A stretch of DNA of 43,269 nt from positions 1 through 43,269 of the forward strand of contig CAJXRD010000027.1 in the NCBI GenBank assembly GCA_913058295.1, written 5' to 3'. Below are positions 1 to 43,269 of the stretch, in pieces (position 1 is the first letter of the stretch; each line of letters starts with the position of its first letter). The notes below the pieces were generated by a model that had not been told where the DNA came from, made no database searches, and worked only from the letters and a program-made list of their open reading frames with translations. The DNA comes from an uncultured Flavobacteriales bacterium. GTDB lineage: Bacteria; Bacteroidota; Bacteroidia; Flavobacteriales; Flavobacteriaceae. A program made the position numbers and the translations under genes.

Positions 1-13
1 ACTAAAGACGAGA

Positions 14-21
14 CAAAAATA
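14..21 (-). promoter_or_regulatory. Candidate -7 box firing leftwards
   Basis: The minus strand reads TATTTTTG, a full match to the Bacteroidota -7 consensus TAnnTTTG. It would drive a minus-strand gene lying beyond the left edge of the window. No clear -33 TTTG is found at normal spacing, so this is a motif match only. Confidence 0.35.
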
Positions 22-50
22 CGAATGTTGCAAAGTTTTAATAAAAATAA

Positions 51-81
51 AAAAACCTTCCACAAAAAGCGGAAGGTTTTT
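51..81 (-). terminator. Rho-independent terminator
   Basis: An 11-bp perfect stem (AAAAACCTTCC at 51-61 pairs with 71-81) has a 9-nt loop and A/T tracts on both sides, so it can work in both directions. On the minus strand it closes the transcript of the sorting-domain remnant whose stop is at 104-106. Confidence 0.8.
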
Positions 82-103
82 AAAATAATACTAATTATAA
101 TTC

Positions 104-331
104 TTATTGCTTTATGATCTGCAATACCTTAGTGGCAGTATCTGCAGTAACTTTTACAAAGTAATTCCCAGTTGGAAATTCGGAAAGATCTATTTGAGTT
201 TTATTAGTGTTTATAGTTTCAGCATACAGGGTTTGTCCTAAAACATTCATCACTTCTATGGAAGAAATAAATTTTAAAAGGATAAATTCGTCCTTTATAC
301 TTAATAATTCATTTGTATTAACCCCTTTTAT
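104..331 (-). pseudogene. Remnant of a T9SS type A sorting domain (C-terminal piece only)
   Basis: Read on the minus strand, the frame ending with TAA at 104-106 encodes a recognisable Por-secretion (type IX) C-terminal sorting domain: ISSIEVMNVLGQTLY, then IDLSEFPTGNYFVKVTA and the terminal KVLQIIKQ. Intact domains of this family begin with a YPNP-type motif; here the corresponding place (about 317-331) reads GVNTNELLSIK and no cargo protein lies upstream, because the frame runs into the start of the DUF2911 gene at 394. The only ATG in the domain is at 248-250, giving 48 residues with no signal peptide. This is what remains when the body of a secreted protein gene has been deleted and only its tail and terminator survive. 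A functional short protein is unlikely, since sorting domains need a Sec signal and a passenger. Confidence 0.7.
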
Positions 332-364
332 TAATTCCCATTTATTTGTTATAACTGTTTTGAT

Positions 365-372
365 TATCTTTA
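365..372 (+). promoter_or_regulatory. Weak candidate -7 box for the DUF2911-meaB pair
   Basis: TATCTTTA matches TAnnTTTG in all but the last base, and a TTTG at 345-348 lies 16 bp upstream as a possible -33 element. The start codon at 394 would then have a leader of about 15 nt. One mismatch keeps the confidence low. Confidence 0.3.
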
Positions 373-393
373 ACCTATTAAAATAATGTAAGC

Positions 394-957
394 ATGAAAA
401 AAATAATTATTTGGGTATTTGGAAGCCTTATCGCTTTAGTATTATTAATGATGTTTGTGATCTGGCCGATTATGAAGAACAATACTAAAAAACATAGCCC
501 AGAACAAAACATTAGCTATACTCAAGGGGATTTAGAATTACATACCAATTTTTCTAGTCCAGGTAAAAAAGGGAGAATTATATTTGGTGATTTGGTACCA
601 TATAATAAAGTTTGGAGAACCGGTGCAAATGAACCTACAACCTTTACTACCAATAAAGATTTAATAATAGAGGGTAAAGAGCTAGCAAAAGGAACTTATA
701 CCATATGGACCATCCCAGGAGAAACTTCTTGGCAGGTAATATTTAATTCAAAATTGCATGATTGGGGAGTGAAATTTACGGATCAATCCCCCTCTCGGGA
801 CTCCAAAGACGATGTATTAGTAGCTACTATATCTCCTTCGAAAAGTTTAACCGTAGCCGAAAATTTCACCATTTCTTTTACAGAAGCAGGAGAAGGCAGT
901 TTAATGATTCTTGCTTGGGATACAATAGTGGTACCTGTATTATTACAAGAAAAATAA
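394..957 (+). CDS. DUF2911 family membrane-anchored protein
   Basis: The 187-residue protein begins with a short basic stretch and one hydrophobic segment (about residues 3-27, ending in VIWPIMKNN), so it is probably anchored in the inner membrane with the rest outside the cytoplasm. The globular part carries the DUF2911 hallmarks: a GDLVPYNKVWRTGANE segment at about residues 65-80, followed by GTYTIWTIPGE and W-x-V-I-F-N. Members are common in Bacteroidota; their biochemical role is not established. The stop codon TAA directly precedes the ATG of meaB at 958, so both genes probably share one transcript; no functional link between them is known to me. The ATG at 394 is the only start that keeps the signal-anchor. 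Confidence 0.85.
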   Translation: MKKIIIWVFGSLIALVLLMMFVIWPIMKNNTKKHSPEQNISYTQGDLELHTNFSSPGKKGRIIFGDLVPYNKVWRTGANEPTTFTTNKDLIIEGKELAKGTYTIWTIPGETSWQVIFNSKLHDWGVKFTDQSPSRDSKDDVLVATISPSKSLTVAENFTISFTEAGEGSLMILAWDTIVVPVLLQEK

Positions 958-2061
958 ATGGCAAAAAAGAAAGATATTACATCTGCTTTACATGAAAAGG
1001 GAGGGGTTCCACAACCGGAAACTTTAAGTATAACTGTTGCGAATCAACTTAAGAAAAGCAGAAAAAAAACGCCAACTACCAATGAATTAATTCAGGGTAT
1101 TTTACAAAAGGATATCACTGCCCTAAGTAGAGCGATTACCTTAGTAGAAAGTACTGCTCCAAAACACCAACAGCAAGCTAAAGAAGTTATTGAAGCCTGT
1201 TTGCCTTATGCAAACAAATCGATTCGGATAGGAATTACTGGAGTACCCGGAGTTGGTAAAAGCTCTTTTATTGAGCAATTTGGAAAGCTTTTAGTCCAGA
1301 AAAAACATAAGGTTGCAGTCTTAGCTGTAGACCCTAGTAGTACCATTAGTGGTGGCAGTATTCTTGGCGATAAAACTCGTATGGAAGAATTGGTGAATGA
1401 ACCCAATGCTTTTATTCGACCCTCGGCTTCTGGAGATTCCCTTGGTGGAGTTGCCAGAAAAACCAGGGAAACCATTATTTTATGTGAAGCTGCTGGCTAC
1501 GATATTATTTTAATTGAAACTGTTGGAGTGGGACAAAGTGAAACAGCGGTCCATTCCATGACTGATTTCTTTTTATTGTTAAAGTTAGCTGGAGCTGGAG
1601 ATGAATTGCAAGGAATTAAACGTGGGATTATGGAAATGGCAGATGGAATTGCAATAAATAAAGCCGATGGTGAAAATGTAAAAGCAGCCAAACTTGCAAG
1701 GGTTGAATTTAATCGTGCGCTACACCTCTACCCTATTAAAGAAAACAATTGGTCCCCAAAGACCTTAATGTGTAGTGCCATAAAAAATGAAGGGATATTG
1801 GAGATTTGGGAAATGATTTCTGAATACATGAATCTCAATAAAGACAATGGTTACTTTGAAAAAAATAGAAAGGAACAAAATAAATTTTGGTTGCTTCAAA
1901 CTATAGAAAGCACTTTAAAAAGTGATTTTTACAATCTGCCAAATGTAAAACTGGAACTTAAAAAACAATTTGAATTGTTAGATGATAATAAAACCACTCC
2001 ATTTGAAGCTGCAGAACTTTTACTGCATAAAAAAAATAGCAAATTTAAAAACTCTCCTTAA
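958..2061 (+). CDS. meaB: MeaB/ArgK-type G-protein, methylmalonyl-CoA mutase chaperone
   Basis: MeaB-family GTPases load and protect the adenosylcobalamin cofactor of methylmalonyl-CoA mutase. The 367-residue protein shows the whole SIMIBI G-domain: P-loop [12 protein letters not shown] (about residues 92-103), the VDPSS motif with [12 protein letters not shown] after it, the switch motif ETVGVGQSE, and NKADGEN as the base-specificity motif. The length and the helical N-terminal arm (residues 1-85) are normal for the family. It starts on the base after the DUF2911 stop, and its last 17 bp overlap the end of the convergent epimerase gene. No mutAB is in the window; the only mutase here is the fused IcmF 32 kb away, which carries its own G-domain, so this MeaB presumably serves a separate methylmalonyl-CoA mutase elsewhere. 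I am confident of the family, less so of the partner. Confidence 0.93.
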
Positions 2062-2983
2062 ACCATTTTACTTGAGCCTTTACGCCCTCTAATAAAGTGG
2101 TTTGTGGATTATAATTTAATAATCTTTTCGCTTTATCAATATTTGCCTTTGTTTGTAGTTGATCACCTGATCGAGCAGGAATTAAATTCATATTAATCTT
2201 TACACCAAGGATCTTTTCTACAGCAGCAATACCTTCGGCTGTAGCACTTTCTGTTTCATTACCTAGGTTGATTATTTCGCCATTGCAGATTTCTTCTTTT
2301 CCAATAACACTTGTAATACCATCTATAATATCTTTTACATAAGTAAAGCTTCTTATATGTTTTTCACTTCCTTCAAATAATGGAAAATTTTTATGGTTTA
2401 GACCACAATCAATTAATCTTGTATATAATTTGTCTGGACGTTCTCTTGGTCCATAAACGGAGTATAAACGCAAAGATGTGCCTTTTAATAGGCCTCTTCT
2501 TATATATGAAAACACCAATTGTTCTGCTGCTAATTTTGTAACCCCATAGGACGAAGCTGGTAATGGCAACTGATCTTCTTCTTGTGTTGCCTCTAGTCCA
2601 TAAATTGAAGAAGTAGCAATATTGATGAAAAAGGGCTTGTTTTCTAGAGTTTCTATCCAAGCCAGCAAGTTTTGTGTAGCAACAATATTATTTAATAAAT
2701 AATCTTCAAAAGAAGAAGAAGCAGAAATTCCTGGATGAGCAGAAAAATGTAATACATAATCAACTTGAGAAGGCAATTCTTTAATTAAATCATCTGTACA
2801 CAAGTCCAACCTTAATATTTCAATATTCTTATTTGAAAGTGTCTTTGCATTCAACTCTTTTAAAGAAACATCGTAATAAGATGAAAAATTATCTAGGCCA
2901 ATTACTTCGAATCCTAATTCATGAAATCTTTCAGCAGCATGGGAACCTATAAATCCAGCAGCACCAGTTATTAATACTTTCAT
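2045..2983 (-). CDS. NAD-dependent sugar-nucleotide epimerase/dehydratase
   Basis: This is an extended short-chain dehydrogenase of 312 residues. The Rossmann motif [12 protein letters not shown] sits at residues 7-18, the catalytic Ser region is ATSSIYG, and the Y-x-x-x-K pair appears as [18 protein letters not shown] and [10 protein letters not shown] are typical of UDP-glucose/UDP-glucuronate 4-epimerase-like enzymes. The sugar specificity cannot be read from the sequence. A GTG three codons upstream (2990-2992) is in frame but lies about 8 bp from the promoter box at 3001-3008, so ATG at 2981-2983 ([14 protein letters not shown]) is the start. It is divergent from the GT2-LABN-ArnT operon, which suggests that it supplies or modifies a nucleotide sugar for that envelope-glycan pathway. 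Its 3' end overlaps meaB by 17 bp. Confidence 0.88.
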
Positions 2984-3000
2984 ATAAAACACATAATAAA

Positions 3001-3008
3001 CAAAAATA
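3001..3008 (-). promoter_or_regulatory. -7 box of the epimerase gene
   Basis: The minus strand reads TATTTTTG, matching TAnnTTTG. Transcription would begin near 2994, so a leader of about 11 nt remains before ATG 2983, which rules against the in-frame GTG at 2990-2992. Confidence 0.6.
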
Positions 3009-3059
3009 ACATCTTTTTAAACAGATATTATTTATTAGACAAGTTAATTAAAAAATAAA

Positions 3060-3067
3060 TACTTTTG
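3060..3067 (+). promoter_or_regulatory. -7 box of the GT2-LABN-ArnT operon
   Basis: TACTTTTG is a full consensus match. Its last base is the G of a GTG that would otherwise extend the GT2 frame, so translation must begin downstream, at ATG 3091. With the box at 3001-3008 on the other strand it forms a divergent promoter pair. Confidence 0.65.
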
Positions 3068-3090
3068 TGAAAACCCTCTTTACATTTAAT

Positions 3091-3801
3091 ATGTCGGAAT
3101 TTACCATTATAGTCCCTGTTTTTAATGAAGAAGATAACCTAATAAGAGTAGAAAAAGAATTACTTATATTTATAGATATTGCAGTCAAAGAGACAGAAAT
3201 ATTATTTGTAAATGATGGGTCAACAGATAATAGCCAAGAACTTATTGATGCAATTTGCAAAAGAAATAATGCCTTCCATTTTATAAACTTTAAGGAAAAC
3301 AAAGGACTAAGTGCTGCTATAAAAGCTGGCTTTGACCATATAGAAACACCATTAATAGGATATATTGATTCTGATTTACAAACTACACCAAAAGATTTTA
3401 ATTTGTTATTGGATAAAATTGGAGACTATGATTTGGTAACTGGAGTTCGTGCCCTCAGAAAAGATTCTTTTGTGAAAAATATGTCTTCTACAATTGCAAA
3501 TAAAATTCGTCGTGCTTTTACACATGACGGTATGGATGACACAGGTTGCCCTTTAAAAGTAATTAAAACCGACTTTGCTAAAAGGATCCCTATGTTTAAA
3601 GGCTTACATCGGTTTTTACCAGCGATGATTTTACTCCAAAAAGGAAAGGTATTACAAGTTCCTATTCAACATTTTCCAAGAATAGCTGGAACCGCAAAAT
3701 TTGGACTTTGGAATCGGTTATTAGGTCCGCTTATGGATTGTTTTGCTTATTTATGGATGAAGAAAAAATATATTAATTATGAAGTGAAAGATAAAGGATG
3801 A
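3091..3801 (+). CDS. GT2 family glycosyltransferase, polyprenyl-phosphate sugar synthase-like
   Basis: The 236-residue protein has the GT-A fold markers of the DPM1/ArnC group: an N-terminal FTIIVPVFNEEDN segment, FVNDGSTDNS, a KGLSAAIKAGFDH helix and the metal-binding YIDSDLQTTP (D-x-D). No C-terminal membrane helices are present, as in soluble DPM1-type enzymes. The expected reaction is transfer of a sugar from a nucleotide donor to undecaprenyl phosphate, giving a lipid-linked donor. Its neighbours fit: it overlaps by 4 bp (ATGA) with a LABN membrane protein, and an ArnT-like transferase using such lipid donors follows. The frame can be extended to GTG 3067, but that codon overlaps the promoter box, so the start is ATG 3091. 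Sugar identity is unknown. Confidence 0.88.
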   Translation: MSEFTIIVPVFNEEDNLIRVEKELLIFIDIAVKETEILFVNDGSTDNSQELIDAICKRNNAFHFINFKENKGLSAAIKAGFDHIETPLIGYIDSDLQTTPKDFNLLLDKIGDYDLVTGVRALRKDSFVKNMSSTIANKIRRAFTHDGMDDTGCPLKVIKTDFAKRIPMFKGLHRFLPAMILLQKGKVLQVPIQHFPRIAGTAKFGLWNRLLGPLMDCFAYLWMKKKYINYEVKDKG

Positions 3802-4430
3802 AAGATTGGATTATTTATAGTATTGGCTTTTTGGCTCAAATTCTTTTTTCTGGAAGGCTTATAATTCAATGGATTAATTCTGAAAAAAGTAAAAGAATAA
3901 TTACACCTTCCATTTTTTGGAAATTAAGTCTAATTGCATCTTTTTTATTATTTATATATGGATATTTAAGAGAGGATTTTGCAATTATGTTAGGGCAAAC
4001 GCTGACTTATTTTATTTATATTAGAAATTTACAAATAAATGGCGAATGGTATAAATCTCCTAAAATACTAAGGTGGTTTATTATTTTATTTCCGGTAATT
4101 ATCGTTATTCTATCCTTTAATAATGGACAAAATGATTTAATCAATTTATTAAAGAATGAAAACATACCAACTTGGTTGTTATTGCTAGGTATAATTTCTC
4201 AAATTGTATTTACTTTTCGATTTATATACCAATGGATTTATTCTGAAAAGACTAAAGTTTCACAACTTCCTATAGGGTTTTGGCGCTTAAGTGTATTAGG
4301 AGCTTCGCTTATATTAATTTATGCGATTATTAGAGAAGACCCTGTACTATTAATAGGTCATGGAGCAGGACTTATTATATATATTAGAAATATTATTATT
4401 TGGAAAAAACAAAAAGTTAATGTCGATTAA
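3798..4430 (+). CDS. Membrane protein with two tandem LABN domains
   Basis: The 210-residue protein is almost entirely hydrophobic and contains two copies of the lipid-A-biosynthesis N-terminal (LABN) domain. Copy one (about residues 10-80) has F-x-x-Q-I-L-F-S-G-R then IQWINSEKS, W-K-L-S and GYLREDFAIMLGQ, ending YFIYIRNLQI; copy two (about 130-205) repeats this as Q-I-V-F-T-F-R, YQWIYSEKT, FWRLS, AIIREDPVLLIGH and IIYIRNIII. LABN was named for the N terminus of some lipid A disaccharide synthases; free-standing versions occur beside lipid-linked glycosyltransferases and are suspected to move or present lipid-linked sugars. The start overlaps the GT2 stop by 4 bp (ATGA), and the last 11 bp overlap the ArnT-like gene, so translation is probably coupled. 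Biochemical role is not proven. Confidence 0.85.
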   Translation: MKDWIIYSIGFLAQILFSGRLIIQWINSEKSKRIITPSIFWKLSLIASFLLFIYGYLREDFAIMLGQTLTYFIYIRNLQINGEWYKSPKILRWFIILFPVIIVILSFNNGQNDLINLLKNENIPTWLLLLGIISQIVFTFRFIYQWIYSEKTKVSQLPIGFWRLSVLGASLILIYAIIREDPVLLIGHGAGLIIYIRNIIIWKKQKVNVD

Positions 4431-6051
4431 ATACAATTATACATTCTGGATTATTATTATCTGTTTTTCAATCTTTTTTGTAAACCTGGATGCTATCATG
4501 GTAAATATCATGGAAGCTAGAAATTTCATTACTGCAAGAGAAATAGTAAATAGTGGCAATTGGATTTTAACCACTTTAAATGGAGAACCTCGTTACGAAA
4601 AACCTCCATTACCAACCTGGTTAACAGCTATTTCAGCATTAATTTTGGGGTTTGATAATTTAGTAGCTTTAAGGATACCAGCAGCTCTAATTTCCACTTT
4701 ATTAGTTGTTTATTTTTATAAATTAGGGGAAGTTTTTACTAATAATAAAAAATATTCTTTTGTTAGTTCATTAATATTAACAACTTCATTCTTTATTATA
4801 TTTTCGGGACGTAATGGCCAATGGGATATTTTTACTCATGGCTTTATGATCGTTTCTATCTACCAATTATTTTTATTTTTCTCCTTTGAAAACAAAAAGT
4901 ATCAAAGAGCAATTATTGCAGCCTTATTTTTTGGATTTTCATTTATGAGTAAAGGCCCTGTTTCACTATATACTTTGCTTTTACCATTTATTATCTCGTA
5001 TGGATTTACTTTTAAGTTTAAAGAAATAAAACAACGAATTGTTCCTCTTACATTATTTTTAATAATTGGGTTTGTAGTTTCTGCTTGGTGGTATATATAT
5101 ACTTATTATACAGATCCAATAACTGTTTCAGAGATAACATCTAAAGAAACTAACAATTGGACTAGTTATGAAATTAAGCCTTTTTATTATTATTGGGGCT
5201 TTTTCACACAAAGTGGCGTTTGGTCTATTATGGCCTTAATTGGTTTATTATATCCATATTTAAAAAACAAAGTTTCCAATAAAAGGGCTTATAAATTCAC
5301 TTTCTTATGGACCATTATCTCTTTAGTTTTACTTTCTATTATTCCTGAAAAAAAATCAAGATATGTACTCCCAGTGCTAATTCCATTAGCCTTTAACACA
5401 GGGTTTTATTTAGAATATTTAATCACTCAATTTTCAAGCCTAAAAAATAAAAAAGAAACCCTTCCTGTATATTTTAACTTTGGATTAATTGGTATAATTG
5501 GCATTTTATTTCCTATAGGAGGATATTTCTATTTAAAAGATATGTTTTCCGGAAATTGGATTTGGTTTGTATTATTATCCATATGTACCGTTTTAATTAG
5601 CATTTTAATATTTAAATTCCTTTTGAAAAAAAACATTTTAATGGTTTTTTATTTAACCATTGCTTTTGTTATTTCCATTATATTCTTTGGCTTTCCTATA
5701 GTAAAAGAACTTACCGTAAACCCTGATTTCTATGGGATTTCAAATTTAAATTCTTGGGAAATCAAAACCAATAATAAAACCTATGAATTTAATGAACTAA
5801 CACCAGAATTAGTTTGGGATTATGGCAAGCCTATGAAGATATTATTAAAAGGCAATGAAGTTAATTTTCCATCAGAAGATAGTTTTGGTGTATTAATTCA
5901 GGATAACCAAAAGCAACGTTTTTTAAACTATTTTAAAGATTATTCCTTAAAAAGAATAAAACGATTCGATATGAATCCTCGAGAAAAAGGAGGTAGTCAA
6001 TATCGTTCTAGGCTTTGTAGGGAGTTATATTTAGTTAGTAAAAAGCAATAG
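4420..6051 (+). CDS. ArnT-like (GT83/GT39) membrane glycosyltransferase
   Basis: This 543-residue protein has about a dozen membrane segments. Right after the first helix it carries the family motif of ArnT/PMT enzymes: acidic EARNFITAREIVNSGNW followed by LNGEPRYEKPPLPTWL (about residues 25-65). ArnT-type enzymes take a sugar from undecaprenyl phosphate and attach it to lipid A or another envelope acceptor from the periplasmic side; the soluble C-terminal part (about residues 430-543) fits this layout. The frame opens upstream at 4360, but ATG 4420 gives the conventional N terminus MSIKYNYTFWIIII and only an 11-bp overlap with the preceding gene. It is the last gene of the GT2-LABN-ArnT operon and ends 6 bp before the convergent PAP2 gene. 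Acceptor and sugar are unknown. Confidence 0.87.
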   Translation: MSIKYNYTFWIIIICFSIFFVNLDAIMVNIMEARNFITAREIVNSGNWILTTLNGEPRYEKPPLPTWLTAISALILGFDNLVALRIPAALISTLLVVYFYKLGEVFTNNKKYSFVSSLILTTSFFIIFSGRNGQWDIFTHGFMIVSIYQLFLFFSFENKKYQRAIIAALFFGFSFMSKGPVSLYTLLLPFIISYGFTFKFKEIKQRIVPLTLFLIIGFVVSAWWYIYTYYTDPITVSEITSKETNNWTSYEIKPFYYYWGFFTQSGVWSIMALIGLLYPYLKNKVSNKRAYKFTFLWTIISLVLLSIIPEKKSRYVLPVLIPLAFNTGFYLEYLITQFSSLKNKKETLPVYFNFGLIGIIGILFPIGGYFYLKDMFSGNWIWFVLLSICTVLISILIFKFLLKKNILMVFYLTIAFVISIIFFGFPIVKELTVNPDFYGISNLNSWEIKTNNKTYEFNELTPELVWDYGKPMKILLKGNEVNFPSEDSFGVLIQDNQKQRFLNYFKDYSLKRIKRFDMNPREKGGSQYRSRLCRELYLVSKKQ

Positions 6052-6057
6052 CTTATA

Positions 6058-6624
6058 TTAGACTATAAATCTTCTTTGTAAAAATTCTTGAAACTTATAA
6101 AACATAAATCCGATTAACCCGCCAAAAACAAAACCAGTTAATACATCTAAGGGATAATGAACTCCAACATAAATTCTGCTATAACCAACAATAAATGCCC
6201 AAAACAATAATATAAATATCAAATTATAATATTTATTTTTTAAGACCAATCCTAAAAATACTGCAGTGGCCATAGAATTTACAGCGTGACCAGAAAAATA
6301 ACCATACCTACCACATCGCTCAACCACAAATCGCATTAAGCCTTGAAGATCTTCTTCTCTACAAGGTCTTGGCCTTTGAAAGCCATGCTTAAATAAATTT
6401 GCTAATTGGTCTGCAAAAGTGATCATTAAAGTGGCAGAAACCATGATCACAAACATTCCTTTTAGCCCATAGTTTTTATACACAAGGAATAACATAAATG
6501 CATACAAGGGAATAAATGTAAGCTTGTTTGTGATAATTACCCACAATAAATCCCAAGGTTCAGAGCCTAAATTATTTAAGAACAGAAAAAGATCTGTATC
6601 ATATTTTAATAGTTCCTCAATCAT
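6058..6624 (-). CDS. PAP2 family membrane phosphatase
   Basis: The 188-residue integral membrane protein has all three PAP2 phosphatase signatures in order: K-x6-RP as KHGFQRPRP, SGH in GYFSGHAVNSMAT, and SR-x5-H-x3-D as SRIYVGVHYPLD. Five to six hydrophobic helices surround them. Bacterial members dephosphorylate undecaprenyl pyrophosphate, phosphatidylglycerol phosphate or lipid A; the sequence alone does not choose. The start is taken as ATG 6622-6624, which overlaps the stop of the upstream small gene by 8 bp; an in-frame ATG at 6651 would lengthen it by nine residues. It is the last gene of the MATE-YhhN-small protein-PAP2 transcript. The proximity of the ArnT-like operon makes an undecaprenyl-lipid role attractive, as inference only. 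Confidence 0.88.
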   Translation of the reverse strand: MIEELLKYDTDLFLFLNNLGSEPWDLLWVIITNKLTFIPLYAFMLFLVYKNYGLKGMFVIMVSATLMITFADQLANLFKHGFQRPRPCREEDLQGLMRFVVERCGRYGYFSGHAVNSMATAVFLGLVLKNKYYNLIFILLFWAFIVGYSRIYVGVHYPLDVLTGFVFGGLIGFMFYKFQEFLQRRFIV

Positions 6625-6847
6625 TGTTATATCGCGCAACTTCTCTATCATAGAATTCTGTCGCTTCTTTTATATAATTTTCCGTTTCTGACTCTAATTC
6701 TTTTTGGTCTTGATTATCAAATTCTTCTAACCATTCCACTTCGTCATTTTCCAAATTAATTACAAAAAGAGGAAATTCAGTATGTATAACAAAAATTGCA
6801 GTTGGATAATCGGTGTTATCACCAAGTATATATTTAGGAATCTCCAT
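6617..6847 (-). CDS. Small acidic conserved protein of unknown function
   Basis: The protein has 76 residues from ATG 6847 (MEIPKYILGDN), or 83 from an in-frame ATG at 6868 that would overlap the preceding gene by 11 bp. It is rich in Asp and Glu, with FVIHTEFPLFVINLENDEVE (a beta-hairpin-like stretch) followed by an acidic helical tail ending EFYDREVARYNND. No signal peptide or membrane segment is seen, so it should be cytoplasmic. I recall similar small proteins in other Flavobacteriaceae beside YhhN or PAP2 genes, but know no function. It overlaps the PAP2 start by 8 bp and is cotranscribed with it. Confidence 0.75.
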   Translation of the reverse strand: MEIPKYILGDNTDYPTAIFVIHTEFPLFVINLENDEVEWLEEFDNQDQKELESETENYIKEATEFYDREVARYNND

Positions 6848-6857
6848 TTTATTTATA

Positions 6858-7505
6858 TTATTTTTCATTTAAAAGAACAAATCTACAAATTAAATATTGA
6901 GCAATAACATAAGTACTAATAATCAATAATGGATAAATAGCTTGCTCTTTATAAAACATATTTAAAGCCAATACAGAATCTGAAATTATAAAAATCAACA
7001 CTCCAAATACTAATACTAAATGAGTTTTGGTTTTATTCTGCAGAAAAAGGCTAAGGGAACTTATACCTAAAACAGTAATTGTTATAGCATAGACTATTAC
7101 TGGGATTTTCATATCGCCAAGACCCGAATATAAAATACTAAGCAAGAAATAAAAAATGAACAAATAAGGAATACTTGCAATTAAAACTTGAGATAATTTT
7201 GTGCTTTTTAATAATTTTACAACCATAATGATGTAAAAAACATGTGCTATAAGAAAAAACAAAAGTCCTAATATAAAATACAAATCTCCAGTTCCTAAAA
7301 GCAAAACATCCCCTAAAAAGCTAAAGAATAATCCCGTAATCAATAATTTATTTACCCTTTTTGCATTTACCGCATAATACCAAAAAAGCGTAATCATTAA
7401 TAGTGGCTTTGCAATAGAAATTAAAATACTTTGCTCTAAATAGATTCCAATTAAGTCTAATATACAGACTATTATAAATAGTAATAATGGAATTTTTTTA
7501 TTCAA
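6858..7505 (-). CDS. YhhN/TMEM86 family membrane protein, lysoplasmalogenase-like
   Basis: This 215-residue protein has eight predicted hydrophobic segments and the YhhN family motifs: FSFLGDVLLLG (about residues 60-70) and the following FLIAHVFYIIMV, with a late ISDSVLALN segment that carries another conserved acidic pair. Animal TMEM86 members hydrolyse the vinyl-ether bond of lysoplasmalogen; bacterial members are assigned by homology only. It lies 16 bp after the MATE gene and just before the small acidic protein gene, so it is the second gene of a four-gene minus-strand transcript. Substrate in this organism is unknown. Confidence 0.82.
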   Translation of the reverse strand: MNKKIPLLLFIIVCILDLIGIYLEQSILISIAKPLLMITLFWYYAVNAKRVNKLLITGLFFSFLGDVLLLGTGDLYFILGLLFFLIAHVFYIIMVVKLLKSTKLSQVLIASIPYLFIFYFLLSILYSGLGDMKIPVIVYAITITVLGISSLSLFLQNKTKTHLVLVFGVLIFIISDSVLALNMFYKEQAIYPLLIISTYVIAQYLICRFVLLNEK

Positions 7506-7521
7506 TTTTTAGAAGTATTAA

Positions 7522-8904
7522 TTATGAATTCAACTCATTTTGAGCAATTAATTTTTTTGAAAGATAGTTAAACCGAATAAATAGCATAATCCCAGAAGAG
7601 GTAAGTCCAGCTAATAATCCAATCCATATTCCTGCGCTTTTATAATCAGTATAAAGTCCTAAATAATAAGAAATTGGAAATCCTATTAACCAATACGCTA
7701 TAAAGGTTATATAGGTTGGAATTTTAACATCTTGCATTCCACGTAAGGCTCCCAGAGCTACTACTTGAAGAGTATCTGATATTTGAAAAATTGCAGCAAT
7801 AAGCATCAGTTTTGAAGCGATGCTCCAAACTTCAAAGTTGTCCGTAAATTTGGCGGCGTCATCGTAATCTAAATAAACTTTAGGCAAACTTGTATTAAAT
7901 ATAAAAAACAAAATAGCAAAGACCACAGCAAATATTAAGGATAACATAAAAATAGAAAATGCAATTCGTCTAAGTTCTCTGTAACGTTTCATTCCCTTTT
8001 GGTTTCCCAAACGAATCATTGCCGTAACCCCTAATCCAATTGCAACCATAAACGTCATAGAAGAAAGGTTTAATGCGATCTGATTTGCTGCTTGAGGGTT
8101 TTTACCTAAAATCCCTGAAAGCCAAATAGCCGCAGTAAAAATGGCTACTTCAAAAAACATTTGCATAGCAGAAGGAAAGCCTAAATCGAAAAGCTTTTTT
8201 ATCATCTTCTTAGAGAGAACAAATATTTTAATATGAAGAACATAATCTCTGGTTTTTTGGTTTTGAGATAACAAATACCATAAATAAACCACCATAATTA
8301 CACGAGATACTAGTGTTCCAATTGCTGCACCTACAATACCCAATTGTGGCATTCCAAACTTTCCGAAAATAAACATATAGTTTAAAACTACATTGATAAC
8401 ATTTCCTATTAGCGTAGCGTACATAGGTCCTTTCGTCATAGACATCCCATCACTAAACTGCTTAAATGCTTGAAATATTACTAATGGAATTAAGGATGCT
8501 GCTACAAGGTTTAAATAAGGAATTGCTAATTCAACAACCTCTGGGGGTTGATTCATTACTCGCAATAATGGCTTTGCAGCAAATACTAATAAAAACAGAA
8601 CAATTCCGAGAACCGAGCATAAAAATAAGCCATGTTTAAAAATAGATTTTCCATTTTCGAAATTGTTTTCTCCGTCAGCTTCAGCAATTAATGGAGTTAT
8701 AGCTGTAGAAAAACCTATCCCCAAAGACATAGCTATAAACATAAAACTATTTCCTAAAGAAACTGCTGCTAATTCAGCAGTTCCCAACTGCCCTACCATA
8801 ATATTATCCACAAACGACACCATGGTATGACCTAGCATGCCCAAAATTACAGGGTAAGCAAGTTTTAGATTATAGCTGAATTCTTTAGTATAGTCGGAAA
8901 GCAA
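7522..8904 (-). CDS. MATE family (NorM-like) multidrug/Na+ antiporter
   Basis: The 460-residue protein has the twelve-helix MATE layout with two homologous halves. The N-terminal half begins LAYPVILGMLGHTMVSFVDN and VGQLGTAELAAVSLGN, a strong NorM signature; the second half starts near residue 235 with LGFPSAMQMFFEVAIF. Length is normal. Such proteins export cationic drugs or metabolites against Na+ or H+. It is the first gene of the operon running down to the PAP2 gene and is divergent from the DUF1801 gene, with 89 bp between them in which I see no full -7 consensus on the minus strand. The substrate cannot be inferred. Confidence 0.93.
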   Translation of the reverse strand: MLSDYTKEFSYNLKLAYPVILGMLGHTMVSFVDNIMVGQLGTAELAAVSLGNSFMFIAMSLGIGFSTAITPLIAEADGENNFENGKSIFKHGLFLCSVLGIVLFLLVFAAKPLLRVMNQPPEVVELAIPYLNLVAASLIPLVIFQAFKQFSDGMSMTKGPMYATLIGNVINVVLNYMFIFGKFGMPQLGIVGAAIGTLVSRVIMVVYLWYLLSQNQKTRDYVLHIKIFVLSKKMIKKLFDLGFPSAMQMFFEVAIFTAAIWLSGILGKNPQAANQIALNLSSMTFMVAIGLGVTAMIRLGNQKGMKRYRELRRIAFSIFMLSLIFAVVFAILFFIFNTSLPKVYLDYDDAAKFTDNFEVWSIASKLMLIAAIFQISDTLQVVALGALRGMQDVKIPTYITFIAYWLIGFPISYYLGLYTDYKSAGIWIGLLAGLTSSGIMLFIRFNYLSKKLIAQNELNS

Positions 8905-8993
8905 TTTTGATGATTTTGAAATGCTAAGTTATAAAACGAAGCCAATAAAAAACATAAACTTTCTTATATTTAAAGAAAATTATTTTATTTAAA

Positions 8994-9449
8994 ATGAAAT
9001 ACGAAGCCAATACCCCTGAAGAATATATTGATCAACTCCCAGAAAAACGACAAGAGCCATTTAAAAAGTTACGACAAACTATATTAGAGAATCTTCCAAA
9101 GGGTTTTGAAGAAAAAATGGGTTATGGAATGCCAGCATATGTGGTACCTCATTCTATTTATCCAGAAGGATATCATTGCGATCCAAAATTACCTTTGCCT
9201 TTTATAAATATTGCTTCACAAAAAAACTTCATTGCATTTTACCATATGGGAATTTATAGTGACCCTAAACTTTTAAAATGGTTTACAGAGGAATATCCAA
9301 AGCATGTAAAAAACAAATTAGATATGGGTAAGAGTTGTATGCGCTTTAAAAAAATGGATCAAATACCTTATTCATTATTAGGTAAGCTGGTATCTAAAGT
9401 CAAACCAGAAGACTGGATCAAAACCTATGAAAAGGTTTTAAAAAAATAG
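8994..9449 (+). CDS. DUF1801 (YdhG-like) protein
   Basis: The 151-residue soluble protein has the DUF1801 pattern: an N-terminal helix TPEEYIDQLPEKRQEPFKKL, the MGYGMPAYVV strand region, FINIASQKNFIAFYHMGIY in the core and the GKSCMRFKKMDQIP segment near the end. The family has a frataxin-like alpha/beta fold and no established biochemical role; iron handling has been suggested because of the fold. The gene is monocistronic and divergent from the MATE gene. Its last three bases overlap the hairpin of the minus-strand terminator that closes the AraC-type gene. Confidence 0.85.
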   Translation: MKYEANTPEEYIDQLPEKRQEPFKKLRQTILENLPKGFEEKMGYGMPAYVVPHSIYPEGYHCDPKLPLPFINIASQKNFIAFYHMGIYSDPKLLKWFTEEYPKHVKNKLDMGKSCMRFKKMDQIPYSLLGKLVSKVKPEDWIKTYEKVLKK

Positions 9450-9473
9450 AGACTTCCTTTTCAAGAAGCCTCT
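9441..9473 (-). terminator. Terminator of the AraC-type regulator gene
   Basis: Arms at 9448-9456 and 9465-9473 pair on the minus-strand transcript as GAGGCUUC with GAAGUCUC (one G-U pair) around an 8-nt loop, followed by a run of T (plus-strand A run 9441-9446). On the plus strand the same position is an A-C mismatch with no T run, so the signal faces left. It overlaps the DUF1801 stop codon. Confidence 0.6.
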
Positions 9474-9535
9474 AAACCCTATTAACTAACAAAAATTTAT
9501 ACTAAAAGATTAATAAAACTCGATTTATAATAAAA

Positions 9536-9655
9536 CAACCAATAAAAGCTTCAAATAATTAGAGAGCTTATTCTTAACAAAACAACTTTTATTTTCAATG
9601 ATGAAACAAAAAATTAAGAATTATAAAAATTAATATAAAGCTTAATTATTGGTTG
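9536..9655. repeat. Long-range imperfect inverted repeat in the 3' region of the AraC-type gene
   Basis: CAACCAATAAAAGCTT at 9536-9551 is matched in inverted form by AAGCTTAATTATTGGTTG at 9638-9655, with two extra bases in one arm and about 86 bp between. The rest of 9474-9738 is A/T-rich with no ORF over a dozen codons and no recognised RNA. The repeat may simply reflect base composition. Confidence 0.35.
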
Positions 9656-9738
9656 CTATATTAAAGAAACATAATTTTATAAGTTATCTAGGAAATTCCT
9701 ATAAACATTAACTAAATCCGAAGAATAGTTACCACAAG

Positions 9739-11361
9739 TTACACACTCAAAGAATCTATATATTGTGTAGGAGTAAGGGATAATATTTTTTTGAAAGATT
9801 TATTAAAAGTTACTTTGTTATTAAACCCAACTTCATAAGCCACATCAATAATATTCATATTGTTTTGTTTATCATTCTCTAAAATTAACCTGGCTTCTTC
9901 TATTCTATATTTATTAATTATCTCAAAGAAATTTAATCCAAAATGTTCGTTTATTACCTGTGAGGTATTATGTCTGGTTGTATCCAAACGCTGTGATAAA
10001 ATCTCTAGGCTAATATTATTTTGTCTATATATTTTTTCATTCTCTAAAAGATAAAGCAACTTTTCTTTTAAATCTTCAGAAAAACTATTTGTTAAACCAG
10101 ATTTCTTGTATTTATAATTTTCAGTATCGAAATAACCACTAGAAAACAATTTAGGCGTCAAAAATGCTTTATAACCAATATACAATACCATTATAGCCAT
10201 GGTCACAATTTGAAGGTGAAATAGAAAATCAATTCTTGGCAACATCTTAGTTACCATCATAAGACCATAAATACAATAAAAAACAACATAAGCAGAAACC
10301 AAGCCTGCCAAGCCTTTTTGCCATTTTAATTTTATAATAGAAAGCTTATCATTGTTTTTAGAAAATTTATAATAAATTCTTACAATTAATAAAGCATAAA
10401 TAACTAAAGATGTAAGCTTAACAATAAAAGCAACATCATAAATTCCTTTTGTACTTAAACTACTAACTTCTAGAAGTATTGCTAATTTTTCCTGACCGCT
10501 TAATAAATAATAAGGCAAAGCAGCGATAAAAATAAACAGTGTTGGAATAAAATGTAAAACATCTATCCATTTAAACTTATAATTTAGAACAATCTTTTTA
10601 TAATAGAAATATATAATAGGTCCGTATAAAAACGAAAATGTTAATGACATTAACATTGTATGAGGATAACTAAATTTTAAATTTGTAAGATAAAAGAACA
10701 GGTCTAAAATAAAAACAGAGTGCATTAATACAAAAATGCTAATTAAAGTATTTGAAATATTATTAGTATTATTTTTTAAATTCAATACTATGAATATAAA
10801 AACCCCTATTAATGAAGCAAATAAATAGAATAAATTAATAGGACTTAAATTAGTTTTATATTTACTTTCAAGTACTTTAAATTCTTCTGAATTTGAAATA
10901 CCATTAAATACATCATTATTAATAAAGCCTATATGTAATGTTGACTTTATATATTTATCTATATAAATTGAGGCCTTTTCTGCTTCGTTATTTTGAGCAT
11001 ATTCTATTGCTGTCCATCTAAATATTTGACTAGAATCGGTTAGAATTTTTTGATTTATTTCTACTCCTTTTATATTAACCGAATTTAAACGAGCTTCAAT
11101 ATTATCAAAATAAATTCTATCCGTATTTAGCAAAAACAAATTACCAGCCTCTTCTATTTTAAAATCTAGTAAACTTTCTTCGGCTAAAAGAATATTGCTT
11201 GTAGAATTTAAAAACACAAAGGTTAATAAAAACGCAAAACGAAATTTAAATAATATTTTAATCGGCTCTTTCAATCTGCAATAATTTTGTTTTATAAATA
11301 TACTAACAGAAAGGGTAAAAACAATGGGGCAAAGTACCTCCCGATAATAATTTACTAGCAT
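9739..11361 (-). CDS. Membrane-anchored AraC-type transcriptional regulator
   Basis: The 540-residue protein joins an extracytoplasmic sensor region to a cytoplasmic DNA-binding domain. An N-terminal hydrophobic stretch resembling a signal sequence (about residues 42-60) is followed by a 110-residue soluble part, then about seven membrane helices between residues 175 and 400. The C-terminal 100 residues form an AraC double HTH: NISLEILSQRLDTTRHNTSQ, then INEHFGLNFFEIINKYRIEEA and finally IIDVAYEVGFNNKVTFNKSF before LTPTQYIDS. Membrane AraC regulators of this layout are frequent in Flavobacteriaceae; their signals are mostly unknown. The first 40 residues look like an extension upstream of the likely signal sequence, so a later non-ATG start is possible. 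The gene is alone between the DUF1801 and M28 genes, so no target is suggested by context. Confidence 0.82.
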   Translation of the reverse strand: MLVNYYREVLCPIVFTLSVSIFIKQNYCRLKEPIKILFKFRFAFLLTFVFLNSTSNILLAEESLLDFKIEEAGNLFLLNTDRIYFDNIEARLNSVNIKGVEINQKILTDSSQIFRWTAIEYAQNNEAEKASIYIDKYIKSTLHIGFINNDVFNGISNSEEFKVLESKYKTNLSPINLFYLFASLIGVFIFIVLNLKNNTNNISNTLISIFVLMHSVFILDLFFYLTNLKFSYPHTMLMSLTFSFLYGPIIYFYYKKIVLNYKFKWIDVLHFIPTLFIFIAALPYYLLSGQEKLAILLEVSSLSTKGIYDVAFIVKLTSLVIYALLIVRIYYKFSKNNDKLSIIKLKWQKGLAGLVSAYVVFYCIYGLMMVTKMLPRIDFLFHLQIVTMAIMVLYIGYKAFLTPKLFSSGYFDTENYKYKKSGLTNSFSEDLKEKLLYLLENEKIYRQNNISLEILSQRLDTTRHNTSQVINEHFGLNFFEIINKYRIEEARLILENDKQNNMNIIDVAYEVGFNNKVTFNKSFKKILSLTPTQYIDSLSV

Positions 11362-11478
11362 GAAATTTAAATCCTAAAAATCAAAACACATGTAATCTAT
11401 TTATTTACAGTGATTTATGTTTTGTTTAAAGAAAATACTTACGTTGATGCAAGAAGGGTTGAAATGCTTGCAAGTTCT

Positions 11479-11496
11479 CTTAATTTATAAATTAAG
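11479..11496. repeat. 18-bp perfect A/T-rich palindrome
   Basis: CTTAATTTATAAATTAAG is a perfect palindrome between the end of the M28 peptidase gene and the start of the AraC-type gene. No T run follows on the minus strand, so it is not a standard terminator; an operator for the downstream AraC-type gene is possible. A/T-rich palindromes arise easily in this genome. Confidence 0.4.
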
Positions 11497-11514
11497 ACTA
11501 AAATAACCCCTTTT

Positions 11515-12900
11515 TTACCTTAAATATTTATCAAATAGGTACACTAAACTAGTCATTGCAGCAGCGCCAAGTTCTAATTCGCGTTTATTTATGGCATCGA
11601 ATGTATCGTTTGCTGCATGGTGATAATCAAAATATCTTTGAGAGTCTGGTCGCAATCCAGCCAAGATTATTCCTTCTTTTTTTAATGGACCAATGTCTGC
11701 TCCACTACCACCTTTTTCAAAATAATTCAATAAATAAGGTTCAAATAATGGTTTCCAACTTTTTACCAATTCAAAGTTTTTATCATCTATATCAAATGAA
11801 AAACCTCTAGGTGTAAATCCTCCAGAATCACTTTCCAAAGCAAATATATGATCCTCATTTTTTCGCTCTGCTTCCGAGGCATATTTTTTACCTCCTCTTA
11901 ATCCATTTTCTTCATTCATAAACAAAACAACTCTTATGGTATGCTTAGGCTTATAATTCATTTTTTTAAGAATTCTTAAAACTTCCATAGACTGTACACA
12001 ACCTGCTCCATCGTCATGAGAACCATCTCCTAAATCCCAAGAATCTAAATGACCACCAACCACAATGTATTTATTAGGATATTCACTTCCAATAATTTCA
12101 CCAATCACATTATAAGATTGTACATCACTATGAGTTCTACAATTCTGATTAAAATAAAATAAAAGATCGGGCTGCAATTTTAAAGTAGCGCTTAAGTAAT
12201 TTGCACCATTGGTACTAATTGCGCAAGCAGGAATATGCAAATTAGCAGGAATATCGCCATAACTCATCACTCCAGTATGTGGAAAATCGTCCATTCGTAA
12301 ATTCATGGATCGCACCACAACTCCGACTGCTCCATATTTTGCTGCTTTTTCTGCTCCAGAATAACGTTGATCTACACTACCACCATAAGCTTTAAACGTT
12401 TGGATTAAATCTGATTGCATGGGACGGTTATAAAAAACTATTTTCCCTTCTATTTTTTCACGCCCTAAAACTTCTAACTCTTCAAAAGAAGTAACCTCTA
12501 CAACTTCTGCTTTTAGACCTCCATAAGGTGTGGCAACAGAACCTCCAAGAGCACAAACATTCGTTGTTGATGTTACTCCAGGAGAAGTTTCTATATATGA
12601 AAATTCTGCAACTCCTCTTGTCCATTTTGGAACCATAACAGATTGTAACCAAACTTTATCTAACCCTAATTCATCTAATTGATCCTCTGTATAAGTTACT
12701 GCTAATTCTGCTCCAAGGGAACCCGAAAGTCTTGAGCCTATGCTGTTAGAAAGGTAATCCAGCCAATCATAACTAGCACCATCTTGTAAAGCTATATTGT
12801 AAATACTCTTAATGGCAATAGAATCTTCTTTATTAATTTTTTGAGAATAGCCTGTAACTATAAAACAAAGTGTTATTATTATTAGGATTGTTTTTTTCAT
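11515..12900 (-). CDS. Secreted M28 family zinc aminopeptidase/carboxypeptidase
   Basis: The 461-residue protein has a Sec signal peptide (MKKTILIIITLCFIVTGYSQ, cleavage after about residue 20) and so acts in the periplasm or outside. A PA-like insert (about residues 130-245) precedes the M28 catalytic domain, where all zinc ligands are visible: His and Asp in VVGGHLDSWD, the bridging Asp in SHDDGAGC, the Glu pair in MNEENG, Asp in ALESDSGG and His in FDYHHAANDTFD. It resembles plasma glutamate carboxypeptidase-like members. It is the last gene of a six-gene minus-strand run, 20 bp after the PPK2 gene. The N-terminal SRLSGS segment is the usual family start of the mature protein. Confidence 0.92.
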   Translation of the reverse strand: MKKTILIIITLCFIVTGYSQKINKEDSIAIKSIYNIALQDGASYDWLDYLSNSIGSRLSGSLGAELAVTYTEDQLDELGLDKVWLQSVMVPKWTRGVAEFSYIETSPGVTSTTNVCALGGSVATPYGGLKAEVVEVTSFEELEVLGREKIEGKIVFYNRPMQSDLIQTFKAYGGSVDQRYSGAEKAAKYGAVGVVVRSMNLRMDDFPHTGVMSYGDIPANLHIPACAISTNGANYLSATLKLQPDLLFYFNQNCRTHSDVQSYNVIGEIIGSEYPNKYIVVGGHLDSWDLGDGSHDDGAGCVQSMEVLRILKKMNYKPKHTIRVVLFMNEENGLRGGKKYASEAERKNEDHIFALESDSGGFTPRGFSFDIDDKNFELVKSWKPLFEPYLLNYFEKGGSGADIGPLKKEGIILAGLRPDSQRYFDYHHAANDTFDAINKRELELGAAAMTSLVYLFDKYLR

Positions 12901-12920
12901 TTATAAAGTCTTTAAATTAT

Positions 12921-13799
12921 TTATTCATTTTCAAGCTCCTGTCTGTATTCCTCTATTTTCGCTTTAACCTTAGGCTCTAATTCAGGTTCTACTATGTCTT
13001 TGTATTTACTTAACTCCTGAAGTAATAATGACGCAACAATTAACCTAGCTGCAGGTTTATTATCTGCTGGTATACTATACCATGGAGCATAAGACTTTGT
13101 TGTTTTATTTATTGCATCTTGATAACAAGACATATAATTATCCCAAAGTTTTCTTTCCTTTAAGTCTCCAGGTGAAAACTTCCAATTTTTGTTGGGCTTA
13201 TTTAATCGTCTAATAAGTCTGTTTTTTTGCTCTTCTTTAGAGAGGTTCATAAAGAATTTAAAAATCAAGGTACCATTTTGAACTAGAGTTTTTTCAAAAG
13301 AATTTATTTGCTCAAAACGTTGGTCCCAAAATTCCTCATTAACATCTTCAACAAAATTTACATTAGGTAATTTCTCGCTTAATATATAATTAGAGTGAAC
13401 TCTAGTGACCAATACATTTTCATAATGAGTCCGATTAAATACCCCAAATTTCCCTCTAGCTGGTAAAGCAATATAATGTCTCCATAAATAATCATGGTTA
13501 ATCTCAAGGCTTGTTGGTTGCTTAAAACTATGCACTTCGACTCCTCTTACATTGAAGTCCTTAAACACTTCCCGTATTAAACTATCTTTTCCAGAAGTAT
13601 CCATACCCTGAAAACACACCAATACAGAATATTTCCCATGGGCATAAATTGTATCTTGCAATTCGCCAAGTTTAATTCTAGTTTTCTCTAATTGTTTTTC
13701 TAGTTTCTTATCTGAAAGCCCAAAATCTTTAGAAGTATTCGCATTAGAAATATCAATAGAGGACTCAATTTTATAATCGGAAATTTGAACACTTTTCAT
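12921..13799 (-). CDS. Polyphosphate kinase 2 family phosphotransferase
   Basis: PPK2 enzymes use polyphosphate to phosphorylate nucleotides. The 292-residue single-domain protein has the Walker A motif CFQGMDTSGKDSLIREVF (about residues 62-79), the Walker B-like segment VFNRTHYENVLVTRVH, and a lid helix with EEQKNRLIRRL. The FNR-x-HYE form is what I associate with the PPK2 class that accepts both AMP and ADP; the class assignment is tentative. Family enzymes work in the cytoplasm. It starts 7 bp after the stop of the response regulator, so it is translationally close to a regulatory gene and to an MscS channel; a stress-energy role is a plausible inference. Confidence 0.9.
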   Translation of the reverse strand: MKSVQISDYKIESSIDISNANTSKDFGLSDKKLEKQLEKTRIKLGELQDTIYAHGKYSVLVCFQGMDTSGKDSLIREVFKDFNVRGVEVHSFKQPTSLEINHDYLWRHYIALPARGKFGVFNRTHYENVLVTRVHSNYILSEKLPNVNFVEDVNEEFWDQRFEQINSFEKTLVQNGTLIFKFFMNLSKEEQKNRLIRRLNKPNKNWKFSPGDLKERKLWDNYMSCYQDAINKTTKSYAPWYSIPADNKPAARLIVASLLLQELSKYKDIVEPELEPKVKAKIEEYRQELENE

Positions 13800-13806
13800 A
13801 ATCTAT

Positions 13807-14970
13807 TTATTTACTTGCGAATAATTTTACATCTTTCTCACTAACTTCTTTACCACCCAATATAATTAATCGTTCTACTACATTGCGAAGTTCCCTAATA
13901 TTACCAGTCCAATCGTATTCTTGTAATAAAGAAATTGCACTCTTTGAAAACTCTTTATGAGTATTACCATGTTCCTCAGCAATCTTTTTACTGAAATGCT
14001 CTATTAACAAAGGAATATCCTCTCTACGTTCATTTAATGAAGGCACATGTATTAATATTACCGCAAGACGATGGTATAAATCTTCTCTGAATCTTCCTTC
14101 TTTAATTTCTTTTTTCAAGTTTTTATTTGTTGCAGCAAGCACTCTAACGTTTACTTTTATGTCTCGGTCGCTTCCTACTCTACTTATTTTATTTTCCTGA
14201 AGAGCTCTTAACACCTTTGCTTGGGCAGAAAGACTCATATCCCCTATTTCATCTAAAAATATAGTTCCATTATTAGCAGCTTCAAATTTCCCTGCTCTAT
14301 CCTTACTTGCTCCTGTAAAACTTCCCTTTTTATGACCAAACAACTCACTTTCTATAAGCTCGCTTGGAATTGCTGCACAATTAACTTCTATTAATGGCCC
14401 TTTGGATCGATCACTTTTTTGATGCAACCAATGGGAAACCAATTCCTTTCCTGTACCATTATCTCCTGTGATAAGCACACGAGCTTCACTTGGCGCTACT
14501 TTTTCTATAATTTCTTTAATATGAGAAATTGCAAGTGACTCGCCAATCATTTTATATTTTTGACTCACTTTTTTCTTAAGTCGGGTATTTTCAACCACTA
14601 ATTCTTTACTATCTAAAGCAATTCGAACCGTATTTAGTAATCTGTTTAAATCTGGAGGTTTAGAAATATAATCAAATGCACCTAAGCGCATGGTATTAAC
14701 AGCTGTATCTAAGTCCCCATGCCCCGAAATCATAACAACAGGAACTTCAGGTTTTAGTTTTTTAATAGCTTCTAGGACTTCAACACCGTCCATTTTAGGC
14801 ATTTTAATATCGCATAAAACCAAATCAAATTCTTCGCTTCTAATTCGCTCTATTCCTTTTAGTCCATCTTCAGCTTCAAAAACTTGGTAGCTTTCATTTT
14901 CTTCAGAAAGTATCTTTACCAATACTCGGCGAATTGCCGCTTCATCTTCAATGATTAATATATTAGACAT
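13807..14970 (-). CDS. NtrC-type response regulator lacking the Fis HTH domain
   Basis: This 387-residue protein has a receiver domain (residues 1-120; acidic pocket E8-D9, phospho-acceptor D54 in LVLCDIKMPKMDG, Lys in DYISKPPD) and a sigma-54 AAA+ domain: Walker A GDNGTGKE, the sigma-54 contact loop as GSFTGA, Walker B GTIFLDEIGDM and the R-finger region FREDLYHRL. NtrC proteins normally end with a Fis-type HTH at about residues 400-460; here the chain stops after the AAA+ lid at KDVKLFASK, and no HTH is encoded in any frame in the 7 bp before the next gene. The same short form exists elsewhere in Bacteroidota as far as I recall, so this is a natural variant and not a fresh truncation. No histidine kinase is adjacent. 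It lies between mscS and ppk2 in one run of genes. Confidence 0.92.
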   Translation of the reverse strand: MSNILIIEDEAAIRRVLVKILSEENESYQVFEAEDGLKGIERIRSEEFDLVLCDIKMPKMDGVEVLEAIKKLKPEVPVVMISGHGDLDTAVNTMRLGAFDYISKPPDLNRLLNTVRIALDSKELVVENTRLKKKVSQKYKMIGESLAISHIKEIIEKVAPSEARVLITGDNGTGKELVSHWLHQKSDRSKGPLIEVNCAAIPSELIESELFGHKKGSFTGASKDRAGKFEAANNGTIFLDEIGDMSLSAQAKVLRALQENKISRVGSDRDIKVNVRVLAATNKNLKKEIKEGRFREDLYHRLAVILIHVPSLNERREDIPLLIEHFSKKIAEEHGNTHKEFSKSAISLLQEYDWTGNIRELRNVVERLIILGGKEVSEKDVKLFASK

Positions 14971-14995
14971 AATTGTACTTATTTAATGGAAAAAA

Positions 14996-15889
14996 TTAGG
15001 ATTCTTTTGAATTTGGATAATAGTGTACATCGCGTTGCGGAAATGGTATGATAATATTGTTTTCTCGAAATAAACGATCTATAGTAAATCTAATTTCACT
15101 TCTCAATCTTGGCACTTTAAAACTATCATTTATATAAAAATTTAAATTAAATAGTAAAGCGGAATCTCCAAAATCTTCAAAAGTAACAAATGGGCTTGGT
15201 TTTTTTAAAACATTGGATTGATTGCTTAAACTTTCTAATAGTAATTTTTTTACTCTATCAGTATCGCTTCCATAGGCAACTCCAACAGAAACATGTTCCC
15301 TTGTCGTCTTTCTATTTTGAGTATAATTGTAAATTGAATTTCTAATAAGAATATGGTTTGGGATGATTATAATTTTATCATCTCTAGTAACTGCTCTTGT
15401 AGTTCTCAATTTTATCTCTAAAACCTTTCCTACCTTACCATCCACTTCAATAATATCTCCTACTAAAAGAGATTTATCTAAAATAATAAATATACCACCT
15501 ATAACATCCTGAAAAAGATCTTGTAATGCTAGACCTAATCCTACTAATAATGCTGCTGATGCTGCAAGAAATGGAGTGATATTTATCCCAGTCATACCTA
15601 ATATTACAAAGAATACTATGATATAAACTACATAGTTAAAAAACTTAAAGGCACTAATAAATTTTAATTTATCAGTCTCATCCATTTTTCGAGTTAAAAA
15701 TTTTCTAATATATTTTAGAATATATTTTACAACAATTAGAACTAATATTAAGGTCAATATTACTCCAACAGTTAGATTTATTTTGTTTTCTCCACTTCCA
15801 AAATGTATTCCTAAATCAAGAAACTCTTTGATAGATTCCCATATATTTTCTTCAATTTCTTCAATTTTTTCTACAACTTTTTCTTGCAT
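14996..15889 (-). CDS. MscS family mechanosensitive channel
   Basis: The 297-residue protein has an N-terminal helix, three membrane segments (about residues 30-130) and the conserved pore helix and beta domain: LVGLGLALQDLFQDVIGGIF, LDKSLLVGDIIEVDG, VGKVLEIKLRTTRAVTRDD and IIIPNHILIRNSIYNYTQN. This is the small-conductance mechanosensitive channel core, which releases solutes during hypo-osmotic shock at the inner membrane. It starts 6 bp after the ABC permease stop and ends 25 bp before the response regulator gene. Length and domain order are normal for the short form. Confidence 0.93.
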   Translation of the reverse strand: MQEKVVEKIEEIEENIWESIKEFLDLGIHFGSGENKINLTVGVILTLILVLIVVKYILKYIRKFLTRKMDETDKLKFISAFKFFNYVVYIIVFFVILGMTGINITPFLAASAALLVGLGLALQDLFQDVIGGIFIILDKSLLVGDIIEVDGKVGKVLEIKLRTTRAVTRDDKIIIIPNHILIRNSIYNYTQNRKTTREHVSVGVAYGSDTDRVKKLLLESLSNQSNVLKKPSPFVTFEDFGDSALLFNLNFYINDSFKVPRLRSEIRFTIDRLFRENNIIIPFPQRDVHYYPNSKES

Positions 15890-15895
15890 ATTGGA

Positions 15896-17206
15896 TTAAT
15901 ATTTAAGCCATTTAATAATCTCCCTATAACTTGCCTTTTTACCGTACATTAATATCCCTACGCGATATATTTTTGCGGCAAACCATACTGTTGCTATAAA
16001 AGTAGCAAATAATATGATTAAAGAAAGTATTTGTTGCCATAAAGGTACTCCAAAGGGAATTCTCATTAACATTACAACGGGTGAAGTAAATGGGATATAA
16101 GAAAATACTTGAGAAACTGTCCCATGCGGATTTTCTATTACTGTAAAAAAACCAACATATATCCCTAAAATTAAAGGCATAAGTATGGGAATCATAAATT
16201 GTTGTGTATCTGTTTCGTTATCAACTGCAGCTCCTATTGCTGCATATAATGAACTGTATAATAAATAACCTCCAGTAAAAAAGAATAAAAACATTATCAC
16301 CAAATTAGTTAATGGCAAATTATTTATTTCTCTAAATACGTCTGTAATTAATTGCTGTGACCCCTTGTCTGAATTTTGTAGTAATAGTTCTTGCTGCTGA
16401 GATTGTGTTGCTGTAGTATCAATTCCAAACAAAGAAGAAGCTAAGGTACTTAAGAATATCATAATAATTATCCAAACCACAAACTGTGTTAATCCTGCTA
16501 GGGAAGTACCAAATATTTTACCTAATAATAATTTAATTGGTTTTACTGAAGATATTAATACTTCTATAATTCTACTTGTTTTTTCTTCAATAACACTTCG
16601 CATGATCATATTACCATAAATAATAATAAACATAAAAAGTAAATATCCCGCAATACCTCCAAAAGCGAGTTTTACCCCAGAACCCAATTTAGAGGTCTTT
16701 TCTCCTGCAAAAGTTTCTAGATTAGTATTTACCGTAACTTTTAATTCCTCAATTTTATTTGCATCAATTCCGGCTTCTTTTAACTTTAATCGATTCACCT
16801 TTTCTTCAATAGTATTTTCTATGGCTTGCATCACACTCATCGAAGGAGAGTCTTCAGAATAAAAAGTAATTACACTTGAATAATCCTCAATATTTTCTGT
16901 TTTAGGAATATAAAGTAATCCATAATTATTTGAGGACTCTGCTGCAAATTTTGCATCTTTTAAAGGCACCCCATTAATTATTTTAAACTTTAAGTTTTCT
17001 GAATCCTCAAATTGACTGGTAAAAACACCACTTTCGTCAAGCACCTCAATTGTATTTACGATATCGTTATTCAACTGGGATAAATAAGAAACCAAAGTGA
17101 TGATAGCCACCATAATTATTGGACTTAAAAAAGTCATAATTATAAATGACTTGTTTCTTATTTTATTTAAATATTCTCTTTTTATAATTAATGAAAGATG
17201 ATTCAT
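15896..17206 (-). CDS. ABC-2 type exporter permease (NatB-like)
   Basis: The 436-residue permease starts at ATG 17204-17206 (MNHLSLIIKREYLNKIRNKSFI), one base after the ATPase stop; a longer frame to 17251 would overlap the ATPase by 44 bp and add no conserved residues. One N-terminal membrane helix is followed by a large external loop (about residues 50-190) and then five helices, the layout of ABC2_membrane_3 permeases such as NatB. The IEEKTSRIIEVLISSVKPIKLLLGKI segment is the usual coupling region. With the ATPase upstream it forms an exporter of unknown substrate, possibly sodium as in NatAB. Confidence 0.9.
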   Translation of the reverse strand: MNHLSLIIKREYLNKIRNKSFIIMTFLSPIIMVAIITLVSYLSQLNNDIVNTIEVLDESGVFTSQFEDSENLKFKIINGVPLKDAKFAAESSNNYGLLYIPKTENIEDYSSVITFYSEDSPSMSVMQAIENTIEEKVNRLKLKEAGIDANKIEELKVTVNTNLETFAGEKTSKLGSGVKLAFGGIAGYLLFMFIIIYGNMIMRSVIEEKTSRIIEVLISSVKPIKLLLGKIFGTSLAGLTQFVVWIIIMIFLSTLASSLFGIDTTATQSQQQELLLQNSDKGSQQLITDVFREINNLPLTNLVIMFLFFFTGGYLLYSSLYAAIGAAVDNETDTQQFMIPILMPLILGIYVGFFTVIENPHGTVSQVFSYIPFTSPVVMLMRIPFGVPLWQQILSLIILFATFIATVWFAAKIYRVGILMYGKKASYREIIKWLKY

Positions 17207-17207
17207 A

Positions 17208-18143
17208 CTATAAAATATTATTGTTTTTAACGGTTTCAATAAAAATATCATTCGCGGATGGAATCACTTCTGAAAAATGAGTAAGTTGTCCCAATGAAGT
17301 TAAATAATTTACCAAATCATTAGCAGAATCTTTTTCTGATATTTTAATTTTATACTGCAATTCATTATGAATACTTTTAAATGAAGTAGGAGAAATCTCA
17401 AACTTTTCACTTATTAAAGATTTTATATTATCTGAATTTGAAGCAATTAATCCAATCTCATAACTATTGGACTTATAAGCTCTCTTTATATCTATTAATT
17501 TTCCATCCAACACTTTATTAGATTCGTGTATTAAGGCAATATGATCACACATCTCTTCCACAGATTCCATACGATGTGTAGAGAATATTATGGTAGCACC
17601 TTCATCCCTCAATCGTAATATTTCATCTTTAATTAGATTTGCATTTATGGGATCAAAGCCACTAAAGGGTTCATCGAAAATTAATAATTTTGGTTGATGC
17701 AAAACCGTTACCACAAATTGTATTTTTTGAGCCATCCCTTTAGAGAGTTCCTGAACTTTCTTGTTCCACCAGCCTTCGATTCCCAATCTTTTAAACCAAT
17801 AACTAAGTCGTTCTTTAGCCTGTACCTTAGACAGTCCTTTTAATTGCGCTAGATACAAAGCTTGTTCTCCAACTTTCATAGATTTATAAAGACCTCTTTC
17901 TTCTGGCAAATAACCTATATGCATAATATCATTGGGTTGGAGTGTTTGCCCATCCAAATAAATGGTGCCCGAATCTGGCATGGTAATTTGATTAATAATA
18001 CGGATAAGTGTAGTTTTTCCAGCGCCATTAGGGCCTAAAAGTCCAAAAACACTTCCTTTTGGCACTTCAACTGTTATATTATTAAGTGCTTTAAAATCTC
18101 CGTAATTCTTGGTGACATTTTTTGCAACTAAAAGATTCTCCAT
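17208..18143 (-). CDS. ABC exporter ATPase (NatA-like) with C-terminal DUF4162 region
   Basis: The 311-residue ATPase shows Walker A LLGPNGAGKTTLIRI (about residues 34-48), a Q-loop near YLPEERGLYKSMKV, the ABC signature as ELSKGMAQK, Walker B LLIFDEPFSGFDP and the H-loop in IIFSTHRMES. The last 80 residues form the accessory domain found in NatA-type proteins (DUF4162). The tyrosine-rich YLPEERGLY region is characteristic of the NatA group. It is the first gene of the six-gene run ABC-ABC-mscS-RR-ppk2-M28. Upstream are the direct and inverted repeats at 18203-18297, which could be regulatory. Confidence 0.93.
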   Translation of the reverse strand: MENLLVAKNVTKNYGDFKALNNITVEVPKGSVFGLLGPNGAGKTTLIRIINQITMPDSGTIYLDGQTLQPNDIMHIGYLPEERGLYKSMKVGEQALYLAQLKGLSKVQAKERLSYWFKRLGIEGWWNKKVQELSKGMAQKIQFVVTVLHQPKLLIFDEPFSGFDPINANLIKDEILRLRDEGATIIFSTHRMESVEEMCDHIALIHESNKVLDGKLIDIKRAYKSNSYEIGLIASNSDNIKSLISEKFEISPTSFKSIHNELQYKIKISEKDSANDLVNYLTSLGQLTHFSEVIPSANDIFIETVKNNNIL

Positions 18144-18202
18144 GGTAATATTTTATTCCGAAACTTCGGTTGGTAAATATATTGAATTGCTAAATAAACA
18201 AT

Positions 18203-18231
18203 TCTGTTAGTAAACTTAATCTGTTAGTAAA
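18203..18231. repeat. Two direct copies of TCTGTTAGTAAA, 17-bp period
   Basis: TCTGTTAGTAAA occurs at 18203-18214 and again at 18220-18231, 60-90 bp upstream of the ABC ATPase start. Tandem 12-mers before an operon can be regulator half-sites, though a 17-bp period does not put them on one face of the helix. The function is unknown. Confidence 0.45.
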
Positions 18232-18257
18232 ATTACTTAATGTATTGTTACAGTCTC

Positions 18258-18297
18258 GATAGATTATATTATGAAGAGTATAGTTTTTTAATCTATC
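18258..18297. repeat. 9-bp inverted repeat, 22-bp spacer
   Basis: GATAGATTA at 18258-18266 is matched by TAATCTATC at 18289-18297. It lies between the dnaJ terminator and the ABC operon; I see no ORF in the 297-bp gap 18144-18440 beyond this, the direct repeat and the terminator. Confidence 0.4.
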
Positions 18298-18328
18298 CAA
18301 AAAAAACCCATTTGTGTAAAAAACAAAA

Positions 18329-18356
18329 CCCACCCTTTAAACTAATAAAGGATGGG
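18329..18356 (-). terminator. Terminator of the grpE-dnaJ operon
   Basis: On the minus strand CCCATCCTTT pairs with AAAGGGTGGG (one G-U pair) around an 8-nt loop and is followed by a T-rich tract (A-rich 18318-18328 on the plus strand). It lies 85 bp past the dnaJ stop. Confidence 0.75.
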
Positions 18357-18440
18357 AAAAAATTGCTATGAAAAAGAAAAATTATCACTAATCGAATTAG
18401 CGATTCTCAAATATAGGAAAATTAATCTGTTTTCAAAATA

Positions 18441-19571
18441 TTATGAAAACATATCTTTAACTTTTTCAAAAAACGACTTGTCTTCCTTTTCTGGTTTTGG
18501 CTCAAAGTTGTCATCCTCAGTCATTTTCTCAAAAAATTCTTTTTGTTCTTTGTTTAAAGTTTTTGGAGTCCAAACATTAACATGGACTAATAAATCACCA
18601 GTACTATAACTATTCAAACTAGGAATCCCTTTATTACGAAGACGTAAGATTTTTCCACTTTGTACTCCAGACTCTACTTTTATTCTTACTTTCCCGTTTA
18701 CCGTATCAATTTCTTTTGAAGTTCCTAATGCAGCATCAGAAAAACTTATATAAAGATCATAATGTAAATTATCTCCTTCTCTTTGTAAAGATTCGTGTGG
18801 CTTTTCTTCTATAGCAACGATTAAATCTCCAGAAACTCCATTTCCTGGAGCTTCATTTCCTTTTCCGGTAACTTTTAATTGCATCCCGTCTACAACACCT
18901 GCAGGAATTTTAACAGAAACAGTTTCCTCTGTTAACAACATCCCATGCGCATCTGCATTGGCAGGTTTCTTATCTATTGTTTGTCCGGAACCACCACATA
19001 CATTACAGGGTGCAGAAGTTTGCATTCTACCTAATATTGTATTTTGGATTCTTGTTACTTGTCCTTGACCATTACAGGTAGAACAAGTTTTATAAGTTGT
19101 CCCTTGGGCTACTTTTTTTCTTTTAACTTTAATCTTCTTCTCTACACCATTTGCGATATCTTCTAAAGTAAGTTTTACTCTTATTCTTAGGTTACTTCCT
19201 TTAACTCGAGCACTTCCTCTGCCGCCAAAGCCGCCACCAAAGCCACCGCCGCCGCCGCCGCCAAAAATATCTCCAAACTGGCTGAATATGTCTTCCATAT
19301 TCATGCCGCCGCCGTCAAACCCACCGCCAAAGCCTCCGCCACCACCTCCTTCAAAGGCTTGGTGACCAAAACGATCGTATTTAGCTTTTTTATCTGCATC
19401 ACTTAAAACTTCATAAGCCTCTGCTGCTTTTTTGAAGTTTTCTTCGGCCTCACTATTCCCTGGATTTTTATCTGGGTGAAATTCAATCGCTTTTTTACGA
19501 TATGCCTTTTTTATTTCAGGAGTAGATGCATCTTTAGAAACACCTAATATTTTGTAAAAATCTTCTTTCAT
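18441..19571 (-). CDS. dnaJ: Chaperone DnaJ with a reduced zinc-finger region
   Basis: The 376-residue Hsp40 co-chaperone stimulates DnaK ATPase and delivers substrates. The J domain (residues 1-70) has HPD at 32-34, followed by a Gly/Phe-rich linker (about 74-118) and the two C-terminal substrate-binding domains, starting at about residue 123. Classical DnaJ has four CxxCxGxG repeats; here only two are present, CSTCNGQG at residues 163-170 and CNVCGGSG at 189-196, corresponding by flanking sequence to repeats 2 and 3. One zinc site is therefore kept and the other is lost. The same reduced finger is, as I recall, common in Flavobacteriaceae. The GC-rich, repetitive 19210-19350 stretch is the Gly linker. 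It follows grpE by 9 bp. Confidence 0.95.
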   Translation of the reverse strand: MKEDFYKILGVSKDASTPEIKKAYRKKAIEFHPDKNPGNSEAEENFKKAAEAYEVLSDADKKAKYDRFGHQAFEGGGGGGFGGGFDGGGMNMEDIFSQFGDIFGGGGGGGFGGGFGGRGSARVKGSNLRIRVKLTLEDIANGVEKKIKVKRKKVAQGTTYKTCSTCNGQGQVTRIQNTILGRMQTSAPCNVCGGSGQTIDKKPANADAHGMLLTEETVSVKIPAGVVDGMQLKVTGKGNEAPGNGVSGDLIVAIEEKPHESLQREGDNLHYDLYISFSDAALGTSKEIDTVNGKVRIKVESGVQSGKILRLRNKGIPSLNSYSTGDLLVHVNVWTPKTLNKEQKEFFEKMTEDDNFEPKPEKEDKSFFEKVKDMFS

Positions 19572-19580
19572 GAATTAAAT

Positions 19581-20126
19581 TTATTGTCCGATAACTACTT
19601 TAGGGAATCGTATGATTTTATCTCCCAATACATATCCTTTTTCAACAACATCTACAATCTTTCCTTTTAAGTCGTCACTTGGTGCAGGAATTTGAGTAAT
19701 TGCTTCATGGATATCGGCATTAAAAACTTCTCCTTGTTCAGTTTCAACAATATTCAAACCTTTTGCTTTTAAAGCTTCCCGAAGTTTATTGTTTATTAAA
19801 ACAATTCCTTCTAAATGACCAGCTACTTCAGATTTTTCAATTTCTAAAAGTGCTCTATCAAAATCGTCTAATACAGGTAAAATAGCAGTCATTAGACCTT
19901 CGCTTGCAGTTTTATAAAGATCTATTTTTTCTTTGGTAGTCCTTTTTTTAAAATTTTCAAACTCCGCAAATAACCTTAAATTTCTGTCTTTCTCCTTATC
20001 AAAATCGCTCTGTAATGCCACTAAGGGGTCAACATCCTTTTCTTCTTCTTTATTAGAAGTTTCCTGTTCTTTAGTGATCACTTCTTCTTCTAAAAAATCC
20101 TTTTCTTCTTTATTCTTTTTGCTCAT
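19581..20126 (-). CDS. grpE: Nucleotide exchange factor GrpE
   Basis: GrpE releases ADP from DnaK. The 181-residue protein has a long charged N-terminal tail, a coiled coil (about residues 35-85, FDKEKDRNLRLFAEFENFKK) and the compact C-terminal beta domain with AITQIPAPSDDLKGKIVDVV and GYVLGDKIIRFPKVVIG. It is the promoter-proximal gene of the grpE-dnaJ heat-shock operon, 9 bp before dnaJ. The promoter at 20164-20171 and the TGACAT direct repeat upstream suggest stress regulation. Confidence 0.95.
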   Translation of the reverse strand: MSKKNKEEKDFLEEEVITKEQETSNKEEEKDVDPLVALQSDFDKEKDRNLRLFAEFENFKKRTTKEKIDLYKTASEGLMTAILPVLDDFDRALLEIEKSEVAGHLEGIVLINNKLREALKAKGLNIVETEQGEVFNADIHEAITQIPAPSDDLKGKIVDVVEKGYVLGDKIIRFPKVVIGQ

Positions 20127-20163
20127 GATATGAGTATATTTTTTATTTGATATTTATGGTTTG

Positions 20164-20171
20164 CAAAAGTA
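20164..20171 (-). promoter_or_regulatory. -7 box of the grpE-dnaJ operon
   Basis: The minus strand reads TACTTTTG, a perfect TAnnTTTG. Transcription should start near 20157, leaving a leader of about 31 nt before grpE. Confidence 0.65.
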
Positions 20172-20188
20172 CTGCCATTTCTATTAAA

Positions 20189-20202
20189 ATGTCATAATGT
20201 CA
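20189..20202 (-). promoter_or_regulatory. Tandem TGACAT repeat upstream of the heat-shock promoter
   Basis: The plus strand reads ATGTCATAATGTCA, that is, on the transcribed side two TGACAT units in direct repeat with an 8-bp period. It begins 17 bp upstream of the -7 box, so it covers the -33 region. A heat-shock regulator or alternative -33 element is a reasonable guess. Confidence 0.45.
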
Positions 20203-20225
20203 CCAATAAAAAAGAATGGAATCTA

Positions 20226-20894
20226 TTAGGCTTTGATTGCCCTCAACATTTCACGTTTTCCGGGAGGTCCAGGAAGCCTTTCAACTGTAAAACCAACAGC
20301 TTGCATCGCTCTACGCACAGAACCTTTAGCAGAATAAGTAACCAATACCCCATTCTTAGTAAGAGCATTGTACATTTTTTGGAAGATTGCTTCCGTCCAG
20401 AGTTCAGGTTGAACACGAGCTCCAAAAGCATCAAAATAAATAATATGAAAAACGTTTTTATCATCAATTTCAGAAAAAAATTGCATTCGTTTTGTGAGGA
20501 AGAAATTTATCGATATTTCAGAAAGAGTTTCCCAGGAAGTATTATGTATATTTTTAAAAACCTCTTCAGAGGCATTTAATTTTGAACTATAGTTTAATTT
20601 TTTAATTTCAGAATCCTCTATTGGATACGCTTCAATACCTATGTAGTCAATCTTCAAATCTATTTTATCAGCCTCTATTTGCGTGATATAAGTATTTAAG
20701 CCAGTACCAAACCCAATTTCTAATATTTTAAGAGGTCTTGACGAAACATTTTTTAAATAATAAAACAAACCCATCTCGATAAATACATGATAAGCTTCTT
20801 GTATAGCACCATGCTTAGAATGATATTGCTCGTCCCATTCAGGTAAATGAATGGTGGTAGAACCATCTTCAGTTATTATTATTTCACGTTTCAA
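20226..20894 (-). CDS. mnmD: tRNA mnm5s2U34 methyltransferase, stand-alone MnmD
   Basis: The enzyme methylates aminomethyl-(2-thio)uridine at the tRNA wobble position; in enterobacteria this activity is the N-terminal half of MnmC. The 222-residue protein has the SAM-binding motif ILEIGFGTGLNTYI (about residues 57-70), FDAFGARVQPELWT as the substrate-site region, and the family ending VERLPGPPGKREMLRA. No FAD-dependent MnmC1 domain is attached, which is the normal state for MnmD. It is the third gene after the DUF4920 and monohaem lipoprotein genes, 7 bp downstream of the latter. Confidence 0.9.
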   Translation of the reverse strand: MKREIIITEDGSTTIHLPEWDEQYHSKHGAIQEAYHVFIEMGLFYYLKNVSSRPLKILEIGFGTGLNTYITQIEADKIDLKIDYIGIEAYPIEDSEIKKLNYSSKLNASEEVFKNIHNTSWETLSEISINFFLTKRMQFFSEIDDKNVFHIIYFDAFGARVQPELWTEAIFQKMYNALTKNGVLVTYSAKGSVRRAMQAVGFTVERLPGPPGKREMLRAIKA

Positions 20895-20901
20895 AAAAGA
20901 G

Positions 20902-21342
20902 TTAATTAATTAATAACTTTTCAATTCTTGTAATTGGGCCTACACATTCTGTACTATGACAGGATATACAAGTATTAATGGCAGTATTATATCGTTGTTT
21001 TATTGGTAGTTCGCTGGAATTAGAAAACATTTCTCTTTCCTTATCGATAAACACTTTAGAGTAAGCATTAAAAATTTCATTTTTAGGCTTATCATCTGTT
21101 AATGTTGCCGTATATATATTTAGAAAATCCTTTGGAAATTTATCTGGTGTATTTCCAGCTATTATCTCTTTTTTAAGTTCTTCATGCACCTCATACATAG
21201 AACGCATTAACAAAGTCATCTCAGAAGGCTCATACATATCAAACACAAACTCTTCGTCCACTTTAACCTTTTTGTCTAAATTTTCTGAATTATTACAAGA
21301 AATAAAAGAAAAAACTATGAATAGAAACGCAATAGATCTCAT
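20902..21342 (-). CDS. Lipoprotein with a c-type haem motif
   Basis: The 146-residue protein has a lipoprotein signal (MRSIAFLFIVFSFISC, with Cys at about residue 16 after F-I-S) and a predominantly helical body. Near the C terminus, NTCISCHSTECVGPITRIEK contains C-x-x-C-H, the covalent haem-binding motif of c-type cytochromes, in a four-helix-like context without other cysteine pairs. It may therefore be a small monohaem cytochrome on the periplasmic side of a membrane. A Met or His distal ligand is not obvious to me. It sits 3 bp after the DUF4920 gene and 7 bp before mnmD, so it is in one operon; DUF4920 proteins also carry conserved cysteines. I do not recognise the family. Confidence 0.8.
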   Translation of the reverse strand: MRSIAFLFIVFSFISCNNSENLDKKVKVDEEFVFDMYEPSEMTLLMRSMYEVHEELKKEIIAGNTPDKFPKDFLNIYTATLTDDKPKNEIFNAYSKVFIDKEREMFSNSSELPIKQRYNTAINTCISCHSTECVGPITRIEKLLIN

Positions 21343-21345
21343 GGT

Positions 21346-21858
21346 TTATTTTTTAACCAAAACACCATCTGCTTCAAAAGAAAGTGTTGTTTCAACTTCA
21401 GTAATTGCAGCTATTTCCTCTTCACTTTTACCAGCATCTTCTGCATAATGACGTTGTTCTTCCACAGACATTTCAGAAACATATGCTTTACCATTTACAA
21501 TCACTTCTTTATCTGTAATGTTTTTTGGCATAAAAAAACCATAGTCCTTAAATCGAACCATCGCTTCATTATCTCCTAAATCCAAACGCATCCAACATCC
21601 TTTTGCTTGACATACTTCTTTAACAGATGTAGTAAATTTAACCACAGCTGTATCTCCAACTTTTAAGTTCTTATAGGTCTCTATTATTTCAGATTTAGCA
21701 AGGACATTTTCATCCGTTATTTTCTCCCCGAAAGAGGCATATGCTATTTTTTCTTTTACTACTTCTTCTACAACTTCTTTATTAACATCCACCTTCGAGT
21801 CCGACTTACAAGAGAACAATAACAGTGGAATACAAATTAATAGGGCTATTTTTTTCAC
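21346..21858 (-). CDS. DUF4920 family lipoprotein
   Basis: This is a 170-residue protein with a lipoprotein signal (MKKIALLICIPLLLFSC, Cys at residue 17) and a charged linker (VDVNKEVVEEVVKEK). The core has the DUF4920 pattern: YASFGEKITDENVL, VVKFTTSVKEVCQAKGCWM with two conserved Cys spaced C-x4-C, and VRFKDYGFFMPKN. The fold is unknown to me as characterised; the C-x4-C might bind a metal or form a disulfide. First gene of the operon with the haem lipoprotein and mnmD; divergent from ilvE across a 118-bp gap that holds both promoters. Confidence 0.85.
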   Translation of the reverse strand: MKKIALLICIPLLLFSCKSDSKVDVNKEVVEEVVKEKIAYASFGEKITDENVLAKSEIIETYKNLKVGDTAVVKFTTSVKEVCQAKGCWMRLDLGDNEAMVRFKDYGFFMPKNITDKEVIVNGKAYVSEMSVEEQRHYAEDAGKSEEEIAAITEVETTLSFEADGVLVKK

Positions 21859-21905
21859 GATAATTAGTTTTAAGTTTCTAAATAGGTTTAGCTAATAATA
21901 TACTA

Positions 21906-21913
21906 CAAAATTA
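21906..21913 (-). promoter_or_regulatory. -7 box of the DUF4920-cytochrome-mnmD operon
   Basis: The minus strand reads TAATTTTG, a full TAnnTTTG match, which puts the start of transcription near 21899 and leaves about 40 nt of leader. Confidence 0.6.
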
Positions 21914-21949
21914 TAACTTTTTAAGGTATTAAATGGCCTTATTTTTGAG

Positions 21950-21957
21950 TACTTTTG
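21950..21957 (+). promoter_or_regulatory. -7 box of ilvE
   Basis: TACTTTTG is a perfect match and ends one base before an in-frame ATG at 21959, which cannot then be the start. Transcription near 21963 leaves a leader of about 14 nt before ATG 21977. Confidence 0.65.
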
Positions 21958-21976
21958 TATGATAATAAAAGTATTC

Positions 21977-23053
21977 ATGAGCCTTACATCACAACAATCC
22001 ATTACTATAGAAAAAATAAATTCTTCAAACATAAACGAGGTAGATTTTAACAACCTTGAATTTGGTAAGGAATTTACAGACTATATGTTTGAATGTGACT
22101 ATAAAGATGGTTCATGGAGAAATCCTACTATAAAACCTTTTGGTCCTCTTACTATTTCTCCTGCAGCAAAAGTATTTCATTATGGACAAGCTGTTTTTGA
22201 AGGAATGAAAGCCTATAAGGATGATCAAGGAAAGATATGGATGTTTCGTCCAGAAGATAATTTTAATAGAATTAATAAATCTGCAAAACGGTTAGCAATT
22301 CCTGAATTTCCAAGAGAATTATTTTACCAAGGTTTGGAATCTATGTTGCTTCTAGATAAAGAATGGATTAAACCAGGATTAGGAAATTCACTTTATATAA
22401 GACCCTTTGTAATTGCTACTCAAAATGGTGTATCTGCATCTCCATCTGATGCCTATAAATTTATGTTTCTATTTTCACCAGCACAATCCTATTATTCTGG
22501 GGAAGTTAAAGTAGTTATAGCAGAGCATTTTAGTCGTTCTGCCGATGGTGGTGTTGGAGCTGCTAAAGCTGCCGGAAATTATGCTGCTCAATTTTACCCT
22601 ACCAACCTTGCTAAAGAAAAAGGTTTTGATCAAGTAATTTGGACAGACTCTAATGAACATAAATATTTAGAGGAAGCTGGAACCATGAATGTTTTTTTTA
22701 GAATAAACGACACCTTATTGACTGCTCCTGTTAGCGATCGAATTTTAGATGGAATAACTAGAAAGAGTGTTATTGCATTAGCTGAAAAGGATGGCATAAA
22801 AACGGATGTTCGTAAAGTAAAAGTTTCTGAATTAATTGAAGCGTCCAAAAACGGTTCTTTAAAAGAAATATTTGGTGCAGGAACAGCAGCCGTAATTAGT
22901 CCTGTTAGAGCATTTAGTTACAAAGACGAAGTTTATAACATCCCAAAAAAGGACACTACTTTTGCAAGTCGATTTAAAAAGGAATTACTAGACATACAAT
23001 ACAATCTCGTAGAAGATCCTTTTGGATGGCGACACGAAGTAAGCAGTAAGTAA
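21977..23053 (+). CDS. ilvE: Branched-chain amino-acid aminotransferase
   Basis: This PLP enzyme transfers the amino group to 2-keto acids in the last step of Leu, Ile and Val synthesis and the first of their breakdown. The 358-residue protein is of fold type IV: HYGQAVFEGMKAY and RPEDNFNRI in the N half, the Schiff-base Lys in GGVGAAKAAGNYAA (about residue 197), and YLEEAGTMNVFF and GAGTAAVISPVR for the phosphate of PLP. This is a class II BCAT with normal length. The frame extends upstream to ATG 21959, but that is inside the promoter, so ATG 21977 (MSLTSQQSITIEK) is preferred. Branched-chain keto acids from valine are a source of isobutyryl-CoA, the possible substrate of IcmF at 34-37 kb, though the genes are far apart. 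Confidence 0.95.
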   Translation: MSLTSQQSITIEKINSSNINEVDFNNLEFGKEFTDYMFECDYKDGSWRNPTIKPFGPLTISPAAKVFHYGQAVFEGMKAYKDDQGKIWMFRPEDNFNRINKSAKRLAIPEFPRELFYQGLESMLLLDKEWIKPGLGNSLYIRPFVIATQNGVSASPSDAYKFMFLFSPAQSYYSGEVKVVIAEHFSRSADGGVGAAKAAGNYAAQFYPTNLAKEKGFDQVIWTDSNEHKYLEEAGTMNVFFRINDTLLTAPVSDRILDGITRKSVIALAEKDGIKTDVRKVKVSELIEASKNGSLKEIFGAGTAAVISPVRAFSYKDEVYNIPKKDTTFASRFKKELLDIQYNLVEDPFGWRHEVSSK

Positions 23054-23072
23054 GTAAATCCTTTAAATATAG

Positions 23073-23459
23073 TTATTTATCTAAAATAGATTTTAAATCT
23101 GGTCTAAAGTAATTAGGGCCTTTTAAAACTTTTCCGTCTTCTCTATAAATTGGCATGCCATCTGCACCTAATTTACTCATATTGCTTTTTTGAATTTCAT
23201 TAAACACTTCTTCAATTTTATATTGCATTCCATGTTCAATGATAGTACCACATAAAATATAAAGCATATCTCCTAGGGCATCTGCAACCTCAACCAAGTC
23301 CTTATTGTTTGCTGCATCCAAATATTCTTCATTTTCTTCTCGCATTAACTTATAACGCAATAGATTTTTTTGGAGAGTTAATTCGGCAGTGGGAGATTCT
23401 TTTTGTCCTAGTCCAAAGGCTTCATGAAAGGATTTAACGGCAGCAATTTTATTCTTCAT
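23073..23459 (-). CDS. MazG-like nucleotide pyrophosphohydrolase
   Basis: The 128-residue all-helical protein resembles the phosphoribosyl-ATP pyrophosphohydrolase/MazG superfamily. The metal-binding motifs are seen as REENEEYLDA (E-x-x-E-E) and EVADALGDMLYILCG (E-x-x-D after a helix), and the C-terminal segment NMSKLGADGMPIYREDGKVLKGPNY is typical of the small bacteriophage-like subgroup. Members cleave NTPs to NMP and pyrophosphate, cleaning nucleotide pools. The gene is convergent with ilvE (19 bp apart) and divergent from the small membrane protein gene. Substrate preference is unknown. Confidence 0.85.
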   Translation of the reverse strand: MKNKIAAVKSFHEAFGLGQKESPTAELTLQKNLLRYKLMREENEEYLDAANNKDLVEVADALGDMLYILCGTIIEHGMQYKIEEVFNEIQKSNMSKLGADGMPIYREDGKVLKGPNYFRPDLKSILDK

Positions 23460-23498
23460 AATGTAATTTTAAGATTGTATTTTTATGCCCTAAATCTA

Positions 23499-23506
23499 CA
23501 AATTTA
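23499..23506 (-). promoter_or_regulatory. -7 box of the MazG-like gene
   Basis: The minus strand reads TAAATTTG, matching TAnnTTTG. It overlaps the start codon of the oppositely oriented small membrane protein gene at 23506. Predicted leader is about 33 nt. Confidence 0.55.
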
Positions 23507-23694
23507 TGTTTAGTCAAGGACAGTTAATTTTTGGTGTATTATTTTTTATCGCCTTTGCCATATTTATTGGCTTTAGTTACCGTAAAGACTTAAAACTTCA
23601 TAAGAAGTATTACAAGGGAAGTCTTTGGATTCTATTAGGCTTTATCACTTTTGTTATTGTATTATTCTTCTTAAAAAGTTGGTTGCAAAATTAA
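23506..23694 (+). CDS. Small two-helix membrane protein, unknown function
   Basis: The 62-residue protein has two hydrophobic helices (about residues 7-24 and 39-57) separated by a basic loop (SYRKDLKLHKKYYKG), so both ends should lie on the same side with the loop in the cytoplasm. I recall similar short proteins in related genera but no function. A strong terminator follows its stop. No plus-strand TAnnTTTG is visible immediately upstream; transcription could begin in the 46-bp gap. Confidence 0.75.
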   Translation: MFSQGQLIFGVLFFIAFAIFIGFSYRKDLKLHKKYYKGSLWILLGFITFVIVLFFLKSWLQN

Positions 23695-23729
23695 AAAAGT
23701 GCTTTTTGAATGAACAAAAAGCACTTTTT
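23694..23729. terminator. Strong bidirectional terminator
   Basis: Perfect 15-bp arms (AAAAAGTGCTTTTTG at 23694-23708 and its complement at 23715-23729) with a 6-nt loop separate two convergent genes, the small membrane protein and the M49 peptidase. A/T tracts are part of both arms, so it can work from both sides. Confidence 0.85.
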
Positions 23730-23750
23730 ATAATATTATTGTAATATCTA

Positions 23751-25817
23751 TTAATTTACCTCAGGTAAAAAATTATAATTTTTACTATACTCTAACATTT
23801 GCTCTTTAAATGTTTTTGGTTGTTCTAAAGTAAATCCTTCAATCTCACCTGCATCATTTGTTTTAGGTGTAATTACTGGATTTACAAAACCACTATATGG
23901 AGCAGAAGTAAATTGTTTATTACGCTCTAAAATTTCTTTGTGTAAATCTTGATCCACTTTTACACCATATCCTTCTACTAAAGCTTCCACTGCAGCAAAA
24001 TCTCCTTCAGATTTAATACGTTGTGTTTCCCGTAATAATTGTCCGAATAATTCATGAAGTTTTTCATAATCGTTAATATTATAATACGTTTTCCCATCAC
24101 GAGTAATTTTTTCAATTACATTATCTGCTGCTCCTTTTTCAAAAGCCCAAGCAGAAACCCATTGTCTATTACGCATATGTGATTCTTCAACATCATCTCC
24201 TAATTCTAAACGAATTAATTGCGTCATTAAACCATTACGGATATAACCATCAAATGCAGCCATACCTAAACTTTTCCAATCCTCTACTAAACCTAATTCT
24301 TGAAGCTTTGGGTTGTATAAATAATAAAGACCTACTAAATCCGCACGTCCTTCTTCTAAAGTAGAAGCATAGTTTTTAAGAGTTTCTTTTGTTTCACCAA
24401 CTCCTGGATTTAATTGTCCAGATGCATGGCCTATTACTTCGTGTAAAGCTGTATGCAACTTATCTCCTAATTGTCCGTATTTTTTTTCTAATTCATACTC
24501 TTCATCATCATTTACAAATTCTTTTAAACGACCTGAACTACCTGCATTATTATAAGCATGAATAATATTTCCTAAAGAAACCGATTTAGATCCAACTTCA
24601 GCACGAATCCAATTTGCGTTTGGTAAGTTTACACCGATTGGTGTACTAGGAGATGCGTCTCCAGCTTCACCAGCAACATTTACTACTTTATAAGTAACAC
24701 CAACTACATTTTTCTTTTTATGTTCTTCCATTAATGGTGAGTTATCTTCAAACCATTGTGCGTTTTCAGATAAAACTGCCATTTTTTTAGACATATCAAA
24801 ATCCTTTATCTGTACTACAGTTTCATAAGAACCTCTATAGCCTAATGGATCATTATATACTTCGATAAAACTATTGATATAATCAATATTTCCATCAGTA
24901 GCAGCAGTCCAAGCAACATTATAATCGTCCCAAGTTTGAAGATCTCCAGACTTGTAATATGAAATTAATAAACCTAATGCATTTCCTTGAGCATCATTTT
25001 CAGCAACACCTTGAGCAAGCTCTAACCATTTTACGATTTCATCTATTGCAGATCCGTATAATCCACCAGATTTATAAACACGTTCTTTTAATTCTCCATT
25101 CTCTTTTACTAATTGAGAATTTAATCCATAAGATAAAGGTTTTTTAGGATCTGGAGATTTCATATTTCCGTAGAAAGTTTCAACATCAGCATTCGTTACA
25201 TCTGGTCCATATAAGTTAACAGCACTCATTAAAACATTGTCCACTCCTTTTGCCTGATTTACTTTTTTAGGATCTTTATCGTTAAATATAACATCAAAAG
25301 CTTCCCCTTCTAATTTTGTATTTGTTGCTGCTAATAATTCACTTAGATATTCTGAAGTAAAATTAGCTGGAAGTTTAGCATTTGAATAATGATGATGTAT
25401 TCCATTAGAAAACCAAACTCTTTTTAAATAGGTTTCAAAATTACTCCAATCATCTGTACTCTTATCCCCATCATAGCTTGTGTATACATTTTCTAAGGCT
25501 TTTCTAATCGTTAAATTATGACGATAATTTTGATCCCAAGAAATATCACGACCAGACAATCCTGCTTTTGTAAGGTAATACACTAACTTTTGTTCTTTTA
25601 AGGTTAAATCTTCCCAACCCGGAACTTGATAACGCAATACTTTAATATCTGCAAATTGCTCAACATTAAAATTAAATGAGTCTGAAGAAGTAGCTTCACT
25701 ACTAGTAGCTAAAGCTTCTTTAGTTTCAGAATTAGCTTCCACATTTTTACTTTCTTCTTTACATGAAGTAATGAGGAAAGAAAACAATAACATTCCTATT
25801 AAAAACTTGATTTTCAT
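23751..25817 (-). CDS. M49 dipeptidyl peptidase III-like lipoprotein
   Basis: The 688-residue zinc exopeptidase removes dipeptides from the N terminus of oligopeptides. A lipoprotein signal (MKIKFLIGMLLFSFLITSC, Cys at residue 19) anchors it to a membrane, unlike cytosolic animal DPP III. The catalytic region has H-E-x-x-G-H as ALHEVIGHASGQL at about residue 458, which fits the M49 type HExxxH zinc site, and EEGRADLVGLYY about 30 residues later, giving the third ligand. The start is ATG 25815-25817, with a -7 box at 25846-25853. Length is normal. Expected location is the periplasmic side of the inner or outer membrane, in peptide nutrition. Confidence 0.93.
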   Translation of the reverse strand: MKIKFLIGMLLFSFLITSCKEESKNVEANSETKEALATSSEATSSDSFNFNVEQFADIKVLRYQVPGWEDLTLKEQKLVYYLTKAGLSGRDISWDQNYRHNLTIRKALENVYTSYDGDKSTDDWSNFETYLKRVWFSNGIHHHYSNAKLPANFTSEYLSELLAATNTKLEGEAFDVIFNDKDPKKVNQAKGVDNVLMSAVNLYGPDVTNADVETFYGNMKSPDPKKPLSYGLNSQLVKENGELKERVYKSGGLYGSAIDEIVKWLELAQGVAENDAQGNALGLLISYYKSGDLQTWDDYNVAWTAATDGNIDYINSFIEVYNDPLGYRGSYETVVQIKDFDMSKKMAVLSENAQWFEDNSPLMEEHKKKNVVGVTYKVVNVAGEAGDASPSTPIGVNLPNANWIRAEVGSKSVSLGNIIHAYNNAGSSGRLKEFVNDDEEYELEKKYGQLGDKLHTALHEVIGHASGQLNPGVGETKETLKNYASTLEEGRADLVGLYYLYNPKLQELGLVEDWKSLGMAAFDGYIRNGLMTQLIRLELGDDVEESHMRNRQWVSAWAFEKGAADNVIEKITRDGKTYYNINDYEKLHELFGQLLRETQRIKSEGDFAAVEALVEGYGVKVDQDLHKEILERNKQFTSAPYSGFVNPVITPKTNDAGEIEGFTLEQPKTFKEQMLEYSKNYNFLPEVN

Positions 25818-25845
25818 TTTTATTTCTTTTTTAAATTAGTGTCCT

Positions 25846-25853
25846 CAAAAGTA
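25846..25853 (-). promoter_or_regulatory. -7 box of the M49 peptidase gene
   Basis: The minus strand reads TACTTTTG, a full match, and predicts a leader of about 22 nt before the ATG at 25817. Confidence 0.65.
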
Positions 25854-25998
25854 ATGAAATAAGTGGATAAAAAAAACGCCGACATCCCTCTAATGTTATA
25901 TTTATCAACTCACCGTCTAATTGGTGAATTTGTTTAAAAAAATAATAAGATTCAAAAAAAGAGTAACTTAGTCCTTTAAACCACAAAATCACTATGTC

Positions 25999-27030
25999 AT
26001 GAAAATTTTAAAGTATTTATTAATTATTATCGCCATCTTATTAGTTGGAGGATGGGCATTAGTAACGACTCAACCTGACAGCTACGACGTAAAACGCACA
26101 AAGCTGATTAAAGCTCCAGCCAATGTAGTCTTTAATAACCTTAACGATTTTAAAAACTGGGAAGAATGGGGCCCTTGGATGGAAGAAGATTCTACTATTG
26201 TTACTACATATCCAGAAAACACAAATGGAGAAGGCGGATCCTATAGTTGGACGAGTAAGGATGGACCTGGAAATTTAAAAACAATAGCTATTGTTGAAAA
26301 TAAATCCATAGATCAAAAAATACAATTTGGTGATTATGATCCAACTGATATGTATTGGACTCTAGATAAAACAGAAGATGGCACAAATGTTACTTGGGGA
26401 ATGAAAGCTGAAAAAACTCCATTTATGTTTAAATTATTCGCTATGATATCTGGAGGAATGGATGGAATGTTGGGACCTATGGAAGAAAAAGGATTGGAGA
26501 ATTTAGAAAATGTAATTATGGAAGAAATAAAAAACAATCCTCCTAGCTCAAATATATATAGAATTGGTGAAATAACCCAAAAAGAGATTAAGCATCAAAC
26601 CTTTATTGGATACCATCAGATAGCAAAGTTTGAAGAAGTTCCAGCTTTATTTGCTGAATTTATGCCAAAAGCTGGGATGCATGCAGCAAGTAATAATTTA
26701 AAAGGAGAAGATTATACTCCAGCATCCGTTTTTATAAAATGGGATGAAGAAAAAGGAGAAACCGAATTTTATATTGGATTAATACTAAGCAAAGAACTCG
26801 CTCCTGCAGAAGGTATGGATCTTATCGATATTCCTGCTGGAAATGTAATTACTGTTTCTAAATTTGGAGATTATGGCGTAGGAGATTTAGAAGCCCATAC
26901 CAATATTTACAAATATTCTCATGCCAATAAAATTGAATTTGGGGAGCTAGTTTGGGAATTATATATGAATGACCCTACGGAAGTAAAACCAGAAGAGATG
27001 CAAACAGATATTTATTATCAAGTGAAATAA
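25999..27030 (+). CDS. SRPBCC domain + GyrI-like domain protein, membrane anchored
   Basis: The 343-residue protein has an N-terminal membrane anchor (MKILKYLLIIIAILLVGGWAL), then an SRPBCC/polyketide-cyclase-like domain (about residues 30-175: KAPANVVFNNLNDFKNWEEW, then NVTWGMKAEKT) and a GyrI-like small-molecule binding domain (about 180-343: IKHQTFIGYHQIAKF, and IDIPAGNVITVSKFGDY). Both folds bind hydrophobic or small ligands; a specific ligand cannot be given. The SRPBCC-GyrI pairing occurs in other Bacteroidota. A weak -7 candidate, TAACTTAG at 25964-25971, precedes it; a clear terminator follows at 27052-27086. Confidence 0.85.
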   Translation: MKILKYLLIIIAILLVGGWALVTTQPDSYDVKRTKLIKAPANVVFNNLNDFKNWEEWGPWMEEDSTIVTTYPENTNGEGGSYSWTSKDGPGNLKTIAIVENKSIDQKIQFGDYDPTDMYWTLDKTEDGTNVTWGMKAEKTPFMFKLFAMISGGMDGMLGPMEEKGLENLENVIMEEIKNNPPSSNIYRIGEITQKEIKHQTFIGYHQIAKFEEVPALFAEFMPKAGMHAASNNLKGEDYTPASVFIKWDEEKGETEFYIGLILSKELAPAEGMDLIDIPAGNVITVSKFGDYGVGDLEAHTNIYKYSHANKIEFGELVWELYMNDPTEVKPEEMQTDIYYQVK

Positions 27031-27051
27031 TCTTATTAAGCAGTTATAGAC

Positions 27052-27086
27052 ATCCTCATGAGTTATTTTACTCGTGAGGATTTTTT
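27052..27086 (+). terminator. Terminator of the SRPBCC/GyrI gene
   Basis: ATCCTCATGAG at 27052-27062 pairs with CTCGTGAGGAT at 27071-27081 (one T-G pair) around an 8-nt loop, followed by six T. The GTG at 27074-27076 inside the arm is in frame with crcB but unlikely to be its start. Confidence 0.85.
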
Positions 27087-27097
27087 ATATTCGTAAA

Positions 27098-27469
27098 ATG
27101 AAAAGTTTACTATTAGTTTTTTTAGGAGGAGGCTTAGGGAGTACCCTTCGATTTATAATTGGCAAATACCTAAATAGTCCAGAATCAGGAATCCCCTACG
27201 GTACTTTTACTGCAAATATTATTGGTAGTTTATTAATTGGTATTATACTAGGTTTAGCTGCCAAGAACGAATCCCTTTCCCAGAATACCATTTTATTTTT
27301 AGCAACAGGTTTTTGTGGTGGTTTCACCACATTTTCAGCATTTGCTTACGAAAATCATATCTTCTTAAAATCGGGTGACTTTATGACTTTTGCTCTATAT
27401 ACTATCGCAAGTTTTATTTTAGGTTTTGCTGCAGTATTCTTTGGAATATGGGCAGTAAAATTCTTTTAA
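27098..27469 (+). CDS. crcB: Fluoride channel CrcB (Fluc)
   Basis: CrcB dimers form F- selective channels that expel fluoride. The 123-residue protein has four membrane helices and the family motifs: GGGLGSTLRFIIGK near the N terminus, GTFTANIIGS with the pore Asn, GFCGGFTTFSAFAYE with the Phe-box Phe residues, and a hydrophobic last helix. ATG 27098 (MKSLLLVFLGGGLGS) is preferred; an in-frame GTG at 27074 lies inside the terminator hairpin of the previous gene. No fluoride riboswitch pattern was recognised in the 67-bp gap upstream. The gene is convergent with DUF1684 and overlaps it by 4 bp. Confidence 0.92.
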   Translation: MKSLLLVFLGGGLGSTLRFIIGKYLNSPESGIPYGTFTANIIGSLLIGIILGLAAKNESLSQNTILFLATGFCGGFTTFSAFAYENHIFLKSGDFMTFALYTIASFILGFAAVFFGIWAVKFF

Positions 27470-28071
27470 TGGTGCCCAAATTCTTTTACTCCAGCTTCAA
27501 TTCGAATAAGCAAATCGTTTTCTTTAGGTGGTATAGGACAAGAATATCTATGATTATATGCACAGTAAGGATTAAATGCTAAGTTAAAATCTATAACCAC
27601 AGTATCTCCTTTTGGCACCTCTAATTCTAAATACCTTCCCCCTCCATAAGAGCCATCACCACTTGTTAGATCTGTGAATGGTATAAAAACATAATCATCT
27701 TCTGGTTTTTCTACAGGTCTAGTACTTTTATAAATATTTAATTTAAATTCCTTTTCATCTATAACAAATTCGGCTATTGCATATTTTACATATTCAGGCA
27801 AACGATCTGTAGAAGTTTTCATTAAAAAGGGTTTCGCATCTGGAGTACGAGTTAATTTTGCCTTGACATGATACTTTAAATCTATTTTATAAAAATTTAA
27901 TTTTTTAAAAGTTATAAAATCCAAAGAATCTAAAATAGTAGTTTCTGGATTTCCAAACTCTTTGTTTTCTTTAGATTGATACGCCTTAATTTCTTTTTTG
28001 ATTTCTTTAGGGCTTTGTGCGTTTCCTACTAATGAAACAAAAAGAAATAATAAGGATAGAAATGTTTTCAT
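27466..28071 (-). CDS. DUF1684 family secreted protein
   Basis: The 201-residue protein has a Sec signal (MKTFLSLLFLFVSLVGNAQ, about residues 1-19) and the DUF1684 core: VFIPFTDLTSGDGSYGGGRY and the highly conserved DFNLAFNPYCAYNHRYSCP with two Cys, then IPPKENDL, which is the family hallmark. Function is not known. The gene is convergent with crcB by a 4-bp overlap and divergent from the short ORF/MFS unit across the 68-bp gap 28072-28139. Residues between 60 and 110 are variable strands. Confidence 0.85.
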   Translation of the reverse strand: MKTFLSLLFLFVSLVGNAQSPKEIKKEIKAYQSKENKEFGNPETTILDSLDFITFKKLNFYKIDLKYHVKAKLTRTPDAKPFLMKTSTDRLPEYVKYAIAEFVIDEKEFKLNIYKSTRPVEKPEDDYVFIPFTDLTSGDGSYGGGRYLELEVPKGDTVVIDFNLAFNPYCAYNHRYSCPIPPKENDLLIRIEAGVKEFGHH

Positions 28072-28114
28072 TTTTATAATTTTAGTAAATATAACAATGC
28101 ATCTTTTATTTTAC

Positions 28115-28140
28115 TACTTTCGTATTAATTATATACGAAA
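28115..28140 (+). promoter_or_regulatory. Operator-like inverted repeat over a candidate -7 box
   Basis: TACTTTCG at 28115-28122 differs from TAnnTTTG by one base. Overlapping it is the perfect inverted repeat TTTCGTAT-N7-ATACGAAA (28118-28125 and 28133-28140), whose last base is the A of a short ORF's ATG. A repressor bound there would cover the promoter and start site. Confidence 0.5.
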
Positions 28141-28214
28141 TGAAATCCAATACAAACATTTGTAAGCAAAAACCTGTATTTTCTATTCAGAATTGTCGGC
28201 GATGTCTGTATTGA
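28140..28214 (+). CDS. Short cysteine/arginine-containing ORF, possible leader peptide
   Basis: The ORF from ATG 28140 to TGA 28212-28214 encodes 24 residues: a hydrophilic start (MKSNTNICKQK), a short PVFSIQN stretch and the end NCRRCLY, with three Cys. The Arg pair is encoded by CGG CGA, rare codons in such an A/T-rich genome. Upstream is the inverted repeat and a near-consensus -7 box, and downstream, 28 bp after its stop, a terminator that precedes the MFS transporter gene. This arrangement resembles a ribosome-stalling leader with attenuator. There is no homology evidence, so it could also be a chance ORF in the 5' region. Confidence 0.4.
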   Translation: MKSNTNICKQKPVFSIQNCRRCLY

Positions 28215-28242
28215 CTATATAACAATAAATAATTTCAATCTA

Positions 28243-28278
28243 AAAACGTCCCGATAGCTATCGGGGCGTTTTATTTTT
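28243..28278 (+). terminator. Intrinsic terminator or attenuator before the MFS gene
   Basis: AAAACGTCCCGATA (28243-28256) pairs with TATCGGGGCGTTTT (28259-28272) with one T-G pair, then TTATTTTTAT. The core CCCGATAGCTATCGGG is a palindrome that recurs widely in Flavobacteriaceae terminators, as I recall. The MFS start codon is only 24 bp after the hairpin arm, so it may be an attenuator or a terminator of a separate short unit. Confidence 0.75.
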
Positions 28279-28296
28279 ATACCAACTAATTCACTA

Positions 28297-29526
28297 ATGA
28301 AGAATATATATTTTAAATACATAGCCTCATTTAAGGGGCTATCCAAAGAGATTTGGTTTTTAGCCTTTGTAACTTTTGTTAACAGAGCAGGAACTATGAT
28401 TCTTCCTTTTTTGAGCAGATACTTAAATGAAGAATTAGAGTTTAGCTTAGAAAATGTAGGTATCATTCTTTCCTTTTTTGGAATTGGATCCCTAGTAGGA
28501 CATTATCTAGGAGGTAAACTAACCGATAAAATAGGTTTCTATAATATCATGGTAAGAAGTTTACTTACTACAGGGTTTTTATTTATAGGCTTACAGTTTG
28601 TAACTAGCTTTTGGGCAATGTGTTTTAGTATTTTCATTATTATGAGTGTTGCAGATATGTTTCGCCCAGCACTTTTCGTATCTCTAAAAGCTTATAGTAA
28701 ACCCGAAAATCAAACTCGATCTCTAGCTTTAATTAGATTGGCAATTAACTTAGGATTTATCTTTGGACCTATTGTTGGAGGGTTTCTAATAGTAAATAGT
28801 GGCTATATTACTTTATTTTGGATAGACGGTATCACTTGTATTTTATCTACTTTATTATTTGTAATGTTGGTAAAAAAGAAAGAATTACATAATAAGGAAG
28901 AAAAAGAACAAGCATTACAGAAGGTTGAAAAGTTTAGCTTATTTCAAGATAAACCATACTTAATTTTTTTAGGAATTAGCTTTTTAATGGGAATGGTTTT
29001 TATGCAACTATTTTTTACAATGCCTACGTTTCATAATAAACAGTTTGGTTTAACTGAAGATTACACAGGCCTATTAATGCTTCTTAATGCCGTACTTATT
29101 GTTTTATTAGAAATGCCATTGGTTAGTTGGATTGAAAATAAAAAAATATCAAATCCAAAATTATTCTTTTATAGTTCCTTTTTAATGGGGATTAGTTTTG
29201 TGTTTTTACTTTTTGATAGTTATTGGCAAATATTGATCATACATATGCTTTTTATTACTGTAGGTGAAATGATCTCATTTCCATTTACAAATACCTTTGC
29301 TATGAACCGGGCTAAGAAAGGACAAGAAGGAAGTTATATGGCTTGGTATTCTATCTCCTTTTCCTTTGCTCATATTATTTGTCCTATATTAAGTTTTACT
29401 ATTATAGAAAAATTCGGCTATAAAACGAACTGGAGTTTAACCGCTATTTATGGATTGATTGCCATGTTTTTATCGGTATGGTTATATCAAATTATAAAAA
29501 AATCTCACGAACCTATTAATCAATAA
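28297..29526 (+). CDS. Major facilitator superfamily exporter
   Basis: The 409-residue protein has about twelve membrane helices with the MFS motif A region as GHYLGGKLTDKIGFYNIMV (loop 2-3) and RSLALIRLAINLGFIFGPIVGG in helix 5, which resembles the drug/H+ antiporter motif C. It starts with MKNIYFKYIASFKGLSKEIW. Substrate is unknown; the group includes multidrug exporters. It is 4 bp before the DJ-1-like lipoprotein gene, so both form an operon; the promoter is not obvious and could lie upstream of the terminator at 28243. Confidence 0.9.
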   Translation: MKNIYFKYIASFKGLSKEIWFLAFVTFVNRAGTMILPFLSRYLNEELEFSLENVGIILSFFGIGSLVGHYLGGKLTDKIGFYNIMVRSLLTTGFLFIGLQFVTSFWAMCFSIFIIMSVADMFRPALFVSLKAYSKPENQTRSLALIRLAINLGFIFGPIVGGFLIVNSGYITLFWIDGITCILSTLLFVMLVKKKELHNKEEKEQALQKVEKFSLFQDKPYLIFLGISFLMGMVFMQLFFTMPTFHNKQFGLTEDYTGLLMLLNAVLIVLLEMPLVSWIENKKISNPKLFFYSSFLMGISFVFLLFDSYWQILIIHMLFITVGEMISFPFTNTFAMNRAKKGQEGSYMAWYSISFSFAHIICPILSFTIIEKFGYKTNWSLTAIYGLIAMFLSVWLYQIIKKSHEPINQ

Positions 29527-29530
29527 AACT

Positions 29531-30289
29531 ATGTATTTATTTAAATCTTTTGTTTTTTTACTATTTATTGGATTTATTTCTTGTGGAAACCCTTCCGGAG
29601 AAAAAAAATCAAATGAAGCTTTGGAAACTGTTTCAAAGACACAAAAAACCTTTCCAAAACTAGACCCTACAAGATATAATGTAGGTTTTCTAATAATGGA
29701 CGGGACCTTTAATACGGAACTTACCGCTCCATTCGATATTTTTCAGCACACTATATTTAGGGAAAATATAAAAGCTATGAATGTTTTTACTGTTGCGAAT
29801 ACAGATTCCTACATTACTACCTTCGAAGGCATGAAAATTATTTCTGACTATAATTATATTTCAGATTCAATTCCAAAAATTGATATCCTTGTCGTTCCAA
29901 GTGCAGAACATCATTTAGATAGTGATCTGGAAGATCTTGCTATGCTAGAATTTGTAAAAAAAGCAGATAAAGAAGCGCTATATATTACCTCACATTGTGA
30001 TGGTGCTTTTGTTTTAGCGAAAGCAGGACTGCTTAACGAATCTGTATCCACCACATTCCCAAGTGATATCGATGCGATGAGAAATATGTTTCCTGAATTA
30101 GACATTAGGAAAGATGTTCTTTTTGTTCATGACGGAAAATACATAACATCCGCTGGTGGAGCCAAAAGTTTTGAAGCCGCTCTTTATTTATGTGAATTCT
30201 TATATGGAAAGAAAGTTACTCAAGAATTAGCAGGTGGCTTAGTGATTGATTGGAATTTAGAGAATGTCCCACATTTGATTGTAAATTAG
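29531..30289 (+). CDS. DJ-1/PfpI family lipoprotein
   Basis: The 252-residue protein has a lipoprotein signal (MYLFKSFVFLLFIGFISC, Cys at about residue 18) and a class I glutamine amidotransferase-like DJ-1/PfpI domain starting at about residue 52: YNVGFLIMDGTFNTELTAPFDIF, then IDILVVPSAEHHL and the nucleophile elbow YITSHCDGAFVLAKAG with Cys at about residue 156. DJ-1 family members act in stress protection, glyoxalase, protease or transcription roles; the first segment VGFLIMDGTFNTELTAPFD is like that of the GATase-1 domain of AraC-type regulators, but here there is no HTH. Location at the periplasmic face of a membrane is unusual for this family. It is the second gene of the MFS operon. 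Confidence 0.88.
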   Translation: MYLFKSFVFLLFIGFISCGNPSGEKKSNEALETVSKTQKTFPKLDPTRYNVGFLIMDGTFNTELTAPFDIFQHTIFRENIKAMNVFTVANTDSYITTFEGMKIISDYNYISDSIPKIDILVVPSAEHHLDSDLEDLAMLEFVKKADKEALYITSHCDGAFVLAKAGLLNESVSTTFPSDIDAMRNMFPELDIRKDVLFVHDGKYITSAGGAKSFEAALYLCEFLYGKKVTQELAGGLVIDWNLENVPHLIVN

Positions 30290-30336
30290 TGGCAATCCCT
30301 TTAAGTTAACATTGATTTATAATATCTTTACTCAAT

Positions 30337-31011
30337 ATGGAGGAAAAAATATGGTTTTTTGAAAAAGTAAATCTTTTTAGCATGCTTTGTCCACATAAAT
30401 TCAAGGCCTATAAAAAGGACCATGAATTTAATAGCTATAAGAAGCAAGAGTATATTTATTTTGAAGAAGATAATGCTACTAAAGTTTATCTTATTGAAAA
30501 AGGGAAAGTGAAAATTGGTTACTATACTGAAGAAGGCGATGAAGTGATAAAATCTATTTTAACTAAAGGAGAGTTATTCGGTGAAAAAGCCATTTTAGGG
30601 GAAGAGAAAAGAGAAGAATTTGCAAAGTCATTAGATAACAGCACTTCTATATGTCCTGTGGATGTTAATACCATGCATGACTTAATGCGAAATAATAAAC
30701 CCTTCAGTTTTAAAATTTACAAATTAATTGGTTTCAGAATTAAACGTTTAGAAAGAAGATTGGAACTCATTATGTTTAAGGATACAAAAACTCGATTAAT
30801 CGAATTTTTAAATGAGCTTTGTGAAGATTACGGCTATGACTGTGAGAAAACAGGAAATAAAATCATTAACCATCCTTATACCCAAAAGGAAATAGCCTCA
30901 TTAATTGGAACATCCAGACCTACACTTAATATCTCTTTAAATGAACTTAAGGAGGAAAATTTTATCGATTTCAACCGAAATCAAATAACAATTTTTAAAA
31001 ATACTAATTAG
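30337..31011 (+). CDS. Crp/Fnr family transcriptional regulator
   Basis: The 224-residue protein has a cyclic-nucleotide-binding-like beta-roll (about residues 30-120: VYLIEKGKVKIGYYTEEGDE, then GELFGEKAIL), a long dimerisation helix (FKIYKLIGFRIKRLERRLEL) and a C-terminal HTH_Crp (about 175-215: YTQKEIASLIGTSRPTLNIS LNELK, written in two parts). FNR-type cysteine ligands at the N terminus are not arranged as in FNR, though Cys 18 exists; cAMP-binding residues of CRP are not evident. The ligand is unknown. The perfect palindrome TGTTAGCTAGCTAACA starts one base after its stop codon, about 40 bp before the predicted start of transcription of the downstream lipoprotein gene, which suggests that this regulator activates that gene. 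Confidence 0.9.
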   Translation: MEEKIWFFEKVNLFSMLCPHKFKAYKKDHEFNSYKKQEYIYFEEDNATKVYLIEKGKVKIGYYTEEGDEVIKSILTKGELFGEKAILGEEKREEFAKSLDNSTSICPVDVNTMHDLMRNNKPFSFKIYKLIGFRIKRLERRLELIMFKDTKTRLIEFLNELCEDYGYDCEKTGNKIINHPYTQKEIASLIGTSRPTLNISLNELKEENFIDFNRNQITIFKNTN

Positions 31012-31027
31012 TGTTAGCTAGCTAACA
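31012..31027. promoter_or_regulatory. 16-bp perfect palindrome, candidate Crp-type operator
   Basis: TGTTAGCTAGCTAACA is perfectly symmetric. Its centre is about 33 bp upstream of the centre of the -7 box TACTTTTG (31049-31056), that is, near -40, the class II activator position for Crp-family proteins. It has the general T-G-T-x6-A-C-A type of symmetry used by this family. It starts right after the stop codon of the crp-like gene. Confidence 0.55.
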
Positions 31028-31048
31028 TTTAAAGTTATTCTTGTCATT

Positions 31049-31056
31049 TACTTTTG
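31049..31056 (+). promoter_or_regulatory. -7 box of the RskA-like lipoprotein gene
   Basis: TACTTTTG is a perfect consensus match. Transcription would begin about 31060 and leave a leader of about 22 nt, A-rich, before ATG 31082. The -33 TTTG is lacking, consistent with activator dependence. Confidence 0.6.
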
Positions 31057-31081
31057 TTATATAATATAAAAAAACAAAAAA

Positions 31082-31957
31082 ATGATGATTAGAAAAATGA
31101 TTTTAGCCTTTACTGTTATAGGCTTAATAGTAAGCTCTTGTAGTAGTGATGATGATAATTCTCCTGCTACTGCAAACTTAACCTTAAACCTTGATGGTTT
31201 AGAAGAGTTAGGAAATGACTTTGTTTATGAAGGATGGATTATCGTTGACGGAAGCCCTGTTTCAACCGGAGTGTTTTCTAGTGTAACTTTTCCACAATCT
31301 TTTACTGTTGATGCTACTCAATTAAATGCAGCTACTACTTTTGTTCTTTCTATTGAACCAGCTGTAGATAGTGATCCAAATCCAGCAGCTACCAAAATTC
31401 TAGTGGGTGATTTCACTGGTGATTCAGCAAGTGTTAATTCCAATGGAATTGTAGGAGATTTTAGTAACTCAACAGGAAAATATATTCTTGCAACACCAAC
31501 AGATACTGACGATACTAATGAAGCAAGTGGAGTTTGGTTTTTAGATAATTCTAGCGGAAGTGCAGTTGCTGGCTTAGATTTACCAACATTAGAAGATGGA
31601 TGGAAATATGAAGGTTGGGCAGTAATAGATGGTCAACCAGTAAGTTCAGGAACTTTTACTTCTATATCTGCTGCTGATGATAACGCTAGTAACTCTCCAT
31701 ACAAAGGTGGTGCTGGAGACGGACCACCATTTCCAGGCGAAGATTATTTGCAAAATGCGCCATCAGGCTTATCATTCCCTACCGATTTAAAAGGAATGAC
31801 TATTGTAATTTCAGTAGAGCCAAGTCCAGATAATAGTACATTACCTTTTACATTTAAACCTTTAGCACACGTGGTACCAGCAAATGCTGAAAATCATTCT
31901 GTATTATCTATGGGAGATGGACCAGTAAAAATACTTACAGGGTCTGTAACTAGATAA
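31082..31957 (+). CDS. Lipoprotein with two RskA C-terminal-like domains
   Basis: The 291-residue protein has a lipoprotein signal (MMIRKMILAFTVIGLIVSSC, Cys at residue 20) followed by an acidic linker SSDDDN. The rest is two related domains: the first has YEGWIIVDGSPVSTGVF and FVLSIEPAVDSDPNPAA, the second KYEGWAVIDGQPVSSGTF and IVISVEPSPDNSTLPF. The pattern (Y-x-x-W-x-V-D-G-x-P-V-S-x-G-x-F, then V-S-I-E-P-x-x-D-x-x-P) is the one I know from the extracytoplasmic C-terminal domain of anti-sigma-K factor RskA. Here the domain is duplicated and on a lipoprotein, without a cytoplasmic anti-sigma domain. Its function is unknown; sensing or binding at the cell surface is a guess. It probably depends on the adjacent Crp-type regulator. 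Confidence 0.75.
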   Translation: MMIRKMILAFTVIGLIVSSCSSDDDNSPATANLTLNLDGLEELGNDFVYEGWIIVDGSPVSTGVFSSVTFPQSFTVDATQLNAATTFVLSIEPAVDSDPNPAATKILVGDFTGDSASVNSNGIVGDFSNSTGKYILATPTDTDDTNEASGVWFLDNSSGSAVAGLDLPTLEDGWKYEGWAVIDGQPVSSGTFTSISAADDNASNSPYKGGAGDGPPFPGEDYLQNAPSGLSFPTDLKGMTIVISVEPSPDNSTLPFTFKPLAHVVPANAENHSVLSMGDGPVKILTGSVTR

Positions 31958-31981
31958 AATTTCTTAATTTTTATTTAAGCA

Positions 31982-32018
31982 AAAGTGCAATGTTTTATTC
32001 ATTAAATCATTGCACTTT
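31982..32018. terminator. Bidirectional terminator between convergent genes
   Basis: AAAGTGCAATG at 31982-31992 pairs with its complement at 32008-32018 around a 15-nt loop in which TTTA/TAAA can add pairs. It lies between the RskA-like lipoprotein gene and the convergent Lrp gene. No long T run follows, but the arm ends in TTT. Confidence 0.6.
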
Positions 32019-32022
32019 AAAT

Positions 32023-32472
32023 TTATAATATTTTGTTCTTTTTTACTGGAGAATTTCTAGTTACATCCGATAAAACAATTTGTGTTTTTGTTTCACCATA
32101 ATTTATTAATTGATCAATAAAGGTTTCTAAATGATTTTGATTTTTCAAAACGACTTCTAAAACAATATTTTCATTCCCTGTGATTCGATAACAATTTAGC
32201 ACCTCATCATATTTTTTTACCATTTGTAAAAAGGGTTTTAGCTTCCCCATAAATGCCCGCAGAGTGATAATTGCTTTAAACTGATAACCTACATCAAAAG
32301 GAGAAACCATAGCATGGTATCCTGAAATAATACCAATATCCTCCATTTTTTTAATTCGTTCTGAAACAGCCGGAGAACTAATGCCAACTTTCCTTCCTAT
32401 TTCCACATTAGATTGCCTTGCGTTTTCTTGAAGACAATGCAATATTTTCCAATTTAAGACATCTAAAGCCAT
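32023..32472 (-). CDS. Lrp/AsnC family transcriptional regulator
   Basis: This 149-residue protein has the N-terminal HTH of the family (LDVLNWKILHCLQENARQ, then IGRKVGISSPAVSERIKKMED) and the RAM/AsnC ligand-binding domain (about residues 65-140: FKAIITLRAFMGKLKPFLQ, CYRITGNENIVLEVV and THQIV-like strand at IVLSDV). Proteins of this type sense amino acids and form octamers. Start ATG 32470-32472; it is divergent from the gene at 32603 and convergent with the RskA-like lipoprotein. Regulon is unknown; a -7 box at 32511-32518 would give a leader of about 32 nt. Confidence 0.92.
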   Translation of the reverse strand: MALDVLNWKILHCLQENARQSNVEIGRKVGISSPAVSERIKKMEDIGIISGYHAMVSPFDVGYQFKAIITLRAFMGKLKPFLQMVKKYDEVLNCYRITGNENIVLEVVLKNQNHLETFIDQLINYGETKTQIVLSDVTRNSPVKKNKIL

Positions 32473-32510
32473 ATTAAAGATTTTAACTGTTAATACATTA
32501 AATAATAAGG

Positions 32511-32518
32511 CAAATATA
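32511..32518 (-). promoter_or_regulatory. -7 box of the Lrp gene
   Basis: The minus strand reads TATATTTG, a full TAnnTTTG match. Confidence 0.6.
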
Positions 32519-32563
32519 TGTTATCACCTTAACTTCTAAAGCATAATTTTGATTTTTGTGGTT

Positions 32564-32571
32564 TAACTTTG
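32564..32571 (+). promoter_or_regulatory. -7 box of the gene at 32603
   Basis: TAACTTTG matches TAnnTTTG and predicts transcription from about 32578, giving a leader of about 25 nt. It is the divergent partner of the Lrp promoter. Confidence 0.6.
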
Positions 32572-32602
32572 TAGAAATCTCCAATCGCCCTTAATAAGCA
32601 TA

Positions 32603-32998
32603 ATGAATAACAAGTTAAATAATAGTTTACCCTTATCGCCTATCCATAGAAAGGCTCAGGAGATATTTACGCTTTCTAGCCATATTTCTAAATACTTGGC
32701 TCAAGACTTAGCTACTTCAAATTCTAATGGCTATGAGGATCCAAATATTTATTTTACTGGAGACATTGTACAACAATCTATTTCTTTAGCTCCTGAAATT
32801 GAAAAAGCAGAAAGTAAAACTTTTTCTGAAGAGAAACACAAACATGTTTTATCTCTATCTCATCTTACTAATGTATTATATAAAAATTGTGAGCGTCTAG
32901 AAAAAACTTCTAGTAATGGAAAAGAGTTTTTACCACTACTTCGAAATGAACTAAAAAAGTTTAAAAAATTACAACATACCTGGATGTTGACTTTATAA
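32603..32998 (+). CDS. Unknown helical protein
   Basis: The 131-residue soluble protein has no signal peptide or membrane segment. It is largely helical, with an N-terminal SPIHRKAQEIFTLSSHISKYLA, a middle GDIVQQSISLAPEIEKAE and a basic tail (LRNELKKFKKLQHTWMLTL). I do not recognise a family. The promoter TAACTTTG at 32564 supports a real gene, and its divergent position to the Lrp regulator suggests shared control. It ends 3 bp before the convergent SigZ-like gene. Confidence 0.65.
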   Translation: MNNKLNNSLPLSPIHRKAQEIFTLSSHISKYLAQDLATSNSNGYEDPNIYFTGDIVQQSISLAPEIEKAESKTFSEEKHKHVLSLSHLTNVLYKNCERLEKTSSNGKEFLPLLRNELKKFKKLQHTWMLTL

Positions 32999-33001
32999 TT
33001 C

Positions 33002-33541
33002 CTAGGTACAAACTTTACAATCTTTTTTATCCTTAATTTCACCTACTAGATGACCTCTGTCGTTGATCTTAAAATCACAACACTTAATATAACCTTCCTG
33101 TATTAATATTCTAGCTCGCTGTATTCTTGATTTTAGAGTAGGAAGTTTCAATTTAAGTTGAATGGCAGCTTCAGATTGTTTCAATCCCTTTATATCGGAA
33201 AGGAATAAAGGGTCTCTATATTTTTTAGGAAGTGTTTTGAGTATGCCATATAAACAATCCTTTTCATCATGACCTGAAGGGTCTTCTTCTGTTAGAACTT
33301 CATTATCATAATGCTCAACTGATGTCTTTCGATCTCTGAAGTAATCTAAAACAGTATACCTTGCGATGGTAAAAACCCATGACTTGAGTTTCTCTTGTTG
33401 TTGGAGAGTATGTAATTTAGTATGTACTTTTATAAAAGTTTCCTGTAATAAATCGTAGGTAACTTGTTCGTCTTTTACTTTTGAATAGATGAAACTTTTA
33501 ATGTCTTTATGATATTTAGTCCAAACCTCCTGTGTACCCAT
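33002..33541 (-). CDS. SigZ-like ECF RNA polymerase sigma factor with Cys-rich C-terminal tail
   Basis: The 179-residue protein has region 2 (QEVWTKYHKDIKSFIYSK and LLQETFIKVHTKLHTL; KSWVFTIARYTVLDYFRDRK is the -10 recognition helix) and region 4 (LPKKYRDPLFLSDIKGLKQSEAAIQLKLKLPTLKSRIQRAR, as two neighbouring helices around residues 110-150). The pattern is that of SigZ-type ECF factors. Past region 4 is a tail with four Cys: KCCDF and, 22 residues later, DCKVC, which could bind a metal or form a redox switch. No anti-sigma factor gene is adjacent. Upstream on the same strand lies the gene of an 11-cysteine peptide with a possible ECF-type promoter. Start ATG 33539-33541. Confidence 0.87.
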   Translation of the reverse strand: MGTQEVWTKYHKDIKSFIYSKVKDEQVTYDLLQETFIKVHTKLHTLQQQEKLKSWVFTIARYTVLDYFRDRKTSVEHYDNEVLTEEDPSGHDEKDCLYGILKTLPKKYRDPLFLSDIKGLKQSEAAIQLKLKLPTLKSRIQRARILIQEGYIKCCDFKINDRGHLVGEIKDKKDCKVCT

Positions 33542-33553
33542 TTCAATTAATTT

Positions 33554-33595
33554 AAGTGCAAATGACTTTCCTTTTTTTGAAAATCATTTGCACTT
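33554..33595 (-). terminator. Hairpin between the Cys-rich peptide and the sigma gene
   Basis: AAGTGCAAATGA at 33554-33565 pairs with its complement at 33584-33595, and an inner TTTC/GAAA can extend the stem. On the minus strand it would reduce, not necessarily stop, transcription into the sigma gene because the bases after it (AAATTAATTG) are not T-rich. Confidence 0.55.
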
Positions 33596-33613
33596 TATTA
33601 GTCTAATTTTCAA

Positions 33614-33715
33614 TTAACAATTACAGCCATTACAAGTACAGTTTTCACAAGTACAATCCTGGCATTTTCCGTTGGTACATTTTTCACATGTACAAGTACA
33701 TTCTTTATTTTCCAT
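33614..33715 (-). CDS. 33-residue Cys-rich metallothionein-like peptide
   Basis: Reading from ATG 33713-33715 to TAA 33614-33616 gives 33 residues, 11 of them Cys, at positions 6, 8, 10, 13, 18, 21, 23, 26, 28, 31 and 33. Many are in C-x-C or C-x-x-C spacing (CTCTCEKC, CQDCTCENCTC), and there are no aromatic or large hydrophobic residues; the rest is Lys, Glu, Asn, Thr and Gly. This composition matches a metallothionein-like metal-binding peptide, although no known family was recognised. The gene lies on the same strand as, and 72 bp upstream of, the SigZ-like factor, which also has a Cys tail. Upstream elements TGCATC and CGTCTA with a 16-bp spacer resemble an ECF promoter. It is too short for ordinary gene calling but its composition is very unlikely by chance. 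Confidence 0.75.
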   Translation of the reverse strand: MENKECTCTCEKCTNGKCQDCTCENCTCNGCNC

Positions 33716-33742
33716 AATAGTATTGTTTTAAATTATATACAA

Positions 33743-33770
33743 TAGACGGAGAACATCATAAAAAGATGCA
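33743..33770 (-). promoter_or_regulatory. Candidate ECF sigma promoter of the Cys-rich peptide gene
   Basis: On the minus strand TGCATC (33765-33770) is followed after 16 bp by CGTCTA (33743-33748). The 16-bp spacer and CGTC -10 core are typical of ECF promoters; the -35 lacks the usual AAC. A start near 33736 leaves a leader of about 21 nt. No TAnnTTTG is seen nearby. Confidence 0.45.
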
Positions 33771-33840
33771 AAATAAATGTATTATTTTTTTACCTTTTTG
33801 ATAAATTAAGTATAGGTTATCACAGAACCTCAGGATATAA

Positions 33841-34025
33841 TTCAATGCCTTAACAGCACTTCGATACTTCGACTAAGCTCAGCACAACGCACTGCTCAGT
33901 GTAAGCGATTCACACAATTTCAAAAGTGAAATTGGTTCTCTGAAAAAACTTCAATGCTTCAACAACACTTCGGCAGGCTCAGTGTAAGCGATTCACACAA
34001 TTTCAAAAGTGAAATTGGTTCTCTG
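33841..34025. repeat. Two-copy direct repeat downstream of icmF, with internal hairpins
   Basis: The 311-bp gap 33716-34026 contains, besides the Cys peptide promoter, two units at 33841-33942 and 33950-34025. They share a perfect 49-bp segment at 33894-33942 and 33977-34025 (starting GCTCAGTGTAAGCG and ending GAAATTGGTTCTCTG), and each begins with a similar TTCAATGC-type lead. Within the 49 bp, CAATTTC and GAAATTG form a 7-bp stem. In the second copy an outer GTAAGC (33984-33989)/GCTTAC (34025-34030) pair encloses it and includes the icmF stop codon, so it may act as the icmF terminator. The extra piece CTTCGACTAAGCTCAGCAC in copy one looks like the CTTCGACT-type dispersed repeat seen in Flavobacteriaceae. 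Confidence 0.85.
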
Positions 34026-34026
34026 C

Positions 34027-37000
34027 TTACATATTTCTTCTATACTGACCGCCAACTTCAAATAAAGCACTTGTAATTTGTCCAAGTGTACAATGTTTAC
34101 AAACTTCCATTAAAGCCTCAAAAATATTCTCATTATTAATAGCCTTTTGCTGTAACTCTATTAATAGTTCTCCTTTTTCCTTTTTTGAAGTAGAATGAAG
34201 GTTTTCTATCACTTTAATTTGATATTCTTTTTCTTCATCTGTAGCTCTAATCACTTCCCCTGGTATTACTGTTGGAGAACCTTTACTACTTAAGAATGTA
34301 TTCACACCAATAATTGGAAATTCTCCATTATGCTTTAAAGTTTCATAATACAAACTCTCTTCCTGTATCATACTTCTTTGATACATCGTTTCCATAGCTC
34401 CAAGAACACCACCTCTTTCTGTGATTCTATCAAACTCTGTAAGTACAGCTTCCTCTACTAAATCGGTAAGCTCTTCTATGATAAAAGACCCTTGTATTGG
34501 ATTCTCATTTTTAGTTAAGCCTAACTCTTTATTAATAATTAACTGTATCGCCATTGCTCTACGTACACTTTCTTCAGTAGGCGTTGTTATCGCTTCATCG
34601 TATGCATTGGTATGCAATGAATTACAATTATCATTTATAGCGTATAATGCTTGAAGTGTAGTTCTTATATCATTAAAATCAATTTCCTGAGCATGTAAAG
34701 ATCGTCCTGAAGTTTGTATGTGATATTTCAACATTTGCGCTCTAGGATTTGCTCCATACTTATTCTTTAAAGCTTTTGCCCATATTTTACGAGCAACACG
34801 GCCAATTACTGAATATTCAGGGTCGATTCCATTACTAAAGAAGAAAGATAAATTAGGGCCAAATTTATTAATGTCCATTCCTCTAGAAAGATAATATTCT
34901 ACATAGGTAAATCCGTTTGCCAATGTAAATGCCAACTGCGTTATTGGATTAGCTCCTGCCTCAGCAATATGGTATCCAGAAATGGAAACCGAATAAAAAT
35001 TACGGACTTCCTTTTCAATAAAATACTCTTGCACATCTCCCATAAGACGAAGTGCAAATTCAGTAGAAAAAATACAAGTATTTTGTGCTTGATCTTCTTT
35101 TAAGATATCCGCTTGAACAGTTCCACGAACCTGTTTTAAAGTATCGTATTTTATAGCATTATAAATATCTGCTGGTAAAACCTCATCACCAGTTACTCCC
35201 AACAACATCAATCCTAATCCCTCATTTCCCTTTGGAATAGCACCTTGATATTTAGGTCGCTCTACCCCTTTTTCTTTATAAATCTTAGCTATTTTATTTT
35301 CAACTTCAGATTCAAGGCTATTTTCTTTAATATATTTTTCACAATTCTGATCGATTGCAGCGTTCATAAAATAGCCCAATAGCATTGGTGCTGGGCCATT
35401 TATTGTCATACTCACTGAAGTTAAAGGGTGACTTAAATCGAATCCTGAATATAATTTTTTAGCATCGTCTAAACAACAGATAGAAACCCCAGCATTTCCA
35501 ATTTTACCATAAATATCTGGACGTATATCTGGATCGTTTCCATAAAGAGTTACACTATCGAAAGCTGTAGAAAGTCTTTTTGCCGGCATTCCTAAACTTA
35601 CGTAATGAAACCTTCTATTGGTTCGTTCTGGTCCACCTTCACCTGCAAACATACGTGTTGGATCTTCTCCTGTTCGCTTAAAAGGATATAAACCTGAAGC
35701 AAAAGGAAATTCTCCCGGAACATTTTCTTGTAAAACCCAACGTAAAATTTCACCCCAAGCTTGGTATTTTGGTAAGGCTACTTTTGGAATTTGAAGGTGA
35801 GAAAGAGACTCAGTATGTGTTTCAATTTGGATCTCTTTATCCCGTACTTTAAAACTATAAATTGGTTCTTTATATCGTTTTACTTTTTCAGACCAACCCA
35901 ATATCACTTCCCAATTATAAGGGTCCAAGTTTAATTTTACGCGATCAAATTCAGAAATTAACAACTTTATAAAATCTTTATTTTTCTCTGTAGCTACATT
36001 ATTAATAGAGCTATCAATCCCAGCTTTATCAAATTCTACTGCAGTATTTGCAACCGAGCTTAAAGTCTTATAAATCCCATATAATTTTTGAGCAACTTCA
36101 ACTTGCGTATCTACTGTTTTATCATAACCTCTGTTATTTTCTGAAATCTCTGAAAGGTAACGTACTCTCGCTGGTGGAATTACAAATATCTTTTCAGACA
36201 TCTCATCTGTAATCTGGTAACTAGAATTTAAATCGGAATTAGTATTTTCAACAAGTTTGTCCATGATAGACTTATACAACTTGTTCATTCCTGGATCATT
36301 GAATTGTGAAGCTATAGTCCCATATACAGGCAGATCTGCTTGGGGAGTGTCCCATAAATTATTATTACGCATGTATTGTTTTTTTACATCGCGTAAAGCA
36401 TCTAAAGAACCTCTTTTATCAAATTTATTTATCGCAACTAGATCTGCAAAATCTAGCATATCAATCTTCTCTAATTGTGTAGCTGCTCCAAACTCTGGAG
36501 TCATAACATATAAAGACACATCGCTATGCTCAATAATTTCGGTATCACTTTGACCTATACCAGAAGTTTCTAAAATAATAATATCGTATTGAGCTGCTTT
36601 TAATACTTCAATGGCTTCTGAAACGTATTTTGACAAAGCTAAATTACTTTGACGAGTTGCTAAACTTCGCATATAAACTCTAGGAGAATTGATAGCATTC
36701 ATACGAATACGATCTCCTAATAAAGCGCCACCTGTTTTTCTTTTGGATGGATCTACAGATACAATACCAATAGTTTTTTCAGGAAAATCTATTAAAAACC
36801 TTCTTACCAATTCATCTACTAAAGAAGATTTTCCTGCTCCTCCAGTTCCAGTAATTCCAAGTACAGGAGTTTTTGAATTTTTATTTATTTGATGGATTGC
36901 TTCCAGAGTTTCTTTGGCTACTTCAGGAAAATTCTCAGCAGAAGAAATTACTCTAGCAATTGCTCCTGGTTTTTTTTCTGAAAGTAATTCTAGTTCCCCG

Positions 37001-37455
37001 TTTAAAACCTCACCAATTGCATAATCAGATCTTTTCACCAAGTCATTTATCATTCCTTGCAATCCTAATTCTCTTCCATCGTCTGGTGAATAGATACGAG
37101 TAATACCATAATCTTGTAATTCTTTAATTTCAGAAGGTAGGATTACACCGCCTCCACCGCCAAATATCTTAATATGTTCTGCACCTCTTTCCTTAAGCAA
37201 ATCATACATAAACTTAAAATACTCGTTATGCCCTCCCTGATATGAAGTTAAAGCAATAGCATTAGCATCTTCTTGTATAGCAGTATTAACCACCTCTTCC
37301 ACACTTCGATCATGTCCCAAATGAATTACCTCTACACCTGTTGACTGAATAATACGACGCATAATGTTAATCGCTGCATCATGACCATCAAATAATGCTG
37401 CTGCGGTTACAATTCTTACTTTATTTTTAGGTTGGTAAGGAGGTGTTTGTTGCAT
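34027..37455 (-). CDS. icmF: Fused isobutyryl-CoA mutase IcmF
   Basis: IcmF interconverts isobutyryl-CoA and n-butyryl-CoA (and pivalyl/isovaleryl-CoA in some members) with adenosylcobalamin. The 1142-residue chain joins three parts in the family order: a B12-binding domain (about residues 10-140, with the cobalt-ligand His 25 in FDGHDAAIN), a MeaB-like G-domain (P-loop [13 protein letters not shown] at 200-212, [32 protein letters not shown]) and the C-terminal TIM-barrel mutase ([20 protein letters not shown] and so on). The full length is normal, with no frameshift. A -7 box lies at 37482-37489. Substrate choice depends on two active-site residues which I could not align with confidence. 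The nearby TroA/BtuF-like gene at 38305 may relate to cobalamin or metal supply, as a guess. Confidence 0.95.
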
Positions 37456-37481
37456 GGAATCTATTTATTGTTTATCGGCTG

Positions 37482-37489
37482 CAAATTTA
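37482..37489 (-). promoter_or_regulatory. -7 box of icmF
   Basis: The minus strand reads TAAATTTG, a full TAnnTTTG match, with a leader of about 20 nt. I see no cobalamin riboswitch in the 121-bp gap upstream of icmF. Confidence 0.6.
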
Positions 37490-37571
37490 CGAAAAACAGC
37501 GTACATAATAAGAGTCAATTTTTTATTGTAGGATATTAAATTCAATTCAATTATTTGTCTAAAAAAAATCA

Positions 37572-37579
37572 CACCTTTG
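37572..37579 (+). promoter_or_regulatory. Near-consensus -7 box of the DUF4197 gene
   Basis: CACCTTTG differs from TAnnTTTG by one base; TTTG at 37554-37557 lies 14 bp upstream. A TTG at 37577 inside it is in frame with the downstream gene but is not a plausible start. Confidence 0.4.
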
Positions 37580-37600
37580 CAGCACCTTAAAACCTTTACT

Positions 37601-38308
37601 ATGTCTTTTAAAAAGCTAATTCTAATTTTTATTTCTTTTATCACTTTTTCTTGTGCAGAATTACAAAGTGTGGTCGACTCACTTCCTACCGAAACTACTA
37701 ATGGAACACTTGATATTGCAGGTGGTTTACGTCAAGCCTTAGACATGGGAATCGATAAACAAGTAAGTAAGTTAACTCAGAAAGATGGTTTTTATAAAAA
37801 TGATCTCGTTAAAATTTTAATGCCAGAAGAATTACAAAAAGTAGATGAAGCATTGCGGAAAATTGGATTGGGTAATCTTGCCGATGAAGGAATAAAAGCG
37901 CTAAACCGTGCAGCTGAAGATGCAGTAAAAGAAGCTACTCCTATATTTATTGATGCGGTAAAAGACATCACTTTTTCGGATGCTAAAAACATATTATTAG
38001 GTAATGATAAAGCTGCTACTAATTACTTGCAAAACAAAACAAATACTGCTTTATACGGAAAATTTAACCCAGTTATTAAAAGTTCATTTTCTAAAGTTGG
38101 TGCAGATCAAATTTGGTCAAATATTATATCTAAATACAATACCATTCCTTTTGTAAATAAGGTAAATCCAGATTTAACAGATTACGTTACAACCGAAGCA
38201 TTAAAGGGAGTTTATAAAATGATTGCTGTGGAGGAAAAGAATATTAGATCTAATGTAAATTCTCGTACCACCACACTCCTACAACAAGTATTTGCAATGC
38301 AAGATTAA
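37601..38308 (+). CDS. DUF4197 family lipoprotein
   Basis: The 235-residue protein starts at ATG 37601 with a lipoprotein signal (MSFKKLILIFISFITFSC, Cys at about residue 18). Typical DUF4197 features follow: GGLRQALDMGIDKQVSKL, YKNDLVKILMPEELQKV, KEATPIFIDAVKDITFSDAK and the conserved ILLGNDKAATNYL and C-terminal LTDYVTTEALKGVYKMIAVEEK. It is mostly helical. The family is widespread in Bacteroidota and Proteobacteria with no known function. The frame is open upstream to TTG 37577, inside the promoter box. The last 4 bp overlap the convergent TroA/BtuF-like gene. Confidence 0.88.
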   Translation: MSFKKLILIFISFITFSCAELQSVVDSLPTETTNGTLDIAGGLRQALDMGIDKQVSKLTQKDGFYKNDLVKILMPEELQKVDEALRKIGLGNLADEGIKALNRAAEDAVKEATPIFIDAVKDITFSDAKNILLGNDKAATNYLQNKTNTALYGKFNPVIKSSFSKVGADQIWSNIISKYNTIPFVNKVNPDLTDYVTTEALKGVYKMIAVEEKNIRSNVNSRTTTLLQQVFAMQD

Positions 38309-39078
38309 TGTAATTTTTTAAAGTAGCTAAAGGCATCTTTAAGTCTTGAACCATACCAACTAAAATATTCTCCGTCTACCAAAACAACTTCTTTTCCTGT
38401 TGCTTTTTGAAGATCTTCTATATGTTTTTCTTTAAAAGGAAATGGCTCTGAAGAAAGCAGAATTTTATCTGCAGTTTTTAAATCATTCAGAGTTACCTCT
38501 GGATATCTAGACTCCGAATCATTATCAATATTCTCAAAATTATTAAGAGATAATAGATTATTGATAAAGGTTTGTCTTCCCACCATCATATATGGATTTT
38601 TCCAGATAAGGTAAGCAACTTTATAGCTTGGCTTTGATTTTAAAAATGTTTCAAAATCTTTCTTTTCGGAAGAAATTTCATCTACTAAAGCTTTTGCTTT
38701 TTCTGAAACATCAAATAATATTCCCAATAACAAAATCATATCAAGAGCATCGTCAATAGTATAGATATCGCTTAGCCATACAGGAGCTATTTTCTCTAAC
38801 TCTTGCACCATTTCTAGAGTATTCTCCTCTTTATTACAAATGATAATGTCTGGCTGAAGTGCTTTAATTTTTTCGAAATGAACTTGCTTTGTCCCTCCGA
38901 CTACAGATACATCTTTTCGGATATTCGTTGGATGAACACAAAACTTCGTCACACCAACGATGTATTTTTCGAGTCCTAAATCCACTAATAATTCCGTTTG
39001 AGAGGGAACTAAGGATACAATTCGTTTAGGGCGATTAGGAAAATCTAAGCTTCTATTCAGTTGGTCTTTACAAACCAT
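38305..39078 (-). CDS. TroA/BtuF-like helical-backbone metal receptor without signal peptide
   Basis: The 257-residue protein resembles cobalamin- and siderophore-binding periplasmic proteins (BtuF/FepB class): [20 protein letters not shown] at about residues 17-36, [31 protein letters not shown] and [14 protein letters not shown], then [16 protein letters not shown]. Unlike true binding proteins it starts [17 protein letters not shown], with no signal peptide or lipobox, so it would stay in the cytoplasm if the start is right. Its ATG (39076-39078) overlaps the pyrF stop by 11 bp, and no ABC permease or ATPase is nearby. A cytoplasmic cobalamin- or corrinoid-binding role is a guess supported only by the nearby icmF. 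Confidence 0.8.
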
Positions 39079-39886
39079 CTAAAATAAGCTTCATTTGTTC
39101 TTGCAATTTTTTAGCTTCTTGACTTGCTTTTTCAGCAAAATCCTTGTCCTCTGAAGCATAAATAATACCACGAGAAGAATTGATTAGTAAACCTACATTT
39201 TTGTTCATTCCATATTTACAAACCTCTTGTAAATTTCCTCCTTGAGCGCCTACTCCAGGCACTAAAAGAAAACTATCTGGCACAATGTTTCTTATTTCTT
39301 TAAAGTATTCCGCTTTTGTTGCGCCAACAACATACATCAGATTTTTGCTATTCTTCCAAGATTTTGAAGTTTCTAAAACAGTTTTATAAACTTCCTTACC
39401 ATCTATTTTTTGAGTCTGAAAATCGAATGCACCTTCATTAGAAGTTAAAGCCAATAAAATAGTGTGTTTATCTTCGAAAGCTAGAAAAGGCTCTATGGAA
39501 TCTTTCCCCATATAGGGTGCTACGGTAACAGAATCAAAACCTAAGTCTTCGAAAAAAGCTTTGGCATACATAGAAGATGTATTGCCTATATCGCCACGCT
39601 TAGCATCTGCTATGGTGAAAATTTCAGGATAGTTTTGATTAAGATAATTGATGGTTTTCTCTAAAGCCTTCCAACCTTTAATTCCATATGCTTCATAAAA
39701 AGCAGTGTTGGGTTTATAGGCTACCGCTAAATGATGTGTAGCATCGATAATTGCCTTATTAAAAGCAAATATCGGGTCTTCTTCCTCTAATAAATGCTTC
39801 GGAATTTTATTTAAATCAACATCTAATCCAATGCAAAGGAAGGATTTCTTTTTTCGAATTTCGGGAATTAATTGGCCATTGGTCAT
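39068..39886 (-). CDS. pyrF: Orotidine 5'-phosphate decarboxylase (type 2)
   Basis: PyrF decarboxylates OMP to UMP, the last step of de novo pyrimidine synthesis. The 272-residue protein is of the longer, type 2 form: [18 protein letters not shown] near the N terminus, [11 protein letters not shown], the catalytic Asp/Lys motif [15 protein letters not shown] and [14 protein letters not shown], with [13 protein letters not shown] and [12 protein letters not shown] forming the phosphate site. Its ATG (39884-39886) falls inside an array of degenerate 7-mers, so its first five codons are built from that array. It overlaps the TroA-like gene by 11 bp at the other end. Predicted to be cotranscribed with prfA unless the inserted four-helix gene disturbs this. 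Confidence 0.94.
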
Positions 39887-39912
39887 TGGTGTTGGGTATT
39901 AGGCGTTGGGTG
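39871..39912. repeat. Degenerate heptamer array, left flank of the four-helix gene
   Basis: Six consecutive 7-mers follow one pattern on the plus strand: ATTGGCC, ATTGGTC, ATTGGTG, TTGGGTA, TTAGGCG, TTGGGTG. The first two and part of the third cover the first codons of pyrF (39871-39886). The mirror array at 40295-40322 lies on the other side of the four-helix gene. Confidence 0.7.
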
Positions 39913-39924
39913 CTTGATTATTTT

Positions 39925-40281
39925 TTATTGTGTTCTAGCATAATTAATTAATGATTTAGTTCGTTTTTGAATGATTACAATTTCATCAAAGAGCTTCAAA
40001 ACATCATTTCTTTTAAAATAACCTATTTCAACACATATTTCTAATTGAGTTTCTAACTCGAAAGCAGAACCTAAACTAATTTGAAGAAATCTTATAAAAT
40101 CCTTTTGTGAGTCTTTAGAACAACCTTCGGCAATATTAGAAGGAATTGAAACACTACATCGATTCATTTGAGAAACTAATCCATATTTTTCTGAATCTGG
40201 TAATTGAGAAGTCAACTCATAAATCATTTTTACAAGTTTGATTGAGTCTTTCCATATTTCTAGTTCTCTAAAATTTCTCAA
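39925..40281 (-). CDS. Four-helix-bundle protein (23S rRNA intervening-sequence protein family)
   Basis: The 118-residue protein matches the S23/IVS four-helix-bundle family: start MRNFRELEIWKDSIKLVKMI, LPDSEKYGLVSQMNRCSVSIP, SNIAEGCSKDSQKDFIRFLQ and AFELETQLEICVEIGYF. Members occur as ORFs in 23S rRNA intervening sequences, as accessory proteins (Avd) of diversity-generating retroelements, and as scattered chromosomal genes of unknown function. Here there is no reverse transcriptase or template repeat nearby, so it is the scattered kind. It lies between pyrF and prfA, which are directly adjacent in many Flavobacteriaceae as I recall, and is flanked by inverted heptamer arrays. Base composition is similar to its neighbours. 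Confidence 0.88.
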   Translation of the reverse strand: MRNFRELEIWKDSIKLVKMIYELTSQLPDSEKYGLVSQMNRCSVSIPSNIAEGCSKDSQKDFIRFLQISLGSAFELETQLEICVEIGYFKRNDVLKLFDEIVIIQKRTKSLINYARTQ

Positions 40282-40294
40282 TATAAATTACTTT

Positions 40295-40322
40295 TACCTA
40301 GAACCAATTAACCATAACCTAC
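40295..40322. repeat. Degenerate heptamer array, right flank of the four-helix gene
   Basis: TACCTAG, AACCAAT, TAACCAT and AACCTAC follow each other as 7-mers and end directly at the prfA stop codon (40323). They are the complement type of the 39871-39912 array, so the gene is enclosed by arrays in opposite orientation. Confidence 0.55.
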
Positions 40323-41399
40323 TTAAAATGTCTCTCCTGTTTCTTTTAATTTTTCGGTGTTGTTTACCAATTGTAATTCGTCAATTATTTTCTGAATATC
40401 ACCGTTAATGATATTACCTAAATCGTATAAAGTAAGATTGATTCTATGATCTGTTACTCTTCCTTGAGAATAGTTATAGGTACGTATTTTTGCACTTCTA
40501 TCTCCACTAGTAACCATCGACCCTCTTTTTAAAGCATCTTCAGCTTGTTTTTTTGCTAACTCTAAATCGTACAATCTAGAACGCAATACTTTAAAAGCTT
40601 TCTCTTTATTTTTATGTTGTGATTTTTGATCTTGACATTGCGCAACCAAACCAGTTGGCACGTGTGTTAGTCGAACAGCAGAATAAGTTGTATTTACAGA
40701 TTGACCTCCTGGACCTGAAGAACAGAAATAATCAATTCGCACATCTTTCATTTCTATTTGCACATCAAACTCTTCTGCTTCAGGAAACACCATTACTGTA
40801 GCAGCACTCGTATGCACTCTACCTTGTGTTTCTGTTTGAGGAACTCGTTGTACACGATGTACTCCTGCTTCAAATTTTAAAACTCCATAAACATCATCTC
40901 CATTAATTTCAAGCTGAATTTCCTTAAATCCTCCACTAGTTCCTTCACTAAAATCTACAACACTCGTTTTCCAACCTCTTCCTTCACAATATTTAGTATA
41001 CATTCTGAAAAGATCTCCTGCAAAAATACTAGCTTCATCTCCCCCAGTACCCGCACGAATTTCCATCACTGCGTTTTTAGCATCTTCAGGGTCTTTTGGA
41101 ATTAATAAGAACTTAATTTCTTCATCTAGTATTGGTATTCTTTCCTTTGCTTCATCCATTTCCATTTTTGCCATCTCTACCATTTCGGCATCACTTCCAT
41201 CGGCAATAATTTCTTTGGCTTCCTCTATATTATTGGTTAGCGCCAAATATTCTTCACGCTTATCCATTAATATTCTAAGGTCCTTATACTCTTTATTTAT
41301 CTGTATGTAACGTTTTTGATCGGTAATAATATCTGGCTGAATGATTAAGTCACTCACCTCATCAAAACGTTGTTTTACTATTTGAAGTTTTTCTAACAT
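40323..41399 (-). CDS. prfA: Peptide chain release factor 1
   Basis: RF1 reads UAA and UAG and triggers peptide release. The 358-residue protein has the normal domain order: helical domain 1 (about residues 1-105), domain 2 with the stop-codon region, and the domain 3 GGQ motif in [20 protein letters not shown] (about 225-245). The PAT-like tripeptide region could not be placed with certainty, but [18 protein letters not shown] is the RF1-type segment; RF2 would have a SPF tripeptide. Start ATG 41397-41399. It is the first gene of the prfA-(four-helix gene)-pyrF-TroA-like run. Confidence 0.95.
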
Positions 41400-41418
41400 A
41401 GTTCCATTTAATATCGTT

Positions 41419-41426
41419 CAAATTTA
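41419..41426 (-). promoter_or_regulatory. -7 box of prfA
   Basis: The minus strand reads TAAATTTG, matching TAnnTTTG, with a leader of about 12-13 nt to the ATG at 41399. Confidence 0.6.
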
Positions 41427-41469
41427 CGATAATTTAGTAAAGTTTAAATCCTTTCAAAAAAGGAAACTC

Positions 41470-42648
41470 TTAATATTCAAACAATCCAAATTCACTATTT
41501 ATAGTCAATTTTTTTGAATCAGATTTTTCTACCCTTCCAATAATCTTAGCATTCACATTAAAAGATTTAGAAATTTCGATGATATCATTTGCTACTTCTT
41601 GAGGAACATATAATTCCATTCGATGTCCCATATTAAAAACTTGGTACATCTCTTTCCAATCGGTTTTACTTTCTTTCTGAATCAATTTAAATAAAGGCGG
41701 TACTTCAAATAAAGAATCTTTTATAATATGAAGGTCTTTTACAAAATGAAGAATTTTAGTTTGTGCTCCACCACTGCAATGCACCATCCCATGAATGTCC
41801 TTATTGGTATATTCTGAAAGAATTTTTTTAATAATTGGAGCATAAGTTCTAGTTGGTGATAATACCAACTTACCTGCGTCCAAATCCGTTTCATCCACTG
41901 AATCTGTTAATTTTTTTGATCCTGAATACACTAAATCTTCTGGTACTTCTTGGTCAAAACTTTCCGGATATTTATGAGCTAAGTATTTTTCGAAAACATC
42001 ATGACGTGCAGAAGTAAGTCCATTACTTCCCATACCACCATTATATTCCGACTCATAAGTTGCTTGTCCAAAAGAAGACAAACCAACAATTACATCACCA
42101 GCTTTAATATTGGCATTGTCAATAACATCCGTTTTCTTAATACGTGCCGTTACTGTAGAATCTACAATAATAGTTCTTACCAAATCCCCAACATCTGCAG
42201 TTTCACCACCAGTGGAATGAATAGTTACTCCAAAACTCTTTAAGTCTTGTAATAGTTCTTCAGAACCATTAATCAAGGCAGATATAACTTCACCAGGTAT
42301 TTTATTTTTGTTTCTACCTATAGTAGAAGATAACATTATATTATCGGTTGCTCCAACACATAATAAATCATCAATGTTCATTATTAATGCATCTTGCGCT
42401 ATCCCTTTCCAAACGGAAAGATCTCCAGTTTCTTTCCAATACATATAGGCTAGAGAAGATTTTGTACCTGCACCATCTGCATGCATCACTAAGCAATACT
42501 CTTCATCTCCTGTTAGATAATCTGGCACTATTTTACAAAATGCTTGGGGGAATAATCCTTTATCTACATTTTTAATAGCGTTATGCACATCTTCTTTTGA
42601 TGCAGAAACACCTCTTTGTGCGTATCGTTTTGAAATTTCTTGGCTCAT
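41470..42648 (-). CDS. purM: Phosphoribosylformylglycinamidine cyclo-ligase (AIR synthetase)
   Basis: PurM closes the imidazole ring of purines with ATP. The 392-residue protein is the longer Bacteroidota form: the N-terminal MSQEISKRYAQRGVSASKEDV, LVMHADGAGTKSSLAYMYWK, DALIMNIDDLLCVGA in the ATP-grasp-free AIRS core, the glycine-rich STGGETADVGDLVRTIIVD and VGLSSFGQATYESEYNGGMGS, and the C domain HCSGGAQTKILHF with QVFNMGHRMELYV. The frame opens at TTG 42652-42654, but ATG 42646-42648 lies a dozen bases from the expected start of transcription and is preferred. Single gene with its own promoter at 42666-42673. Confidence 0.94.
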   Translation of the reverse strand: MSQEISKRYAQRGVSASKEDVHNAIKNVDKGLFPQAFCKIVPDYLTGDEEYCLVMHADGAGTKSSLAYMYWKETGDLSVWKGIAQDALIMNIDDLLCVGATDNIMLSSTIGRNKNKIPGEVISALINGSEELLQDLKSFGVTIHSTGGETADVGDLVRTIIVDSTVTARIKKTDVIDNANIKAGDVIVGLSSFGQATYESEYNGGMGSNGLTSARHDVFEKYLAHKYPESFDQEVPEDLVYSGSKKLTDSVDETDLDAGKLVLSPTRTYAPIIKKILSEYTNKDIHGMVHCSGGAQTKILHFVKDLHIIKDSLFEVPPLFKLIQKESKTDWKEMYQVFNMGHRMELYVPQEVANDIIEISKSFNVNAKIIGRVEKSDSKKLTINSEFGLFEY

Positions 42649-42665
42649 TAACAAATATTATAGGG

Positions 42666-42673
42666 CAAAAGTA
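42666..42673 (-). promoter_or_regulatory. -7 box of purM
   Basis: The minus strand reads TACTTTTG, a full consensus match, ten bases after the preceding terminator. Transcription near 42659 makes TTG 42654 an implausible start. Confidence 0.65.
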
Positions 42674-42682
42674 CGCAATAAA

Positions 42683-42706
42683 AAAAGCCCACAAAAGTGA
42701 GCTTTT
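42683..42706 (-). terminator. Terminator of the PD40 protein gene
   Basis: On the minus strand AAAAGCTCAC pairs with GTGGGCTTTT (one U-G pair) around a 4-nt loop and is followed by more T (plus-strand A run 42681-42686). It sits 28 bp past the stop at 42734 and just before the purM promoter. Confidence 0.75.
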
Positions 42707-42733
42707 AGTATTTTTTAAAATGTTATAAAAATA

Positions 42734-43269
42734 TTATTGCCAATCTGGCATTGATGCATCTGTAAAAATCAACTCTTTATTAATTTCTTCGATTTCATCA
42801 ATAATATACTTATATATCTTTTTTTGAGACACCCCATCATTTGAAGTATTCATAAAAATAACAGATCCATTATCTGGTGAATATTTACAATCTAAATCGT
42901 TAGTCCCTTCAACTTTATCAGTATCAATTTCTAGGGTAATATCTTCAACAATATCGTATTCAAATATTCTACTATCTAACTGTCTGTATGGATTATTTTC
43001 AAACCCTGAAACATCACGTGTATATAAAACCTTTGTTCCATCAATTGAGAAATCGATACCTCCTAAAGCACCAGGTTCTCCTTCAATAACTACTGTTTGC
43101 TCTACACCTTCTGTATTAATGACAACAATTCTTGCTTGATAACCATCCGCATCATTAGTTTTAATTAGAACTAAGTCATTAAATTCATTAGTGGCAATTT
43201 CTGAAACAAAAATCCCTTGTGGCGCTTCATAAACCAAATTATTTCCGGTTCCTAAAGAGTTCACAGAAT
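42734..43269 (-). CDS. C-terminal part of a PD40/TolB-like beta-propeller protein (truncated by window edge)
   Basis: The frame is open to the right edge, so this is the last 177 or so residues of a larger protein that begins outside the window. A GTG at 43264 gives the longest internal start but is probably not the true one. WD40-like (PD40) beta-propeller blades are visible: GGIDFSIDGTKVLYTRD and DLDCKYSPDNGSVIFMNTSN, each with the D-x-S/Y-S-x-D-G-x-x-V pattern of TolB-type blades, and the end TDASMPDWQ. Such proteins often bind peptides, TolB-like partners or sugars outside the cytoplasm. The signal region is outside the window, so location is inferred. A terminator follows at 42683. Confidence 0.75.
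   Translation of the reverse strand, partial: SVNSLGTGNNLVYEAPQGIFVSEIATNEFNDLVLIKTNDADGYQARIVVINTEGVEQTVVIEGEPGALGGIDFSIDGTKVLYTRDVSGFENNPYRQLDSRIFEYDIVEDITLEIDTDKVEGTNDLDCKYSPDNGSVIFMNTSNDGVSQKKIYKYIIDEIEEINKELIFTDASMPDWQ

Follow-up and report, generated by a model that had tools for sequence, protein, structure and literature searches.

A conserved pairing of an 11-cysteine peptide gene with a SigZ-like ECF sigma factor gene in Flavobacteriaceae suggests a self-contained metal-stress operon

Why should a peptide of 33 residues, one third of them cysteine, be encoded directly ahead of an ECF sigma factor whose own tail carries cysteine motifs? The question is raised by a locus on the minus strand of the 43,269-nt stretch of flavobacterial DNA analyzed here (hereafter, the window), where a TGCATC hexamer, a CGTCTA hexamer, the peptide ORF, an inverted repeat predicted to form a hairpin and a sigma factor gene of 179 codons follow one another in this order (Table 1). 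The reading that we favor, with a probability of about 70%, is that of a self-contained stress operon for thiophilic metals, most likely zinc or cadmium, in which a metal-sensing ECF sigma factor working without an anti-sigma factor would be coupled to a metallothionein-like peptide. The 11-Cys ORF, the sigma gene with KCC and DCKVC in its tail directly downstream and the TGCATC-N16-CGTCTA pair in front of the peptide gene had been pointed out in a preliminary description of this DNA, and all three were recovered on reading the ORFs and the minus strand; the inverted repeat between the two genes had gone unmentioned there.

Table 1. Features of the peptide-sigma factor locus; positions refer to the window.
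Feature	Positions	Strand	Basis
-35 element TGCATC ahead of a T-rich spacer	33765..33770	-	own sequence and 54 aligned rows
-10 element CGTCTA, 16 bp past the -35 element	33743..33748	-	own sequence and 54 rows
Metallothionein-like peptide (by Cys pattern), 33 aa, 11 Cys	33614..33715	-	ORF reading and relatives
Intercistronic hairpin, 17-bp stem, lying between peptide stop and sigma start	33554..33595	-	folding and control gaps
SigZ-like ECF sigma factor, 179 aa	33002..33541	-	Pfam, NCBIfam, relatives, structure model
Sigma2-sigma4 stretch with invariant His91 and Cys96	33254..33271	-	51/51 distinct proteins
C-terminal tail with invariant Cys154, Cys155, Cys175 and Cys178	33008..33082	-	51/51 distinct proteins

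The peptide begins with an ATG at 33715, and the gene upstream of the promoter element is a 1142-aa ORF (34027-37455) which, by reading, we take to be a fusion of a mutase with its chaperone. Past the end of the sigma gene a convergent 131-aa ORF (32603-32998) ends at 32998 and shows no clear family. In these two neighbors, the 1142-aa ORF being judged by reading alone, no separate anti-sigma factor is seen, in line with the earlier suggestion that the module does without one. Between the element and the 1142-aa ORF there are two identical 49-nt direct repeats (33894-33942 and 33977-34025), 83 nt apart. The close records that bear a name are Flavobacteriales, Lacinutrix and Flavobacteriaceae. 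ORFs resembling the 131-aa frame were observed by eye next to the peptide locus of four genomes (G129, G261, G100, and G006), so that the locus may be ancestral, with parts of the unit lost in places.

The peptide (MENKECTCTCEKCTNGKCQDCTCENCTCNGCNC) carries its cysteines in the spacing C-x-C-x-C-x2-C-x4-C-x2-C-x-C-x2-C-x-C-x2-C-x-C, which is the same in all 54 intact rows (52 distinct loci). When the first 61 loci were scanned loosely, for frames with at least nine Cys in their last 34 residues and with spacing not used as a filter, 54 of the 55 frames shared exactly this arrangement, the 55th being the broken copy of G006; such identity indicates that the ORF is not there by chance. Among 28 aligned peptides all 11 Cys are invariant, Gly16 and Asn32 are nearly so and the other residues drift, while TGT and TGC both occur in each of the 11 Cys columns (52 different coding sequences), a mixing which indicates that selection acts on the protein. 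Small size, abundance of Cys and arrays of CxC and CxxC, the features by which metallothioneins are recognized, are all present; Pfam and NCBIfam returned no match to any family, metallothioneins included, and PDB none either. From the Cys pattern we infer a metallothionein-like metal binder. The alpha domain of mammalian metallothionein is described as a Zn4Cys11 cluster (PMC10243857), with the same number of Cys as the peptide, although no sequence relation between the two was found (no Pfam and no PDB match). A short Cys-rich ORF adjoining a regulator could also encode the precursor of a modified and secreted natural product, driven by the sigma factor; the Cys, however, extend over almost the full length of the peptide and leave no leader-like stretch, and no maturation or export gene is evident by eye in the adjoining ORFs of the window, which makes this explanation highly improbable. 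SmtA/BmtA and MymT are small Cys-rich metal binders of the cytosol, from which the flavobacterial peptide differs in having no Pfam match. The known bacterial metallothioneins are under the control of repressors, SmtB or CsoR-type proteins for example, and are not known to be governed by an adjoining sigma factor.

Whether peptide and sigma factor belong together can be judged from their distribution among relatives. The sigma factor found matches at E ≤ 1e-20 in eight of 59 relatives and at E ≤ 1e-35 in 51 of 397 genomes of the same family (at most eight candidates scored per genome), the own genome being counted in both cases. The loci of all 51 carriers were read, together with those of G017 and of three named metagenome records (two of which duplicate loci already included). 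All but one of the 51 carriers encode, immediately ahead of the sigma gene and behind the same promoter element, an intact peptide whose Cys spacing is identical. The preliminary description had proposed to look in sigma-bearing relatives for such an ORF behind the same motif, and had named lack of conservation beside the sigma gene and frequent frameshifts as grounds for giving up the idea; the ORF proved conserved and its disruption rare, being limited to one carrier (G006) whose sigma gene is broken as well. In this genome the peptide frame is broken, the sigma match contains two stops and the element still scores 15 of 16; in G088 (locus L058) peptide and element are intact, the sigma frame ends before the tail, and the gap of about 3 nt leaves no room for the hairpin. 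Allowing for this decay, both parts are intact in 49 of the 51 carriers.

A peptide profile recovered 63 of the 397 family genomes, of which 50 are sigma carriers (out of 51) and 13 belong to the 346 other genomes (Fisher p ~5e-50, relatedness ignored). Around the peptide of these 13 genomes no element of at least 14/16 was found: G129 shows one of 13/16 beside a peptide that has lost Cys, G093 one of 13/16 far from the peptide and on the other strand, and G367 has a stop within the peptide match. The element therefore goes with the sigma factor and not with the peptide. In the sigma-less genome G364 (L133) the peptide is near a CDF cation-efflux gene (PF01545). A CDF-like gene near the peptide was also noted by eye in the sigma-less G177 (L125); both L125 and L133 come from small genomes, and a hydrolase-like gene is likewise near their peptide. 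At the level of the phylum, the peptide was present in at least five of 395 genomes and, among the genomes listed (all family members), in the same family only, and the plasmid records searched yielded no peptide, only distant SigZ. Comparison across genomes shows the predicted ECF-type promoter, the 11-Cys peptide gene, the hairpin and the ECF sigma gene to be one conserved unit. Strict pairing and the gene order peptide-sigma, as in sigma/anti-sigma pairs, would also fit a regulatory peptide, i.e., a small metal-dependent anti-sigma factor or a metal donor that binds the sigma factor and is not a metal store. Several observations make this quite unlikely: the peptide is present without sigma in 13 of 346 genomes, it is intact in G088 despite the truncated sigma, and only its Cys are fully conserved among the 28 aligned peptides, Gly16 and Asn32 coming close.

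As in ECF factors, the sigma protein contains sigma2 (PF04542, 47.4 bits for a cut-off of 24) and sigma4 (PF08281, 41.3 bits for a cut-off of 25.7) only, with a linker between them. Its best NCBIfam matches are the two SigZ models, over nearly full length, with scores below both curated cut-offs (154.8 of 168.65 bits for TIGR02959, 168.4 of 212 for NF007215); the TIGR02959 cut-off was reached in none of 196 genomes of the order. We therefore name it SigZ-like, as had been done before, the likeness being borne out and membership of SigZ proper not. SigZ proteins of a Vibrio and of a Priestia plasmid also have CC-containing tails, and they differ in that their records, as far as annotation goes, show no peptide gene immediately ahead of the sigma gene. 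The tail reads KCC...DCKVCT, i.e., CC-x19-CxxC, and the six His and Cys residues of Table 1 are invariant in all 51 distinct sigmas of what we call clade I, the group of the present protein (L058 and duplicates left out); with a mean of 5.3 Cys per clade I sigma, the invariant Cys are nearly all the Cys present. These six residues are possible metal ligands. Modeling with AlphaFold2 on four sequences (mean pLDDT 66.9) places, with low confidence, a beta-hairpin (155-159/165-169) between CC and CxxC, whose predicted shape would resemble a small metal-binding knuckle.

A comparable design is offered by CorE/CorE2 of Myxococcus xanthus (former ECF44, now ECF238), likewise an ECF sigma without a linked anti-sigma factor and with C-terminal Cys and a Cys motif in the linker. 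CorE senses metal via its Cys-rich C-terminal domain and the CXC of its linker, and no anti-sigma factor is reported to have been found for it (PMC8999054; PMC3107203). By this example, a Cys-rich sigma tail can sense metal without a known anti-sigma factor (PMC3107203). To judge by Cys pattern the two are not of one family: the CorE group has C181, C184, C192, and C194 besides the CXC linker (PMC3107203), and the protein described here a CC-x19-CxxC tail and an H-x4-C linker; neither four Cys at the CorE spacing nor a CXC between sigma2 and sigma4 occurs in the flavobacterial sigma (H-x4-C in clade I, CC in clade II, see below). The 21 relatives of CorE in the 2011 list span four phyla, with Bacteroidota not among them, and the word metallothionein is absent from the available text of that paper (PMC3107203). 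ECF287 and ECF288 are further ECF groups with Cys-rich tails (PMC8999054), and the SigZ-like sigma may belong to one of them. Of the six invariant sigma residues listed in Table 1 five are Cys, as is one third of the peptide, and both would also suit a switch responding to redox state or electrophiles. In such a switch the tail would, as in disulfide stress, form disulfides or be modified, while the peptide would act as a thiol buffer instead of a metal store. His91 is nonetheless invariant, and the exact CxC/CxxC spacing in 54 of 54 intact rows, with the other residues drifting, fits the geometry of a metal cluster better; we regard a redox switch as unlikely.

The promoter element scores 14-16 of 16 in all 54 clade I rows, and its -35 hexamer is TGCATC or TGCGTC in 50 of them. 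Many ECF sigmas use a -35 of the AAC type, which TGCATC does not resemble. In strict form the element occurred in 42 of 52 carrier genomes (the 51 sigma carriers and G017), at 47 sites of which 42 are, by position, at the peptide promoter, against two sites for the reversed-pattern control. It was also found in three of 49 non-carriers (16 of the same genus), in all three inside open frames of at least 390 nt, and the reversed control gave one site. In the home genome the only perfect match is the own promoter; two sites with two mismatches are taken as background, both being inside open frames and four sites having turned up with the reversed pattern, and nothing among the home-genome sites names the metal. 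Beyond the own operon, the strict scan of the 52 carriers returned five extra sites in five genomes. Those of G124 and G172 precede CDF genes, both CDFs having a zinc-transporter dimer domain; that of G350 (L136, 1472-1850) is ahead of a DUF3703 gene which itself lies immediately before the peptide, and those of G339 and G139 fall inside open frames.

The regions upstream of 39 CDF genes were scanned with a PWM, 600 control windows giving a 95% mark of -3.1 and a maximum of 4.6. Two clear elements emerged (15.1 and 14.5), both originally found through the element; of the other 37 genes, that of G354 was borderline (4.4), that of G160 was just under the 95% mark (-3.5) and 35 scored lower. A general link between the element and CDF genes was rejected on this basis, and the same promoter may also drive a CDF gene in a few genomes. 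Its position ahead of zinc-dimer-domain CDF genes in G124 and G172, along with the suitability of 11 Cys for an M4Cys11 cluster (PMC10243857), favors zinc or cadmium as the metal, although copper could still be involved. The presence of the element at these two efflux genes also speaks against the redox switch.

A search with TIGR02959, with matches in 11 of 196 genomes of the order, led to a different SigZ-like sigma accompanied by another peptide. Used as query on the 397 family genomes, this second sigma gave 29 matches at E ≤ 1e-30; 23 of them form clade II (E ≤ 2.5e-41), and the remaining six, with E values around 1e-31 to 1e-32, come from clade I genomes. In 22 of the 23 clade II genomes a 14-Cys peptide of 36-41 aa lies upstream of the sigma gene along with an element, (T/A)GTATC-N16 and then nGTCTAC (14 of 22), nGTCTCC (5) or a variant (3), while neither peptide nor element was found at the clade II locus L204 (G266). 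In a tree of 85 sigma proteins (51 from clade I, 23 from clade II, and 11 others) clade II forms one branch (100/99), and a less well supported branch (75/70) has clade I on one of its sides. None of the 23 clade II genomes carries a clade I sigma (about three expected, p 0.04 with relatedness ignored). At the third position of the -35 hexamer, 52 of the 54 rows of clade I have C and two have A; all 22 rows of clade II have T. Promoter type and sigma clade thus changed together, which argues for autoregulation. All 23 clade II sigmas have CC in the linker and three tail Cys, the last tail Cys being kept in 22. The peptides of the two clades are quite different, a further point against the peptide being a regulator that binds the sigma.

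More distant SigZ-like sigmas were also surveyed, and the upstream flanks scanned held no Cys-rich peptide, either at loci whose sigma has Cys in the tail (L006-L009, L152) or at those whose Cys tail is incomplete (L144, L147). The five Cys-tailed sigmas lacking such a peptide weigh against the favored reading, as do the 13 peptide genomes in which this sigma is missing and the truncated sigma of G088. At L010, a further SigZ-like sigma that has Cys in its tail is preceded, at 1270-1350, by a CC-rich peptide of 26 aa ending in CCDSGCCGGSGCC. By eye, the sigma genes of L006 and L008 adjoin a thioredoxin-like gene and a permease, and that of L152 an ArsM-like gene; the distant SigZ-like sigma of L196 is near annotated arsC/arsB. 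An arsenic-linked branch among these distant sigmas (L006, L008, L152, and L196) is possible.

The inverted repeat between peptide and sigma genes is a regular part of the unit. Among 50 distinct clade I gaps (from 53 rows, G088 left out), a stem of at least 10 bp is present in 48 and one of at least 12 bp in 45, with z below -3 relative to dinucleotide shuffles in 47; gaps between same-strand ORFs of the fetched loci, a control that may include real terminators, reached these lengths in 27 and 12 of 68 cases, respectively. In 38 of the 50 gaps the distance from the end of the stem to the sigma start is 8-20 nt, and by eye the hairpin is kept while stem sequences vary widely across genomes. 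L060 has no hairpin, and its sigma start is probably miscalled. In clade II, 18 of 22 gaps have a stem of at least 10 bp, three of the four stemless gaps are short (4, 12, and 24 nt), and the hairpins look more terminator-like by eye. A plain intrinsic terminator was considered and rejected for clade I, where just six of 50 hairpins are followed by a run of five T within 10 nt past the stem. The hairpin would rather set the peptide:sigma ratio, via attenuation, mRNA stability or translation.

The metal-stress operon favored here could operate as a closed loop. Metal in excess would be bound by the linker and tail ligands of the sigma factor, which in this form would associate with RNA polymerase and recognize the TGCATC-N16-CGTCT promoter ahead of its own operon. 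The hairpin may trim the transcripts or limit translation of the sigma gene, so that much peptide and little sigma would be made; the peptide would hold the metal in a metal-thiolate cluster, and by lowering the free metal it would turn the sigma factor off again. More tentatively, and with the odds slightly against so broad a statement, Cys-tailed SigZ-like ECFs might constitute a large group of one-component metal sensors, each coupled to a thiol-rich effector of its own. In the present case the effector would be a metallothionein-like peptide, produced via the hairpin in excess over the sigma, that closes the feedback by removing the sigma's metal.

Bacterial metallothioneins are thought of as rare and repressor-controlled, and the literature searched by titles and abstracts, with few subscription journals covered, held nothing on SigZ with a Cys-rich peptide or on a sigma-driven metallothionein in Bacteroidota. 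If the reading is correct, this would be the first metallothionein operon driven by a sigma factor known to us. The four-part unit would also be small enough for transfer to a laboratory strain as a metal sensor. For the Flavobacteriaceae carrying it, the locus would represent a new peptide family and a second metal-sensing sigma design beside CorE, and it would provide the little-understood SigZ group, and SigZ-like sigmas with it, with a function that can be tested.
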